This document shows positions 1 to 54,565 of a stretch of 54,565 nt of DNA, piece by piece. The stretch's first letter is position 1. Every line of letters begins with the position of its first letter. Origin of the DNA: Bacteroidales bacterium (GTDB taxonomy: Bacteria; Bacteroidota; Bacteroidia; Bacteroidales; VadinHA17); the NCBI GenBank assembly GCA_021157415.1, contig JAGGWN010000090.1, forward strand, positions 1 to 54,565, in the 5' to 3' direction. The notes below the pieces were generated by a model. The model ran no database searches, had not been told where the DNA came from, and saw only the letters and a list, made by a program, of their open reading frames with translations. The position numbers and the translations under genes are program-made.

Positions 1-1073
1 AGAATATTCAGGGCATCGGCATCCAGCACCAGCGGGACGGAAGCTTTCTGCAGCAAGAGATGCATGGCTTTTTGTGTATTGTTTCGTGTATCCAGGGCGG
101 GGCCTGCGCCAATAGCCGAGTAAGGGGTCAGATCAGGCACCTCGCTGAAGATGATGTCCGACTGGTCGTGGCTCAGCATGGCTTCCGGCACGGCTGTCTG
201 AATGATATCATTGCCCAGCCGGGGGATATGCGTAGTCAGCAACCCCACACCCCCACGCAAACAAGCCCGCGAGGCAAGCAAAGCGGCCCCCATACGCCCG
301 CACGATCCCGAGATGAGAAGCGCATGCCCGAAAGTGCCCTTATGGCTGAATTTTTTTCTTTTTCTGAGAAGAGGGACGATGTCTTCCGGCGTCAGGTAAT
401 GGTAAGGCGTGGGCTCCCGGGCGATAATATCCGGATGAAGACCTATCGGCAACACTACCCACTCACCGGTATATGCTTCATTCTCGGGAAAGAAAAAGGA
501 AAGTTTGGGAAACTGGAATGTCAGCGTATAGTCCGCCTGCAAAATATTCTCAGGAATGTTTTCCCGGTTGTCTTCACCAAACAACCCGGAAGGCACATCA
601 ATGGCCACGACGGTGGCACCGGACTCATTGATCTTCTTTACGGCCCTTTCGGGCAAGCCCTTCAATGGCCGTGTCAGGCCCGACCCGAACATCCCGTCTA
701 TCACCAGGTCATCTTCCCCGATGTCCGGCAATGCTCTTTCTTCCCTGACAAATGAAATATCAGCATCATTCAGTTTTTTCAACCTCTCCAGGTTGGTATG
801 GCAGCTTTGGGAAAGATGGTCGCTGATCTGCAGGAGATATACTTTTACCATATAACCCGCTCCGATCAGCATCCTCGACAAAGCCAGACTGTCACCGCCA
901 TTATTTCCCGGCCCGGTAAAAACCAACACCTGTTTTTCAGGAGGAAAATGTGCGGTAATCCACTTGAACAACTGTCCTGCAGCACGCTCCATCAGATCAA
1001 TGTCAGCGATCGGTTCGTGTTCTATCGTATATGCATCAATCCCGTGCACCTGATTTGTTCGAAATAACTTCAT
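1..1073 (-). CDS. nnr: Bifunctional NAD(P)H-hydrate epimerase / dehydratase, 3' end missing
   Basis: This repairs damaged NADHX and NADPHX: the N-terminal YjeF_N (NnrE) domain epimerises the hydrates and the C-terminal NnrD domain dehydrates them using ADP or ATP. Read on the minus strand from ATG at 1073, the frame stays open to the window edge (357 codons visible). Residues 1-215 carry the epimerase signature GPGNNGGDS (Asn57, Asn58, Asp61) and DGMFGSGL; the second domain starts near residue 230 with HKGTFGHALLISGS and ends at the edge just after the dehydratase motif LDADALN. Roughly 130-150 C-terminal residues are therefore outside the window. A TACCTTTG -7 element lies at 1099-1106. The family call is firm; the plus-strand open frames over this stretch are antisense shadows. 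Confidence 0.93.
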   Translation of the reverse strand, partial: MKLFRTNQVHGIDAYTIEHEPIADIDLMERAAGQLFKWITAHFPPEKQVLVFTGPGNNGGDSLALSRMLIGAGYMVKVYLLQISDHLSQSCHTNLERLKKLNDADISFVREERALPDIGEDDLVIDGMFGSGLTRPLKGLPERAVKKINESGATVVAIDVPSGLFGEDNRENIPENILQADYTLTFQFPKLSFFFPENEAYTGEWVVLPIGLHPDIIAREPTPYHYLTPEDIVPLLRKRKKFSHKGTFGHALLISGSCGRMGAALLASRACLRGGVGLLTTHIPRLGNDIIQTAVPEAMLSHDQSDIIFSEVPDLTPYSAIGAGPALDTRNNTQKAMHLLLQKASVPLVLDADALNI

Positions 1074-1098
1074 AATTCACCTCACGTATTAAGACACA

Positions 1099-1106
1099 CA
1101 AAGGTA
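1099..1106 (-). promoter_or_regulatory. Candidate -7 element (TACCTTTG) for nnr
   Basis: It matches the Bacteroidota TANNTTTG -7 consensus, 25 bp upstream of the nnr start. The -33 TTG is not well placed (the nearest TTG is only 11 bp upstream), so this is a half-site call. Confidence 0.4.
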
Positions 1107-1300
1107 ATAAAGTCATGCAAAATCTCATAAAACAGGATGATCTTCCGGTATGCCCAACGAATTACCAGCAGATGGAGCATTTTCTTCCGCCGACAGGTCC
1201 GGGAATTTTAAGAATTTTTAATAATTATTCGGCCATTCTCCTTATTCAATAATTTTACACTGCTGTTACTCTGTTAGTTACAAAGTTTTTCTGCACAGCT

Positions 1301-1322
1301 CCCTACGTAGCCCCCTACGTAG
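1301..1322. repeat. Two tandem copies of CCCTACGTAG, possible operator
   Basis: CCCTACGTAG occurs at 1301-1310 and 1313-1322. The palindromic core CTACGTAG (1303-1310, 1315-1322) repeats with a 12-bp period, close to one helical turn. It sits about 50-70 bp upstream of the -33 element of the transporter promoter, where an activator or repressor dimer pair could bind. The regulatory role is inferred. Confidence 0.45.
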
Positions 1323-1370
1323 ATAAATATTTTTCTGTCATACCGGATCATATTCCTTACAGCGATTTTT

Positions 1371-1399
1371 TTGTCAGTCAAAAAAGATAATTATTTTTG
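1371..1399 (+). promoter_or_regulatory. Bacteroidota-type promoter of the transporter-sulfatase pair
   Basis: TTG at 1371-1373, an 18-bp spacer, then TATTTTTG at 1392-1399, matching the TTG-N(18-21)-TANNTTTG architecture. Transcription would begin near 1406, leaving a leader of about 35 nt. Arms TGTCAGT (1372-1378) and ACTGACA (1402-1408) form a perfect 7-bp inverted repeat flanking the core. TTTTTTG/CAAAAAA (1367-1373, 1379-1385) overlaps the -33. Confidence 0.65.
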
Positions 1400-1440
1400 T
1401 CACTGACAGTTTCCATAATTTATCATTAAAAAAACAGGTT

Positions 1441-3255
1441 ATGTTCAAAGGACACCCAAAAGGACTGTTTGTTGCTTTTTTCACCAATATGGGGGAACGG
1501 TTCGGTTTTTATACCATGATGGCCATTCTTGTTCTGTTTCTTCAGGCCAAATACGGACTTACCGAAGACAGGGCCGGCAGCATATACAGTTGGTTCTACT
1601 TTGCCATTTATGCCCTGGCTCTGGTGGGAGGTATCCTCGCTGATGCCACCAGAAAATATAAGCTGATCATCATGATGGGCCAGGTAATCATGTTTGCCGG
1701 ATATTTTCTTATGGCTATGCCCGGCTTATCTTTAAGCATCACAATTGCAGGTTTGTTCACCATTGCTTTTGGCAACGGGTTGTTCAAGGGGAACCTGCAA
1801 GCCGTGGTAGGGCAACTTTACGACGACCCTAAATATGACAAAGTACGGGACAATGCTTTTTTAATCTTTTATATGGGGATCAATGTGGGAGCATTTTTTG
1901 CGCCTTTTGCTGCCATGGGCATCCGTAACTGGTGGCTGCAAACCAATGGTTTTCTACATGACGGTAGTCTGCCGGCTTTGTGTCATCAGTATCTTGACGG
2001 CACACTCCAGGATGTTACCACGTTCCAGTCTCTGGCCAACGGCGTCAATCTGGGTGGCACTGTAGCCAACCTGCATGATTTTGCCACCAGCTATCTCGAC
2101 GTCTTCGCCCGTGGATACAACTATGCTTTCGGAATCGCTGCCGGTGCCATGTTGCTGTCTCTCCTGGTATATATCTTTTTCATCAAGCACCTGCCCAACA
2201 AAGAAAAACAGAAAGGTGAAAAGACCATCACCATTAGTGAAAAACCGGCAGCCCTGCCGGCAGCTCTCGTGGCAGGCACCCTTGCAGCTTTCCTGATCAG
2301 CCTGGTCAGAGATTTTGCCACTGGCATGGCGATTGGCCTCTTCGTAGGATTTGTGACATGGATCTTCATTTTATCAAAGAAAGAGGAACGGGAAAGGGTG
2401 GTTTCCCTCCTGTTGGTATTCTTTGTGGTTATCTTTTTCTGGATGTCTTTTCATCAGAATGGGCTTACACTTACCTTCTTTGCCCGTGATTATACATTAA
2501 AAACCGTCGGGCCTTTCACCTATCTTTTTTTCACCCTGAAAAACATTCTCTCAGTCATATTCTTCCTCTCAGGCCTTGTACTCCTGCTCGGCAAAAAACG
2601 GACCGGTACCATGCGACTTATCGGCGCTTTTTTCACCCTCGGCGGCGGTTCTTTCGCCTATTATTTCTACACCCAGGCAGCTCCGCAGAACCCAATTGCA
2701 CCGGAAGTTTTTCAAAGCTTCAATCCTCTTTTTATCGTAGCACTCACCTTTCTGGTTATGGGTATTTTTTCCTGGCTACGTGAACGGGGCAAAGAACCTT
2801 CCACCCCCCGCAAGATTGGTATAGGCATGATCATTGCGGCCATGGGATTTCTGATTATGGTCATTGCCTCACTCAACCTTGTTTCGCCGCAGGATCTCCA
2901 GGTCACAGATGCCTCCGGGGTAATAAAATACAAACCGGTCCCTGATTCGTCGAGGGTAACCCCATACTGGCTCATGTCCACTTACCTGGTAATGACTATC
3001 GCCGAGCTGTTCCTGAGCCCTATGGGTCTTTCTTTTGTTTCGAAAGTTGCGCCCGGTCGCTTCCAGGGAGTCATGCAGGGAGGATGGCTGCTCGCCACAG
3101 CTGTAGGCAATAAACTCCTCTTTATAGGAAGTACACTATGGAACAAAATCGAACTATGGCAGCTTTGGTTAATCTTTGTCACTACCAGTCTGCTTTCAGC
3201 AGGATTTATCTTCCTGATCATGAAAAAACTTGAGAAAGCAACCGGGAACCAATAA
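1441..3255 (+). CDS. POT/PTR-family proton-coupled peptide transporter
   Basis: An inner-membrane MFS transporter of the proton-dependent oligopeptide family, importing di- and tripeptides. The 604 residues contain about 12-14 hydrophobic segments. The first helix holds the POT signature as NMGERFGFY (residues 16-24), followed by SWFYFAIYALALVGGILAD and FKGNLQAVVGQLY. The usual ExxER proton-coupling motif reads NxxER here: Glu19 and Arg20 are kept but the first Glu is Asn16, which I believe is shared by a Bacteroidales subgroup. An extended loop near residues 160-215 separates the two N-terminal halves. It is followed after 41 bp by a sulfatase on the same strand, so the two are probably cotranscribed from 1371-1399. 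The exact substrate cannot be read from sequence. Confidence 0.9.
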   Translation: MFKGHPKGLFVAFFTNMGERFGFYTMMAILVLFLQAKYGLTEDRAGSIYSWFYFAIYALALVGGILADATRKYKLIIMMGQVIMFAGYFLMAMPGLSLSITIAGLFTIAFGNGLFKGNLQAVVGQLYDDPKYDKVRDNAFLIFYMGINVGAFFAPFAAMGIRNWWLQTNGFLHDGSLPALCHQYLDGTLQDVTTFQSLANGVNLGGTVANLHDFATSYLDVFARGYNYAFGIAAGAMLLSLLVYIFFIKHLPNKEKQKGEKTITISEKPAALPAALVAGTLAAFLISLVRDFATGMAIGLFVGFVTWIFILSKKEERERVVSLLLVFFVVIFFWMSFHQNGLTLTFFARDYTLKTVGPFTYLFFTLKNILSVIFFLSGLVLLLGKKRTGTMRLIGAFFTLGGGSFAYYFYTQAAPQNPIAPEVFQSFNPLFIVALTFLVMGIFSWLRERGKEPSTPRKIGIGMIIAAMGFLIMVIASLNLVSPQDLQVTDASGVIKYKPVPDSSRVTPYWLMSTYLVMTIAELFLSPMGLSFVSKVAPGRFQGVMQGGWLLATAVGNKLLFIGSTLWNKIELWQLWLIFVTTSLLSAGFIFLIMKKLEKATGNQ

Positions 3256-3296
3256 ATAAATATTAATATTACATATAATTTCAAAAACAAATTATC

Positions 3297-4769
3297 ATGA
3301 AACGTTTGTGGTTGCTTTCATTGTTTGTCCTGGTTCTGATTTTTATCTCATCATGTAAAACAGACACCAGGGATTCTCTTCCCAATGTGGTCATTATTTT
3401 TATTGATGATCAGGGATATGGAGACATAGGCCCCAATGGAGCCATTGACTACAACACCCCCAACATTGACAAACTGGCTGTGGAGGGGATGCGTTTTACC
3501 AATTTTTATGCAGCCCAGGCTGTCTGCAGCGCTTCACGGGCAGGACTGCTTACCGGATGTTATCCTAACCGTATTGGTATTTCAGGAGCATTGATGCCGT
3601 GGGCAAAAATCGGGATCAGCGACAAAGAGATGACCATTGCCCAGTTGCTTAAACAAAAAGGGTATGCTACAGGCATGGTGGGCAAATGGCACCTGGGACA
3701 TCTGAAGCCTTTTCTTCCTTTACAGCATGGCTTCGATGATTACCTGGGACTCCCCTATTCCAACGATATGTGGCCGGTGGATTATGACGGCACCCCCGTT
3801 ACGAAAAACTCCTCAAAACCATGGAAGTCAAAATATCCTCCGCTGCCTGTCATTGACGGGAACAAGAAAGTTGAGGAGATACGCACCCTTGATGATCAGG
3901 GAAAATTAACCACCATGTATACGGAACGAGCCGTCAAGTTTATTGATCAACACCATAATGAGCCCTTTTTCCTGTATGTAGCCCATTCGATGGTGCATGT
4001 GCCGCTGGGTGTATCGGATAAATTCAAAGGCAAAAGCAGACAGGGGCTCTTCGGAGATGTTATGATGGAAGTTGACTGGTCAGTGGGAAAGATCATGACC
4101 ACCCTGGATAAATACCATCTGCGCGATAAAACACTGGTAATTTATACCAGCGATAACGGTCCGTGGCTCAACTTCGGCAACCATGCCGGCTCTACCGGTG
4201 GTCTGCGTGAAGGGAAAGGGACCAGTTGGGAAGGCGGACAGCGCGAACCCTGTATCATGCGCTGGCCCGGGGTAATCCCGGAAGGCAGTATCTGTAACAA
4301 ACTCTCTTCAACCATAGATATCCTGCCCACCCTGGCAGCCATCACTGGGGCCAAATTGCCGGACCATATTATTGACGGGGTAAACATCATGCCCCTGTTG
4401 AAAGGAGTACCCGATGCCAATCCCCGCAACGTTTTCTACTATTATTATCATCGCAACAGTCTGGAAGCCGTCAGAAAAGGACACTGGAAACTGGTGCTCC
4501 CGCATAAATACCGCTCGTATGTGGGTGTTTTACCTGGACATGACGGTTTCCCCGGTCCCTATAACACGGATTCCACAGGACTGGCATTGTACAATCTTCG
4601 GCGGGACCCCGGTGAAAGATATAACGTCCTTGAACAACACCCGGACATCGTTGAGGATATTATGAAAGAAGTGGAAAAAGCCCGGAAAGACCTGGGGGAT
4701 GACCTCACCGGGCACCTCGGTGAAAATCGCAGACAACACGGCACTATTGAAGAATATGAAAAGCAATAA
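3297..4769 (+). CDS. Lipoprotein arylsulfatase-family sulfatase
   Basis: A type I sulfatase that hydrolyses sulfate esters, probably on a glycan or small organic sulfate, at the cell envelope. The N-terminus is an SPII signal with lipobox ISSC (Cys20), predicting a periplasmic or surface lipoprotein. Metal ligands IDDQGYGD include Asp37 and Asp38. The formylglycine motif CSASRAGLLTG has Cys77 and Arg81. GKWHLG gives Lys130 and His132, His230 sits in VAHSMVH, and TSDNGP gives Asp286 and Asn287, so the active site looks complete. At 490 residues it is a normal family length. Cys77 needs maturation by an anaerobic sulfatase-maturating or formylglycine-generating enzyme, none of which is in the window. 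The pairing with an upstream peptide transporter is unusual and the substrate is unknown. Confidence 0.92.
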   Translation: MKRLWLLSLFVLVLIFISSCKTDTRDSLPNVVIIFIDDQGYGDIGPNGAIDYNTPNIDKLAVEGMRFTNFYAAQAVCSASRAGLLTGCYPNRIGISGALMPWAKIGISDKEMTIAQLLKQKGYATGMVGKWHLGHLKPFLPLQHGFDDYLGLPYSNDMWPVDYDGTPVTKNSSKPWKSKYPPLPVIDGNKKVEEIRTLDDQGKLTTMYTERAVKFIDQHHNEPFFLYVAHSMVHVPLGVSDKFKGKSRQGLFGDVMMEVDWSVGKIMTTLDKYHLRDKTLVIYTSDNGPWLNFGNHAGSTGGLREGKGTSWEGGQREPCIMRWPGVIPEGSICNKLSSTIDILPTLAAITGAKLPDHIIDGVNIMPLLKGVPDANPRNVFYYYYHRNSLEAVRKGHWKLVLPHKYRSYVGVLPGHDGFPGPYNTDSTGLALYNLRRDPGERYNVLEQHPDIVEDIMKEVEKARKDLGDDLTGHLGENRRQHGTIEEYEKQ

Positions 4770-4845
4770 TAAAATTTATCACAAATAGTCTTTAAATATA
4801 TCTGCTTTTTTAATATATTCGTTCAGTTAACCATTTGTTCGAGAT

Positions 4846-5226
4846 ATGGAATCACTAAACATTGAAGAGACCTCCAGAACCCCCGGAATTCGATATATTC
4901 CGGAGAAGAACAAGATTGAGATAAAAGGGAAATCCATTCCCGAAGATCCGCGTGACTTTTTTAATCCCGTGCTCGACTGGTTCGAAAATTTTGCCAGTTC
5001 CCCGCCTGAAAATACCGAAGTGGATGTTAAACTGGAATATTTCAATACCAGCTCCTCAAAAACTTTTTTGCAGATTTTTAAAAAGCTGGAGGATATTCCC
5101 AAAAAAAAGGGGAAAGTTCGTATCAACTGGTATTACGAGGTAGATGATTATGATATGAAAGAATGTGGGGAGGATTACCGTACCATGTTGAAGGTCCCCT
5201 TTAAAATGATAGAAGTGCTGGAATAA
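4846..5226 (+). CDS. siaC: SiaC-family regulatory phosphoprotein (DUF1987)
   Basis: A 126-residue cytosolic protein of the DUF1987 family. In Pseudomonas, SiaC is phosphorylated on a threonine by SiaB and dephosphorylated by the PP2C phosphatase SiaA, and the unphosphorylated form stimulates a diguanylate cyclase. The family motif LEYFNTSSSK is present (residues 63-72), and its Thr is residue 68, matching the phosphorylated Thr68 I recall for the Pseudomonas protein. No SiaA, SiaB or GGDEF protein lies nearby, so it stands alone here. A clear terminator follows at 5257-5286, so it is monocistronic or the end of a unit. The family is confident; the Pseudomonas role may not transfer. Confidence 0.85.
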   Translation: MESLNIEETSRTPGIRYIPEKNKIEIKGKSIPEDPRDFFNPVLDWFENFASSPPENTEVDVKLEYFNTSSSKTFLQIFKKLEDIPKKKGKVRINWYYEVDDYDMKECGEDYRTMLKVPFKMIEVLE

Positions 5227-5256
5227 CAAAAAAATACATACAGGCCAGACAAGGAA

Positions 5257-5286
5257 ATGCCCGTTTGAATAACGGGTATTTTTTTA
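5257..5286 (+). terminator. Intrinsic terminator after siaC
   Basis: ATGCCCGTT (5257-5265) pairs with AACGGGTAT (5271-5279) around a 5-nt loop, with one G.U pair, followed by a T run. It ends the plus-strand transcript 30 bp past the siaC stop. Confidence 0.85.
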
Positions 5287-5291
5287 TGAGA

Positions 5292-5320
5292 TAAAAAAAA
5301 TCCCGCTTTTACGGGATTTT
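5292..5320 (-). terminator. Intrinsic terminator after tRNA-Met
   Basis: On the minus strand AAAATCCCG and CGGGATTTT form a hairpin with a T-rich tail immediately downstream of the tRNA. With its A/T flanks it could also terminate from the plus strand. Confidence 0.8.
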
Positions 5321-5321
5321 G

Positions 5322-5395
5322 TAGCGAGAGAGGGACTCGAACCCTCGACCTCAGGATTATGAATCCTGCGCTCTAACCGGCTGAGCTACCTCGCC
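5322..5395 (-). tRNA. tRNA-Met (anticodon CAT)
   Basis: A full cloverleaf on the minus strand. The acceptor stem GGCGAGG pairs with TCTCGCT through two G.U pairs, including 1:72. The anticodon stem CAGGA/TCCTG encloses loop TTCATAA with anticodon CAT (plus-strand 5359-5361), and the T arm is GAGGG-TTCGAGT-CCCTC. Because 1:72 is paired it is not the initiator tRNA; elongator Met is favoured over lysidine-type Ile. The discriminator is A and CCA is not encoded. Confidence 0.95.
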
Positions 5396-5423
5396 GTTTC
5401 CGGATCATCACTTTTGAGCGGTG

Positions 5424-5452
5424 CAAATATACAATTTTCGGTTAAATTCCAA
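5424..5452 (-). promoter_or_regulatory. Promoter of tRNA-Met
   Basis: On the minus strand TTG (5450-5452), an 18-bp spacer and TATATTTG (5424-5431) match the Bacteroidota consensus. Transcription would start near 5417, about 20 nt before the mature tRNA. Confidence 0.75.
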
Positions 5453-5694
5453 TCCTGGTAAAAACAGAAATATTTAACTCTTTGCCGATTTTATCGCGAT
5501 ATCAATCAATATCCAGGGCTCCGGAAAAGAGATAATCATCCTGAGGAAAAAATACAGAACCATTTTTTATTACTGTTTTTTTTTTATATTGCATGCAAAC
5601 TTTTATTTATACCGGATAAAGCGGTTTTGGCAACGCTCATGCTCCGGAAAAGAGATGTGCATACTTTACAAAAGTCAATAAAAACTGAGAACGC
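5453..5694. other. Intergenic stretch with no recognised element
   Basis: This AT-rich spacer lies between the tRNA-Met promoter and the START-like gene. I see no good TANNTTTG site for the downstream gene, only the near match TACTTTAC around 5660-5670. Confidence 0.5.
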
Positions 5695-6072
5695 ATGAAA
5701 ACGAAATATGAGCTGGAATATACGATCAACACTTCACCATCGGTTTTGTTTAACCGTCTGAGTACTGCGGGGGGACTGTGCGAGTGGTTTGCCGACGACG
5801 TATTTGTGAACGGGGATGTATTTACTTTCGTTTGGGAAGGAACAGAACAACAAGCCAAACTAACAGGCCTCAAAGACAATAAATACGTACGTTTTCACTG
5901 GGTGGATGATGAGGACCTGAAATCTTATTTCGAATTCCGTATCAATATTGACGAACTGACCAAAGACGTAGCGCTCATGGTTACCGATTTTGCAGAAGAA
6001 GACGAGAAAGATGACGCTGTGGATCTTTGGAATTCACAGATCTCAGAATTAAAAAGGAACCTCGGTTTATAA
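5695..6072 (+). CDS. START-like (SRPBCC fold) domain protein
   Basis: A 125-residue cytosolic protein resembling the small START-like/AHSA1-type SRPBCC proteins common in Bacteroidota. Visible features are the N-terminal strand KYELEYTINTSPSVLFNRLST, the GLCEWFADDVF turn, FVWEGTEQQAKLTG, and a C-terminal amphipathic helix, in the order expected for this helix-grip fold. The C-terminal half is acidic (AEEDEKDDAVD). No catalytic residues are evident; such proteins usually bind a hydrophobic ligand or a partner protein. It lies 66 bp upstream of the LptF/G permease and may share its transcript. The specific function is unknown. Confidence 0.75.
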   Translation: MKTKYELEYTINTSPSVLFNRLSTAGGLCEWFADDVFVNGDVFTFVWEGTEQQAKLTGLKDNKYVRFHWVDDEDLKSYFEFRINIDELTKDVALMVTDFAEEDEKDDAVDLWNSQISELKRNLGL

Positions 6073-6098
6073 ACCTTTTCCAGGCTGCAAAAATATCT

Positions 6099-6106
6099 TA
6101 CTTTTG
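6099..6106 (+). promoter_or_regulatory. Candidate -7 element (TACTTTTG) upstream of lptF/G
   Basis: It matches TANNTTTG and lies 32 bp before the permease start, but no TTG is found at the expected -33 distance. Confidence 0.35.
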
Positions 6107-6138
6107 CATTCGTTCCCATAGAAAGAATACCTTCTTTT

Positions 6139-7638
6139 ATGAAACGACTTCACCGGTATATTTTAAAATCTTTCCTGGGGCCTTTGGTGCTGACCTTCTT
6201 CATCGTCATGTTTTTGATGATCATGCAATTTCTGTGGAGATATATTGACGATCTGGTGGGGAAAGGGCTTCATTTCAACGTACTGGCTGAATTGCTTTTT
6301 TATCTGGCTGCCAGCTTTGTGCCCATGGCCCTTCCGTTGGCCATCCTTCTGGCAGCGTTGATGACCTTTGGGAATTTCGGCGAACGCTTTGAGCTTACTG
6401 CTATGAAATCATCGGGGATTCCCCTCCAGAAAATCATGCTTCCCGTATTTTATCTGATGATCGCTCTGACCGTTTTTGCTTTTTATTTTGCCAACAATAT
6501 CTTACCCATTGCCAACCTGAAATCCAGATCCCTTCTTTGGGATATCCAAAGACAAAGACCGGAACTAAATATAAAAGCAGGAGAATTCTACAACGGCATA
6601 GATGGGTACAGTATAAAAATCGGTAAAAAAGATTTCCAGACCAACATGTTGTATCATATTCTCATTTATGACCATTCGGCTAAAAAAGGGAATATATCCG
6701 TTACCTACGCCGATTCCGGAAAGATGATCATCACCCCCAACAAGGAAGACCTGATCTTTAATCTTTACCATGGACAGTCTTACGAGGAAATCATAAACAA
6801 CGGGAAACGTCCTGTTTACAGAAAAAACAAGACTTATCCTTTCCGGCAGGATTATTTTTCAGAACAGATTCTGGTGATCAAATTAACCGGTTTCGGACTG
6901 AAAAGAACGGATGAGAATCTTTTCAAGAACAACTACTCCATGTTGAACCTGTCGCAGTTGCAGCATTTTATCGATTCCCTCAACCGGCAACTGGATAGCA
7001 GAAAAATAATGTTCAAAACGACCATTAAGAAGCAATGTTTTAAGTACGCCTATACGTTTTCCAAATACTATAAGTCAGACTCTTTGTCTAAAAATACCCA
7101 ACCCGACAGCCTGACGGCTGCCCGCTTTGATATTTGGCAAGCTATCTCCAAACTCAGTAAGCCGGAGCAACAGAATGTCATAGATGAAGGAGTTACGGAC
7201 GCGACGATCTCATATGATTACATACGGAGTGTTCAGAGGGTTATCGAAGCACAGATCAAATGGATCAGGCGCCACCAGATCGAATGGCACCGTAAGTTCA
7301 CCCTGTCCATTGCCTGCGTTATCTTTTTCTTCATTGGTGCTCCTCTGGGAGCGATCATCAGAAAGGGAGGGCTGGGCATGCCCATTACAATATCCGTAGT
7401 GTTTTTTGTATTTTATTATATCATCTCCATGTCAGGAGAGAAATTCGTCAGGGAAGATGTATGGAGCCCTTTTTCAGGCATGTGGATCTCAACCTTCATT
7501 CTTCTGCCAATAGGGATATATCTAACATATAAATCGACCAACGATGCAGCCATCATGAGCCCCGATGCATACAGCCACTTTTTCCGCAGGCTGACAGACC
7601 GTATTTTACACTTCCTTTCAAGTAAAAAAAAGGATTAA
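6139..7638 (+). CDS. LptF/LptG-family lipopolysaccharide export permease
   Basis: An inner-membrane permease of the YjgP/YjgQ family, which extracts LPS from the inner membrane together with the LptB ATPase. Of 499 residues, hydrophobic segments lie near 12-32, 50-80 and 100-122, then a long periplasmic region (about 125-385), then three C-terminal segments at about 390-475. This 3+3 arrangement is diagnostic. The N-terminal MKRLHRYILKSFLGP and MALPLAILLAALMTFGNF motifs are typical. The periplasmic part is longer than in E. coli (family about 360 residues), as is common in Bacteroidota. Two glycosyltransferases follow, the first after 12 bp, which fits an envelope glycan/LPS unit. Whether it corresponds to LptF or LptG cannot be decided. 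Confidence 0.9.
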   Translation: MKRLHRYILKSFLGPLVLTFFIVMFLMIMQFLWRYIDDLVGKGLHFNVLAELLFYLAASFVPMALPLAILLAALMTFGNFGERFELTAMKSSGIPLQKIMLPVFYLMIALTVFAFYFANNILPIANLKSRSLLWDIQRQRPELNIKAGEFYNGIDGYSIKIGKKDFQTNMLYHILIYDHSAKKGNISVTYADSGKMIITPNKEDLIFNLYHGQSYEEIINNGKRPVYRKNKTYPFRQDYFSEQILVIKLTGFGLKRTDENLFKNNYSMLNLSQLQHFIDSLNRQLDSRKIMFKTTIKKQCFKYAYTFSKYYKSDSLSKNTQPDSLTAARFDIWQAISKLSKPEQQNVIDEGVTDATISYDYIRSVQRVIEAQIKWIRRHQIEWHRKFTLSIACVIFFFIGAPLGAIIRKGGLGMPITISVVFFVFYYIISMSGEKFVREDVWSPFSGMWISTFILLPIGIYLTYKSTNDAAIMSPDAYSHFFRRLTDRILHFLSSKKKD

Positions 7639-7650
7639 CCTGGTCAGCGC

Positions 7651-8871
7651 ATGAGGATATTGTTTCTGACGAATAAGCCCCCTTACCCTCCTCGCGACGG
7701 CAGCTCCCTGGCCACCTCACAGATGATTACAGGCCTGAATGCTTTGGGCCATGAAATGCATGTTTTCTACCTGAATACTACCAAGCATGTCTCCCACACG
7801 GACAGGATGCCACCTGCTCTGAAAGATATATCTTTCACCCCGGTTTATATACAAACAAAAATCCGGTATTTTCCGGCTGTTTTATCCCTGCTTTTCTCCG
7901 GTACTCCTTATACGGTCAGCCGCTTTATAAACGAGGAAAGCCGAAAGAGGTTGCAACGGCTTTTAAGGGAACACTCCTTTGACATTATCCAGATAGAAGG
8001 ATTATCCATGACCCCTTACGCAGCGCTTCTCCCCTCTGCACCTGACATACGCATTGTCTTCAGGCCTCACAATACCGAATATGTGATTTGGCAGAAGATG
8101 GCACAGACAGAAAAAAATCCTGTCAAAAAGATATATTTTTATTTGCTTGCCCGTCAAATCAGGAAATATGAAAGGAATACGGCAGTCATATTCAGGGCTA
8201 TTCTCCCTATCAGCCAGGATGACAGCAGCCAATTTCTGACATGGAATCCCAAAGCCACCATCCTGACCATGCCTTTCGGAGTGGATGCCCCCGCTGCGAA
8301 AACGGAGACTGATCTTCCGGGTTCCCCCACCTTGCTATTTCTGGGATCGCTGGACTGGCAGCCTAATATAAAAGGACTTACCTGGTTTCTTACGGACATC
8401 TGGCCTTTGATCACGGAAAGAATCCCTGGTATAAAAATAAGAATAGCCGGACGTAACCCGGATGACAAGCTGAAGCATATCATACAGAAAATAAAAAAAG
8501 GAAAGGGCAAAACATCCGCCATAGATTTTCCGGGAGAAATTGACTCAACGGAAGATTTTTTCCAAAGCGGAGCCATATTTATTGTTCCCTTGCTGGCCGG
8601 GAGTGGCATACGTATAAAAATCCTGGAAGCCATGGCCCGCAAATGCGCTGTCGTTTCCACAAGCACAGGCGCCACCGGGATCCCTGTAACCCATAGTCAT
8701 GACATTCTTATCGCCAATCATCCCCGTGAATTTGTCAATGCTGTGGAAAGGTTAATAAAAGACCCGCCTTTTTACCGGAAAATTACAGGAAATGCCTTAT
8801 TTTTATTACAGAAACATTTTGACAAATCAATGATCATTCGTAACCTGGAAAATTTTTACCGGAATTTGTGA
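7651..8871 (+). CDS. GT4-like glycosyltransferase (GT-B fold)
   Basis: A 406-residue retaining glycosyltransferase of the GT-B fold, probably acting at the cytosolic face of the inner membrane on a surface polysaccharide or glycolipid. The N-terminal Rossmann domain begins MRILFLTNKPPYPPRDG with a glycine-rich acceptor loop. The C-terminal nucleotide-sugar domain starts near residue 225 (TLLFLGSLDWQPN) and has the donor motif GSGIRIKILEAMA near residues 317-329, whose Glu is the conserved family residue. It lies 12 bp after lptF/G, and its TGA overlaps the ATG of the next gene by one base, so coupling is likely. Donor and acceptor cannot be inferred. Confidence 0.88.
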   Translation: MRILFLTNKPPYPPRDGSSLATSQMITGLNALGHEMHVFYLNTTKHVSHTDRMPPALKDISFTPVYIQTKIRYFPAVLSLLFSGTPYTVSRFINEESRKRLQRLLREHSFDIIQIEGLSMTPYAALLPSAPDIRIVFRPHNTEYVIWQKMAQTEKNPVKKIYFYLLARQIRKYERNTAVIFRAILPISQDDSSQFLTWNPKATILTMPFGVDAPAAKTETDLPGSPTLLFLGSLDWQPNIKGLTWFLTDIWPLITERIPGIKIRIAGRNPDDKLKHIIQKIKKGKGKTSAIDFPGEIDSTEDFFQSGAIFIVPLLAGSGIRIKILEAMARKCAVVSTSTGATGIPVTHSHDILIANHPREFVNAVERLIKDPPFYRKITGNALFLLQKHFDKSMIIRNLENFYRNL

Positions 8872-10040
8872 TGTTATTTTTACATATCCTCTTTTGGGTA
8901 ACTCTGGCACTCATACTGCATACCTATCTGGTTTTTCCACTGTGGCTGGACTTCAGGGTTAAAGTGTCCCGGAAAACATTCCCTTCACCGGAGGCGTACC
9001 ACCCGTTCATCAGCATTATCATACCGGCATATAATGAAGAGAGCGTGATCAGACAAAAAATTGAGAGTGTATATTCCGGTAATTATCCGAAGGACAAAAT
9101 GGAGGTACTGGTAATGTCGGATGCTTCCACCGACCGCACCGATGCTATCGTTCTCGAACTACAAAACAAGCATTCCTCTCTCCGTTTTTACAGATCACCC
9201 CACCGGATAGGCAAACCTTCCATACTCAACCGCCTGGTGAAAGAGGCGTCCGGAGAAATCGTAGTGCTTACCGACGCCAATGTTCTCCTGGCTCAAGACA
9301 CACTCGGATTACTTACCCGGCATTTTTCAGATCCGGTAACGGGCCTGGTAGATACTCGTTGGATCGGATTGGATCATGCAAAAAACCAGGGGATTGCTTA
9401 TCAGGAAAAAAAATATACCAGCCGGGAAATTCTGCTAAAATATAAAGAAGGTCTGTTGTGGGGAATTATCATGGGACCTTCCGGTGCCTGCTATGCGATC
9501 CGTAAGATGCTGTTCTGTCCGGTACCCTCTAACTTCCTGGTGGATGATTTTTACATAAACATGAAAGTTCTTGAAAAAAACCATAAAGCCATTGTGGAAC
9601 CTGCGGCCATGGTATTCGAAGACACTACCTATAAACTGAAAGAAGCATTCCGCAGGAAAGTCAGAATAGCCACCGGAAACTTTCAGAATCTCCGGACTTT
9701 CAGGAAACTTTTCAGGAATATTTTTAAACCTGTGGGGTTTTGTTTCTGGTCTCATAAAGGAATCCGGTGGTTTGTTCCCTGGCTTATCTTAATGAATCTG
9801 ACAGCAAACCTCTTTCTGGCCATGCATTCTCCGTTATATCTTGTCCTTCTTCTGGCACATCTGCTTGTTCTTATCCTGATATTCATTGATAATATTTTAG
9901 GAATATTTGGAAAACAAATTGTAATTTTGCGGTTCGTTACACATTTTTATTCCATGAACCTGGCACTTGCTGCCGGTTTGATTAAAGCATTGAAAGGGGT
10001 TAAAACAAATGTCTGGGAACCAACGGAAAGAAACCAATAA
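8871..10040 (+). CDS. Membrane-anchored GT2-family glycosyltransferase
   Basis: An inverting GT-A glycosyltransferase of 389 residues. A hydrophobic N-terminal helix precedes the catalytic domain, which opens with [16 protein letters not shown] and contains VMSDASTD and VLTDANV (the DxD-like site). A processive-type [11 protein letters not shown] segment follows, then two or three C-terminal membrane helices from about residue 300. This resembles membrane-bound GT2 enzymes such as those making hyaluronan-like or glycolipid glycans. I chose ATG at 8871, which overlaps the preceding TGA; an in-frame GTG at 8868 is the alternative. The 3' end overlaps the start of ribBA by 32 bp. Confidence 0.87.
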
Positions 10041-11322
10041 AAAGATTACTTCAGACAACAACCGGGAAATTATCTTCGACACTATCCCTGCTGCTATCGA
10101 AGAAATAAGAAAAGGCAGGCCTGTGATCGTTGTAGATGACGAAGACCGGGAAAATGAAGGAGATTTTATTATAGCCGCCGAGCTCATCACTCCCGACATG
10201 GTAAATTTCATGGCCACGGAGGCTCGCGGACTTATTTGTGTGGCACTGACAGAAGAACGCTGCCAGCAACTGCAGCTTGACCTGATGGTAGGTAAGAATA
10301 CGGCCCTGCACGAGACTCAGTTTACGGTTTCCGTGGATTTTATCAGCGAAAACACCTCTACCGGAATTTCCACCTACGACCGGGCGGCTACCATCAAAGC
10401 GCTGGTTGATCCGGCCACACGTCCGGAAGACTTGGGTCGTCCCGGGCATATCTTTCCGTTAAAGGCAAAATCCAACGGAGTGCTCCGGCGTGCCGGTCAC
10501 ACGGAAGCAGCGGTTGACCTTACCCGTCTGGCAGGACTGCGTACCGGGGGAGCACTGGTAGAGATCCTAAACCCCGACGGGACGATGGCCCGTTTACCCC
10601 AGTTACAGAAACTGGCCGAAAAATTCAATGTCCGGCTGATCTCCATCAAAGACCTCATTGCCTATCGTATCCGTGAAGAAAGCCTTATCGAAAGAGGTGT
10701 GGAAGTCAAACTCCCCACCCGCTACGGGAAATTCAGGCTGATCCCCTTCCGTCAGAAATCCAATAACCTCGAACATGTTGCCTTACTGAAAGGTTCCTGG
10801 ACTCCAGACGAACCTATCCTGGTCAGGATGCACTCTTCCTGTGTTACCGGAGATATTTTCGGATCGTTACGCTGTGACTGCGGCGACCAGCTACACAATT
10901 CCATGGAGATGATTGACAGGGAAGGAAAAGGAGTGGTTGTTTATCTGAACCAGGAAGGCAGGGGTATTGGCCTGTTCAATAAAATCAAAGCCTATAAACT
11001 GCAGGAAGAAGGGAAAGATACCATCCAGGCCAATATCGAACTGGGGTTCCAGGCCGATGAAAGAGATTACGGCATCGGTGCAAGCATCCTTCATGATCTG
11101 GGGGTGGGGAAAATCCGGTTGCTGACAAACAACCCTGTGAAACGGGCCGGTCTGGAAGGCTATGGACTCGAGATCGTAGAAATTGTTCCCATTGAGATAA
11201 AACCCAATAAATATAACGCTTATTACCTGCATACAAAAAAAGTCAAAATGGGACATCTCCTTGAATTGGTCAACCCGGATGATATGGGAACATTCCCGGA
11301 AGACACGGATGATGATAAGTAA
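10009..11322 (+). CDS. ribBA: Bifunctional 3,4-DHBP synthase / GTP cyclohydrolase II
   Basis: It supplies both riboflavin precursors: the N-terminal half converts ribulose 5-phosphate to 3,4-dihydroxy-2-butanone 4-phosphate, and the C-terminal half opens GTP to the pyrimidine precursor. Residues about 20-225 are RibB-like with the acidic [10 protein letters not shown] metal site. From about 235 the RibA half has the zinc cysteines in [18 protein letters not shown] and the EGRGIGL and TNNPVKR motifs, so both active sites look intact. At 437 residues it has a normal fused length. The only start consistent with the N-terminus is ATG 10009, inside the previous gene. No FMN riboswitch is visible upstream, and other rib genes are absent from the window. 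Confidence 0.96.
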
Positions 11323-11370
11323 GGAACAAAAAAGACTAAAGGGTTCATGGAATAAGATTTTTGAAAGTAT

Positions 11371-12333
11371 ATGAAAGCGATCCCTTCCATTGTATTTTAC
11401 GGCACGCCGGAGTTTGCGGCAGGAATCCTGGATTATATGCTTCTCCGGGGAATCCCGGTAACCGGTGTGGTCACTGCTCCTGACAAACCGGCAGGCAGGG
11501 GCCGGAAACCTAAACTCCCTCCGGTAAAACAATATGCCATACGTAAAGGGATCCCTGTTGTCCAACCGCTTACCCTGAAAGATCCTGCTTTTCTCGAACA
11601 ACTGAATACATGGAAACCCGGGTTACAAGTGGTGGTGGCTTTCAGGATGTTGCCCGAAGTGGTGTGGAATTATCCCCGCCTGGGCACTTTTAATCTGCAT
11701 GCTTCCCTCCTGCCACAATACCGCGGAGCAGCACCGATACAGTGGGCTTTGATCAACGGAGAAACGGAAACAGGAGTAACCACCTTTTTCATAAATCATG
11801 AAATCGACACGGGCAGGATTATCCTGCAGGAAAAAGTGCCCATCCTGCCTGATGATAATGCAGGCACCCTGACGGAGAAGCTCATGAAAGCCGGAGCCCG
11901 CCTGACGGTCACAACCATTGAAAAAATTATGCATGGACAAGTGGAGCTGATTGAACAGGAAGTGCCGGATCCGGCATTACTGAAAAAGGCCCCGAAGATT
12001 AAAAAAGATGATCTGCTCATCGACTGGAACGACACCCCCGAAGGGATATGTAACCGTGTACGTGCCTTCAGTCCTTACCCCGGTGCACGTACCCGGATCC
12101 AGGCATCCGGCGGCCAGACATTAATCCTGAAAATTTTCTCTGCCTCCCCCAAGGTTGAAAAACATAATCTTCCGGTACGCAGGATTGTTACCGACGGAAA
12201 AACTTTTCTGGACATTGCCGTGCAGGAAGGTTTCGTATCCCTGAAGGAAGTACAACTGGAAGGACGCAAAAGAATGAATATACAGAATTTTCTCAGGGGG
12301 ATTCGTACGGAAGAGTATCATCTACTTCCTTAA
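11371..12333 (+). CDS. fmt: Methionyl-tRNA formyltransferase
   Basis: It transfers a formyl group from 10-formyl-tetrahydrofolate to Met-tRNA(fMet) for translation initiation. The 320 residues cover the formyltransferase domain (about 5-190) and a C-terminal OB-like tRNA-binding domain (about 210-310). The catalytic triad is visible as Asn108 and His110 in FNLHASLLP and Asp146 in HEIDTG; the GTPEFA loop is at 11-16. It lies 48 bp after ribBA. Its last 12 bp overlap the convergent glucosaminidase gene. Confidence 0.96.
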   Translation: MKAIPSIVFYGTPEFAAGILDYMLLRGIPVTGVVTAPDKPAGRGRKPKLPPVKQYAIRKGIPVVQPLTLKDPAFLEQLNTWKPGLQVVVAFRMLPEVVWNYPRLGTFNLHASLLPQYRGAAPIQWALINGETETGVTTFFINHEIDTGRIILQEKVPILPDDNAGTLTEKLMKAGARLTVTTIEKIMHGQVELIEQEVPDPALLKKAPKIKKDDLLIDWNDTPEGICNRVRAFSPYPGARTRIQASGGQTLILKIFSASPKVEKHNLPVRRIVTDGKTFLDIAVQEGFVSLKEVQLEGRKRMNIQNFLRGIRTEEYHLLP

Positions 12334-13347
12334 TTTCACCACCTGTCCGGGTACCGGTTCCTGCCCCTGTTTCATCCCATTCATTTCCAGCAGAGACCTC
12401 ATCCTGATTCCGAACTTCTGAGATATAGAATACATGGTATCCCCTTTTTTAACACTATATACCTTCTTCCCGTGCTCTGCCTGTTTCCGTTTCGGCTGTA
12501 GATAAAGGATCTGCCCGGGCGTCAGGGTCGCATCTTTGGGGAGTTCGTTGTACTTGTATAACTCCCAGGGCAGTAACTGTAACTCCCGGGTCAGGGACTT
12601 AAAGGTATCACCGGGCTTAACAATAATATAATTGATCCGGTTATTGGTCCTAACCCTGCGGGAAGGAGATGCGATTGTAAACTCATCCGACATCTCCGGC
12701 ATAGCAACCGCCTTCGTTTCCTTCTGTTCCGTTTCAGGTTGCTCTCTCTTTGCAGCCTTGGTCGCAGGGAGTACTTTCCTGTCATCCAACTCATACAATT
12801 TATTATCTTCTATGATTTTGATAAGCATTCTGGCATAGTGGGGGTTGGTGGCATACCCGGCTTTTTTCAGTCCTTTGGCCCACGCTTTGTAATCTTTTGA
12901 ATTCAGGGAAAAAAGAAAAGAATACCGCTGTCCGTTGCGGATAAAATCGGAATGATCCCTGTAAGATTCTTCTACAGATCTGTACTTCCGAAAACATTCA
13001 TGTCTTTTGTCGTCATCAAAATGTATCTTTTTCCCTTTCCAGTCTTTATGGCATTTTACGCCGAAATGATTGTTCCCGTACACAGCAAGGTAGCTGTTTC
13101 CATCATCTGATTCGAGTAGAGCCTGCGCCATAGTGATACTTGCAGGGATACCGGTACGGTTCATCTCTTCGATCGCCAGACCGGCATATTTTCGGATATA
13201 TTGCTGCCGGTCCATGCTTACACGGGTTACAGCGGCTTTCCGGGAGGTACCACATGCGGTGGCAAACAGCAGTATAGCCATAAGCCATAAGAAAAAGGAT
13301 CCTGACCGTAGGACTATTCGAACCAGCATGTTTCCCCAGATATTCAT
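12322..13347 (-). CDS. Glucosaminidase-domain lipoprotein with two LysM repeats
   Basis: A predicted peptidoglycan hydrolase (GH73-type N-acetylglucosaminidase) anchored as a lipoprotein. The hydrophobic leader ends at lipobox ATAC (Cys32). The catalytic domain spans about 46-190, with ITMAQALLES placing the likely acid Glu79, followed by GNNHFGVKCH and YRDHSDFI. A basic/acidic linker leads to two C-terminal LysM domains (about 237-280 and 294-340), each with the Y-V-K-x-G-D-T signature, which bind glycan strands. A TATTTTTG -7 element at 13352-13359 would place transcription start at or inside the first ATG. Translation may therefore begin at Met7 (13329), which also leaves a better signal peptide. 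Its 3' end overlaps fmt tail to tail. Confidence 0.9.
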   Translation of the reverse strand: MNIWGNMLVRIVLRSGSFFLWLMAILLFATACGTSRKAAVTRVSMDRQQYIRKYAGLAIEEMNRTGIPASITMAQALLESDDGNSYLAVYGNNHFGVKCHKDWKGKKIHFDDDKRHECFRKYRSVEESYRDHSDFIRNGQRYSFLFSLNSKDYKAWAKGLKKAGYATNPHYARMLIKIIEDNKLYELDDRKVLPATKAAKREQPETEQKETKAVAMPEMSDEFTIASPSRRVRTNNRINYIIVKPGDTFKSLTRELQLLPWELYKYNELPKDATLTPGQILYLQPKRKQAEHGKKVYSVKKGDTMYSISQKFGIRMRSLLEMNGMKQGQEPVPGQVVKLRK

Positions 13348-13380
13348 TCCCCAAAAATAAAATTTTCATATTAATTATCT

Positions 13381-13388
13381 TACTTTTG
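13381..13388 (+). promoter_or_regulatory. Candidate -7 element (TACTTTTG) for cdd
   Basis: It matches TANNTTTG, 37 bp upstream of the cytidine deaminase ATG. No TTG is at the standard -33 spacing. Confidence 0.35.
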
Positions 13389-13425
13389 TTGAAAAGAGAT
13401 TTTATACTTTATCTTTTCATGACTT

Positions 13426-13905
13426 ATGGAACAGAAAAAGATCACTATACTTATCCGAAGGTATCTCCTTGCGGAGCTGGATCTACCGGACAGGCAACTG
13501 GTAGAAAAAGCCAGAGAGGCAGCAGGTAAAGCATATGCTCCTTATTCTGAATTTCGGGTCGGTGCAGCGCTGTTATTGGACAACGGAGAGATTATCCAGG
13601 CTAACAACCAGGAAAATGCAGCGTATCCATCAGGATTATGTGCCGAACGGGTAGCGGTATTCTATGCGAACGCCAATTATCCGGATATCCCCGTCAGGGC
13701 ACTTGCCATCACGGCTTTTAAGAAAGGAGACTTTATGGAAGAACCCGTTTACCCCTGTGGTTCCTGCAGACAGGTGCTGGTTGAATCGGAGAATCGTTTT
13801 CACAAACCGATACGCATTCTGATGGCCGGAAAAGAACGTGTTGACGTGGTGGATTCGGCTTCTGACCTGCTACCCCGCAATTTCAACCATAGAGACCTGG
13901 CTTAG
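13426..13905 (+). CDS. cdd: Cytidine deaminase
   Basis: A homotetrameric zinc enzyme converting cytidine and deoxycytidine to uridine forms for pyrimidine salvage. The zinc and catalytic residues are clear: CAE gives Cys72 and the proton-shuttling Glu74, and PCGSC gives Cys111 and Cys114. AYAPYSEFRVGAA and NQENAAYPSGLCAER are the substrate-binding motifs. At 159 residues it is slightly longer than the 130-residue family norm because of an N-terminal extension of about 25 residues. It is transcribed away from the glucosaminidase gene, and its stop codon overlaps the convergent rluA-type gene by 4 bp. Confidence 0.95.
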   Translation: MEQKKITILIRRYLLAELDLPDRQLVEKAREAAGKAYAPYSEFRVGAALLLDNGEIIQANNQENAAYPSGLCAERVAVFYANANYPDIPVRALAITAFKKGDFMEEPVYPCGSCRQVLVESENRFHKPIRILMAGKERVDVVDSASDLLPRNFNHRDLA

Positions 13906-14591
13906 GAATATATGGACAGAAAAATGTTCCATAGCTCATCATCCTCCGGCGGGTCCGCTATTATTTTCACCTCTTTCCCTCCCACAGGATGATTGAGATG
14001 TAGTTCCCGGGCATGAAGATGTATTCCCCCACCCGGGTCTGAGCGGGGATACCCGTACTTCAGATCCCCCCGCACAGGGCATCCTATCGCCGCCAACTGA
14101 GCACGTATCTGATGATGCCTGCCCGTCAGTAAACGAATCTCGAGAAACCAATATTTGCTTGACTTGCCTACTACCTTGTATTTTAACTCTGCTCTTTTTG
14201 AGCCGGCTTGTTCACGGCTGTAAGCATAGGATTTGTTCTTCTCCCGGTTCCGTATCATATAATGCACCAGATGCCCTTCCTCTTCCGGGGGACGGTTCTT
14301 TACAATGGCCCAATATATTTTTTTCGTTTTACGTGATTTGAACTGTTCATTCATTCTGGCCAATGCTTTGCCGGTACGTGCAAACAAAACCACACCACTG
14401 ACAGGTCTGTCCAGCCGGTGGATCACACCGAGGAAGACATTGCCGGGTTTAGCGTATTTTTCTTTGAGATAGGCTTTCATGATTTTATCCAGGGAGAGGT
14501 CGCCCGTTTTATCACCCTGGACAATATCCGACACCCGCTTATTCACGGCGATCAGATGATTATCCTCATACAGGACCAGCGGAAAAGTCAT
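13902..14591 (-). CDS. RluA-family RNA pseudouridine synthase
   Basis: It isomerises specific uridines to pseudouridine in rRNA or tRNA. The catalytic motif HRLDRPVSG contains the nucleophile Asp61; YEDNHLIAVNKRVSDIVQ near the start and TGRHHQIRAQLAAIG near the C-terminus are standard RluA motifs. At 229 residues it has only the catalytic domain with no S4 RNA-binding domain, so it is closer to the compact RluA/TruC/RluE group than to RluC or RluD. The exact target cannot be assigned. It lies 27 bp downstream of panB on the same strand and may be cotranscribed. Confidence 0.92.
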   Translation of the reverse strand: MTFPLVLYEDNHLIAVNKRVSDIVQGDKTGDLSLDKIMKAYLKEKYAKPGNVFLGVIHRLDRPVSGVVLFARTGKALARMNEQFKSRKTKKIYWAIVKNRPPEEEGHLVHYMIRNREKNKSYAYSREQAGSKRAELKYKVVGKSSKYWFLEIRLLTGRHHQIRAQLAAIGCPVRGDLKYGYPRSDPGGGIHLHARELHLNHPVGGKEVKIIADPPEDDELWNIFLSIYS

Positions 14592-14618
14592 CCTTTCAGG
14601 ATATTTGCATTACAATGG

Positions 14619-15434
14619 TCAGTATTGTTCCCGTTCGTTGGGAAAGTCAACCGTCCTCACATCATCGATATAAGCCTTTACGGCTCCGCTGATCTCTTCA
14701 TAAAGATTGTGATAACGCCGCAGAAAACGGGGTGAGAACTCCTGTGTGATCCCCAGCATGTCATGCAGCACAAGCACTTGTCCGTCCACATCAGGACCGG
14801 CACCGATTCCTATGACAGGAATCTTCAGGTCTTTGGCCACCTCAGCACCCAGTGTGGCAGGCACTTTTTCCAGCACGATCGCAAAGCATCCGGTTTTTTC
14901 AAGCAGAACCGCATCTTCCCTCAGTTTCCGCGCTTCTTCTTCGTCGCGTGCCCGTACCACATAGGTTCCGAATTTATGTATAGACTGCGGTGTCAGTCCC
15001 AGATGTCCCATCACCGGGATGCCGGCAGAGAGGATCCGCTCAACAGATTCTATAATTTCCCGACCTCCTTCCATTTTTACAGCATGGGCACCGGTCTCTT
15101 TCATGATCCGTATGGCCGATGCCAATGCTTCCTTGGAGTTACCCTGATAAGTACCGAACGGCATATCCACCACCACCAGTGCCCGCTTAACAGCACGCAC
15201 CACTGAAGCAGCATGATAGATCATATTATCCAGGGTAATAGGCAGGGTGGTCTCAAAGCCCGCCATCACATTGGAAGCGGAATCCCCCACCAGAATAGCA
15301 TCGATCTCCGCTTCATCAATGATCCTGGCAAATGAATAATCATAGGCCGTCAACATGGCAATCTTTTCACCCCGCAACTTCATCTCATGCAACACATGAG
15401 TAGTTACCCGCTTAACCTGTTTATAAAATGACAT
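14619..15434 (-). CDS. panB: 3-methyl-2-oxobutanoate hydroxymethyltransferase
   Basis: The first committed step of pantothenate synthesis: it hydroxymethylates alpha-ketoisovalerate using 5,10-methylene-THF to give ketopantoate. The 271 residues form a TIM barrel with Mg ligand Asp51 in [16 protein letters not shown] for the second Asp, and the GHLGLTPQ and [17 protein letters not shown] motifs near the C-terminus. Length and motif order are normal. A strong promoter lies 26 bp upstream (15460-15488). No panC or panD is nearby. Confidence 0.96.
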
Positions 15435-15459
15435 CGTTTTTTTTGTTTTAGTCCTATTA

Positions 15460-15488
15460 CAAAGCTACGAAGTTATTGCGAAAAACAA
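15460..15488 (-). promoter_or_regulatory. Promoter of panB
   Basis: On the minus strand TTG (15486-15488), an 18-bp spacer and TAGCTTTG (15460-15467) match the Bacteroidota consensus. It lies 26 bp before the panB ATG. Confidence 0.75.
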
Positions 15489-15851
15489 GATTTTTCCCGT
15501 TTAAGTTTTTGGAGAAAGCCTGTTTTCATGAAAATGTCTGCCTTTTTGTCACCCGGTTTTTCAGCTCTTCCGCAATAACTACAGGAATCTGTACAGGTCT
15601 GTTTCTTGAAGTAAGAAAGGATTAAACGAAATTTCATAAAAAACAAAGATTATTTGTACACATTGACATTCAGTATATTGCATGGTATCCCAAAGATAAT
15701 TCTGATTGCTTTTACCGAGAATAGCCGTAAACTTTTCTCTCATTTTTTCTGTCAGAATATCCAAAGAAATGCAAACTGGCATAATGATTGTTTCGACAGA
15801 GCGAAATGATTTTGAAACAATTTAATACAAACGAAATAAAAACTGAAACTT
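15489..15851. other. panB-dnaK intergenic region, inverted repeat but no CIRCE
   Basis: This spacer of about 360 bp contains no credible gene. The CIRCE heat-shock operator (TTAGCACTC-N9-GAGTGCTAA) is absent. A perfect 8-bp inverted repeat ATTGTTTC/GAAACAAT lies at 15787-15794 and 15814-15821, with a nested TTTCG/CGAAA pair, about 30-65 bp before dnaK. I found no convincing -33/-7 pair for dnaK. Confidence 0.55.
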
Positions 15852-17771
15852 ATGAGTAAAATAATTGGAATCGACTTAGGAACCACAAATTCGTGCGTGG
15901 CTGTTATGGAAGGGAATGAGCCCGTTGTTATACCCAACAGCGAGGGAAAACGAACAACACCTTCGGTAGTGGCATTTGTTGATAACGGAGAACGTAAGGT
16001 GGGTGATCCGGCCAAAAGGCAGGCGATTACCAATGCCAAGCGTACGGTATATTCCATCAAACGTCTGATGGGGGAAACATACGACCAGGTAAAGGAAGAA
16101 ATTAAGCGTCTCTCTTATGAGGTGGTGAAAGGAGAAAACAACACCCCCCGGGTTAAGATAGATGATCGTTTATATTCTCCGCAAGAGATATCTGCCATGA
16201 TTTTGCAAAAAATGAAAAAAACGGCAGAAGACTACCTGGGGCAGGAAGTATCCGAAGCAGTCATCACCGTCCCGGCTTATTTCAATGACTCGCAACGTCA
16301 GGCCACCAAAGAGGCAGGAGAGATTGCAGGGTTGAAAGTCCGCAGGATCATCAACGAACCAACTGCGGCCTCATTGGCTTACGGCCTGGATAAGAAAGGA
16401 AAAGATATGAAAGTAGCTGTCTTTGACCTGGGGGGCGGCACATTCGATATTTCAATCCTGGAACTTGGTGACGGCGTTTTTGAGGTAAAATCTACCAACG
16501 GGAACACCCATCTGGGGGGAGATGATTTCGATCAGGCTATTATTAATTGGTTGGCGGATGAGTTTAAGAAAGATGAAAATATCGACCTCCGCAGGGACCC
16601 GATGGCACTGCAACGTCTGAAAGAAGCTGCTGAAAAAGCCAAAATAGAATTATCCAGCTCAACCTCTACGGAAATTAATCTTCCATATATCATGCCGGTA
16701 GACGGGATACCCAAGCATTTGGTCAAAACACTGACACGGGCTCAGTTCGAAAAACTGATTGACCCGTTTATTCCAAGGTTCATAGAACCTTGTAAGCTGG
16801 CCCTGAAAGATGCGGGGCTTAGCACTTCCGACATTGACGAAGTGATACTGGTAGGAGGATCTACACGTATTCCCATCGTACAGCAAAAGGTTGAGTCGTT
16901 CTTCGGAAAAGCTCCCTCCAAAGGGGTAAATCCGGATGAGGTAGTGGCTGTAGGAGCAGCCATCCAGGGAGGTGTGCTTACCGGAGAAGTGAAAGACGTA
17001 CTGTTACTGGATGTAACGCCTCTGTCGCTGGGTATTGAAACCCTCGGTGGCGTGATGACCAAACTCATCGAAGCGAATACAACCATCCCCACCAAGAAAA
17101 CGGAAACATTCACTACGGCAGCGGATAACCAGCCATCGGTAGAGATACATGTGCTGCAGGGAGAACGCCCCATGGCCAAAGACAATAAAACAATCGGACG
17201 TTTTCATCTGGACGGTATCCCCCCGGCACCGAGAGGAGTACCACAGATTGAAGTGACTTTCGATATTGACGCCAACGGCATACTGAATGTCTCTGCCAAA
17301 GATAAAGGCACCGGTAAAGAACAAAAAATCCGCATCGAAGCCTCTTCCGGCCTTACTGAAGATGAAATCCGGAAAATGAGAGAAGAAGCCAAGGCCAACG
17401 AAGAAGCTGACCGGAAAGCCAAAGAACGCATAGAAAAACTGAATGCCGCAGACAGCCTTATTTTCCAGTCTGATAAACAATTGAAAGAATTTGGAGATAA
17501 GCTTCCTGCCGATAAAAAAGGAGCCATTGAAAAAGCACTGGAAGAACTGAAGGCGGCCCATAAAAATGAGGACATGGAAGCCATAGACCGGGCTACCGCT
17601 GAACTCAATACAGCCTGGCAGGCTGCCAGCGAGGAAATGTACAAAGCCGGTCAGACGGCCGGAGCAGGAACCGAAGCAGGGGCTTCAGCCGGTAGCGAAG
17701 ACAGCCAGAGTAGCGAATCGAAAAGTAGCGATGACGAAGTGACGGATGTCGACTTTGAAGAAGTGAAGTAA
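15852..17771 (+). CDS. dnaK: Molecular chaperone DnaK (Hsp70)
   Basis: The ATP-driven Hsp70 chaperone of the cytosol, working with DnaJ and GrpE, neither of which is in the window. The 639 residues show the full family order: N-terminal [14 protein letters not shown] phosphate loop, [12 protein letters not shown], and [10 protein letters not shown] in the nucleotide-binding domain (1-380). The linker [14 protein letters not shown] precedes the substrate-binding domain, followed by a helical lid and a low-complexity acidic tail ending DVDFEEVK. Only an inverted repeat of unknown function, not CIRCE, is seen upstream. A strong intrinsic terminator follows 21 bp after the stop. Confidence 0.99.
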
Positions 17772-17792
17772 TATCTGTGAGATTTGTAATAT

Positions 17793-17825
17793 AAAAAAAG
17801 CTGTTCTGTGAGAACAGCTTTTTTT
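17793..17825. terminator. Intrinsic terminator after dnaK
   Basis: AAAAAAAGCTGTTCT (17793-17807) is the exact complement of the arm at 17811-17825 around loop GTG, leaving a T run for plus-strand termination. The symmetry would also allow minus-strand function. Confidence 0.92.
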
Positions 17826-17882
17826 ATATTATTTTTATACCCGATAGAAAATGAAAGACAACATGATACGTTCCTTATAAAA

Positions 17883-18713
17883 ATGAAAATATTGAAAAGC
17901 CGCCTGATTCATTTTGGCTTGTTCCTGTTTCTTCTTTGCCCGGTTATTCACTTTCGGACCCAGGGACAGTCCGCCCCCGACACAATCTTTAATCAAACCG
18001 ACAGCAACGGGAATAAACAGGGATATTGGAAGAAAACAGATGCAAAAGGTCATGTGATTTACCGGGGTTACTTTAAAGATAATAAACCGGTCGGAGCATT
18101 CAAAAGATATTATCCCGACGGAACACTAAAAACTCTTACGTTTTATAAACCAGCCAATGACACCGCAGAGGTAACCTTTTATTATCAGAACGGGAAAAAA
18201 GCCGCCAAAGGAAAATATTACCATAAGAAAAAAACAGGCACCTGGAAATATTACTCTTTTTACGAAGATTTTTTATCTTATATTGAAAACTATAAAGACG
18301 GACTGAAAGAAGGGACCAGCATTAAATTTTATGCTAACGGAGACACGGCAGAGATCCTGGAGTTCTCAAAAGGACACAGAGAAGGAAAATGGGAGCAGTT
18401 CTTTCCGGGAAATACCCCCAAGATGCAGGCATGGTACAAACATGACAGACTGGAAGGCTCTTTTATCCTTTTCTATCCCACCGGGGAAAAACAGGTCTCC
18501 GGTTTTTACAAACAAAATTCCCGTGATGGTACATGGAGAATGTTCAGAAAAGATGGAAAAGTAAATCTTACGATTTCCTATAAAAACGGCTTTGCGGAAA
18601 ATGCCGATGAACTTGACAAACAACAAAATGCTTTGCTGGATTCGCTCATAAAAAACAAAGGACGTTTCAAGGATCCTGAAAAATATGGCATAGATATTCT
18701 GCGGAAAAGATAA
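17883..18713 (+). CDS. Secreted MORN-variant repeat protein
   Basis: A 276-residue protein made of MORN_2-type repeats, each about 20-24 residues with a G-x-W/F-K-x-Y-x-x-D/N-G core (for example GYWKKTDAKGHVIYRGYF and GTWRMFRKDGKVNLTISY). Such Bacteroidota proteins are often labelled YwqK-like antitoxins by similarity, without proof of that role. I chose ATG 17883: the in-frame ATG at 17808 lies in the loop of the dnaK terminator. The chosen start also gives a clean signal peptide (MKILKSRLIHFGLFLFLLCP) with cleavage near residue 27. It is 28 bp upstream of the subtilase, so cotranscription is likely. Function is unknown. Confidence 0.8.
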   Translation: MKILKSRLIHFGLFLFLLCPVIHFRTQGQSAPDTIFNQTDSNGNKQGYWKKTDAKGHVIYRGYFKDNKPVGAFKRYYPDGTLKTLTFYKPANDTAEVTFYYQNGKKAAKGKYYHKKKTGTWKYYSFYEDFLSYIENYKDGLKEGTSIKFYANGDTAEILEFSKGHREGKWEQFFPGNTPKMQAWYKHDRLEGSFILFYPTGEKQVSGFYKQNSRDGTWRMFRKDGKVNLTISYKNGFAENADELDKQQNALLDSLIKNKGRFKDPEKYGIDILRKR

Positions 18714-18741
18714 TATTCTTACCCTAAACCGGCGCCTGTCC

Positions 18742-20379
18742 ATGGATACATACTTCAGATCGGTTTTGATGTTTCTGTATATTCTCATTTTCATCGTGCA
18801 GGGACATTGCCGGGAATCCGGGATATACACCATCTCTCTTACCGATAAGGAAGGAACTCCATTCAGCATGGATCATCCCGAAGCTTTTTTGTCATCTCGT
18901 TCTTTACAGCGACGGGCACGCTGTCACCTCCCTGTCACCTATGACGATCTTCCTGTTTCTCAGAGGTATATTGACAGCTTGCATACGCTGGGCATGAAAA
19001 TTATCTGCCGGTCAAAATGGTTCAATACGGTTACTGCATACAGTAGGGATACGCTTTTGCTTGACACAATCACCCGGTTATCCTTTGTCCGGGAGATAAA
19101 ACTGGTCAAGCCTGATCATCCTGTCAAGTCGAAACAAATAAAATGGGCCGAACCCGAAAGCCCTGCCGGAAATTCTTTTTTTCCGGTCCAGCTTCGAATG
19201 TTGCATGGTGACACACTTCACCGAATGGGTTTTACCGGGAAAGGATTACTCATCTCCATTCTGGATGCCGGTTTTTATCATGCCGACATTCTTCCGGCCT
19301 TTGATTCCCTGTGGTCGCATGGACAGATCAAGGGAACCTGGGATTTTATCGAACAGAGCCCCCAGGTATTTGATGATCATCCACACGGGATGAATGTCCT
19401 AAGCATCCTGGCGGGTATTGTTCCCGGACAGCTAAAAGGATCTGCTCCCGGAGCTGATTACTGGTTGCTGCGTACCGAAGATGTGTACAGTGAATATCCG
19501 GTGGAGGAGGAATACTGGACTGCCGGGGCAGAGTTTGCCGACAGCGTAGGATCCGATATCATACATTCCTCACTGGGTTATTATGTCTTTGACGACCCGT
19601 CACTCAGTTATTCCTATCAAGACATGAACGGCAGGACAACTACGGTAGCCAGAGCAGCCGTCATGGCGGCACGACGCGGCATGGTCGTTGTGGTCAGTGC
19701 AGGCAATGAAGGAAACAAAGACTGGCATTATATTATCTCCCCTGCAGACGCAGACAGTATTCTCGCTGTAGGAGCGGTGGACTCGCTTCAATATCCGGCA
19801 TCCTTCACCTCTTTTGGACCGTCTTCTGATAATCGGGTTAAGCCGGATGTTAGCACCATGGGTGTTAACATTCTGATACAGGGATCCGACGGCACCGTTG
19901 TCCGTGGAAACGGAACTTCTTTTTCTTCCCCCCTCATCAGCGGGCTGACAGCCTGTCTGTGGCAGGCTTTTCCCGAAATGGACGCACAGGAAATCATCCG
20001 CACGGTGAGGGAAAGCTCAAGTCATTATTTGTCACCGGATCATCGAATCGGTTATGGCATTCCCGATTACCTCATGGCCTATACCCGCTTAAACCTGATC
20101 CGCTATTTTTCCGGGCATCTTTCCCCTCTGTTGGTTTATCCCAATCCTTTTACGGATCATCTCACAATCGTCGTAAAAGCCAACGAACCCGCATCTATAC
20201 AGATATTGCTGTTCGACATGACAGGAAGAAAAGTTCTGGCACAAACATACGCCAATACAAAGCAAGGGATCAGAATCATTCCAACGGATATGGGAAATAT
20301 GTTGTCTGCGGGGGGATATATCATGCAGGTCATCAATGGGCAAACCAGGACAACCGTCAAAATCGTCAAAACCAAATAA
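18742..20379 (+). CDS. Secreted subtilisin-like (S8) peptidase with T9SS sorting domain
   Basis: A secreted serine protease of 545 residues. A signal peptide (about 1-22) is followed by a propeptide-like region and the S8 catalytic domain (about 160-440). The triad is Asp175 (SILDAGF), His215 (HPHGMN) and Ser393 (GNGTSFSSP), with oxyanion Asn322 (SAGNEG). The C-terminal segment of about 80 residues begins VYPNPFTDHLTI and ends VKIVKTK, the hallmark of a type A T9SS sorting domain, so the enzyme should cross the outer membrane by T9SS and be surface-anchored or released. It lies 28 bp after the MORN protein, and xseA starts 2 bp after its stop codon. Confidence 0.92.
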   Translation: MDTYFRSVLMFLYILIFIVQGHCRESGIYTISLTDKEGTPFSMDHPEAFLSSRSLQRRARCHLPVTYDDLPVSQRYIDSLHTLGMKIICRSKWFNTVTAYSRDTLLLDTITRLSFVREIKLVKPDHPVKSKQIKWAEPESPAGNSFFPVQLRMLHGDTLHRMGFTGKGLLISILDAGFYHADILPAFDSLWSHGQIKGTWDFIEQSPQVFDDHPHGMNVLSILAGIVPGQLKGSAPGADYWLLRTEDVYSEYPVEEEYWTAGAEFADSVGSDIIHSSLGYYVFDDPSLSYSYQDMNGRTTTVARAAVMAARRGMVVVVSAGNEGNKDWHYIISPADADSILAVGAVDSLQYPASFTSFGPSSDNRVKPDVSTMGVNILIQGSDGTVVRGNGTSFSSPLISGLTACLWQAFPEMDAQEIIRTVRESSSHYLSPDHRIGYGIPDYLMAYTRLNLIRYFSGHLSPLLVYPNPFTDHLTIVVKANEPASIQILLFDMTGRKVLAQTYANTKQGIRIIPTDMGNMLSAGGYIMQVINGQTRTTVKIVKTK

Positions 20380-20381
20380 CC

Positions 20382-21755
20382 GTGGAAACAAAAGACCATC
20401 TGACCCTGTCAGCACTTAATCACAGAATCAGGAAAACCTTTGAAGCAGAGTTTCCGCATCCTCTCTGGGTAGTTGCCGAAATCAGTGAAATAAAAATCAA
20501 TGCCAGCGGGCACTGTTACCTGGAGCTCATCGAAAAAAAGCCCGACAGCGATCTCCCTGTTGCAAAAGCCAGGGCAGCCATCTGGGCCTATACTTTCAGG
20601 ATGCTGAAACCTTACTTTGAGACCACCGCCGGCAGACCACTGGCCCCGGGCCTTAAGGTACTTGTACAAGTAAATGTCACATTCCATGAGGTGTACGGAT
20701 ACACACTGACCATTAAAGATATAGACCCTGTTTACACCGTCGGAGAGATGGCCCTGAAACGTAAAGAGATTATTGAGCGTTTGCAAAAAGAAGGCATTCT
20801 TACCATGAACAAACACCTTCCCTTTCCGTTGGTGCCTCAGAAAATTGCTATTATCTCCTCTGGCACAGCCGCCGGTTACCAGGATTTCATTCATCAGATC
20901 AGTAACAATCCCTGGGGATACTTCTTCAACCTGACACTTTTTCCGGCGATCATGCAGGGGTCAGAAGCGGAAGACACCCTGATAGAGGCCCTGGAAAAGA
21001 TCTATGAAAAAGAAGAGGATTTTGATGTTGTGGTCATCATACGGGGAGGAGGCTCCCAGGCCGACCTGAGCAGTTTTGACAACTACCGGCTGGCCGAACA
21101 TATTGCCCAATTCCCGCTACCGGTACTTACCGGCATCGGTCATGAAAAGGATGAAACTGTTACCGACCTGGTGGCTTACACCAACCTGAAAACCCCAACA
21201 GCAGTAGCAGAGTTTATTCTCGACAGAGTAAGGAACTTTGAAGAAGAGGTTACAGGAACTGCCGGCATGATCTTTCAGACGGCAAAACAACAATTATCAA
21301 CCCACGATAATAACCTCAGACATTTTGTCTATGAAATTAATAGTCTGATTCAGAACCGTCTTTCAGGTCATGTAAGAAAACTGGACGGCATCAAACAAAA
21401 ACTTTTTTATATCTCCAGAAAAACCCTACAGGAGAAAAAACACCAGCTGTCAGGGTACATTTATAACCTGGAACAGGAAGCCGGAAAATGTCTGGGATGG
21501 CATCATCAGAAAACAGGACTGTTGACTCTGGAGATGCCTCGGTTGGTAAAACAATATTTTACAGTCAGGAAACACCAGTTGACGATCCTGGGGCAGAGTC
21601 TCTCCTATCTTGACCCGGTCAATGTTTTAAGCAGAGGTTATTCTATAACAAGATTCCGGGGACACGCTCTGAAGCGGTCAAAGGATGTGAGCCCGGGAGA
21701 GATACTGAACACAAAACTTTTTAAAGGAGAGATCAAAAGCAAGATCATAAAATAA
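20382..21755 (+). CDS. xseA: Exodeoxyribonuclease VII large subunit
   Basis: The catalytic subunit of exonuclease VII, which degrades single-stranded DNA from both ends. An N-terminal OB-fold (about 8-110) is followed by the nuclease core with PQKIAIISSGTAAGYQDF, VVIIRGGGSQADLSSFD and TGIGHEKDETVTDLVA, then a long coiled-coil region and the C-terminal SLSYLDPVNVLSRGYSI motif. At 457 residues the length is normal. I place the start at GTG 20382, two bases after the subtilase stop. The same frame is open further upstream, but that part overlaps the subtilase and lacks XseA similarity, and no ATG fits. The small subunit gene is not adjacent: two histidine kinase genes lie between. Confidence 0.95.
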   Translation: METKDHLTLSALNHRIRKTFEAEFPHPLWVVAEISEIKINASGHCYLELIEKKPDSDLPVAKARAAIWAYTFRMLKPYFETTAGRPLAPGLKVLVQVNVTFHEVYGYTLTIKDIDPVYTVGEMALKRKEIIERLQKEGILTMNKHLPFPLVPQKIAIISSGTAAGYQDFIHQISNNPWGYFFNLTLFPAIMQGSEAEDTLIEALEKIYEKEEDFDVVVIIRGGGSQADLSSFDNYRLAEHIAQFPLPVLTGIGHEKDETVTDLVAYTNLKTPTAVAEFILDRVRNFEEEVTGTAGMIFQTAKQQLSTHDNNLRHFVYEINSLIQNRLSGHVRKLDGIKQKLFYISRKTLQEKKHQLSGYIYNLEQEAGKCLGWHHQKTGLLTLEMPRLVKQYFTVRKHQLTILGQSLSYLDPVNVLSRGYSITRFRGHALKRSKDVSPGEILNTKLFKGEIKSKIIK

Positions 21756-21778
21756 TAGTTATAATTAAACACTTTTCC

Positions 21779-21786
21779 TATTTTTG
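21779..21786 (+). promoter_or_regulatory. Candidate -7 element (TATTTTTG) before the first TPR kinase
   Basis: It matches TANNTTTG, 33 bp before the kinase ATG; the -33 position shows TTA rather than TTG. It suggests the kinases may be expressed separately from xseA. Confidence 0.4.
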
Positions 21787-21819
21787 CATAAATAAGGAAA
21801 ACATAGCCTTTGCACTGGC

Positions 21820-23772
21820 ATGAGACATCCACTGAAAAAAATATCTCTGATCATTTCACTCTCCGTATTTGGATGGCTTATGTCTCATGCAAACCCCTCG
21901 CAGATAGACAGTCTCTTACAAAAGGCAAGCACGGTCTCAGATTCGGGAAAAGTTATTCTTTATTCCGAAATCGCAAAAAGGTATATCGGCTCCTCTCTGT
22001 CCTCCAGTATGGAATATGCATTAAAAGCACTGTCACTGGCAGACAGTCTGGGGGATAAGCGCCTGATTGCAGAAGCATATAACCGTGTCGGGACCGTCTA
22101 TTATTACCTTAACAATTATGAAAAAGCTATTTTTTATATTATCCAGTCTCTAAAGATCAGAGAGAGCCTGGATGACCAGTCTGCAATAGCCTCCTCTTAC
22201 ACAAACCTGGCAGTAATATATATGGCTCTCCAGGAATACAATAAAGCCATCTATTACAATACAAAATCCATAGAGCTGAAAAAGAAATTGGGAACTACAA
22301 AAAATCTCGGCATCAACTACAATAATATGATGATTTTTTATGAGAAGCTAAAAGACTGGACCAATGCCCTGTACTGGGGATACAAGACCCTGGATTTTGA
22401 TAAGAACGTGAAAGATTATCAGTCTGTTGCCGATGCTTATCTGAACATAGGGGAGATTTACCACAAGCAAAAAGATTACGACCGGGCAATGAAAAATTAT
22501 CAGAAAGCCCTTACAACTTCCGATACGCTAAAAAACACTTTTACTACAACGCTCTTATTAAACAACCTAATACAACTGTTTTTGGATCTTCATGAACCGG
22601 CCAAAGCTTATGACCACCTTCAAAAGGAAGAAGAGATACTGAAGAACTATTACAATCCCAGGATATTACAGGGTTTTTACAAGAATTTATCCGCGTATTA
22701 CAAAAGTCTCCATGATTACGGAAACGCTTATAAGTACCTGAAGATTGCAGCAGCCTTCCAGGATACCAGCCGGGAAAATAATGCCTATGATAAGATCCTG
22801 GGCCTGCAAAAAAGTTATGACTCCCAGAATATGGAATATCAGATCCGTACGCTAAAGCAAAATCAACTGATCAAACAATTAAAACTGAAAAAGGGACAAG
22901 TCAGATTAATAGAATTTGGTATTTTCTCGGTCCTTTTGTTTATCCTGGTCCTGTTTATATCCTGGTCTTTCCGCAGGCTTAAAGGATTAAAAAACGAACT
23001 TGCTCTCCGTAACCAATCCCTGGAAAAAGCCAATATCGAGCTGTTCGAAACCGAAAAAGAACTTCAATCACTAAACCAAACCAAAGACAAATTCTTTTCC
23101 ATCATAGCCCACGATCTGATCAACCCTTTTCAACCCATACTGGGCTTATCGGAACTCCTGGTTACCGACCTGGACCGGCTGTCGGAGGAAGACATTAAAA
23201 AATATGCTTCCCTGATCAAAGACTCAGCCATGCGGTTGTTTAACCTGCTGAGCAATTTATTGAAATGGACACAGGCACAAACCGGCAGACTAAGCTATGA
23301 TCCTGAAAACATATCCCTTTTTGAACTTGTCAATGAAATTCTCTCTTTTTACAAGGAAAATGCACGGCTCAAGAGCATTCATTTAATGAATCATATTGAT
23401 AAGGATATTCTGGTTTATGCAGACAGGGAGCTGGTAAGTGCCATCATCCGGAACCTGGTCAGTAATGCCATAAAGTTTACCAATATGAATGGATATGTCA
23501 AAATTGACGCCATAGAAAGAACTGATTTTGTCGAGGTGTCTGTAGAAGATAACGGAACCGGGATTGATTCTGTAAGGTTGGAAAAAATATTCTCTCTTGA
23601 GTCGGCTATTTCCACCCGGGGAACACAAAATGAGGAAGGAACCGGACTGGGACTTATCCTTTGCAAGGAATTCGTAGAAAGAAACGGGGGCAAAATCCAT
23701 GTAACCAGCCGGAAAGGAAAAGGAACGGTATTCTATTTCACTTTACCCAGAACCAACGAGAGTAGAAAATGA
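21820..23772 (+). CDS. TPR-containing sensor histidine kinase (first of a tandem pair)
   Basis: A 650-residue membrane sensor kinase. A signal peptide (about 1-24) exports an all-helical region (about 30-330) with repeated TPR motifs such as AEAYNRVGTVYYYLNNYEKA. One transmembrane helix (about 362-383) leads to a coiled coil and a HisKA domain whose phosphoacceptor is His431 in IIAHDLINPF. The ATPase domain has the N box NLVSNAIKF, DNGTGID and GTGLGL, so it looks active. The TPR domain would sense a periplasmic peptide or protein. No response regulator is adjacent. Its TGA overlaps the ATG of a second kinase of identical layout. Both sit between xseA and xseB. Confidence 0.9.
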   Translation: MRHPLKKISLIISLSVFGWLMSHANPSQIDSLLQKASTVSDSGKVILYSEIAKRYIGSSLSSSMEYALKALSLADSLGDKRLIAEAYNRVGTVYYYLNNYEKAIFYIIQSLKIRESLDDQSAIASSYTNLAVIYMALQEYNKAIYYNTKSIELKKKLGTTKNLGINYNNMMIFYEKLKDWTNALYWGYKTLDFDKNVKDYQSVADAYLNIGEIYHKQKDYDRAMKNYQKALTTSDTLKNTFTTTLLLNNLIQLFLDLHEPAKAYDHLQKEEEILKNYYNPRILQGFYKNLSAYYKSLHDYGNAYKYLKIAAAFQDTSRENNAYDKILGLQKSYDSQNMEYQIRTLKQNQLIKQLKLKKGQVRLIEFGIFSVLLFILVLFISWSFRRLKGLKNELALRNQSLEKANIELFETEKELQSLNQTKDKFFSIIAHDLINPFQPILGLSELLVTDLDRLSEEDIKKYASLIKDSAMRLFNLLSNLLKWTQAQTGRLSYDPENISLFELVNEILSFYKENARLKSIHLMNHIDKDILVYADRELVSAIIRNLVSNAIKFTNMNGYVKIDAIERTDFVEVSVEDNGTGIDSVRLEKIFSLESAISTRGTQNEEGTGLGLILCKEFVERNGGKIHVTSRKGKGTVFYFTLPRTNESRK

Positions 23773-25718
23773 GGAATATTGCTGTCATCGTCTTGCTAAT
23801 AACATTGACCATTTACTCATCAGTTGGTTACGGACAGACGCATGTCATTGACAGCCTGAAAAAAGAACTCGGCCACAATCTTTCAGACAAGGAAAAGTCT
23901 CATCTGGCCAACCTTCTGGCCATTCAATATATGGAACAAAACAATATGCTGCAAAGTTTACAATATGCATATATATCACTTGAATTTGCTACCCGGGCCC
24001 ATGATATAGAGACCATGAGCAATGCGTATCTAAGGATAGGTAACATTTACTCATTTGCAAACATCCATAGCACAGCTCTTGAATATTACCTGAAAAGCAA
24101 AAACATTCTGAAAGATACGGCCCTCGCTGATAACCTGGGCAGTACTTACCTGTTTCTCGGCCAAACCTATAACATGCTACAACAATATGACTCCGCCAGA
24201 TATTATCTGGACCTTTCCCGGAAATATATGTCAAGATTAAAAAAGAAAAAATGGGAAAATATTTTGCTGATTCTTACGGGAGACCTTGAAAAAAATACTA
24301 AAAATCATACTGCTGCTCTGGATGATTATAATAAATCGCTTTCCAGGTTTCAGGAAGCAAAGGATACTTCAGGGATGATTAAAACCTCGTTCTATATTGC
24401 GGATCTTTGGGAGGAAACAGAAAACTATCAGAAGGAACAAGAAGTACTTCAAAGCGTCATGCAACTTGCTAAACTTGCTCACAAGCAGCATAGTACATGC
24501 AAATCAATGATAAAGCTGGCTCACTGTTATCTCAAAACAGGAAATACGGACAGAGTCATATCTCTGCTTACAAAAGGAGATTCTTGTGCTTCGGCCCTGG
24601 ATGAAATAAAATTAAAGAAAGAAGTCTTTTTGACGTGGTCCGAGTATTATAATCAAACACACAACCCCCGGAAAGCTTACCAAAACTTCAACACATACCT
24701 GGTAACAAAAGATTCTATACAAACCCAGTACTTCGAACTGGTAAAAAATCTTTTGGATATCAGGTACAATACCGAATCCAAAATCAAAGAACTGGATTAT
24801 TTAAAAAGGAATAACGAAATTCAAGATTTGCATTACCAAAAAAACATTTTTTATAAACACATCATTGTGGGGCTGTTTTTCTTTTTCCTCCTTACTCTGA
24901 TCATATTGTTCCTGATATATATGATCAGGCGACGATCACATAGTCAATTACTTGAAACCAACAAAAAACTGGAAAAGATCAATACGGAGCTTAAAAAGAG
25001 AAAAGAAAAACAACAATTTGAAAATCAGGTCAGGAATAAACTTTTTATGATCCTGGCACATGATCTGATCAATCCATTTAATGCACTCCTTGGTTTTGCG
25101 GGATTGCTTTCGGAAGAAATGCAGGAATACAGCAGAAAAGAAATAAAGCGTCACAGTGAATTCATTTACCAATCATCCAAACAACTTCATTTTCTTCTTG
25201 AAAATCTGCTTCAATGGGCCAGGATTCAGACCGGACGATTCAAGTTTATGCCTTCCTATGTTGAAGTAAACAAAATCCTTCGCGATGTTACTGACAGCCA
25301 CAAGTTCATGGCTGACAAAAAGAAAATCATGTTATCGGTTGACACTGCAGATAATATGATCGTATATGCAGACGATACGATGATTACCGTTATCCTTCAG
25401 AATCTGATACATAATGCCATCAAATATACCGGAGAGGGAGGCTCTGTCAAAATAAAAGGCACGCTGAAAAAAGACAGGGTAACTATCTCGGTATGTGATA
25501 CCGGATGCGGTATTTCAAAAGAAGAAATTGATAAACTCTTTATGCTGGAACACCACTTCACCAGAAAAGGAACTTCCGGCGAGCAAGGTACCGGATTGGG
25601 GCTAATTATCTGTAAAGAACTATTGGCGCTTCATCACAGCACATTAGAGGTGGAAAGTAACCTGGATAAGGGAAGCTGCTTCAGCTTTTCATTAATGCAA
25701 AAAAAAGATAAAATCTAA
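23769..25718 (+). CDS. TPR-containing sensor histidine kinase (second of a tandem pair)
   Basis: A 649-residue paralogue of the preceding kinase, starting at an ATGA overlap. It has the same parts in the same places: signal peptide (about 1-22), periplasmic TPR-like helices (about 30-340), a transmembrane helix (about 365-386), a coiled coil, and HisKA with His431 in ILAHDLINPF. The ATPase domain keeps NLIHNAIKY, DTGCGIS and GTGLGL. The phosphoacceptor falls at exactly residue 431 in both proteins although the periplasmic halves have diverged, which points to duplication with different ligands. xseB begins 4 bp after its stop. The cognate regulator is not in the window. Confidence 0.9.
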   Translation: MRNIAVIVLLITLTIYSSVGYGQTHVIDSLKKELGHNLSDKEKSHLANLLAIQYMEQNNMLQSLQYAYISLEFATRAHDIETMSNAYLRIGNIYSFANIHSTALEYYLKSKNILKDTALADNLGSTYLFLGQTYNMLQQYDSARYYLDLSRKYMSRLKKKKWENILLILTGDLEKNTKNHTAALDDYNKSLSRFQEAKDTSGMIKTSFYIADLWEETENYQKEQEVLQSVMQLAKLAHKQHSTCKSMIKLAHCYLKTGNTDRVISLLTKGDSCASALDEIKLKKEVFLTWSEYYNQTHNPRKAYQNFNTYLVTKDSIQTQYFELVKNLLDIRYNTESKIKELDYLKRNNEIQDLHYQKNIFYKHIIVGLFFFFLLTLIILFLIYMIRRRSHSQLLETNKKLEKINTELKKRKEKQQFENQVRNKLFMILAHDLINPFNALLGFAGLLSEEMQEYSRKEIKRHSEFIYQSSKQLHFLLENLLQWARIQTGRFKFMPSYVEVNKILRDVTDSHKFMADKKKIMLSVDTADNMIVYADDTMITVILQNLIHNAIKYTGEGGSVKIKGTLKKDRVTISVCDTGCGISKEEIDKLFMLEHHFTRKGTSGEQGTGLGLIICKELLALHHSTLEVESNLDKGSCFSFSLMQKKDKI

Positions 25719-25722
25719 ACCC

Positions 25723-25932
25723 ATGACAAAAAAACAACCAACGTATTCCGAGGCAATTTCTGAACTTGAGAATATCCTGGCAGAGATTGAAAACAACGAA
25801 CCGGATGTGGATGAACTGACCGAGAAAGTCAAAAGGGCAGCCTATTTGCTTCGTTTCTGCCAGAAGAAGCTAAGAAAAGCCTCCGAGGAGGTTACTGGTA
25901 TCCTGAAGAACATGGAAGAAGAAGAGGAATAA
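25723..25932 (+). CDS. xseB: Exodeoxyribonuclease VII small subunit
   Basis: The 69-residue small subunit that binds the XseA coiled-coil arms and regulates exonuclease VII. The family pattern is clear: YSEAISELENILAEIENNEPDVDELTE followed by a helix with CQKKLRKASEEV and an acidic tail. Length is typical (about 60-80). It starts 4 bp after the second TPR kinase, so its translation is likely coupled to that kinase rather than to xseA, which lies about 4 kb upstream. Confidence 0.93.
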   Translation: MTKKQPTYSEAISELENILAEIENNEPDVDELTEKVKRAAYLLRFCQKKLRKASEEVTGILKNMEEEEE

Positions 25933-25940
25933 AAATCCTG

Positions 25941-27809
25941 TTAATCTTTTGGTTTTTTCAGTTTATGCGGCTGGATCATATGCTCCGGCGCAAGTAGTTC
26001 ATCCAGTTCCTCCTTGGATAGAAGCTTTTTCTCCAGCACCAATTCATAAACCCCCTTATTCGTCTCTGCAGCCTCTTTGGCCAGCATAGAAGATGTTTCA
26101 TATCCCAATACGGGGTTCAGTGCTGTCACCAGACCAATACTGTTTTGCACCATCTCACGGCAATGTTCTTTATTGGCTGTTATCCCTTCAATACAGCGAA
26201 CCCGCAAGGTTTTCATGCCATTTTTCAACATTTCAAGAGATTCAAAAAGACTCTGAACAATGACCGGTTCCATAACGTTTAGTTCAAGTTGTCCTGCTTC
26301 CCCGGCCAGACTGACAGTAAGATCATTACCGATTACTTTAAAAGCAATCTGGTTGACTACCTCGGGAATGACCGGATTAACTTTCCCCGGCATAATGGAT
26401 GATCCCGGTTGCATGGCCGGCAAGTTGATCTCATTCAGACCCGCCCGCGGACCTGAAGAAAGTAAACGCAAATCGTTGGATATCTTAGACAGCTTAATAG
26501 CAAGTCTTTTCAGGGCTGAAGAATACATGATAAAAGCCCCGGTGTCCTGGGTCGCCTCCACCAGGTTTTTTGCAGTCTTAACCTCCAGCCCGGTAATCTG
26601 ACGAAGATATTTGACAACCACTGTTGCATAATCCGGGTCAGCATTGATCCCTGTGCCTATGGCTGTCCCTCCCATATTGATTTCCAGAAACAGATCCACA
26701 TTCTCATTCAGCCGCTGTATCTCTTCTTCCAGGGTAGCAGCATAAGCCTCAAAAGACTGCCCCAGGGTCATAGGAACAGCATCCTGTAACTGTGTCCTGC
26801 CCATTTTAATCACCTGAGAAAATTCTTCAGCTTTCTTACGAAACGCTTGCGCCAACTCCTCGAGAACAATAATCAGGCTTTGGTTGCTATAAATCAATGC
26901 CAGCTTTACAGCAGTGGGATATGCATCATTCGTGGATTGCGACAGATTTACATGGTTGTTCGGATGACAATACTGATACTCCCCTTTTTCATAACCCATA
27001 ATCTCCAGTGCCCTATTGGCAATAACTTCATTTGCATTCATGTTGGTAGAAGTCCCGGCACCTCCCTGAATCATGTCCACAACAAAATACTGATGATATT
27101 TTCCCTTGATAATCTCGCGACATGCCTGAACAATGGCTTTATGAACCGGCTCTTCCAGAAGCCCCAGCTCAAAATTGGCTTCGGCAGCTGCCAACTTCAC
27201 CATGGCTAACGACTCAATCAATACAGGATAAAAACTTAACGTCACCCCCGTAATATTGAAATTCTCCATTGCCCTTAAAGTCTGCACCCCAAAATAACTC
27301 TCATAGGGCACATCCCGATCTCCCAGAAGATCATGCTCTCTCCTTTTCTTACCGGACACATACTGTGCAGCAGCATGCATGATCCGGGCATTGGAATATT
27401 TCATCCTTCGCGATATAACGCGTATGATATTGGAAAAGATTTTAATAGCTGTTTTTCCATGTTCAAAGAAATAATCTCGGCCAAGGATCAACACCTCGGA
27501 ATCTTCGATAGCACGCGCCGATGTCGAATGAACACTATCGCCGGCAAGAGATCCCTCTCCCAGAAAATCCCCGCTCTGGAAAAAGACAAGTTTCTTTTCC
27601 TGACCATTCGTGAGAAACTTAAACAACTCTACCTCACCGGAATAAATTATGAATATGTTTTCCCGGGGGGCATTCTCCCTGAACAGGTATTCTCCTTCCT
27701 TATATTTACGGGTTGTCAGTTCATCTGCTATAATAGTAAGCTCTTTATCATTTAACCCTCTGAAAAGTTCTATGGTCCTGATAAATTTCCTGATCTCCTG
27801 TTTATTCAT
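25941..27809 (-). CDS. aspA: Aspartate ammonia-lyase fused to an N-terminal cyclic-nucleotide-binding-like domain
   Basis: It deaminates L-aspartate to fumarate and ammonia. Of 622 residues, about 157-622 is a complete aspartase/fumarase-superfamily enzyme: GTSTNMNANEVIANRALE, HPNNHVNLSQSTNDAYPTA and the catalytic-loop signature GSSIMPGKVNP are all present. Residues about 10-135 form a CRP-type beta-barrel (LFRGLNDKELTIIADEL, FIIYSGEVELF, FFQSGDFLGEGSL). In the phosphate-binding cassette the usual GELALL...RxA pattern reads GEGSLAGDSVHSTSA, so the arginine that contacts the cyclic phosphate is replaced by His94. The domain may bind another ligand or none. Bacteroidota aspartases with this fusion exist to my knowledge. 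The gene is convergent with xseB. Confidence 0.92.
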   Translation of the reverse strand: MNKQEIRKFIRTIELFRGLNDKELTIIADELTTRKYKEGEYLFRENAPRENIFIIYSGEVELFKFLTNGQEKKLVFFQSGDFLGEGSLAGDSVHSTSARAIEDSEVLILGRDYFFEHGKTAIKIFSNIIRVISRRMKYSNARIMHAAAQYVSGKKRREHDLLGDRDVPYESYFGVQTLRAMENFNITGVTLSFYPVLIESLAMVKLAAAEANFELGLLEEPVHKAIVQACREIIKGKYHQYFVVDMIQGGAGTSTNMNANEVIANRALEIMGYEKGEYQYCHPNNHVNLSQSTNDAYPTAVKLALIYSNQSLIIVLEELAQAFRKKAEEFSQVIKMGRTQLQDAVPMTLGQSFEAYAATLEEEIQRLNENVDLFLEINMGGTAIGTGINADPDYATVVVKYLRQITGLEVKTAKNLVEATQDTGAFIMYSSALKRLAIKLSKISNDLRLLSSGPRAGLNEINLPAMQPGSSIMPGKVNPVIPEVVNQIAFKVIGNDLTVSLAGEAGQLELNVMEPVIVQSLFESLEMLKNGMKTLRVRCIEGITANKEHCREMVQNSIGLVTALNPVLGYETSSMLAKEAAETNKGVYELVLEKKLLSKEELDELLAPEHMIQPHKLKKPKD

Positions 27810-27952
27810 AATGCCTGATTTTATTGTTTCTTATCTTTGCTTCTTACTGTATTACACACTTTTTAAGGTTTCCTCATCCTGGAATTCTGCACTTTTTCCC
27901 CTTCTCTCTCCTTTCAAAAGGCAACTATCTCCTGTGCTTTTAATCGCATTTA

Positions 27953-28804
27953 TTAAGTTCCCATATGTTTCATATGATAGGTTACAAGGCCTTTCAAGGG
28001 ATAACGAACAATTTTTTCAATTTCCATACTCCTTTTTCGTGCTGTGGTTTTTAACATATCCTGAAAATAATAGGCAACCGACCCGGTAGCTCTTATCTTA
28101 TCCTCAGTGTTGGATAACAACGGTTTTATATGTATATCAAACAGTTTTCCAAATTCAGACTCCAAAATGGCATGTATGGTTTTATCTGTTTGATATTTCC
28201 ATAAAAAAGGAGCAAACTCCGCCAGGTAATAATTGGGTTTACCTTTCAGATATATTTCATTCTTCAGTATATGAACATTGATTTTATATTGCTTTTCAAA
28301 CGCCATACTCACCTGCGGAGTTAACTCTCTGTCAAGCCAGGCCTTCACAAGTCGTAAGCCCAATGCGGCTCCGCTACCATGATCCCCAAGTAAGTAACCC
28401 AACGGGAGATTTCTTTTTATCAGAAGTTCTCCGTTCCACAATCCCGCATTTGTTCCCGTCCCCAGGATTAATGCCACTCCCCGTTCCCTGTCAAACAAGG
28501 ACCTGGCAGCACCCATCAGATCATCCGCCACGGTTATTTTTGCCGACGGAAATATTTCCAGCAGTACTTTCTTAACCATGTTTCTGTGGTGATCCACATC
28601 ACACCCTGCCCCATAATAATATATGCGCTCCACCTCCGCTGTTACTCCTTTCCTATTTAACCATCCGGTCATTTCCCTGCTCCAGCTTACCTGTTGATCA
28701 AAATATGGATTGTAACCGGCAGTCCTGAACAATACAATAGTTCCAGAATCCCTCACCAGTGCCCATTCCGTCTTGGTTGATCCGCTGTCGGCTATTAGTA
28801 TCAT
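27953..28804 (-). CDS. BadF/BadG/BcrA-type ATPase, N-acetylglucosamine kinase-like
   Basis: A 283-residue sugar kinase-like protein of the ASKHA fold. The N-terminal phosphate-1 motif is MILIADSGSTKTEWALV, the second is ALILGTGTNAGLW, and LGDHGSGAALGLRLVKAW is the conserved family signature shared with GlcNAc kinases. I start it at ATG 28804, which places the phosphate motif at the N-terminus; the in-frame ATG at 28852 adds 16 unrelated residues. A likely role is phosphorylating GlcNAc or a related amino sugar released in cell-wall recycling, but specificity cannot be read. Its neighbours, the aspartase and a large hybrid kinase, give no functional hint. Confidence 0.85.
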   Translation of the reverse strand: MILIADSGSTKTEWALVRDSGTIVLFRTAGYNPYFDQQVSWSREMTGWLNRKGVTAEVERIYYYGAGCDVDHHRNMVKKVLLEIFPSAKITVADDLMGAARSLFDRERGVALILGTGTNAGLWNGELLIKRNLPLGYLLGDHGSGAALGLRLVKAWLDRELTPQVSMAFEKQYKINVHILKNEIYLKGKPNYYLAEFAPFLWKYQTDKTIHAILESEFGKLFDIHIKPLLSNTEDKIRATGSVAYYFQDMLKTTARKRSMEIEKIVRYPLKGLVTYHMKHMGT

Positions 28805-28885
28805 AAGGTCATAAATTATTTTTTTCCACCTGATTCTGTAATCTGATGTCAATTATATCACAAACCTCTGTATTGTCCGCCGAAA

Positions 28886-31800
28886 TCATTCTTTCCAATC
28901 CCCCATAAATTTTTCCAGCAACGTTATGAGTTTATGTGGCTGAATAGGTTTTGCTATATATCCATCACAACCAGCATCCAGCGCTTTTTTTCTGTCTTCA
29001 GACATTGCAAAAGCCGTCTGGGCAATCACCGTAATATCAGGATACATTTTCTTGAGTAACCGTGTAGCCTCATACCCATTCAATTCCGGCATTTGAATAT
29101 CCATAAGGACCACATCCACATTCTCATGAGTCTTTACTTTTTCCAGAACATCCAGGCCGTTCATGGCTCTGATAACAACGGCTTTTTTCACAGATAAAAT
29201 CGCCTTCAGATATTCGAAATTAGACTCGTTATCTTCGGCAATAAGCACCTTTTTTGTACTCCAGTCGGAAACAGATTTTTGTTCCTCTTCTGTTTCAGTC
29301 TTCTTTTCTACGATTCCCGGAATCTCAATATTCTCCTGTAACGGCAATACAAAATAAAACGTGGAACCTTTGCCTTCCTCTGACTCAACACTTATATCCC
29401 CCCCCATTAACTCAGCCAGATTCTTCGAAATCCACAAGCCAAGACCGGTCCCGCTAAATTCCCTAGTATAGGAATCATCCACCTGCCTGAAACGGTCGAA
29501 TATTACCTTCTGCTTATCCTCGGGAACACCTACACCTGTATCTTTAACAAAAAATTTAATGGTTTTCTTTTCTGTCAATGAATACCCGAATTCGACACTC
29601 CCTTTTTTTGTAAACTTAATCGCATTACCAAGTAAATTGGATAAAACCTGTTTCACCCTTATGGCATCAGCCACAATCCTGAACTCCTGATCGAAAGGTC
29701 TGGTTAACAACAAACGAACCTGGCCCTTATGCAGTGTTTTTTCCTTTTGAAAATAAACATAAAGCTCATCAAGCAATTCATTAAGATCAAAACTGTGAGA
29801 AGCAATACGGATATGTTTGGCTTCAATCTTGGCCACATCTATGATGTCGTCTATTAACTTCAGGAGGGACTGACTGCTGAGATTGATCAAAGAAAAGTAC
29901 TCCTCTTTCTGTTTTTCCTCTAACTGGTCCGACTGAAGGATATTCGCAAAACCAATGATCGCATTCAAGGGAGTACGGATTTCATGAGACATATTGGCCA
30001 GAAAAGCTGTTTTTAACCGATCAGATTCTTCGGCTCTCTCTTTGGCCTTCGTCAATTCAAGTTCGGCCTTTTTGCGCTCCGTAATATCCTCTTTTATCGC
30101 TACATAATAAACAATCTCACCTTTTTCATTTTTAATGCCGGATATGGATGCCAGTTCCCAAAATAGTTCTCCGTTTTTTTTCTTGTTTTCAAATTCCCCT
30201 CTCCATTCATTTCCTTGTGTAATGGTGTGCCACAAGGTCTTGTAAAAAGAATCAGGTAAGTTTCCTGATTTAAGGATCCTGGGGTTTGACCCTATCGCTT
30301 CTTCTGGAGTATATCCCGTAACCTCCGTAAATTTTGGATTGACATACTCAATATTTCCTTTGCGATCCGTAATCACGACAGAGGCAGGAGAGTGATCAAC
30401 AGCACTGGATAATACCTTTAACTGCTTCTCATATTTTATACGTTCACTGAGATCCGTGATCGTTACCAGTACCAAATCCCATGTCATCTCATGCCCCGGG
30501 ACCAACACCCATTTAATAATTGCATTAATATTCACGTCCGAGGTACTTGCTTCTACCACGGTTTCAAAAACATTCTTCCCTTCCCAAAAAGCTATACATA
30601 CATCAATAAAAATAGCCACGAAGAGATTATTTATGTTCTCCGTCAGCTTTTGTTGCAAATCTTTTATACTGGGAACTCCGAAAAATTTTAATGTTTCATT
30701 ATTGCAATCCAGCAAAACAATTTGTCGGAGTAGGTCCTCGATAACCTCCCGATTTTCTTCCAAATACACACGCAGATCTGTTATTCCCTGCTTATGGATA
30801 TTTTTCAGCGATTCTTTTACCCCGGAATAATCATGGCTGAACAACGGGATGGGAGAATACTCAAGAATGGTCCGATATTTCAGTTCCCTTTCATGCACTT
30901 CGCGCTCTTTCCTTTTTTCTTCTGTTATATCTCTCACGAACAACCAAAACCCCTCCTTCTCTCCCTCTGCATTGTAACGCAGAAACGCCTGTACGGCAGT
31001 CATAACAACATATCCATCCTTTGTAATAAACTTTTTTTCATACTTCTGCGTTAGCCCGGTCGGCCACAGTTTTTCTAACAAAGTGTACTCCTCATCAGAA
31101 CGCCAGGCAGAAGAGGTCATTTCCCAATAATTTACCTTACTCAGTTCCTTTTTATTATAACGGGTCAATCTCAGAAAAGAAGAATTACACTCAATAAAAC
31201 AACCTGACCGGTCTATGGAAATGGCCCCCTCATGCATGTTTTCATGAAGGTTTCTGTATTTCTTTTCCGATGTCTCTATGATTTTTAGCATCTTGTTCTT
31301 TTCCGTCACATCCCTGAACCAAAGGATGATACTGTCCGGTGTATGGTCAACCCTTTGAACAACTACGTCAAAAGAGGCATGCTCTCCATTGCGCAATGTA
31401 AACTCCCGGGCAAGCCCGTTAAAATCATTTTCCTGATCGGACAAATGCATTTTTTCGATTAACCCGGATTCTCTAAATATTGGAAACTCATCTATGATCC
31501 TGCCTTCCAGTTCTTGTTTTTTCATCCCGAAGAGCCTGAATATCATCCTGTTCACCCGGCATATTCTTCTATTCTCATCCAGCAAAATAATTCCATCAGG
31601 GGAGTATTCCAGAATATCATCAAGGAATTTGCGTGTTTTCCGGTTTTCAGCTTCTGCCCTTTTTTGTTCATCGATGGGAACCAGAAAATTTAAAGTAGCC
31701 GGTTCCCCTTCCCAGGATATCCTGAAACCCGTAATACGGAACCAAATGATCTTCCCTTCCCCGTTTTTCCCTCTGAATTGATAAGATGCTTTATCACTTT

Positions 31801-32398
31801 CCCCCCTGAGTCTTTTTACCTGATTTTGTTTTACCATCTCCACATCATCCGGATGGATAAAGTCCCATACATGACCCGTAAGTAACTCTTCTTCAGTAAT
31901 ATTATAGAATTCTTTTACCCTGGAGTTAAAATATTTCAAATGATCTCCCTGGGTAATAACAATCAACTCCTGGGCCGAATTGAATATCTTCATGGCCAGA
32001 TCCCTGTTCATATTGTCCCTTCTCTTCCTATTGCCGTTCTTGATCATGTACACAAGCAAGAGGATATCAAAAAGTTCATCCATGTTTTCAGGATTCACTC
32101 TTTTCACCCAATAAGATTTTTTTTCAGGAAAACGTTCAGATTCCTTATGATTGCTCAATAATAAAACGGGGATCTCCGTAATTGTCAGGAGGTCGTTAAT
32201 CTGGTTCTCATTATCGGCACAAACGATAGCAACATCAGGACTCTTCGAATTTACTGTTTGAATAAAAGCTTCTTGCTTTTCCAGTACTTCAATATTGAGG
32301 GAAAGTATATTTTTTTTCTCAGCCAGAAAGGCATGGACTTTCTCAGGAATTTCCGAATATGATTCAGTGATATAAAAAGCGATATATAAATCTTCCAT
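28886..32398 (-). CDS. Multi-PAS hybrid sensor histidine kinase with C-terminal receiver
   Basis: A 1170-residue soluble hybrid kinase with no signal peptide or membrane helix. Residues 1-120 look like a degenerate receiver: at the expected phosphoacceptor position after PDVAIV there is Cys60 rather than Asp. PAS domains follow at about 135-255, 260-375, 380-500 and 668-785. Between them (about 505-665) is a longer PAS-like module with FSHDYSGVKESL and ITDLRVYL. HisKA (FLANMSHEIRTPLNA) has His805. The ATPase domain has GNAIKF, DTGVGV and GTGLGL. The C-terminal receiver has Asp1100 in VLMDIQMPELNGY. I use ATG 32398; an in-frame TTG at 32407 is less likely. Promoter at 32451-32480. Signals and output partner are unknown. 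Confidence 0.92.
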   Translation of the reverse strand: MEDLYIAFYITESYSEIPEKVHAFLAEKKNILSLNIEVLEKQEAFIQTVNSKSPDVAIVCADNENQINDLLTITEIPVLLLSNHKESERFPEKKSYWVKRVNPENMDELFDILLLVYMIKNGNRKRRDNMNRDLAMKIFNSAQELIVITQGDHLKYFNSRVKEFYNITEEELLTGHVWDFIHPDDVEMVKQNQVKRLRGESDKASYQFRGKNGEGKIIWFRITGFRISWEGEPATLNFLVPIDEQKRAEAENRKTRKFLDDILEYSPDGIILLDENRRICRVNRMIFRLFGMKKQELEGRIIDEFPIFRESGLIEKMHLSDQENDFNGLAREFTLRNGEHASFDVVVQRVDHTPDSIILWFRDVTEKNKMLKIIETSEKKYRNLHENMHEGAISIDRSGCFIECNSSFLRLTRYNKKELSKVNYWEMTSSAWRSDEEYTLLEKLWPTGLTQKYEKKFITKDGYVVMTAVQAFLRYNAEGEKEGFWLFVRDITEEKRKEREVHERELKYRTILEYSPIPLFSHDYSGVKESLKNIHKQGITDLRVYLEENREVIEDLLRQIVLLDCNNETLKFFGVPSIKDLQQKLTENINNLFVAIFIDVCIAFWEGKNVFETVVEASTSDVNINAIIKWVLVPGHEMTWDLVLVTITDLSERIKYEKQLKVLSSAVDHSPASVVITDRKGNIEYVNPKFTEVTGYTPEEAIGSNPRILKSGNLPDSFYKTLWHTITQGNEWRGEFENKKKNGELFWELASISGIKNEKGEIVYYVAIKEDITERKKAELELTKAKERAEESDRLKTAFLANMSHEIRTPLNAIIGFANILQSDQLEEKQKEEYFSLINLSSQSLLKLIDDIIDVAKIEAKHIRIASHSFDLNELLDELYVYFQKEKTLHKGQVRLLLTRPFDQEFRIVADAIRVKQVLSNLLGNAIKFTKKGSVEFGYSLTEKKTIKFFVKDTGVGVPEDKQKVIFDRFRQVDDSYTREFSGTGLGLWISKNLAELMGGDISVESEEGKGSTFYFVLPLQENIEIPGIVEKKTETEEEQKSVSDWSTKKVLIAEDNESNFEYLKAILSVKKAVVIRAMNGLDVLEKVKTHENVDVVLMDIQMPELNGYEATRLLKKMYPDITVIAQTAFAMSEDRKKALDAGCDGYIAKPIQPHKLITLLEKFMGDWKE

Positions 32399-32450
32399 TA
32401 TGCCCAAAAAATGTGAATTCCTGATTTATTTTTAAATCGGCAGTTGCAGA

Positions 32451-32480
32451 CAAAAATAAATAAATAATCGGATAGTACAA
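32451..32480 (-). promoter_or_regulatory. Promoter of the hybrid histidine kinase
   Basis: On the minus strand TTG (32478-32480), a 19-bp spacer and TATTTTTG (32451-32458) match the Bacteroidota consensus, giving a leader of about 45 nt. Confidence 0.7.
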
Positions 32481-32482
32481 CC

Positions 32483-32510
32483 AAAAAAGAGGACCGGAAA
32501 ACCGGTCCTC
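32483..32510 (-). terminator. Intrinsic terminator, TonB-receptor transcript
   Basis: GAGGACCGG (32489-32497) and CCGGTCCTC (32502-32510) form a perfect 9-bp stem with a 4-nt loop. On the minus strand it is followed by six T. It lies about 210 bp past the receptor stop and directly before the hybrid-kinase promoter, insulating the two. Confidence 0.85.
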
Positions 32511-32720
32511 CCCCTATACGTAATGTCTTACAAACCTAAAATTAAACTTACCAAACCTTGGCTCAACGAAGAATAGTGTTCTTAATGTTACCCTTTGTAA
32601 AAATAACGATTTTTTTTAATTAATGTTACAACATTTGAAAAAAAAATTAAAAATTTTATCGGCTTTGCTGTTTCATGTTTCATCAACCCTTTCTGAAAAG
32701 CATTTTTAAAAAGGAATCTT
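32511..32720. other. Long 3' untranslated stretch, no gene
   Basis: An AT-rich stretch between the TonB-receptor stop and its apparent terminator. I see no open frame or convincing structured RNA. Confidence 0.5.
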
Positions 32721-35123
32721 TTAAAATCGAAGATTGATCCCAGTCATAAAATGAATGCCGGCCTGCGGAAAATACCCGTCCATTACCCTATGTTCATTAC
32801 CCTCATAATACTGGTACACCCACGCATTTGTTTCATATTTTGCATTTAAAAGGTTATTGATCATGGCTGTGATGCGAAATGTCCTGAACATCTTCGTTTT
32901 TATGTTTAACGTAAAAAGAAGGTCATTAACAAAATAGGGATCCAGCTTTCGTTCTTCACTGGCAGTATTATCAATATACTGTTTACCCACATATCTGGCC
33001 AGCCACTGCAATTCCAATGGTTTTATCAACTGAATGCTAAATACACTGTTGGCAATCACTCCGGGAGAAAAGGAAAGATCTGTTTTTCCAAGAAAAAAAG
33101 AGCGTTGTGACCAGGTGTCCCAGTCATCAACATATTCTGTGAAATTCAGAATCCGGTTTCGGCTCAGGGTCAGGCTTCCTTCCCAGGACAACTTCTTTGA
33201 GTAATTTGTCATTGCCTGCAGCTCCAGCCCCAGTCGGTAACTTTTCGGAACATTGGTCATGATGGGAACCCCTACATTGTTTATCTTTCCGGTCATAACC
33301 AGTTGATCTTTATAGTTCATATAAAAAAGATTGGCATGAATATCAACGGGTCCGGCGATCCATCGCGATCCTGCTTCCAAATCTTTCAGTGTCTCCGGTC
33401 GGGGTGCTGGTCCCCCGGCAGTAGCTTCTTTGAAATCATAACGGCTGGGTTCACGATGTGCCAGGGCATACGACCCATACAGTGAGACATCGTCCGATAT
33501 CTTCCAGGAAAGCCCCGTTTTGGGATTAAAGAAAAAATACCGATGTTCCTGTGTCAAATCACGCCGGTCATCATCCGGACCTTCCATACGATACCAGATC
33601 TGCCTCCCCTGCATATCCAGATACAGCCTCACCGATCCGGACAATGCATAATTGACTTTTCCGTAAAGATTAAAATCAGTTTTTATCCCCAGATTGTCAT
33701 ACCAGTAATGACCTTTTTCTCCGTTACTGAAATATCTGGCCCATATCACTTTACCAAAATGTCCTCCGTCATATTTATTCCAGGCTCCTCCTATATTCAC
33801 ATCCCACTTCTGCTTTTTCATTTTGAGGTTATATATCACCCCGTAAAAATCGTTATCCAGCCATTTCTGACGAATCAAATCCGTAGTGGTTATGGTATCG
33901 TTTCCGGCTATCACATCCTTGAGCAGATAATCTTTCAGATTCTGGTCTTCCTTATACTGTTCGTAATATCCTTTCCCATGGGTGTAATGAGCAGCCAGAT
34001 TCAGAAAAACCGAAGGAGAGAATTCTTTGGAATAAAACAACTGGTAATGATTCTGCCAGTAGTTATCCGTCTCATCGTTATAATATCTGATATTCCCTTC
34101 CTCATCTGTATATTGGCCAATGCCATTGTATCGGCGGTTTGTCTTTAGCATATTTTTCGGAACACCATCCCATGCCTGGTAAGTTTTTTCATAGCCGGTC
34201 ATGATCACCAGGCGGACAATATCTTTTTTCCTGCTGTACCAAGCACTGGTCAGGGCCATAGACTGCAGATTGGATGCAGCCCTGTCAATATACCCGTCAG
34301 AGGTTATCTTTGAAACCCGTGCATCAAAAGCAAACCGGTCTTTGATCAGTCCTGTACCTACCTTCAAAGTATTCCTGAAGGTATTATAGGAGCCGGCCGA
34401 CGAAAATAGATCAGCATAGGGTTTCAGCTCCAGGGCAAAGGTCCGGATATTCACACTGGCACCAAAAGCTCCTGCTCCGTTGGTCGAAGTACCTACTCCA
34501 CGCTGTACCTGAATGTCAGCCACCGAAGAGGCAAAATCAGGCATATCTACCCACCAGACTCCGTGACTTTCACTATCATTTAAAGGGATACCGTTCATGG
34601 TTACATTGATGCGGGTAAGATCCGTTCCCCGGATCCGAAAGGAAGTATATCCCACCCCGGCACCGGCATCCGAACTAACCACAACCGACGGCACTGTCCT
34701 GATAAGATAAGGAATATCCTGTCCGAGATTCTTTTCGGCAATCTTCTCCCTGGTAATATTTGTATAGGTAACCGGTGTTTCTGCAGAAGCTCTGACCCCA
34801 AAAACCACCACCTCATCCGTCAGAATGGCAGAAGGTTTGAGTGATACGTTTATTACGGTATCACCAGTCAGATGAATCTCGTTCTGTAACGTTTCATAAC
34901 CAATAAAACTGAACTTAAGAAGATAATTCCCCACCGGTAGTTTCCTGAACAGGAAATTGCCTGAATTGTCGGTTACAGCACCCCGCGAAATCCCCGACAA
35001 AACCACATTGGCCCCAGGCATCGGCTTACCGTTCTCATCCGTAACCCGGCCCGCAAGCCTAACCTGGGAAAAAACATAAGTGCCCCATGTAACAAAAAAC
35101 AACAGGAAAACAATCTTTTTCAT
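32721..35123 (-). CDS. TonB-dependent outer-membrane receptor, probably for thiamine
   Basis: An 800-residue outer-membrane transporter driven by TonB. Signal peptide MKKIVFLLFFVTWGTYVFSQ; a carboxypeptidase-regulatory-like beta domain (about 22-105) typical of Bacteroidota; a plug (about 120-230) with IPYLIRTVPSVVVSSDAG and FRIRGTDLTRINVTMNGIPLND; then a 22-strand barrel ending in a C-terminal Phe. ATG 35123 is the start; the frame is open further upstream but that part translates the riboswitch. The TPP riboswitch in its leader implies thiamine, its phosphates or a precursor as substrate, as reported for TPP-controlled receptors of Bacteroides. No thi biosynthesis or inner-membrane transporter gene is adjacent. 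Confidence 0.93.
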   Translation of the reverse strand: MKKIVFLLFFVTWGTYVFSQVRLAGRVTDENGKPMPGANVVLSGISRGAVTDNSGNFLFRKLPVGNYLLKFSFIGYETLQNEIHLTGDTVINVSLKPSAILTDEVVVFGVRASAETPVTYTNITREKIAEKNLGQDIPYLIRTVPSVVVSSDAGAGVGYTSFRIRGTDLTRINVTMNGIPLNDSESHGVWWVDMPDFASSVADIQVQRGVGTSTNGAGAFGASVNIRTFALELKPYADLFSSAGSYNTFRNTLKVGTGLIKDRFAFDARVSKITSDGYIDRAASNLQSMALTSAWYSRKKDIVRLVIMTGYEKTYQAWDGVPKNMLKTNRRYNGIGQYTDEEGNIRYYNDETDNYWQNHYQLFYSKEFSPSVFLNLAAHYTHGKGYYEQYKEDQNLKDYLLKDVIAGNDTITTTDLIRQKWLDNDFYGVIYNLKMKKQKWDVNIGGAWNKYDGGHFGKVIWARYFSNGEKGHYWYDNLGIKTDFNLYGKVNYALSGSVRLYLDMQGRQIWYRMEGPDDDRRDLTQEHRYFFFNPKTGLSWKISDDVSLYGSYALAHREPSRYDFKEATAGGPAPRPETLKDLEAGSRWIAGPVDIHANLFYMNYKDQLVMTGKINNVGVPIMTNVPKSYRLGLELQAMTNYSKKLSWEGSLTLSRNRILNFTEYVDDWDTWSQRSFFLGKTDLSFSPGVIANSVFSIQLIKPLELQWLARYVGKQYIDNTASEERKLDPYFVNDLLFTLNIKTKMFRTFRITAMINNLLNAKYETNAWVYQYYEGNEHRVMDGYFPQAGIHFMTGINLRF

Positions 35124-35167
35124 AATGTCTTCTTTTATTTTTTTTAAACATGTGGGGAATAAGGTCA

Positions 35168-35238
35168 AACTCCCTGCGCCGGCATTACCCGGATCAGGTT
35201 CAAAGGGTTTGATCTCAGCCTGACAATAAGGCACCCCC
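35168..35238 (-). ncRNA. TPP riboswitch (THI element)
   Basis: On the minus strand the conserved core reads GGGGGTGCC, then GGCTGAGA, ACCCTTTGAACCTGATC, and GGGTAATGCCGGCGCAGGGA, which is the thiamine pyrophosphate aptamer consensus in the right order. The outer P1 stem is weak by eye. It begins just downstream of the predicted transcription start (about 35243) and ends about 45 nt before the receptor ATG. TPP binding is expected to repress the receptor. No clear terminator hairpin is seen in the expression platform, so control of translation initiation is more likely. Confidence 0.96.
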
Positions 35239-35249
35239 GTAAATCTATA

Positions 35250-35280
35250 CAAAAATAAAAATTATATTTTTAACGGACAA
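35250..35280 (-). promoter_or_regulatory. Promoter of the TPP riboswitch-receptor unit
   Basis: On the minus strand TTG (35278-35280), a 20-bp spacer and TATTTTTG (35250-35257). Transcription near 35243 would place the aptamer at the very 5' end of the RNA. Confidence 0.75.
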
Positions 35281-35315
35281 AAAATATCAACTCATAAATT
35301 CAGACGTTAAGGGTT

Positions 35316-35346
35316 AAAAAAAAGGAGGGTCTCCCCTCCTTTTTTT
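35316..35346. terminator. Intrinsic terminator after thioredoxin
   Basis: GGAGGG (35324-35329) and CCCTCC (35334-35339) with a TCTC loop are flanked by eight A and seven T, so the stem extends through A-T pairs. On the minus strand it ends the thioredoxin transcript before the TPP unit. Confidence 0.9.
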
Positions 35347-35363
35347 GACGTAATCCTTTTTTG

Positions 35364-35741
35364 CTACGCTTCTTTCTCTTCTTCTTTTTCTACTTTTAAA
35401 ACTTCCTTAATTGCTTTGTAGAAAGTTTCTTTCGGAATAGCTCCCAGTGCCATCTGTGGCGCCTCGCTTTTGGGACAAAACAACAACGAAGGGATACTGC
35501 GAATGCCAAAAACCGCAGCCAGCTCCTGCTGCGCTTCCGTATCCACTTTATAAAAGTTTACCTTCCCTTTATACTCCTCTGATAATTCCTCTATAATCGG
35601 AGCCACCATCTTGCACGGCTGACACCAATCTGCCCAAAAATCTATGATACAGGGTTTGTCTCCTTTAAAATTCCATTCCTGGTCTTTTGTGTAATCAAAA
35701 ACCCTTTCCTTAAATGTTTCAACTGTCAAATTTTCTGCCAT
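35364..35741 (-). CDS. Thioredoxin-like protein with WCQPC active site
   Basis: A 125-residue cytosolic thioredoxin-fold protein. The active site is DFWADWCQPCKMVAPI: the dithiol pair is intact but the usual Gly of WCGPC is Gln. The conserved cis-Pro loop follows in IRSIPSLLF. The N-terminal extension has a Trp-rich segment (DQEWNFKGDKPCIIDFWA) seen in other Bacteroidota thioredoxins, and the C-terminus is a charged Lys/Glu tail. It is monocistronic, with its own terminator. The Gln may shift the redox potential, but this is inference. General disulfide reduction is the expected role. Confidence 0.9.
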   Translation of the reverse strand: MAENLTVETFKERVFDYTKDQEWNFKGDKPCIIDFWADWCQPCKMVAPIIEELSEEYKGKVNFYKVDTEAQQELAAVFGIRSIPSLLFCPKSEAPQMALGAIPKETFYKAIKEVLKVEKEEEKEA

Positions 35742-35812
35742 TTTATTAATTTTATCTGTTTGTTATTTTAATTTGGAATGAATCAAAATACATGCCATTC
35801 ACAAATCAGGCG

Positions 35813-35820
35813 CAAAGATA
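35813..35820 (-). promoter_or_regulatory. Candidate -7 element (TATCTTTG) for thioredoxin
   Basis: It matches TANNTTTG on the minus strand, with a leader of about 65 nt to the ATG. No TTG is seen at the -33 distance. Confidence 0.35.
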
Positions 35821-35853
35821 ATTCTTTTATTTATAGAAACGATAAGTTTATTG

Positions 35854-35861
35854 TAATTTTG
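35854..35861 (+). promoter_or_regulatory. Candidate -7 element (TAATTTTG) for the CCA-adding enzyme
   Basis: It matches TANNTTTG, 41 bp before the ATG at 35903. The -33 region has only T-rich sequence. Confidence 0.35.
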
Positions 35862-35902
35862 TATGATTATTTGGCAAAAGCATTTGAACCTTTGATAAAA
35901 AT

Positions 35903-37381
35903 ATGGAAAAAAAACATATACCCGTCTTTCCCTATCCGGAGCATTGCCTGAATCTCCCTCTTTTCAGAATCATATCTAAGGTCAGTAAACAATTTAATGT
36001 TCCGGCATATGTAGTTGGAGGCTTTGTGAGGGATTGTGTGCTCAAAAGGGATAATCCTTCCATGGATATAGACATTGTAGTTGTAGGAAAAGGTATAGAG
36101 ATGGCCAGGGAAACGGCCCGGAAATTAACCCCCCGCCCCAAAGTAAGCATCTTCAGAAACTTTGGCACCGCCATGTTTCGTTATAAAAATATGGAGGTCG
36201 ACTTTGTGGGGGCAAGAAAGGAATCCTACCGGAAAGATTCCCGGAAGCCGGTTGTGGAAGATGGCTCGCTGGAGGACGATCAGAAAAGACGTGATTTTAC
36301 CATCAACGCCATGGCCATAGCTCTGCACCCCGCTTCCTACGGACAGTTTATTGATCCTTTTAACGGAATGAATGATCTGCAAAACAAAATCGTCAGGACT
36401 CCGCTTGATCCGAATATCACCTTCTCGGACGATCCGTTAAGGATGCTGCGAGCCATACGTTTTGCCACCCAGCTGCACTTCCGGATTGCCCCTGATGTGT
36501 TCGACGCCATGAAACAAAATCATGAAAGGATACGGATCGTCAGCATGGAAAGAATCGTGATCGAACTGAACAAAATCATGATGAGTAACAAACCTTCCAC
36601 CGGGTTTCTTCTGCTTGATCAATCAGGTTTGTTAAAAGATATTTTTCCTGAACTGGATGCCATGAAGGGAGTGGAAACACGCAATAACGTGCAACACAAA
36701 GATGTATTTCTGCATACCATACAGGTATTGGACAATATCAGCCGGAAAACAGATAACCTCTGGCTGCGGTGGGCAGCCCTGTTACACGATATTGCCAAAC
36801 CTGCCACCAAGAAATTCATCCAGGGCCAGGGCTGGACCTTTCATGGTCATGAATACCTCGGATCTAAAATGGTTCCGAAAATATTCAGAAGACTTAAATT
36901 GCCCATGAACGAAAAGATGAAATATGTCCAGAAACTGGTAGCCTTGCATCTTCGCCCTATCGCTCTCACCACCAACGAAGTCACTGACTCTGCCGTCCGG
37001 CGCCTGCTGTTTGAAGCCGGCAATGACATAGATGACCTGATGACCTTATGCGAAGCAGACATTACTTCTAAAAACGAAAAAAAAGTCAGACAACACCTGG
37101 AAAACTTTCAACTGGTCAGGGAAAAACTAAAAACCATCGAAGAAAAAGATGCGGTCCGCAATTTTCAACCCCCGGTAACAGGGCAGGACATCATGAAAAC
37201 TTTCGGGATACCTCCGTCCAGGAAGATCGGCATACTGAAAGATGCCATCAAGGAAGCTATCCTGGAAGGTACGATACGCAATGATCGCAAAGAGGCTTAC
37301 CTGTATATGATCGAACAGGCAGAAAAACTGGGCATGGAAGTAAAAAACAACCTGCTGGAAAAAGACAAAGATACTATCTGA
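35903..37381 (+). CDS. cca: CCA tRNA nucleotidyltransferase with HD domain
   Basis: It adds the 3' CCA to tRNAs, needed here because neither tRNA gene in the window encodes CCA. The 492 residues show the class II nucleotidyltransferase head with YVVGGFVRDCVL and the DxD site MDIDIVV, then RRDFTINAMAIAL and the nucleotide-selecting segment DDPLRMLRAIRFA. An HD phosphohydrolase domain with LLHDIAKPAT occupies the middle, and a helical tail ends the protein. Poly(A) polymerase is the main alternative, but Bacteroidota usually carry one enzyme of this type. Its last 8 bp overlap the convergent EEP gene. Confidence 0.9.
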   Translation: MEKKHIPVFPYPEHCLNLPLFRIISKVSKQFNVPAYVVGGFVRDCVLKRDNPSMDIDIVVVGKGIEMARETARKLTPRPKVSIFRNFGTAMFRYKNMEVDFVGARKESYRKDSRKPVVEDGSLEDDQKRRDFTINAMAIALHPASYGQFIDPFNGMNDLQNKIVRTPLDPNITFSDDPLRMLRAIRFATQLHFRIAPDVFDAMKQNHERIRIVSMERIVIELNKIMMSNKPSTGFLLLDQSGLLKDIFPELDAMKGVETRNNVQHKDVFLHTIQVLDNISRKTDNLWLRWAALLHDIAKPATKKFIQGQGWTFHGHEYLGSKMVPKIFRRLKLPMNEKMKYVQKLVALHLRPIALTTNEVTDSAVRRLLFEAGNDIDDLMTLCEADITSKNEKKVRQHLENFQLVREKLKTIEEKDAVRNFQPPVTGQDIMKTFGIPPSRKIGILKDAIKEAILEGTIRNDRKEAYLYMIEQAEKLGMEVKNNLLEKDKDTI

Positions 37382-38348
37382 CGTCCAGTTTCAGCAATAC
37401 CGGCAAGTGGTCGCTGAAGCCACCAGAATATCGCAAACCCGAATAGGTACGATAGGGAATATATCCCTGTTCCTTGTCCAGCAGAAAAGCAGGCCGAAAT
37501 ATTTGCACCTCCCGCACCGACCGGACAACTTCTTTTGATACCAAAAACTGATCAAACAGCCACCAGCGACGATTATAATACAGCGTCCCTTTTTTTCCCC
37601 GGTAGGCAGGCTTCATCAGGTTAATCAGATTTTCCCGGTCACACGTCATGGCCATAGATGCATCGGAAGGTTCGTCATTAAAATCGCCCATCACCAGGAT
37701 CTTCCGCACGTGCGAGATGTTTCTTACCGAATCGATGGCCCGCATGAGCACCCGCGCCGCCACCTGACGGTACGGTTCGCTTTCCAGATACCCTCCCAGA
37801 CGCGAAGGCCAGTGATTTACAAAACAAACCAGCGTGTCTGATCCTGCAACCAACAGAACAGAAAGGATATCCCGCGTTTTCTTTTGCGGATCATGCGAAA
37901 AATACACCGGGACCGCACGGGAGGAAAGTACGCAGACATGTTTCTTCCTGTAGAGCAATGCCACATCTATTCCCCTTTTGTCAGACGACTCATAATGAAT
38001 CACCCCGTAATCAAACTTCACAAAAGGAGTCTCTTCGGTCAGATAATGCAACACCCAGGCATTTTCTACTTCCGCCAACCCGATCAGATCCGGGGGGTCC
38101 CACTCCCCCGCCGCCATAAAAACCTTATACAGATGGTTGGCTTTCTGTTGGAAACGTTTCCAGTTCCAGTGCCTTGACCCGTCAGGGGTAAACTCATCAT
38201 CCAGAGTAAGCGAATCATCAAAGGGATCAAAATAATTTTCCGTATTGTAAAACATCACTACGGATAAATCCGGCTGGGAATATCCGGGTTTCCCGGCAAT
38301 ATATACCGGCATAAAAACCACCAAAATTATCAGAACTCTTCTATTCAC
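37374..38348 (-). CDS. Secreted endonuclease/exonuclease/phosphatase-family protein
   Basis: A 324-residue member of the EEP (DNase I-like) superfamily with a signal peptide (about 1-24), so it acts in the periplasm or outside. Catalytic motifs are visible: VMFYNTENYFDP (Asn and Glu metal site), VCFVNHWPSR, VMGDFNDEPSD and the C-terminal FSDHLPV with the Asp-His pair. Substrates in this family range from nucleic acids to phosphoesters and cannot be resolved here. Its start overlaps the 3' end of the upstream lipoprotein gene by 4 bp, implying coupled translation. Confidence 0.88.
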   Translation of the reverse strand: MNRRVLIILVVFMPVYIAGKPGYSQPDLSVVMFYNTENYFDPFDDSLTLDDEFTPDGSRHWNWKRFQQKANHLYKVFMAAGEWDPPDLIGLAEVENAWVLHYLTEETPFVKFDYGVIHYESSDKRGIDVALLYRKKHVCVLSSRAVPVYFSHDPQKKTRDILSVLLVAGSDTLVCFVNHWPSRLGGYLESEPYRQVAARVLMRAIDSVRNISHVRKILVMGDFNDEPSDASMAMTCDRENLINLMKPAYRGKKGTLYYNRRWWLFDQFLVSKEVVRSVREVQIFRPAFLLDKEQGYIPYRTYSGLRYSGGFSDHLPVLLKLDVR

Positions 38349-39781
38349 CTTGAAGATATCGAGTCAATACGTTCATACGCTCCGAGATCAGGATGGCCGT
38401 CCACCGTCCGGTCATTGCCGAGCAGATCGGCTGGCACCGTCATCCCGATCTGCAGATCACCTTTATCACGGGCAAAAGCAAGGGAGTCCAGCTGAAAATC
38501 ATAGTCAGCCTCCCGAACAAAACCGGGATCTTTATTAAAAAAAACAGTGTGATAATGCGTTGCATCACCATATTCCTCCGGATTTTTCACTTTCAGCAAA
38601 CAATGGTCAAAATAATACTGAAATCCCACTTCATCGGAATAAGAAGACAAACCCACCTCCGCATCCTTGTTCCCGTATATAATCATGTTCAGAAAATCAG
38701 CGCGTACCAGAGCTCCCGTAACAACGGAAGTATCCCCCACCTCCAAATGATAGTAATTTGTCAATAAAAGAGAAGGCGTTGTCCGGTTGGACCAGTTCCA
38801 GTAATTGGCAATGGTACAATGTACAAAACGATAGTTCCCGCCGGTGGTGAGCGACAATGCATACGATCCGCAATCGGCAACCACACAATTCTCGCTCCGT
38901 ATCCAGGCACCTACGCTGGAGATGCCGGCGAAAGTCATATGTTGTATGATTGTGTTGCTGATATGAAGGTCAGGAAAAGAATCAGCAGAATAAAAATTAC
39001 CCAGATGAACCCCATAGATCCCGTTCTGAATAACGGCATGATCTATCAGATTGTGGTTGCTCCCATTTAGAAAATAAATACCGCTCCACTGTCCCGGAAT
39101 ATCGTCATACATCTCTTCCTGCCTGTCACCCGAAAACAGCACCGGCTCTTTCCCCGTACCCTGAACAATCAGGGTGCCACTGACATAGATTGTAGAGTTA
39201 AAATGGCTGTATATCCGTACCCCGGGTTGTATGGTCAGGGTGTGTAACGTATCTACCATCATGGAATGAATGATCAGATAGGGTTTGTCATTCTCCCAGG
39301 TTTGAGTCTGTACAACCTGACCGTCCACCAGATGCACATCCTGACCCCATGCTACAAGATCTACATCCTGCTCCTTATTGTTCAGTCTGAACACCACCGA
39401 ATCCCGGACGAGCAAAGGCATATTGCCACCCAACGGATTAATGGTCACTTCTACAAAGACATACAAACTGTCACGGGGATTTATTTCAAGATCATCAACC
39501 TCCTTCCCGGCTACTCCGTCAACATTCAGCCTGTAAGGGGAAGAAGCGCCCCTGCCTAATCGCACAGAGCCTATCTTCAAAGGTTTATCATAGGGATTAT
39601 GCACCGTAAAATATCTTGTGGTCGAACCTATGGTTGTAAAAATGGTATCAAAAAATACCGTATCGGTCGAAAAACTTAACCGTACATCCGGACTGGTCAG
39701 AAAATCTTCTTTTTTACAGGAAAAAAGGATACTCCCCGCAATCAGAATGATCAATACCGTTATTTTTCCAAAATTATCCAT
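38345..39781 (-). CDS. Lipoprotein with right-handed beta-helix repeat
   Basis: A 478-residue SPII lipoprotein (lipobox LFSC, Cys22). Residues about 30-145 look like an Ig-like beta-sandwich (FDTIFTTIGSTTRYFTVHNPYDKPL). The rest (about 160-440) has pectate-lyase-like beta-helix rungs such as LIIHSMMVDTLHTLTIQPGV and HAVIQNGIYGVHLGN. A C-terminal tail LLGNDRTVDGHPDLGAYE resembles the ends of choice-of-anchor and polysaccharide-lyase-like proteins. No catalytic residues are recognisable, so binding or structural roles are possible. It is coupled to the EEP gene by a 4-bp overlap. Confidence 0.8.
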   Translation of the reverse strand: MDNFGKITVLIILIAGSILFSCKKEDFLTSPDVRLSFSTDTVFFDTIFTTIGSTTRYFTVHNPYDKPLKIGSVRLGRGASSPYRLNVDGVAGKEVDDLEINPRDSLYVFVEVTINPLGGNMPLLVRDSVVFRLNNKEQDVDLVAWGQDVHLVDGQVVQTQTWENDKPYLIIHSMMVDTLHTLTIQPGVRIYSHFNSTIYVSGTLIVQGTGKEPVLFSGDRQEEMYDDIPGQWSGIYFLNGSNHNLIDHAVIQNGIYGVHLGNFYSADSFPDLHISNTIIQHMTFAGISSVGAWIRSENCVVADCGSYALSLTTGGNYRFVHCTIANYWNWSNRTTPSLLLTNYYHLEVGDTSVVTGALVRADFLNMIIYGNKDAEVGLSSYSDEVGFQYYFDHCLLKVKNPEEYGDATHYHTVFFNKDPGFVREADYDFQLDSLAFARDKGDLQIGMTVPADLLGNDRTVDGHPDLGAYERIDSISSR

Positions 39782-39857
39782 CTGCGTTCATGATCCATAC
39801 AATATTCAGATATAAAGAATAACCCCACTCAGGACATCTTATTGCCTTTTCATCATA

Positions 39858-40889
39858 TTAGATAAAGTCTTGTTCCTGTAATCCGCTGAAAGCACGAATA
39901 CCTTTTATATAATAACGGTACACAATATTTTTTTTATACACCCCGAATATCGGTCCGTCTGATAATCCGGTGAGTTGTTTTCTCTTTTCCCGAAGCATTT
40001 TCATATGCCTCCAGAAAAAAACATGTGCTTTCCAGACTGCCAGATGATGCCGGAACTGTAATTCTGCCAGAAACTTCAGCGCTGCCACCCCATCCAGAAT
40101 CAATCTCACCAGCATTACTTTCCATAATCTTTCTTGTGGGAGATTTTTAAAAAGCAGAAAAAGATCATTCCTGAAATTCAGATAGGTTTTTCTGGGATTA
40201 ACCTCATTCAAAGAGGCCCCGCCCACATGGTACACAACACTGGCAGGAAGGGCAAACACCGTGTACCCGCTTCTTTGCATACGCCAACACAGATCTATCT
40301 CCTCCATATGAGCAAAAAAATCAGGGTCCAGCCCGCTTTGTTCATGATAAACATCAGCACGCACCATCATACAGGCTCCACTGGCCCAAAAGATCCGCAT
40401 CGGGGTATCATACTGCCCCCGGTCTTCCTCAATGGCATCAAATATCCGGCCTCGGCAGAAAGGATAACCAAACCGGTCGATAAAACCTCCCGCAGCCCCC
40501 GCATATTCGAACTTCTCTTTCTCCGTGTAGGATTTGATCTTGGGCATACACGCTCCCGCTTCCGGATGGTTATCCATAAAATCAATGAGCGGGTCCAGCC
40601 ATCCCCGGGTTACTTCTACATCCGAATTCAGCAAAAGATAATACCCGGCCTTGATTTGCTGCAACGCCCGGTTATATCCCCCGGCAAAACCATAATTCTC
40701 CCCCAATTCAATGACCCGGACAAGAGGGAAGCTCTCTTTGACAAAAGCAACCGACCCATCCTCCGACCCATTATCTGCAACAAAGATCTCTGTATCCTTC
40801 CGCTCACTATATTTAACCAACGTAGGGAGAAATTCCTTCAGGAGCTTTTCTCCATTCCAATTCAATATCACTATGGCAACTTTCGTCAT
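39858..40889 (-). CDS. GT2-family glycosyltransferase (rhamnosyltransferase-like)
   Basis: A 343-residue GT-A glycosyltransferase. It opens with MTKVAIVILNWNGEKLL, has the nucleotide-sugar site LLLNSDVEVTRGW and FWASGACMMVRADVY, and the catalytic-loop EEIDLCWRMQRSGYTV. This pattern matches dTDP-rhamnose or similar transferases acting on cell-surface glycans. The start is ATG 40889, where the family motif begins; an in-frame ATG at 40931 adds 14 unrelated residues. It is the last gene of a same-strand run beginning with phoH. Donor and acceptor are unknown. Confidence 0.87.
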   Translation of the reverse strand: MTKVAIVILNWNGEKLLKEFLPTLVKYSERKDTEIFVADNGSEDGSVAFVKESFPLVRVIELGENYGFAGGYNRALQQIKAGYYLLLNSDVEVTRGWLDPLIDFMDNHPEAGACMPKIKSYTEKEKFEYAGAAGGFIDRFGYPFCRGRIFDAIEEDRGQYDTPMRIFWASGACMMVRADVYHEQSGLDPDFFAHMEEIDLCWRMQRSGYTVFALPASVVYHVGGASLNEVNPRKTYLNFRNDLFLLFKNLPQERLWKVMLVRLILDGVAALKFLAELQFRHHLAVWKAHVFFWRHMKMLREKRKQLTGLSDGPIFGVYKKNIVYRYYIKGIRAFSGLQEQDFI

Positions 40890-40937
40890 GGAATAATTTT
40901 TATGCAACCAAAGATAACCGATATCCGGCACAGACCA

Positions 40938-41876
40938 CTACCCATCCTCTGCATTATCCTTAAGAAGCGGGGAAACCATTACTTTTTTCTTTTTAACATC
41001 TTTTATCCCATACTTCCATCTGCGGTGGGACCATAGCCAGTATTCCGGCTGTTCAATAATAAATCTTTCCAGCATCCTGACATGCTTTTCCGTAATGGCA
41101 TAGGGTTCCTCATTGTGCGGGTACAAACAACAATCGTGAAACTCCAGCTTATAATGTCCTCTCTTTTTTTTCTTCATCACCAGAAAAAAAACAGGATCAC
41201 CAAACTTTCTTGCAATCTTCTCAATGCCCATAAACACAGCTGTCTCCCGGTTCAAAAACCGGGTAAAATATTCCGTCTCAAAAGGCAAAGGCGACTGGTC
41301 TGCAATAAAATAGGACATAACAGGCAACCCCTGCCGATGATAGGCAAATATTCTCCGGTATACCTGGCTCATGGGCACTACCTCATCCGTCCAACGCATA
41401 CGGGCCCTCGTCAGCAACTTTTCAATCACTTTATCATGCAGAGGCTTATAGACAGCCATTACATAATAAGAAGTAGCCGCCGAAAAAGCATTGGCCCATT
41501 CCCAGTTTCCATAATGAGCGCTGGCAATAATACAATGAATTTTCTTCCGGTTCATCTCCTCAAAACGCCGATAATCATGGTTGGAAAACTCCACTCTTCG
41601 TTGCAGCTCCCGGGTGGACATATGGATCATCCGGACTCCCTCGACAATTAAATCACAGAGATGCCGATAAAACTTCCGCTCTATCTCCTGCCTTTCCCCA
41701 TCACTTTTCTCAGGGAATGCGTGGTAAAGATTTTCCCTGACAACAGCTCTCCTGTATCCCACCATGTGATATAGTACCAGAAAAAGAAAATCAGAAAAAA
41801 GATAATGCACGGGCGTAGGCAACCAGGCCACAGTCCAAAAGAAGCCATAAGCAAAATATGAAAGAAATGCTTTCAT
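40938..41876 (-). CDS. LpxL/HtrB-like lipid A acyltransferase-family protein
   Basis: A 312-residue membrane-associated acyltransferase of the lysophospholipid acyltransferase superfamily. The HX4D/E motif appears as HYGNWE (His121, Glu126) in IIASAHYGNWEWAN, and the second block reads RFLNRETAVFMGIEKIA. An N-terminal hydrophobic helix anchors it. In Bacteroidota these proteins acylate lipid A or related lipids. Its ATG overlaps the TGA of the inositol monophosphatase gene (TGATG), implying coupling. A glycosyltransferase gene follows after 48 bp. Confidence 0.88.
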   Translation of the reverse strand: MKAFLSYFAYGFFWTVAWLPTPVHYLFSDFLFLVLYHMVGYRRAVVRENLYHAFPEKSDGERQEIERKFYRHLCDLIVEGVRMIHMSTRELQRRVEFSNHDYRRFEEMNRKKIHCIIASAHYGNWEWANAFSAATSYYVMAVYKPLHDKVIEKLLTRARMRWTDEVVPMSQVYRRIFAYHRQGLPVMSYFIADQSPLPFETEYFTRFLNRETAVFMGIEKIARKFGDPVFFLVMKKKKRGHYKLEFHDCCLYPHNEEPYAITEKHVRMLERFIIEQPEYWLWSHRRWKYGIKDVKKKKVMVSPLLKDNAEDG

Positions 41877-42670
41877 CAGCTCCCGAGGTGCTCTCTGATA
41901 ATACCGGATATCTCTTCAAACACCCCGCTGGCAGCTGCAATAATCTCCCGGCCATACAGATAATCCTCTCCTCCCCGGAAATCCTGCACCTTCCCGCCGG
42001 CCCTCTTGACCAATAATGCACCGGCAGCCACATCCCAGGGACTCAGGTTGTACTCATAAAAGCCTTCGTATCTCCCACAAGCCACATAAGCCAGATCGGT
42101 AGCGGCCGAACCGAGACGTCTCACTCCCTGTGTCTCTAACATAAACTTTTTAAGTACTTCCATATACGGATCGATCCTGTTGAAATTTATAAAGGGAAAT
42201 CCTGTAGCCAGAAGAGTTCCGTTCAGGGAAGAGACTTTGCTTGTTTTTATCGCCTTCCCGTTGAGTGTCGGCATGCCCTCTCCGGCAACGGCAAACACTT
42301 CACGCATAGTGATCTCATATACCACCCCCAGTACCGTCTCATCGCCATGCTGCAAAGCAATACTCACAGCATAGGGGGGACTTCCATGAATAAAATTGGT
42401 AGTCCCGTCCAAAGGATCTATGATCCAGGTATATGGTTTTTCTTTCTGTTCCGTGGTTTTTTCCTCTGTAAGAAAACCACTCTCGGGCAATAAAGCCGAC
42501 AGATGCTTCACCAGCATCTGCTCCGACTCTTTATCTACCCGCGTTACATAATCATGTATTCCCTTTGATTGGATATCCCCGGCAGTAAGAACGTCGCGCT
42601 GAGACTTAATAAAAGTACCGGTTTCCACAGCGATTTCGATAGTAGGAGCAAGAAGAGAAGATATATCCAT
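41876..42670 (-). CDS. suhB: Inositol monophosphatase-family phosphatase
   Basis: A Mg-dependent phosphatase of the SuhB/IMPase family with 264 residues. Metal and catalytic motifs are intact: the Glu of FLTEEKT, then WIIDPLDGTTNFIHG, and the C-terminal SPWDVAAGALLVKRAGG. Substrates in bacteria include inositol-1-phosphate, fructose-1,6-bisphosphate, NADP and PAP, and are not determined by sequence. Placement between ppk1 and a lipid A-type acyltransferase gene, with a one-base overlap to the latter, suggests one transcript. The symbol denotes family only. Confidence 0.88.
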   Translation of the reverse strand: MDISSLLAPTIEIAVETGTFIKSQRDVLTAGDIQSKGIHDYVTRVDKESEQMLVKHLSALLPESGFLTEEKTTEQKEKPYTWIIDPLDGTTNFIHGSPPYAVSIALQHGDETVLGVVYEITMREVFAVAGEGMPTLNGKAIKTSKVSSLNGTLLATGFPFINFNRIDPYMEVLKKFMLETQGVRRLGSAATDLAYVACGRYEGFYEYNLSPWDVAAGALLVKRAGGKVQDFRGGEDYLYGREIIAAASGVFEEISGIIREHLGS

Positions 42671-42719
42671 GGTTACATTTTTTTCAGATCGGTTAAAAAA
42701 GCAAAGTTAAAAGATTATC

Positions 42720-44774
42720 TCAACCATTGTTGCTTAACAACCGGTACATTTTCATCTGGGCATCTATCCTAACTTTTTTCCCGTCTTGTTTATAAACATT
42801 GTTCAGCTCCTTATTGATGATCCGTGTTTTTACATTATCCTGAAGCTGAAGTTCCATAATCTTACGCAATTCAGCTTTCAACTGCTTGTCAAAAACAGGA
42901 CTGAATATCTCCACCCGGTGATCCAGGTTACGGGTCATCCAGTCCGCCGAACCGATATAATATTCTTCCTTGTTATCATTACAAAAGATCATAATTCGCG
43001 AATGCTCAAGGTATCTGCCCACCAGACTATATACTTCAATATTCTCACTCAATCCTTTCTCTCCCGGAATCAGGGAACAAATCCCTCGTATCAGTAAAGT
43101 TATCTTGACACCGGCCTGACTTGCCTTGTACAGGCGCATAATCATATCCTGATCCACTAAATTATTTAGCTTCATAAAAATATAGGCATCTTTCCCGTCC
43201 AACGCATGCCGCGTTTCCCGGTCCACAAGCAAACATAATTTCCTGCGCATAAAAACCGGAGAGGTCAGGAAATGCTGATATTGCACCGGAAGATACGGAC
43301 TCTCCAAAAACTTAAATACCTTTCCGGTATCCCTGACCAGTTCGGGATTGGCTGTCAACATCACGATGTCCACATACACATTGGCCGTCTCCTCGTTAAA
43401 ATTACCGGTGCTGATGCCTGCATAACGAGTGGTTTCCTTTCCTTTTTTCCGCGAAATGTACAACAACTTTGCATGCACCTTCAGCCCTCTGATGCCAAAA
43501 AAAACATTTGCCCCTGCTTCCTGCAGTTTTTTCGACCAGTAAATATTGGAAGCCTCATTGAAACGAGCCTGCAATTCAATGACCACGGTAACGTTTTTTC
43601 CGTTCTGACAGGCATTGATCAGCGTATTCATCACTTTCGAGTCATACGCTACACGGTAGGCAGTCATTTTAATCTCCGTAACATACGGATCAATGACCGC
43701 TTCACGCAATATATCCAGAAAATGACTAAAAGGATGATACGGAAAATGCAGAAAAAGATCCTTTTCCCGAATGGATTCCAGAATGCTTGTGTTTTTCCGG
43801 ATAGCAGGATGACTAATTTTAGGAATTTTTTTGTATTGTAACGACAGAGGTCCGATATTGGGAAACTTCATAAAGTCTTTGAAATTGTGGTATTTCCCTC
43901 CGGGGATAATATTATCCAGCACATCCAGTTCCAGTTTTTTGAGAATAAAATTAAGCAGATCCTTCGGGATTGCTTGATCATATACCAAACGTACCGGCTG
44001 TCCCTTCTTTCTTTCACTGATACCCTTGGTAATCTTCTCCAGAAAACTCTTGGACATATCATTGTCAATATCCAACTCCGCATCCCGGGTAATCTTAATC
44101 GTATGTGCCTCGAAATCATTAAAATGGTAAATAGAGAACACATCAGGCAGCCCGACACGTATCACATCATCCAGGATAATAATATATTTCTTCTTCCCGA
44201 TCGGAGGCAAAATAATGAAACGCCCCACTTCCCGGGCCGGCACTTCCATCAATGCGTATTGTTTCTTTATCTCCGGATTTTTACTGGTCAGTTTTATGGC
44301 CAGATAAATAGATTTGTCTTTCAATTGGGGGAACGGCTTCTCTGTATCAAGCATGATGGGATTCAACGCCGGAAGAACCTTGTCATGAAACACCTTGTGC
44401 AGATATTCCTCATGTTCTGCAGGAACACTGTGCTCATCAACCAGATAAATATTATGTCTTTTTAAAGCATCTATGATCCGGAAATAGATATTTTCAAATT
44501 CTTTCTGTTGTTCCAAAACGATCTGCTGGATCTGTTTCAGGATATGCTCAGGATTGCCCCCTATCAGTTTTTTAGCTTTAATATCCAGCTCTACCATCCT
44601 GCGCAAGGATGCCACCCTCACTTTGAAGAACTCATCCAGATTATCGGAAAAAATACCAAGAAAACGTAACCTTTCGATTAAGGGAACAGAAGGATCCCTG
44701 GCTTCCTGAAGAACACGATGGTTGAACGCCAGCCAACTAATCTCTCTGTTAACGATCCATTTTTCCTTGGCCAT
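42720..44774 (-). CDS. ppk1: Polyphosphate kinase 1
   Basis: It reversibly polymerises the gamma phosphate of ATP into inorganic polyphosphate at the membrane. At 684 residues it has the typical length and domain order: an N-terminal helical domain (IVNREISWLAFNHRVLQEA), a head domain, and two PLD-like C-terminal domains. The autophosphorylated His lies in KVHAKLLYISR, and a second active-site segment is LEHSRIMIFCND. ITLLIRGICSLIPG and TRNLDHRVEIFSPV are also standard. It is 21 bp after sixA and 49 bp before the IMPase gene, in a continuous minus-strand run. Confidence 0.97.
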   Translation of the reverse strand: MAKEKWIVNREISWLAFNHRVLQEARDPSVPLIERLRFLGIFSDNLDEFFKVRVASLRRMVELDIKAKKLIGGNPEHILKQIQQIVLEQQKEFENIYFRIIDALKRHNIYLVDEHSVPAEHEEYLHKVFHDKVLPALNPIMLDTEKPFPQLKDKSIYLAIKLTSKNPEIKKQYALMEVPAREVGRFIILPPIGKKKYIIILDDVIRVGLPDVFSIYHFNDFEAHTIKITRDAELDIDNDMSKSFLEKITKGISERKKGQPVRLVYDQAIPKDLLNFILKKLELDVLDNIIPGGKYHNFKDFMKFPNIGPLSLQYKKIPKISHPAIRKNTSILESIREKDLFLHFPYHPFSHFLDILREAVIDPYVTEIKMTAYRVAYDSKVMNTLINACQNGKNVTVVIELQARFNEASNIYWSKKLQEAGANVFFGIRGLKVHAKLLYISRKKGKETTRYAGISTGNFNEETANVYVDIVMLTANPELVRDTGKVFKFLESPYLPVQYQHFLTSPVFMRRKLCLLVDRETRHALDGKDAYIFMKLNNLVDQDMIMRLYKASQAGVKITLLIRGICSLIPGEKGLSENIEVYSLVGRYLEHSRIMIFCNDNKEEYYIGSADWMTRNLDHRVEIFSPVFDKQLKAELRKIMELQLQDNVKTRIINKELNNVYKQDGKKVRIDAQMKMYRLLSNNG

Positions 44775-44795
44775 AATATTCCTCCTGTTATCCGG

Positions 44796-45296
44796 CTATG
44801 TTTTTAAAACCTCCTTGGGGTAATGTATCTGGTGACTTATCAGATTAGAAGTGGCAATCTTTTTCCATGCAGAGGTATCGAACCGGAAAAAAACAAAACC
44901 GGAAGTGGGAATATTGTGAATAAACTCCTCTATGAAAAAATTAGCCAGATCGGTGATTCCCGGATTATGTCCCACTAACATTAAACATCCCACCTCATCT
45001 TCCGTGTTCCTGACAAGAGATTCCATCTTACCATAAGAAGCCAGATACATATCATCCTCCACACGGATCTTCCTGCCGGAAGATTTCATAGCCCGGGAGA
45101 ACAATATCGCCGTGTGAAAAGCCCGACAGGCAGGGCTGGTAAGTATTTTATCGGGGATAGGGTATTCTTTCAGGATATACTCTCCCATCAGCAGGGCATC
45201 CCGGATCCCCCTGTTTTTCAACGGACGGTCAATATCGGTAAGATCCATATTGTTCCAATCCGACTTGGCATGCCTAACCAGAAAAAGTTCTTTCAT
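44796..45296 (-). CDS. sixA: SixA-family histidine phosphatase
   Basis: A 166-residue histidine-phosphatase-superfamily enzyme. The active site LFLVRHAKSDWNN contains the nucleophilic His9, with Arg8 and a later Arg and His (ILTSPACRAFHTA, MLVGHNPGIT). E. coli SixA dephosphorylates phosphohistidine on the ArcB HPt domain and on the nitrogen phosphotransferase system. Here it lies 10 bp after phoH and 21 bp before ppk1, whose product is itself a phosphohistidine enzyme, so the pairing is suggestive. A direct functional link is inference. Confidence 0.9.
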   Translation of the reverse strand: MKELFLVRHAKSDWNNMDLTDIDRPLKNRGIRDALLMGEYILKEYPIPDKILTSPACRAFHTAILFSRAMKSSGRKIRVEDDMYLASYGKMESLVRNTEDEVGCLMLVGHNPGITDLANFFIEEFIHNIPTSGFVFFRFDTSAWKKIATSNLISHQIHYPKEVLKT

Positions 45297-45306
45297 GACT
45301 ATATTT

Positions 45307-46635
45307 TTATAATAACTGACTTGCCAGTTCTGCCAGATAACTTCTTTCTCCCTTTATCAGGTTCACATGAGCAAAAATATCCTGCCCTTTCATTTTATCC
45401 GTCAGATAAGTCAACCCGTTTGATCCGGTATCAAGGTACGGAGAATCAATCTGTTCGATATCTCCTGTAAAAATCAGTTTCGTCCCTTCGCCGGCACGGG
45501 TAATAATGGTTTTCACTTCATGGGGGGTCAGGTTCTGTGCTTCATCCACAATAAAAAAAATATTTGACAGACTGCGTCCCCGAATATAAGCCAGGGGGGT
45601 AATTACCAGTTTTTCGTCCTGCAGCATTCTGTCAATACGCTGATAATCTTTGCTCTGTGGCGAAAACTTGTTTTTTATTACCGAAAGGTTGTCAAACAAA
45701 GGCTGCATGTAAGGCTCAATCTTCTCACTCACATCCCCGGGTAGAAAACCCATATCCCTGTTAGCCAACGGCACAATCGGCCGGGCCAGAAAGATTTGCT
45801 TATAATCCCTGCGCTGATGTAAGGCTGAGGCCAATGCCAACAGAGTCTTTCCCGTCCCCGCTTTTCCCGTTAAAGCGATGAGCTGAATTTCCTTGCGCAA
45901 TAAAGCATTCAAGGAAAAAGTCTGCTCGGCATTCCGGGGTTCAATACCATACGCCTGCACTTTTTCGACACGATCCAGAACATGATTGAAAGGATCAAAA
46001 TGAGCCAGCACACTCGATTTATCATTCCGGATAATAAAATACTGATGGGCAAATGGCTTTACTTTGAACGGAACACTATCCACAGGTACACTGCATTGTT
46101 CCGAATAAAGACCTGAGATCATCTCCGGATCCGCCTCTTCAATGATTTGCACCTCATTGAAAAGATCATCAATATTCACAACCTTATCGGTAGTATAGTC
46201 CTGTGCCAGAATATCAAGAGATTTGGCTTTCAGGCGAAGGTTGATATCCTTGGATACCAGAATCACCTGATAATCCGGGTACTTATTCGACACATGTTCT
46301 GCAATCGCTAAAATACGGTGATCGGCCGTCTGCTCAGGAAAAGACGATAACATCCGGTCGGAAAAAGGCTTGCCCGTTTCAATAAACAACTTCCCCAGGT
46401 TTTTCCCAAGAGGAACTCCGTCGGTAAAGAGCTTATCTCCGGCCAGCTTATCCAGCTCCCTCGTCAGCTCTCGCGCATGAAAATTGATGATCCCATTTCC
46501 CTTTTTAAATTTGTCCAATTCCTCCAGAACAACGATAGGAATAATTATATCATGTTCCTGGAAATGAAAGATACTCTGATAATCATGCAGCAAAACATTG
46601 GTATCCAGAATAAATATCTTTTTCCTGCCTTTCAT
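45307..46635 (-). CDS. PIN domain-PhoH ATPase fusion (YlaK type)
   Basis: A 442-residue two-domain protein. Residues about 1-140 form a PIN-type ribonuclease domain beginning KIFILDTNVLLHD, with further acidic residues (VVLEELDKF, SKDINLRLKAK). Residues about 235-440 are a PhoH-type P-loop ATPase with Walker A GKAGTGKTLLAL and Walker B IFFIVDEAQNLTPHE. Such PhoH2-like proteins are reported to be RNA helicases/RNases. It is the first gene of the minus-strand run sixA-ppk1-suhB-lpxL-like-GT2. Despite the name, a role in phosphate starvation is not established for this architecture. Confidence 0.92.
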   Translation of the reverse strand: MKGRKKIFILDTNVLLHDYQSIFHFQEHDIIIPIVVLEELDKFKKGNGIINFHARELTRELDKLAGDKLFTDGVPLGKNLGKLFIETGKPFSDRMLSSFPEQTADHRILAIAEHVSNKYPDYQVILVSKDINLRLKAKSLDILAQDYTTDKVVNIDDLFNEVQIIEEADPEMISGLYSEQCSVPVDSVPFKVKPFAHQYFIIRNDKSSVLAHFDPFNHVLDRVEKVQAYGIEPRNAEQTFSLNALLRKEIQLIALTGKAGTGKTLLALASALHQRRDYKQIFLARPIVPLANRDMGFLPGDVSEKIEPYMQPLFDNLSVIKNKFSPQSKDYQRIDRMLQDEKLVITPLAYIRGRSLSNIFFIVDEAQNLTPHEVKTIITRAGEGTKLIFTGDIEQIDSPYLDTGSNGLTYLTDKMKGQDIFAHVNLIKGERSYLAELASQLL

Positions 46636-46715
46636 ATTCCCCCACTTTAATATATTTACTGTAAATATAACGGTTTATTTTTTCATTGGATATTTTACCA
46701 ACCAGGAATCATCAC

Positions 46716-46723
46716 TAAATTTG
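46716..46723 (+). promoter_or_regulatory. Candidate -7 element (TAAATTTG) for the nitroreductase-folC pair
   Basis: It matches TANNTTTG, 16 bp before the nitroreductase ATG. The nearest upstream TTG is 27 bp away, longer than usual. Confidence 0.4.
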
Positions 46724-46739
46724 CATAAATTTTATTTTT

Positions 46740-47252
46740 ATGGAATTTTTAAAAGGGATACAAACACGCAGAAGTATCAGGGCATTCACCAACCAACCCG
46801 TTACAGAAGAAAATATACGTATTATTCTGGAAACAGCGATGATGGCCCCCTCGGCTGTCAACTGCCAGCCCTGGCATTTCATTGTTATCAGGAATAAAGA
46901 AGCATTTCGAAAGATTATGAATGTGCATCCTTATGCCACGATGTTATCGACTGCTCAGGCGGCTATTCTGGTTTGTGGAGATAAGAAACTTCAGCATGAT
47001 GACGGCTACTGGATCATGGACTGTTCGGCAGCCACAGAAAATCTGTTATTGGCGGCTCATGCCCTTGGAATCGGAAGCGTATGGATCGGCGTTCATCCCA
47101 GAGAATCAAGGAAAAAGGCTATGCGTCAACTCTTTAACCTGCCGGAGCATATAGAACCGCTGGCACTGGTGGCATTGGGCTATCCCGCCGAAACTCCGGA
47201 TCAACCCACCGACCGTTATAAACCGGATCGGATTCATTTTGAGACATGGTAG
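46740..47252 (+). CDS. Nitroreductase-family flavoprotein
   Basis: A compact FMN-dependent oxidoreductase of 170 residues. The FMN phosphate-binding N-terminus RRSIRAFTNQPV and the following MMAPSAVNCQPWHFIVI are the family signature. The dimer and flavin contacts ATENLLLAAHALGIGSVWIG and LPEHIEPLALVALGYPAE complete it. Physiological substrates of these small anaerobe nitroreductases are usually unknown. Its 3' end overlaps the folC start by 7 bp, so the two are probably cotranscribed. Confidence 0.93.
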   Translation: MEFLKGIQTRRSIRAFTNQPVTEENIRIILETAMMAPSAVNCQPWHFIVIRNKEAFRKIMNVHPYATMLSTAQAAILVCGDKKLQHDDGYWIMDCSAATENLLLAAHALGIGSVWIGVHPRESRKKAMRQLFNLPEHIEPLALVALGYPAETPDQPTDRYKPDRIHFETW

Positions 47253-48556
47253 AAAAGAAACGATTCGGAAGCTACCGGGAAGTTCTGGACTTTCTGTTTT
47301 CATCCCTGCCCATGTATCAAAGAACAGGTAGTGCAGCCTATAAGATTGACCTGGAGGTTACACATACTATGGATGCATATTTCCATCATCCCCACAATAA
47401 ATACCCTTCCATACATATCGCCGGAACCAACGGCAAAGGATCGGTATCACATATGTTGGCCTCCGTGTTACAGGAAGCAGGCTTGAAAACAGGCCTTTAC
47501 ACCTCTCCTCACCTCAAAGACTTCAGGGAACGCATCAAAATCAACGGAGATCTTATCCCCAAAAAATATGTCATAGATTTTATCAATGATAATTTTTCTT
47601 TTTTAAGCAAAATAAAGCCTTCTTTCTTTGAGATGACCGCTGCTATGGCCTTTCAATATTTCTCAGAAGAACAAGTGGATATTGCGATCATCGAAACCGG
47701 CCTGGGAGGACGGCTCGACTCTACCAACATTATCCATCCCGTCTGTTCCGTTATCACCAATATTGGACTGGATCATACACAGTTTTTGGGGAAATCACTC
47801 CACGAGATTGCGCACGAGAAAGCCGGAATTATTAAAGATCACACCCCTTTAGTGGTCGGCAAAAGTCAGCCGGAAACCGAACCGGTCTTCCGCAAAGCAG
47901 CAATATCCCACAAGAGTAATATCTTTTTCGCCGACCAGCATATTGATATCCCTTATTCTATGTTCGCGCCTAACGGCAACCAGGTATTTACGGTCCACAA
48001 AGACCAGAAACCCTTTTTGTCTAATCTTGAAACAGATCTGGCCGGTACTTATCAGCGTGAAAATACAGCAACTGTGATTCAGGTAATTGACATATTAAAG
48101 GACCAATACCGGGTAGATGAACATGTTCTGAGAAAAGGTCTGAAAAATGTCATCCGAAACACTGGACTGCATGGCCGGTGGGAGGTAATCAACCAGCATC
48201 CTTTAACAGTATGCGACACAGGCCACAATGTGGAGGCTTTCAGATGGATCCTTCCACAACTCAAAAACACACCGTATAAAAAACTTCATGTGGTCATTGG
48301 TTTTGTCAATGACAAGCATTACCGGGAGATTCTGGAGATGTTACCCAAAGATGCTCATTATTATTTTACCCAGTCAAACATCCCCCGTGCACTTCCGGCA
48401 GAATTATTACTCCAGGAAGCTGAAAAATCAGGATTGTCGGGTATGGTCGTAAAACCCGTTTCTCTAGCGGTTAAAACTGCCCACAAACAGGCTGATAGGT
48501 ATGATCTTATTTTTATCGGTGGTAGTACGTTTGTGGTTGCAGAAGCAATGTACTAA
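47246..48556 (+). CDS. folC: Folylpolyglutamate synthase / dihydrofolate synthase
   Basis: A Mur-ligase-family enzyme that attaches glutamate to dihydropteroate and extends polyglutamate tails on folates. The 436 residues begin with a short cap and the P-loop IAGTNGKGSVSHMLASVL, then YTSPHLKDFRERI, IAIIETGLGGRLDSTN and TNIGLDHTQFLG. The C-terminal ligase domain includes LHGRWEVI and CDTGHNVEAF. All motifs needed for activity are present and length is normal. It overlaps the upstream nitroreductase gene. tRNA-Val lies downstream on the opposite strand. Confidence 0.95.
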   Translation: MVEKKRFGSYREVLDFLFSSLPMYQRTGSAAYKIDLEVTHTMDAYFHHPHNKYPSIHIAGTNGKGSVSHMLASVLQEAGLKTGLYTSPHLKDFRERIKINGDLIPKKYVIDFINDNFSFLSKIKPSFFEMTAAMAFQYFSEEQVDIAIIETGLGGRLDSTNIIHPVCSVITNIGLDHTQFLGKSLHEIAHEKAGIIKDHTPLVVGKSQPETEPVFRKAAISHKSNIFFADQHIDIPYSMFAPNGNQVFTVHKDQKPFLSNLETDLAGTYQRENTATVIQVIDILKDQYRVDEHVLRKGLKNVIRNTGLHGRWEVINQHPLTVCDTGHNVEAFRWILPQLKNTPYKKLHVVIGFVNDKHYREILEMLPKDAHYYFTQSNIPRALPAELLLQEAEKSGLSGMVVKPVSLAVKTAHKQADRYDLIFIGGSTFVVAEAMY

Positions 48557-48632
48557 TAACCCCAGCGCTTCATGCTGAAATGAGGATGACATCAAATTAC
48601 TTTCGTGATCCGGTCAGGGAGCCTTTTCAACC
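48557..48632. other. Short spacer after folC
   Basis: Nothing recognised between the folC stop and the palindromic element. Confidence 0.5.
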
Positions 48633-48752
48633 CAACCTGAAAACCCGGCTCACTGCGTTCGCCAGGTTTTTTCTATTACACACTTGCTTTTGAGCAAGCT
48701 CAAGCAAGTGTGTAATAGAAAACCCCATACTTCGTATGAGGTTTTCAGGTTG
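48633..48752 (-). repeat. Nested three-hairpin palindromic element abutting tRNA-Val
   Basis: Outer arms CAACCTGAAAACC (48633-48645) and GGTTTTCAGGTTG (48740-48752) are perfect inverted repeats, and the right arm ends exactly one base before the tRNA 3' end. Inside are three hairpins: 48640-48670 (AAAACC/GGTTTT ends), 48671-48720 (19-bp perfect stem plus an inner GAGC/GCTC), and 48719-48745 (AAAACC/GGTTTT ends, CATAC/GTATG). Hairpins one and three each have one C.A mismatch on the plus strand that becomes a U.G pair in minus-strand RNA. It therefore appears to act as RNA in the tRNA direction. It may be a repetitive element or a compound terminator. Confidence 0.75.
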
Positions 48753-48827
48753 TGGGCGATACTGGATTCGAACCAGTGACCCCCTGCTTGTAAGGCAGGT
48801 GCTCTGAACCAACTGAGCTAATCGCCC
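48753..48827 (-). tRNA. tRNA-Val (anticodon TAC)
   Basis: A minus-strand cloverleaf: acceptor stem GGGCGAT pairs perfectly with ATCGCCC, anticodon stem CCTGC/GCAGG encloses loop CTTACAA with anticodon TAC (plus-strand 48790-48792), and the T arm is ACTGG-TTCGAAT-CCAGT. The discriminator is A with no encoded CCA. A hypothetical open frame across it on the same strand is not a gene. Confidence 0.96.
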
Positions 48828-48849
48828 CGGCATCTCCTAAAAGGGAGTG

Positions 48850-48879
48850 CAAAGATATACACTCTGTTTAATAATCCAA
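48850..48879 (-). promoter_or_regulatory. Promoter of tRNA-Val
   Basis: On the minus strand TTG (48877-48879), a 19-bp spacer and TATCTTTG (48850-48857). The geometry is nearly the same as the tRNA-Met promoter. Confidence 0.75.
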
Positions 48880-48962
48880 AATGAAGATATTCTTTTTACC
48901 TGATTTGAATTCAGATCCATCCTGCAAAAAAAATCCTTTTTTGTATTTATATTTATTTAAAG

Positions 48963-48990
48963 AAATATTTAAATATATATTTAAATATTT
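48963..48990. repeat. Perfect 28-bp AT-only palindrome
   Basis: Positions 48963-48990 (beginning AAATATTTAAATAT) equal their own reverse complement with no loop. The palindrome lies 35 bp past the mtnP stop in a long A/T tract and could extrude as a cruciform or act as a weak transcript-end hairpin. Confidence 0.7.
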
Positions 48991-49025
48991 ATATTCACTC
49001 TCAGTTCCAAAGAACTCTTCCTCTG

Positions 49026-49772
49026 TTATATCTCAGATATCGCCTTCTGTATCAAGAGTATTACGTTGTGTACATTTTCCTGAAATACCTTAAGAACCTC
49101 CTCCCACCTGACCGGTTCCTCATCATCCCGCCAGCTGTCATAATCGGTGCTCATAGCTATGCTGGCATAGGGTAATCCGATTTCATTGGCAAGGACCACT
49201 TCCGGAGCGATGGTCATATTGATCACATCAGCACCCCACTGCCGAAACATTCGTGACTCGGCCCGTGTAGAAAACCGGGGTCCCTCGATGGTAACAATGG
49301 TCCCCCGGGGTTGAAAAGAAAGCGAAAGATGCCGGGCAGTATTAATCAGAACCTCACGCATATCTTTATGAAATGGATCTGCCATGGGGGTATGCTTCAA
49401 TTCCCCCGGGTTGAAACGCTCGAAAAAAGTACTGACCCGGTGTTTTGTAAAATCTATGATTTGGTCAGGGATCACAATATCCCCCCGGTGTATCTCCTCA
49501 CGCAGACTGCCGCAGGCAGTAGTAGTCAGTAAGTGGGTACACCCTGCTTCATACATGGCATAGATATTGGCCCGGTTATTTATCTGGGTGGGAGGAATTG
49601 TATGTCTTTTCCCATGACGTGACAACAGAACCACTTCCGTTCCCTCAATTTGTCCGTAAATCAGCGAAGAACTGGGTTGTCCGTAAGGAGTTTTCACTAT
49701 TTTTTCCGATTCTTTCCTGAAGATATCCGGTTCTTCCAATCCCGATCCGCCGATTATCCCAATTCTCTTCAT
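49026..49772 (-). CDS. mtnP: 5'-methylthioadenosine phosphorylase-family enzyme
   Basis: It phosphorolyses methylthioadenosine to adenine and methylthioribose 1-phosphate in methionine salvage. The 248 residues start at ATG 49772 with IGIIGGSGLEE; an in-frame ATG at 49796 adds 8 residues before this motif. LLSRHGKRHTIPP gives the phosphate-binding His, ACGSLREEI the base-site loop, and VINMTIAPEVVLANEIGL plus STDYDSW the purine-binding region. Inosine or guanosine phosphorylase activity is possible in this family, but the neighbour mtnA, 31 bp upstream on the same strand, favours methylthioadenosine. Confidence 0.92.
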   Translation of the reverse strand: MKRIGIIGGSGLEEPDIFRKESEKIVKTPYGQPSSSLIYGQIEGTEVVLLSRHGKRHTIPPTQINNRANIYAMYEAGCTHLLTTTACGSLREEIHRGDIVIPDQIIDFTKHRVSTFFERFNPGELKHTPMADPFHKDMREVLINTARHLSLSFQPRGTIVTIEGPRFSTRAESRMFRQWGADVINMTIAPEVVLANEIGLPYASIAMSTDYDSWRDDEEPVRWEEVLKVFQENVHNVILLIQKAISEI

Positions 49773-49803
49773 TCTTGCCTTTTTAGAACGTACCAAATGA
49801 CCC

Positions 49804-50904
49804 TTACTGTTCCAATAAAGAATCTATTCCTTTTTCCGAAGCCTCACAGATTCCCTTTTCAGTAATCAATCCCGTGATCAGTCTCGCCGGAGTAACATCA
49901 AAAACGTAATTGACCACCGGCGTTTCCGGAGGAACAATATTTACTTTTTTGAGCTGTGACCCCATCATCCCTTCCATCTCAATAAGCTCGCGGGCAGCAC
50001 GTTGTTCTATTTCAATATCTGTAATACCATCCTGCAATGCCATATCAATGGTTGAGAAAGGAAGCGCCACAAAAAAGGGTATATGATTATCCTGGGCAGC
50101 CAGAGCTTTCAGGTACGTACCAATTTTATTTGCAGTATCGCCCATTTGGGTGGTATGGTCACTTCCTACTAATACAATATCCACCATTCCGTGCTGCATC
50201 AGATGCCCCCCGACATTGTCAGCCACCAGGGTGCAAGGCACTCCCGCTTGTTCAAGCTCCCACATGGTCAACCGGGCACCCTGATTTCGCGGTCGCGTCT
50301 CATCAACCCATACATGCACAGGAATACCTTGTATATGTGCCTCGTAAACAGGAGCCAGAGCCGTGCCGTAATCAATGGTTGCCAGCCATCCGGCATTACA
50401 ATGGGTCAGAATGTTTACCGGTTTCCCCTTCTTGTTTTCCGACAGTTCCCGTATCAGTGCATATCCATATTCCCCGATACGACGACAGGCAACTTTCTCC
50501 GCCTCCAACATTTCCAGAGCCCGTTTCAGCAAAGCAGCAGGAATCGCAGCAAGATCTGACAAAGCATAATAAACTTTTTGTTGTTCTCTAACGGCATGGG
50601 CCAGATTTACCGCAGTGGGCCGGGAGGAAATCAGATATTCGGCTGCATGATCCAGCCTTTCCTGCAATTGCGGATCATCGGCATGATTATAGGCATTCAA
50701 ATACATACCGAAAGCAGCCAGCACACCAATCACAGGAGCCCCTCGTACGGTCATCTCACGAATGGCAAGATAAACCTCTTCCACATTCTCCAGAACTACT
50801 ATCTGAAACTCCCAGGGTAAACGCTGCTGATCTATGACCTTTACCTCTCCGGGATCATTCTCATCAAACCATAAAGATTCATAATATTTACTGCCTACTT
50901 GCAT
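49804..50904 (-). CDS. mtnA: Methylthioribose-1-phosphate isomerase
   Basis: It converts methylthioribose 1-phosphate, the MtnP product, to methylthioribulose 1-phosphate. The 366 residues belong to the eIF2B-like isomerase family: MTVRGAPVIGV near the N-terminus, the catalytic Cys in THCNAGWLAT, the catalytic Asp in VLVGSDHTTQMGDTANKIGTY, and VDETRPRNQGARLT. Later pathway genes (mtnB, mtnC/W/X, mtnD) are not recognised nearby, so the rest of the pathway is elsewhere or modified. Its promoter (50943-50974) overlaps the start of the divergent HAD gene. Confidence 0.95.
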   Translation of the reverse strand: MQVGSKYYESLWFDENDPGEVKVIDQQRLPWEFQIVVLENVEEVYLAIREMTVRGAPVIGVLAAFGMYLNAYNHADDPQLQERLDHAAEYLISSRPTAVNLAHAVREQQKVYYALSDLAAIPAALLKRALEMLEAEKVACRRIGEYGYALIRELSENKKGKPVNILTHCNAGWLATIDYGTALAPVYEAHIQGIPVHVWVDETRPRNQGARLTMWELEQAGVPCTLVADNVGGHLMQHGMVDIVLVGSDHTTQMGDTANKIGTYLKALAAQDNHIPFFVALPFSTIDMALQDGITDIEIEQRAARELIEMEGMMGSQLKKVNIVPPETPVVNYVFDVTPARLITGLITEKGICEASEKGIDSLLEQ

Positions 50905-50927
50905 ACCCGGAAAAATTTCTACTTTTA
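50899..50927 (+). promoter_or_regulatory. Candidate promoter of the HAD hydrolase
   Basis: TTG (50899-50901), an 18-bp spacer and TACTTTTA (50920-50927), one base off the -7 consensus. The predicted start is near 50934, 27 nt before the ATG. Confidence 0.5.
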
Positions 50928-50942
50928 CAACCTCTTTACCTA

Positions 50943-50974
50943 CAAAAGTAATGAACCATTATGAAGTTTCCCAA
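50943..50974 (-). promoter_or_regulatory. Promoter of mtnA-mtnP
   Basis: On the minus strand TTG (50972-50974), a 21-bp spacer and TACTTTTG (50943-50950). The predicted start is near 50936, almost the same base as the opposing HAD promoter start. Confidence 0.6.
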
Positions 50975-51584
50975 AAATATAAAAAATATTATCTTTGATT
51001 TGGGAGGTGTAGTCATGGATCTGGATATTGAAAAAACCAAAAAGTCCCTTGCCCGGCTGGGCTTTAACGAATCTATGTTCCACCTCCAGGAAGTACCGGA
51101 AAATAAAAATATCTTCATTCTGCTGGAAAGAGGGATTATCTCAGAAACGGAATTTTATTCTGAACTGAAAAATATCATCGGAAAACCGGTCACCTCAGAA
51201 CAGCTTAAGACCGCATGGAATGAGATGATTCTAGGTTTCCAACCCAAAAAAATCAGACTGCTGCAGGAATTAAAATCAAAATACCGAACTTTTTTATTAA
51301 GTAACACCAACATCATACACATAGCACGTTGTAATGAAATCCTTGCACAAAAATATCATTTGTCCGGCCTCGATGAGATGTTTGAAAAAACTTACTATTC
51401 TTACAAAACAGGGCTACGGAAACCGGAAACTTCTATCTTTGAATATGTCCTGCATAACAGCAGTCTCATTCCTTCCGAAACATTGTTTATTGACGACTCT
51501 CTCATCCACCTGGAAACCGCAGAAAAATTAGGAATAAATACATTTTATCTGACACGTAATGCTCCTTTGATCCTGAGCCTGTAA
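50961..51584 (+). CDS. HAD-superfamily hydrolase (subfamily IA-like)
   Basis: A 207-residue cytosolic haloacid dehalogenase-type phosphatase. Motif I is FDLGGVVMDLD (nucleophile Asp13); the second aspartate of DxD is Gly, as in YihX-like sugar phosphatases. Motif II is LLSNTN, the Lys motif lies in YKTGLRKPE, and motif IV is FIDDSLIHLETAEKLG. A helical cap occupies about residues 20-90. It is divergent from mtnA. A methionine-salvage role (as for MtnX-like HAD enzymes) is possible from context but not shown by sequence. A small inverted repeat ACGAAA/TTTCGT at its stop codon may help end transcription. Confidence 0.9.
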   Translation: MKFPKNIKNIIFDLGGVVMDLDIEKTKKSLARLGFNESMFHLQEVPENKNIFILLERGIISETEFYSELKNIIGKPVTSEQLKTAWNEMILGFQPKKIRLLQELKSKYRTFLLSNTNIIHIARCNEILAQKYHLSGLDEMFEKTYYSYKTGLRKPETSIFEYVLHNSSLIPSETLFIDDSLIHLETAEKLGINTFYLTRNAPLILSL

Positions 51585-51735
51585 CGAAATGCATTGTTTC
51601 GTTCATCTTTAATATTATACATTTCGTCAAAAACAGCCGCCTAACCGGGAAAACAAATAAACAAATATAATTTGCAGGCGTATATTGCCTTGTTAACCAA
51701 TAGTAGGATACTGATAATAGTGATTTAAATATCGT

Positions 51736-51743
51736 TATATTTG
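51736..51743 (+). promoter_or_regulatory. Candidate -7 element (TATATTTG) for the large repeat protein
   Basis: It matches TANNTTTG and implies a leader of about 100 nt. No TTG is at the standard -33 position. Confidence 0.4.
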
Positions 51744-51852
51744 ATTGTGACTGAAAAAATTTATTAATTCGTACTGAAATGCAACTATTTTGAAGCAATT
51801 CAGGTCAAATAACTAAGGTTGAATCTATTCGTTATAGTTATAAAAACCCAGC

Positions 51853-54565
51853 ATGAAACACCGAATAGCCATGGTAAGAAAAGGTATTCCCTTCGTACTG
51901 TATAGAATGTTATTTCCTGCTATACTTCTTTTCATTTTTACATTTTCCCTTAAAGCACAAACATACAATATTGACGATTACAACGGTCAAACCGTAAACA
52001 TTTGCGCCGGCACTTTTTACGACAGTAACAATGGGGCAGGAGACTATTATGACAACAATGAAACCTACATCGTAACATTCTGCTCGGACAACAGTGATCA
52101 TATCAACTTTGACTTCACTACTTTTGAAATACGGACAGGGGATACTCTTTGGATCTATGACGGTCCTGACACCAGTGCTCCGCTGTTGGGCGCCTACACG
52201 GGAGAAGGCCGTAGTTTTTCGATAGCTTCTTCCGGAACCTGCTTAACTTTTCGTTTCGTTTCCGATCCACAATATACCCGCGAGGGATGGGTTGCTTCTA
52301 TATCCTGCGGAACTTGTTTCCCTCCCGTAACCTCCCCCATCACACCCGGTGACGCCAATGTATGTGCCGGAGAAACAATAACATACTCAATAAACAATCA
52401 TACAGGCTCAACCTATGATTGGACGGTCGTGAACGGAGCTCCTGCCTCCTATTCCGGTTCAAACACACTGGATATTACATGGAGTTCGATAGGGGGTATC
52501 TCCGGGTATGTCAAGGTTGTGGAAACCGGTAGCTGCGGAGCCAAAGACTCCAGCGAACTGGTGGTGGATATTAATAATGCCCCTCTGGTAAGTTTTAGCG
52601 GTCTTCTTTCCGATTATTGCATTTACGACGAAAACGACACTCTTACGGGTATTCCTGCCGGAGGTGTCTTCAGCGGAGATGGAATAACAGACAGTATATT
52701 TTCCCCGGCCATAGCAGGCCCGGGACCTCACACCATCATTTATTCTTACACCGATCCCACTTCAGGATGTACAGGTCAGGACAGCCAGACCACTACCGTG
52801 CATGACACTCCGGCCGTCAACCTTACCGGTTTGGATACACTCTATGACATCAACGACCCGGCGGTGACACTATCCGGCAATCCTGCCGGTGGAGTTTTCT
52901 CCGGACCTGGCGTGACCGGGGATACCTTCTATCCGGATTCTGCCGGCGTAGGCATTCATCAGATTATATACCAATATACCGATGCTTCGGGATGCACCAA
53001 CGCAGACACAGCCTACACCGAGGTCAGAAATTACGACTTTAAAGCAGGTGCTATCATCCTTTCGGACATAGATAATTGGTGTTCCTCAGATGCCCGATAC
53101 TCCACCATTGGTGCAACACCGGACGAATCGAGAGGTTCCTGCTGGCCTAACGGACCTGGCTTTAACCGCTGGTTTAAGTTCCGGGCCACCACAACCCAGG
53201 TATTTGTACAGGTGAAAATTGGCGGCGATGAAGGGACCATGAGATATCCCCTGGCAGCCATATGGGATGAATCCGGATCACAAATTGCCTGTACCCGTTA
53301 TGCAAGTCAATATAGCGACATCAGTCTTGGAAGTGCCGGCCTGACACCGGGAGAATGGTATTACATCTCCGTAGATAACTACAACAACGCAGGTTACAGA
53401 GGAACCTTTACCCTGTGTGTTGACGATTCGGTTAACAATGATTTCAAAGCCGGGGCTATTGAACTAACCGACTTTAACAACTGGTGTTCCGGCAATGCAG
53501 CTTATACCACCATGAACGCTTCGCCGGATGAATCCAGAGGAAGCTGCTGGAACACCGGCCCCAACTTTAACGTCTGGTTCAAATTTCAAGCCACCTCCAG
53601 CGATATCAATATCACCCTGAAAACAGGAGGCGATGAGGGAACACTCAGGTATCCCTACATTGCATTATGGGATGATTCCAGCAATGAAATAGCTTGTGCC
53701 AGGTATGCCGGATCCTATTCGGACCTCTCCATCGGATCTACCAGCCTGGTCCCTGGAAACTGGTACTATATTTCCGTGGACAATTATAACAATGTAACTT
53801 ATCGCGGCACCTTCACGCTATGTATAGACAATACCATTACTTACGATTTCAGGGAAGGAGCCCTGGAGATTCCCGATACCGGTGTCTGGTGCTCGGGTGA
53901 TGCCGCTTATTCCACCATGAATGCCTCTGCTGACGGAATAAAGGGAAGTTGCTGGAATACCGGCCCCAACTATAACCGCTGGTTTAAATTCCAGGCTACC
54001 ACCCCTCAGGTACTCGTTCAGCTAAAAACCGGAGGTGATGAGGGTACACTCAGGTATCCTTACCTCGTTTTGCAGGATTCGACAGGAAATGAACTTGGCT
54101 GTGCCCGCTATAGCTCCACATACAGCGATCTTAGTGTCGGAGCTACCGGACTTACCGTTGGAGACTGGTACTACATCTCTGTGGATAACTATGCCAATAA
54201 CGCTTATAGAGGAACTTTTACCCTTTGCGTTACGGACAGTATTGATTATGATTTTAAAGCAGGAGCTATTGAATTAACCGATATAAATAACTGGACCTCT
54301 TCCGAAGCTGCTTATACCACTATGAACGCCTCGCCGGATGAATCAAAAGGTTCTTGCTGGCCTAACGGACCTGGCTTCAACCGGTGGTTTAAGTTCCAGG
54401 CTACCAACAATATGATAACGGTAAAAGTTAAAACAGGGGGTTCTGAAGGAACATTGCGCTATCCCTATGTAGCTATCTGGGACGATTCCAACGCAGAAGT
54501 CGCCTGCACTCGTTATACTTCCGCGTATAGTGACTTATCCGTAGGGTCCAATAACCTGATACCTG
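51853..54565 (+). CDS. Large secreted CUB / PKD-like / tandem-repeat surface protein, 3' end missing
   Basis: 904 codons are visible and the frame is open at the window edge. A signal peptide ends near KAQ; ATG 51853 is used, with ATG 51871 and 51907 also possible. Residues about 48-155 form a CUB domain (CAGTFYDSNNGAGDYYDNN, DTLWIYDGPDTSAPLLGAY). A PKD-like domain follows (about 165-235), then two Ig-like modules of about 75 residues sharing PAGGVFSG, IIYxYTD and GC. From residue 394 an exact 135-residue unit repeats: WCS, GSCW, RWFKFQAT, GGDEGTLRYPY, and WYYISVDNYNN...RGTFTLCV. The unit resembles a PPC-type jelly-roll. Extracellular adhesion or glycan binding is likely, but inferred. A C-terminal T9SS domain would be expected beyond the edge. 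Confidence 0.88.
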   Translation, partial: MKHRIAMVRKGIPFVLYRMLFPAILLFIFTFSLKAQTYNIDDYNGQTVNICAGTFYDSNNGAGDYYDNNETYIVTFCSDNSDHINFDFTTFEIRTGDTLWIYDGPDTSAPLLGAYTGEGRSFSIASSGTCLTFRFVSDPQYTREGWVASISCGTCFPPVTSPITPGDANVCAGETITYSINNHTGSTYDWTVVNGAPASYSGSNTLDITWSSIGGISGYVKVVETGSCGAKDSSELVVDINNAPLVSFSGLLSDYCIYDENDTLTGIPAGGVFSGDGITDSIFSPAIAGPGPHTIIYSYTDPTSGCTGQDSQTTTVHDTPAVNLTGLDTLYDINDPAVTLSGNPAGGVFSGPGVTGDTFYPDSAGVGIHQIIYQYTDASGCTNADTAYTEVRNYDFKAGAIILSDIDNWCSSDARYSTIGATPDESRGSCWPNGPGFNRWFKFRATTTQVFVQVKIGGDEGTMRYPLAAIWDESGSQIACTRYASQYSDISLGSAGLTPGEWYYISVDNYNNAGYRGTFTLCVDDSVNNDFKAGAIELTDFNNWCSGNAAYTTMNASPDESRGSCWNTGPNFNVWFKFQATSSDINITLKTGGDEGTLRYPYIALWDDSSNEIACARYAGSYSDLSIGSTSLVPGNWYYISVDNYNNVTYRGTFTLCIDNTITYDFREGALEIPDTGVWCSGDAAYSTMNASADGIKGSCWNTGPNYNRWFKFQATTPQVLVQLKTGGDEGTLRYPYLVLQDSTGNELGCARYSSTYSDLSVGATGLTVGDWYYISVDNYANNAYRGTFTLCVTDSIDYDFKAGAIELTDINNWTSSEAAYTTMNASPDESKGSCWPNGPGFNRWFKFQATNNMITVKVKTGGSEGTLRYPYVAIWDDSNAEVACTRYTSAYSDLSVGSNNLIP
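53032..54565 (+). repeat. 405-bp in-frame tandem repeats (three full copies and one partial)
   Basis: Units start at 53032, 53437, 53842 and 54247, exactly 405 bp apart with no indels, and the fourth is cut by the window edge. Copies 1 and 4 share GSCWPNGPGFNRWFKF while copies 2 and 3 have GSCWNTGPN, suggesting copy exchange. Each full unit has four Cys; copy 4 has WTS in place of WCS. Confidence 0.92.

Follow-up and report, generated by a model that had tools for sequence, protein, structure and literature searches.

The gene on the minus strand at positions 25941 to 27809 of the window (the whole analysed stretch of 54,565 nucleotides, contig JAGGWN010000090.1 of a Bacteroidales bacterium) raises the question of what a CRP-like cyclic-nucleotide-binding (CNB) barrel does at the N-terminus of an aspartase, if a histidine stands where the phosphate-binding arginine is expected. 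The original prediction had regarded the gene as such a fusion, and this holds: within one open reading frame, the aspartase family TIGR00839 and the CNB family PF00027 both score above their cut-offs. The coordinates, the cassette, quoted there as GEGSLAGDSVHSTSA, and His94 are all correct in the translation of the minus-strand reading frame. The features discussed in the following are:

25941..27809, minus strand: whole gene, CNB-aspartase fusion of 622 amino acids plus stop (uninterrupted 622-codon open reading frame, profile matches)
27390..27809, minus strand: CNB (CRP-like) domain, residues 1-140 (PF00027, 71.6 bits; AlphaFold2 model; VIA-align to 3r6s)
27513..27560, minus strand: phosphate-binding cassette, residues 84-99, GEGSLAGDSVHSTSAR (translation, alignment to CRP)
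27528..27530, minus strand: codon of His94, aligned with CRP Arg82 (His in 101 and Tyr in 3 of 104 proteins; mapping to CRP)
27555..27557, minus strand: codon of Glu85, counterpart of CRP Glu72 (104 of 104; mapping to CRP)
27663..27665, minus strand: codon of Arg49, a family-specific arginine in the loop preceding strand 51-57, candidate substitute charge (104 of 104)
27405..27407, minus strand: codon of Arg135, counterpart of CRP Arg123 (104 of 104; mapping to CRP)
27357..27458, minus strand: predicted long C-helix, residues 118-151, running into the lyase (model of the CNB domain alone)
25959..27344, minus strand: aspartase domain, residues 156-617, with the GSSIMPGKVNP loop (TIGR00839, alignment to 6wng, Foldseek)

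In the profile search of the protein, PF00027 (cNMP_binding) reaches 71.6 bits against a cut-off of 27.5 over residues 34-115, and Lyase_1 reaches 328.6 bits over residues 165-494. The NCBIfam model aspA (TIGR00839) covers residues 156-621 with positions 1-467 of its 468 and reaches 730.6 bits, its cut-off being 681.2, whereas the fumarase models all remain under their own cut-offs, among them that of class II fumarase (fumC_II) with 487.2 bits against 664.75. By this curated family score the lyase part is an aspartase, i.e., a predicted enzyme of that activity; its nearest solved relative in a Foldseek search is the aspartate ammonia-lyase 6wng, with 67% identity. The TIGR00839 aspartases of Elizabethkingia (6wng) and Bacillus YM55-1 (1j3u) share the whole catalytic domain including the GSSIMPGKVNP loop, but the solved aspartases matched start at the lyase and, unlike the fusion, possess no CNB part. 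The aspartase of E. coli reportedly interacts with the PII protein GlnB.

Concerning the N-terminal part, the modelling proposed in the original prediction yielded a CRP-like fold of beta-roll and C-helix: the AlphaFold2 model of residues 1-155 has a mean pLDDT of 87.1, shows a short helix in the cassette (85-88) as well as a long C-helix (118-151), and aligns to cAMP-bound GlxR (3r6s) with a VIA-align Z of 18.6 and an rmsd of 2.8 over 148 aligned residues. Other CRP, PKA, PKG, and FNR domains, ligand-bound and ligand-free alike, lie within about 2-3 Z units of 3r6s, such that no single structural relative stands out. The end of the C-helix is weak in the model of the CNB domain alone (mean pLDDT 58 at residues 141-150 and 51 at 151-155), and the full-length model, with a mean pLDDT of 79.2, has weak stretches that include the interdomain residues 137-152 (below 50). 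The alignments behind these models contained 49 of 65 fused rows (full length) and 32 (CNB domain only). At the end of the C-helix, Gln149 and Tyr150 are each found in 103 of 104 fused proteins.

These 104 distinct fused proteins comprise the query and the 103 that remained of 110 fused loci after removal of identical copies. The first loci came from a search with peptide patterns taken from the query and are biased to close relatives; the genome draws of the order and the phylum were made independently of that search, and both sources contribute to the 104. HMM and MAFFT alignments agree in placing CRP Gly71 at Gly84, Glu72 at Glu85, Arg82 at His94, Ser83 at Ser95, and Arg123 at Arg135, and the same alignment to E. 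coli CRP places Thr127 at Ser139 and Ser128 at Asn140. All of these CRP residues are taken here to be cAMP contacts, Glu72 presumably that of the ribose. The proposed replacement of the phosphate-binding arginine by His94 is thus confirmed by two alignment methods, and its conservation, which the original prediction had left to be checked, is high: at residue 94, 101 of the 104 proteins have His and 3 have Tyr, and in the alignment as made none has Arg or Lys (among the 64 relatives from the peptide-pattern search plus the query, His is found in 62 of 65 rows). Glu85 and Arg135 are present in all 104 proteins and Gly84 in 100. Of what characterizes a canonical cAMP or cGMP receptor, the Gly-Glu of the cassette is therefore retained and the phosphate-binding Arg is missing; among the classical contacts examined, only the latter is consistently replaced, by His.

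With the CNB domains of CRP and GlxR and of PKA and PKG, the fusion shares the common fold, the cassette Gly, Glu, and Ser, and the C-helix Arg, while it differs from them in the histidine for the phosphate-binding arginine, in an added arginine (Arg49), and in the lack of a DNA-binding or kinase part. Arg49 is invariant (104/104); its counterpart is Gly in the apicomplexan PKG domain and uncharged in the apicomplexan CNB domains compared by eye. It is a candidate for replacing the lost phosphate-binding arginine. The eight positions corresponding to CRP contacts have a mean entropy of 0.53 bits as against 1.85 for the domain, a value that not one of 20,000 randomly chosen sets of positions matched or undercut; the variable exception is residue 139 (Ala 59, Ser 14, Thr 13, Ile 9, Val 7). 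A regulatory ligand pocket in the CNB domain is therefore likely, and the conserved pocket together with the conserved connecting stretch would fit an allosteric control of the lyase. Against a switch, the invariant Glu85, Arg49, and Arg135 could also form a structural salt-bridge network; the variability of residue 139 and the low confidence at the end of the C-helix count against it as well.

Alternatively, the barrel could bind no ligand and serve as an assembly or protein-contact domain. A pure scaffold need not keep a ligand-contact set, however, and here this set ranks with the best-conserved portions of the domain. The precedent for this alternative is the family 2B encapsulin, which likewise carries the CNB fold on an unusual partner and with a divergent cassette, and whose insert is reported to bind no cyclic nucleotide and to have diverged in its site residues (PMC12407261). 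The family 2B encapsulin shell model (NF041163) is also the best NCBIfam match covering the CNB part, at 44 bits far under its cut-off of 400. The encapsulin inserts are, however, described there as the regions in which the shell proteins vary most (PMC12407261), in contrast to the conserved pocket of the aspartase.

Some further weight for a scaffold comes from the other CNB proteins of the same order, of which 19 were compared (the best-scoring loci from relatives and from the own genome, not a random draw): 18 have no Arg at the equivalent place (11 Tyr, 3 His), and 17 lack the cassette Glu. Loss of the arginine alone is thus ordinary for the superfamily; yet whereas these proteins mostly lack the cassette Glu, the aspartase CNB domain retains it as well as the C-helix Arg. 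On the whole, a ligand-free barrel appears unlikely. The loci L174, L175, L177, L178, L180-L183, L185, and L083 are Bacteroidales CRP-like regulators with a cassette GYRALF or GYKALF, in which Tyr stands instead of Glu and the place of the Arg is taken by Tyr or His (Phe in L185); possibly these share some ligand that is not a cyclic nucleotide.

A pocket turned into a nucleoside site has a parallel in the regulatory PKA subunit (PKA-R) of trypanosomes, in which the Arg is replaced and purine nucleosides, but not cAMP, are reported to be bound (PMC10959531). Loss of the Arg and retention of the ribose Glu are common to both. In the trypanosome cassette, however, an extra Glu two positions past the first (E311) is described there as decisive (PMC10959531), and at the corresponding residue 87 of the fused proteins Ser (55), Ala (34), Val (10), and others (5) are found, with Glu in none of the 104. 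The aspartase family therefore does not fit the trypanosome nucleoside type, and such a conversion is very improbable.

A different alternative, ordinary cyclic-nucleotide control, would have cAMP or cGMP bound with the phosphate held by His94, a relocated Arg49, and Arg135. The counterparts of the remaining CRP contacts Gly71, Glu72, Ser83, and Arg123 are kept, as this requires; against it, residue 94 is His or Tyr throughout. The own genome possesses two class III cyclases (L088 and L089, contig C108), presumably adenylate cyclases according to motifs in their sequences, with a C-terminal part that we take to resemble an HD phosphohydrolase domain. The five other CNB proteins of this genome found with PF00027 all lack the cassette Glu and Arg, such that the pocket of the aspartase is the most complete of the six; yet none of the six has a complete classical cassette, which leaves the receptor of the predicted adenylate cyclases unaccounted for.

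Across the order, a class III cyclase (E 1e-10) occurs in 32 of 34 genomes with the fusion as against 56 of 114 others (Fisher test, 7e-7). Among aspartase-bearing genomes of the order the ratio is 32/34 with the fused gene to 1/14 with an unfused one, where one of the 14 (G101) has a partial match only (residues 271-619) of unsure class. In the phylum draw, the cyclase is found in 11 of 13 fused genomes (the own genome left out) as against 9 of 29 with an unfused aspartase of at least 50% identity, matches of 43-48% being excluded from the aspartase counts as possible fumarases. All 9 genomes reached through chosen loci, which are no random draw, also contain it.

A phylogeny-aware test used an rpoB tree built with FastTree from 140 of the order's 148 genomes. 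Of 16 independent pairs differing in the fusion, an average of 3.8 agreed, 1.0 went the opposite way, and 11.2 were uninformative (median p 0.375), in a test that cannot reach 0.05 with fewer than six informative pairs, as is true of most pairings here. The reverse test (12 pairs, 4.5 versus 1.1, median p 0.375) likewise had few informative pairs, and aspartase-bearing genomes alone gave 4 pairs with 1.9 versus 0.0. The pairs lean to an association of fusion and cyclase, and shared ancestry explains the raw association equally well. As proof of cAMP the linkage was therefore set aside: a strong raw association that is not significant in a test of low power neither proves nor refutes it. Four fused genomes (G090, G141, G343, G432) have no class III cyclase at E 1e-10, the only class sought, and nevertheless keep Arg49, Glu85, and His94. 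Adjacency of the two genes was also considered and rejected, as among 80 loci, of which 64 are fused, just 1 has a cyclase in its flanks (up to 5 kb on each side), which likewise argues against ordinary cyclic-nucleotide control. Taken together, this alternative is possible but doubtful. Among the matches listed, four fused genomes (G020, G009, G104, G073) have a cyclase within about 15 kb, a post hoc observation not counted as evidence.

Among the genes of 40 relatives, 16 reach at least 183 bits with the CNB profile. Each of these runs on into an aspartase (one of them is cut by a contig end), with no free-standing copy of this CNB type among them; the next CNB protein among the matches listed reaches at most 75 bits. 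In the comparison with the closest relative, the CNB domain has a dN/dS of 0.082, which speaks for purifying selection on it, and the lyase one of 0.046; these values come from one pair of seven, the other six being saturated at synonymous sites in both domains. A second aspartase of at least 50% identity was found in none of the 34 fused genomes of the order draw among the matches listed, so that a switch would affect all of the aspartase in the cell. In the phylum draw, 1 of 13 fused genomes (not counting the own genome) carries an unfused aspartase as well: contig C1 of G439 carries the fused gene at 626896-628764 and the unfused one at 368845-370218, a natural comparison.

The neighbourhood does not name a ligand. 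A conserved operon was considered and discarded, as no flanking gene cluster (open reading frames of at least 100 amino acids, up to 5 kb on each side) occurs in more than 8 of 64 loci; the lack of a conserved neighbour that would name a ligand, in these 64 loci and within 5 kb on each side, counts against a switch. In the window, two sensor histidine kinases lie downstream (21820-25718) and a large hybrid kinase upstream (28886-32407), all identified by eye, and related kinases flank the fusion gene in L001-L004. Directly upstream on the same, minus strand lies a BadF-type N-acetylglucosamine-kinase-like gene (27953-28852, by eye).

Records labelled Bacteroidales, Ignavibacteria, and relatives contain fused genes, as do MAGs with the labels Aminicenantes, Acidobacteria, Kapabacteria, Saprospiraceae, and Gammaproteobacteria. 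On the rpoB tree, no fewer than 23 changes are required to explain which genomes have the fusion, which implies its frequent loss or transfer. The lyase tree, by comparison, contains 101 of the 104 fused proteins, 29 unfused ones, and one fumarase (L097, L137, and L149 are absent because the start motif was not found in them), and needs four changes, three of which are forced by starred branches. After pruning of the divergent L078, of the contig-edge fragments L065 and L076, and of the fumarase, 100 fused rows stand on one side of a single branch and 27 unfused rows on the other, with a support of 29; the tree is thus compatible with a single origin apart from L078, without supporting it.

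L078 (920-2821, in a MAG labelled Gammaproteobacteria) reaches 73.5 bits with the CNB profile as against at least 152.5 for the others and may be an independent CNB-aspartase fusion. Fused relatives of it were found in none of the 184 other genomes of the class draw (three unfused matches), and the 12 other genomes of its order gave no match at 1e-120. In its cassette EKDRYSLSG, an Arg could take the canonical place if the loop were one residue shorter; for this reason the absence of Arg at residue 94 is stated with reference to the alignment as made.

The most plausible answer to the initial question, to be taken as tentative, is that the gene encodes the aspartase of the cell with a built-in ligand switch, the CNB pocket being of changed specificity. 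The conserved His for Arg points to an undescribed on/off control by another, or a differently held, small molecule. Trypanosome PKA-R, in which the arginine is replaced as well, offers a precedent for such a change. The ligand would be a small molecule that carries a sugar or comparable hydroxyl groups, probably resembling a nucleotide but not ordinary 3',5'-cAMP, held between Glu85, Ser95, Arg135, His94, and perhaps Arg49; its binding would shift the C-helix that enters the N-terminus of the lyase, and this shift would alter the turnover of aspartate to fumarate and ammonia. More speculative is a wider version, according to which the phosphate grip was relocated from the cassette (Arg to His) to the invariant Arg49 in a different loop and the pocket tuned to a new nucleotide-like ligand. 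Aspartase itself would then be switched directly by a metabolite or second-messenger-like signal that sets the supply of fumarate and ammonia, and this control would be widespread in Bacteroidota and Ignavibacteria.

What is widespread in any case is the CNB-aspartase fusion with its conserved loss of the phosphate-binding arginine. The original prediction had held such a switch to be undescribed, and searches of open-access full text listed no description of the fusion. CNB-regulated enzymes are a known kind, of which the fused aspartase would be a further case. Aspartase feeds fumarate respiration and releases ammonia. For E. coli, both the feeding of fumarate respiration and the freeing of ammonia by aspartase are described in a published study (PMC10936423). 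If the switch is real, a sensor built into aspartase would couple the flow of carbon, nitrogen, and electrons to a signal within the cell across large bacterial groups, and its CNB pocket would be a test case for the ligands that CNB domains recognise without the classical arginine.
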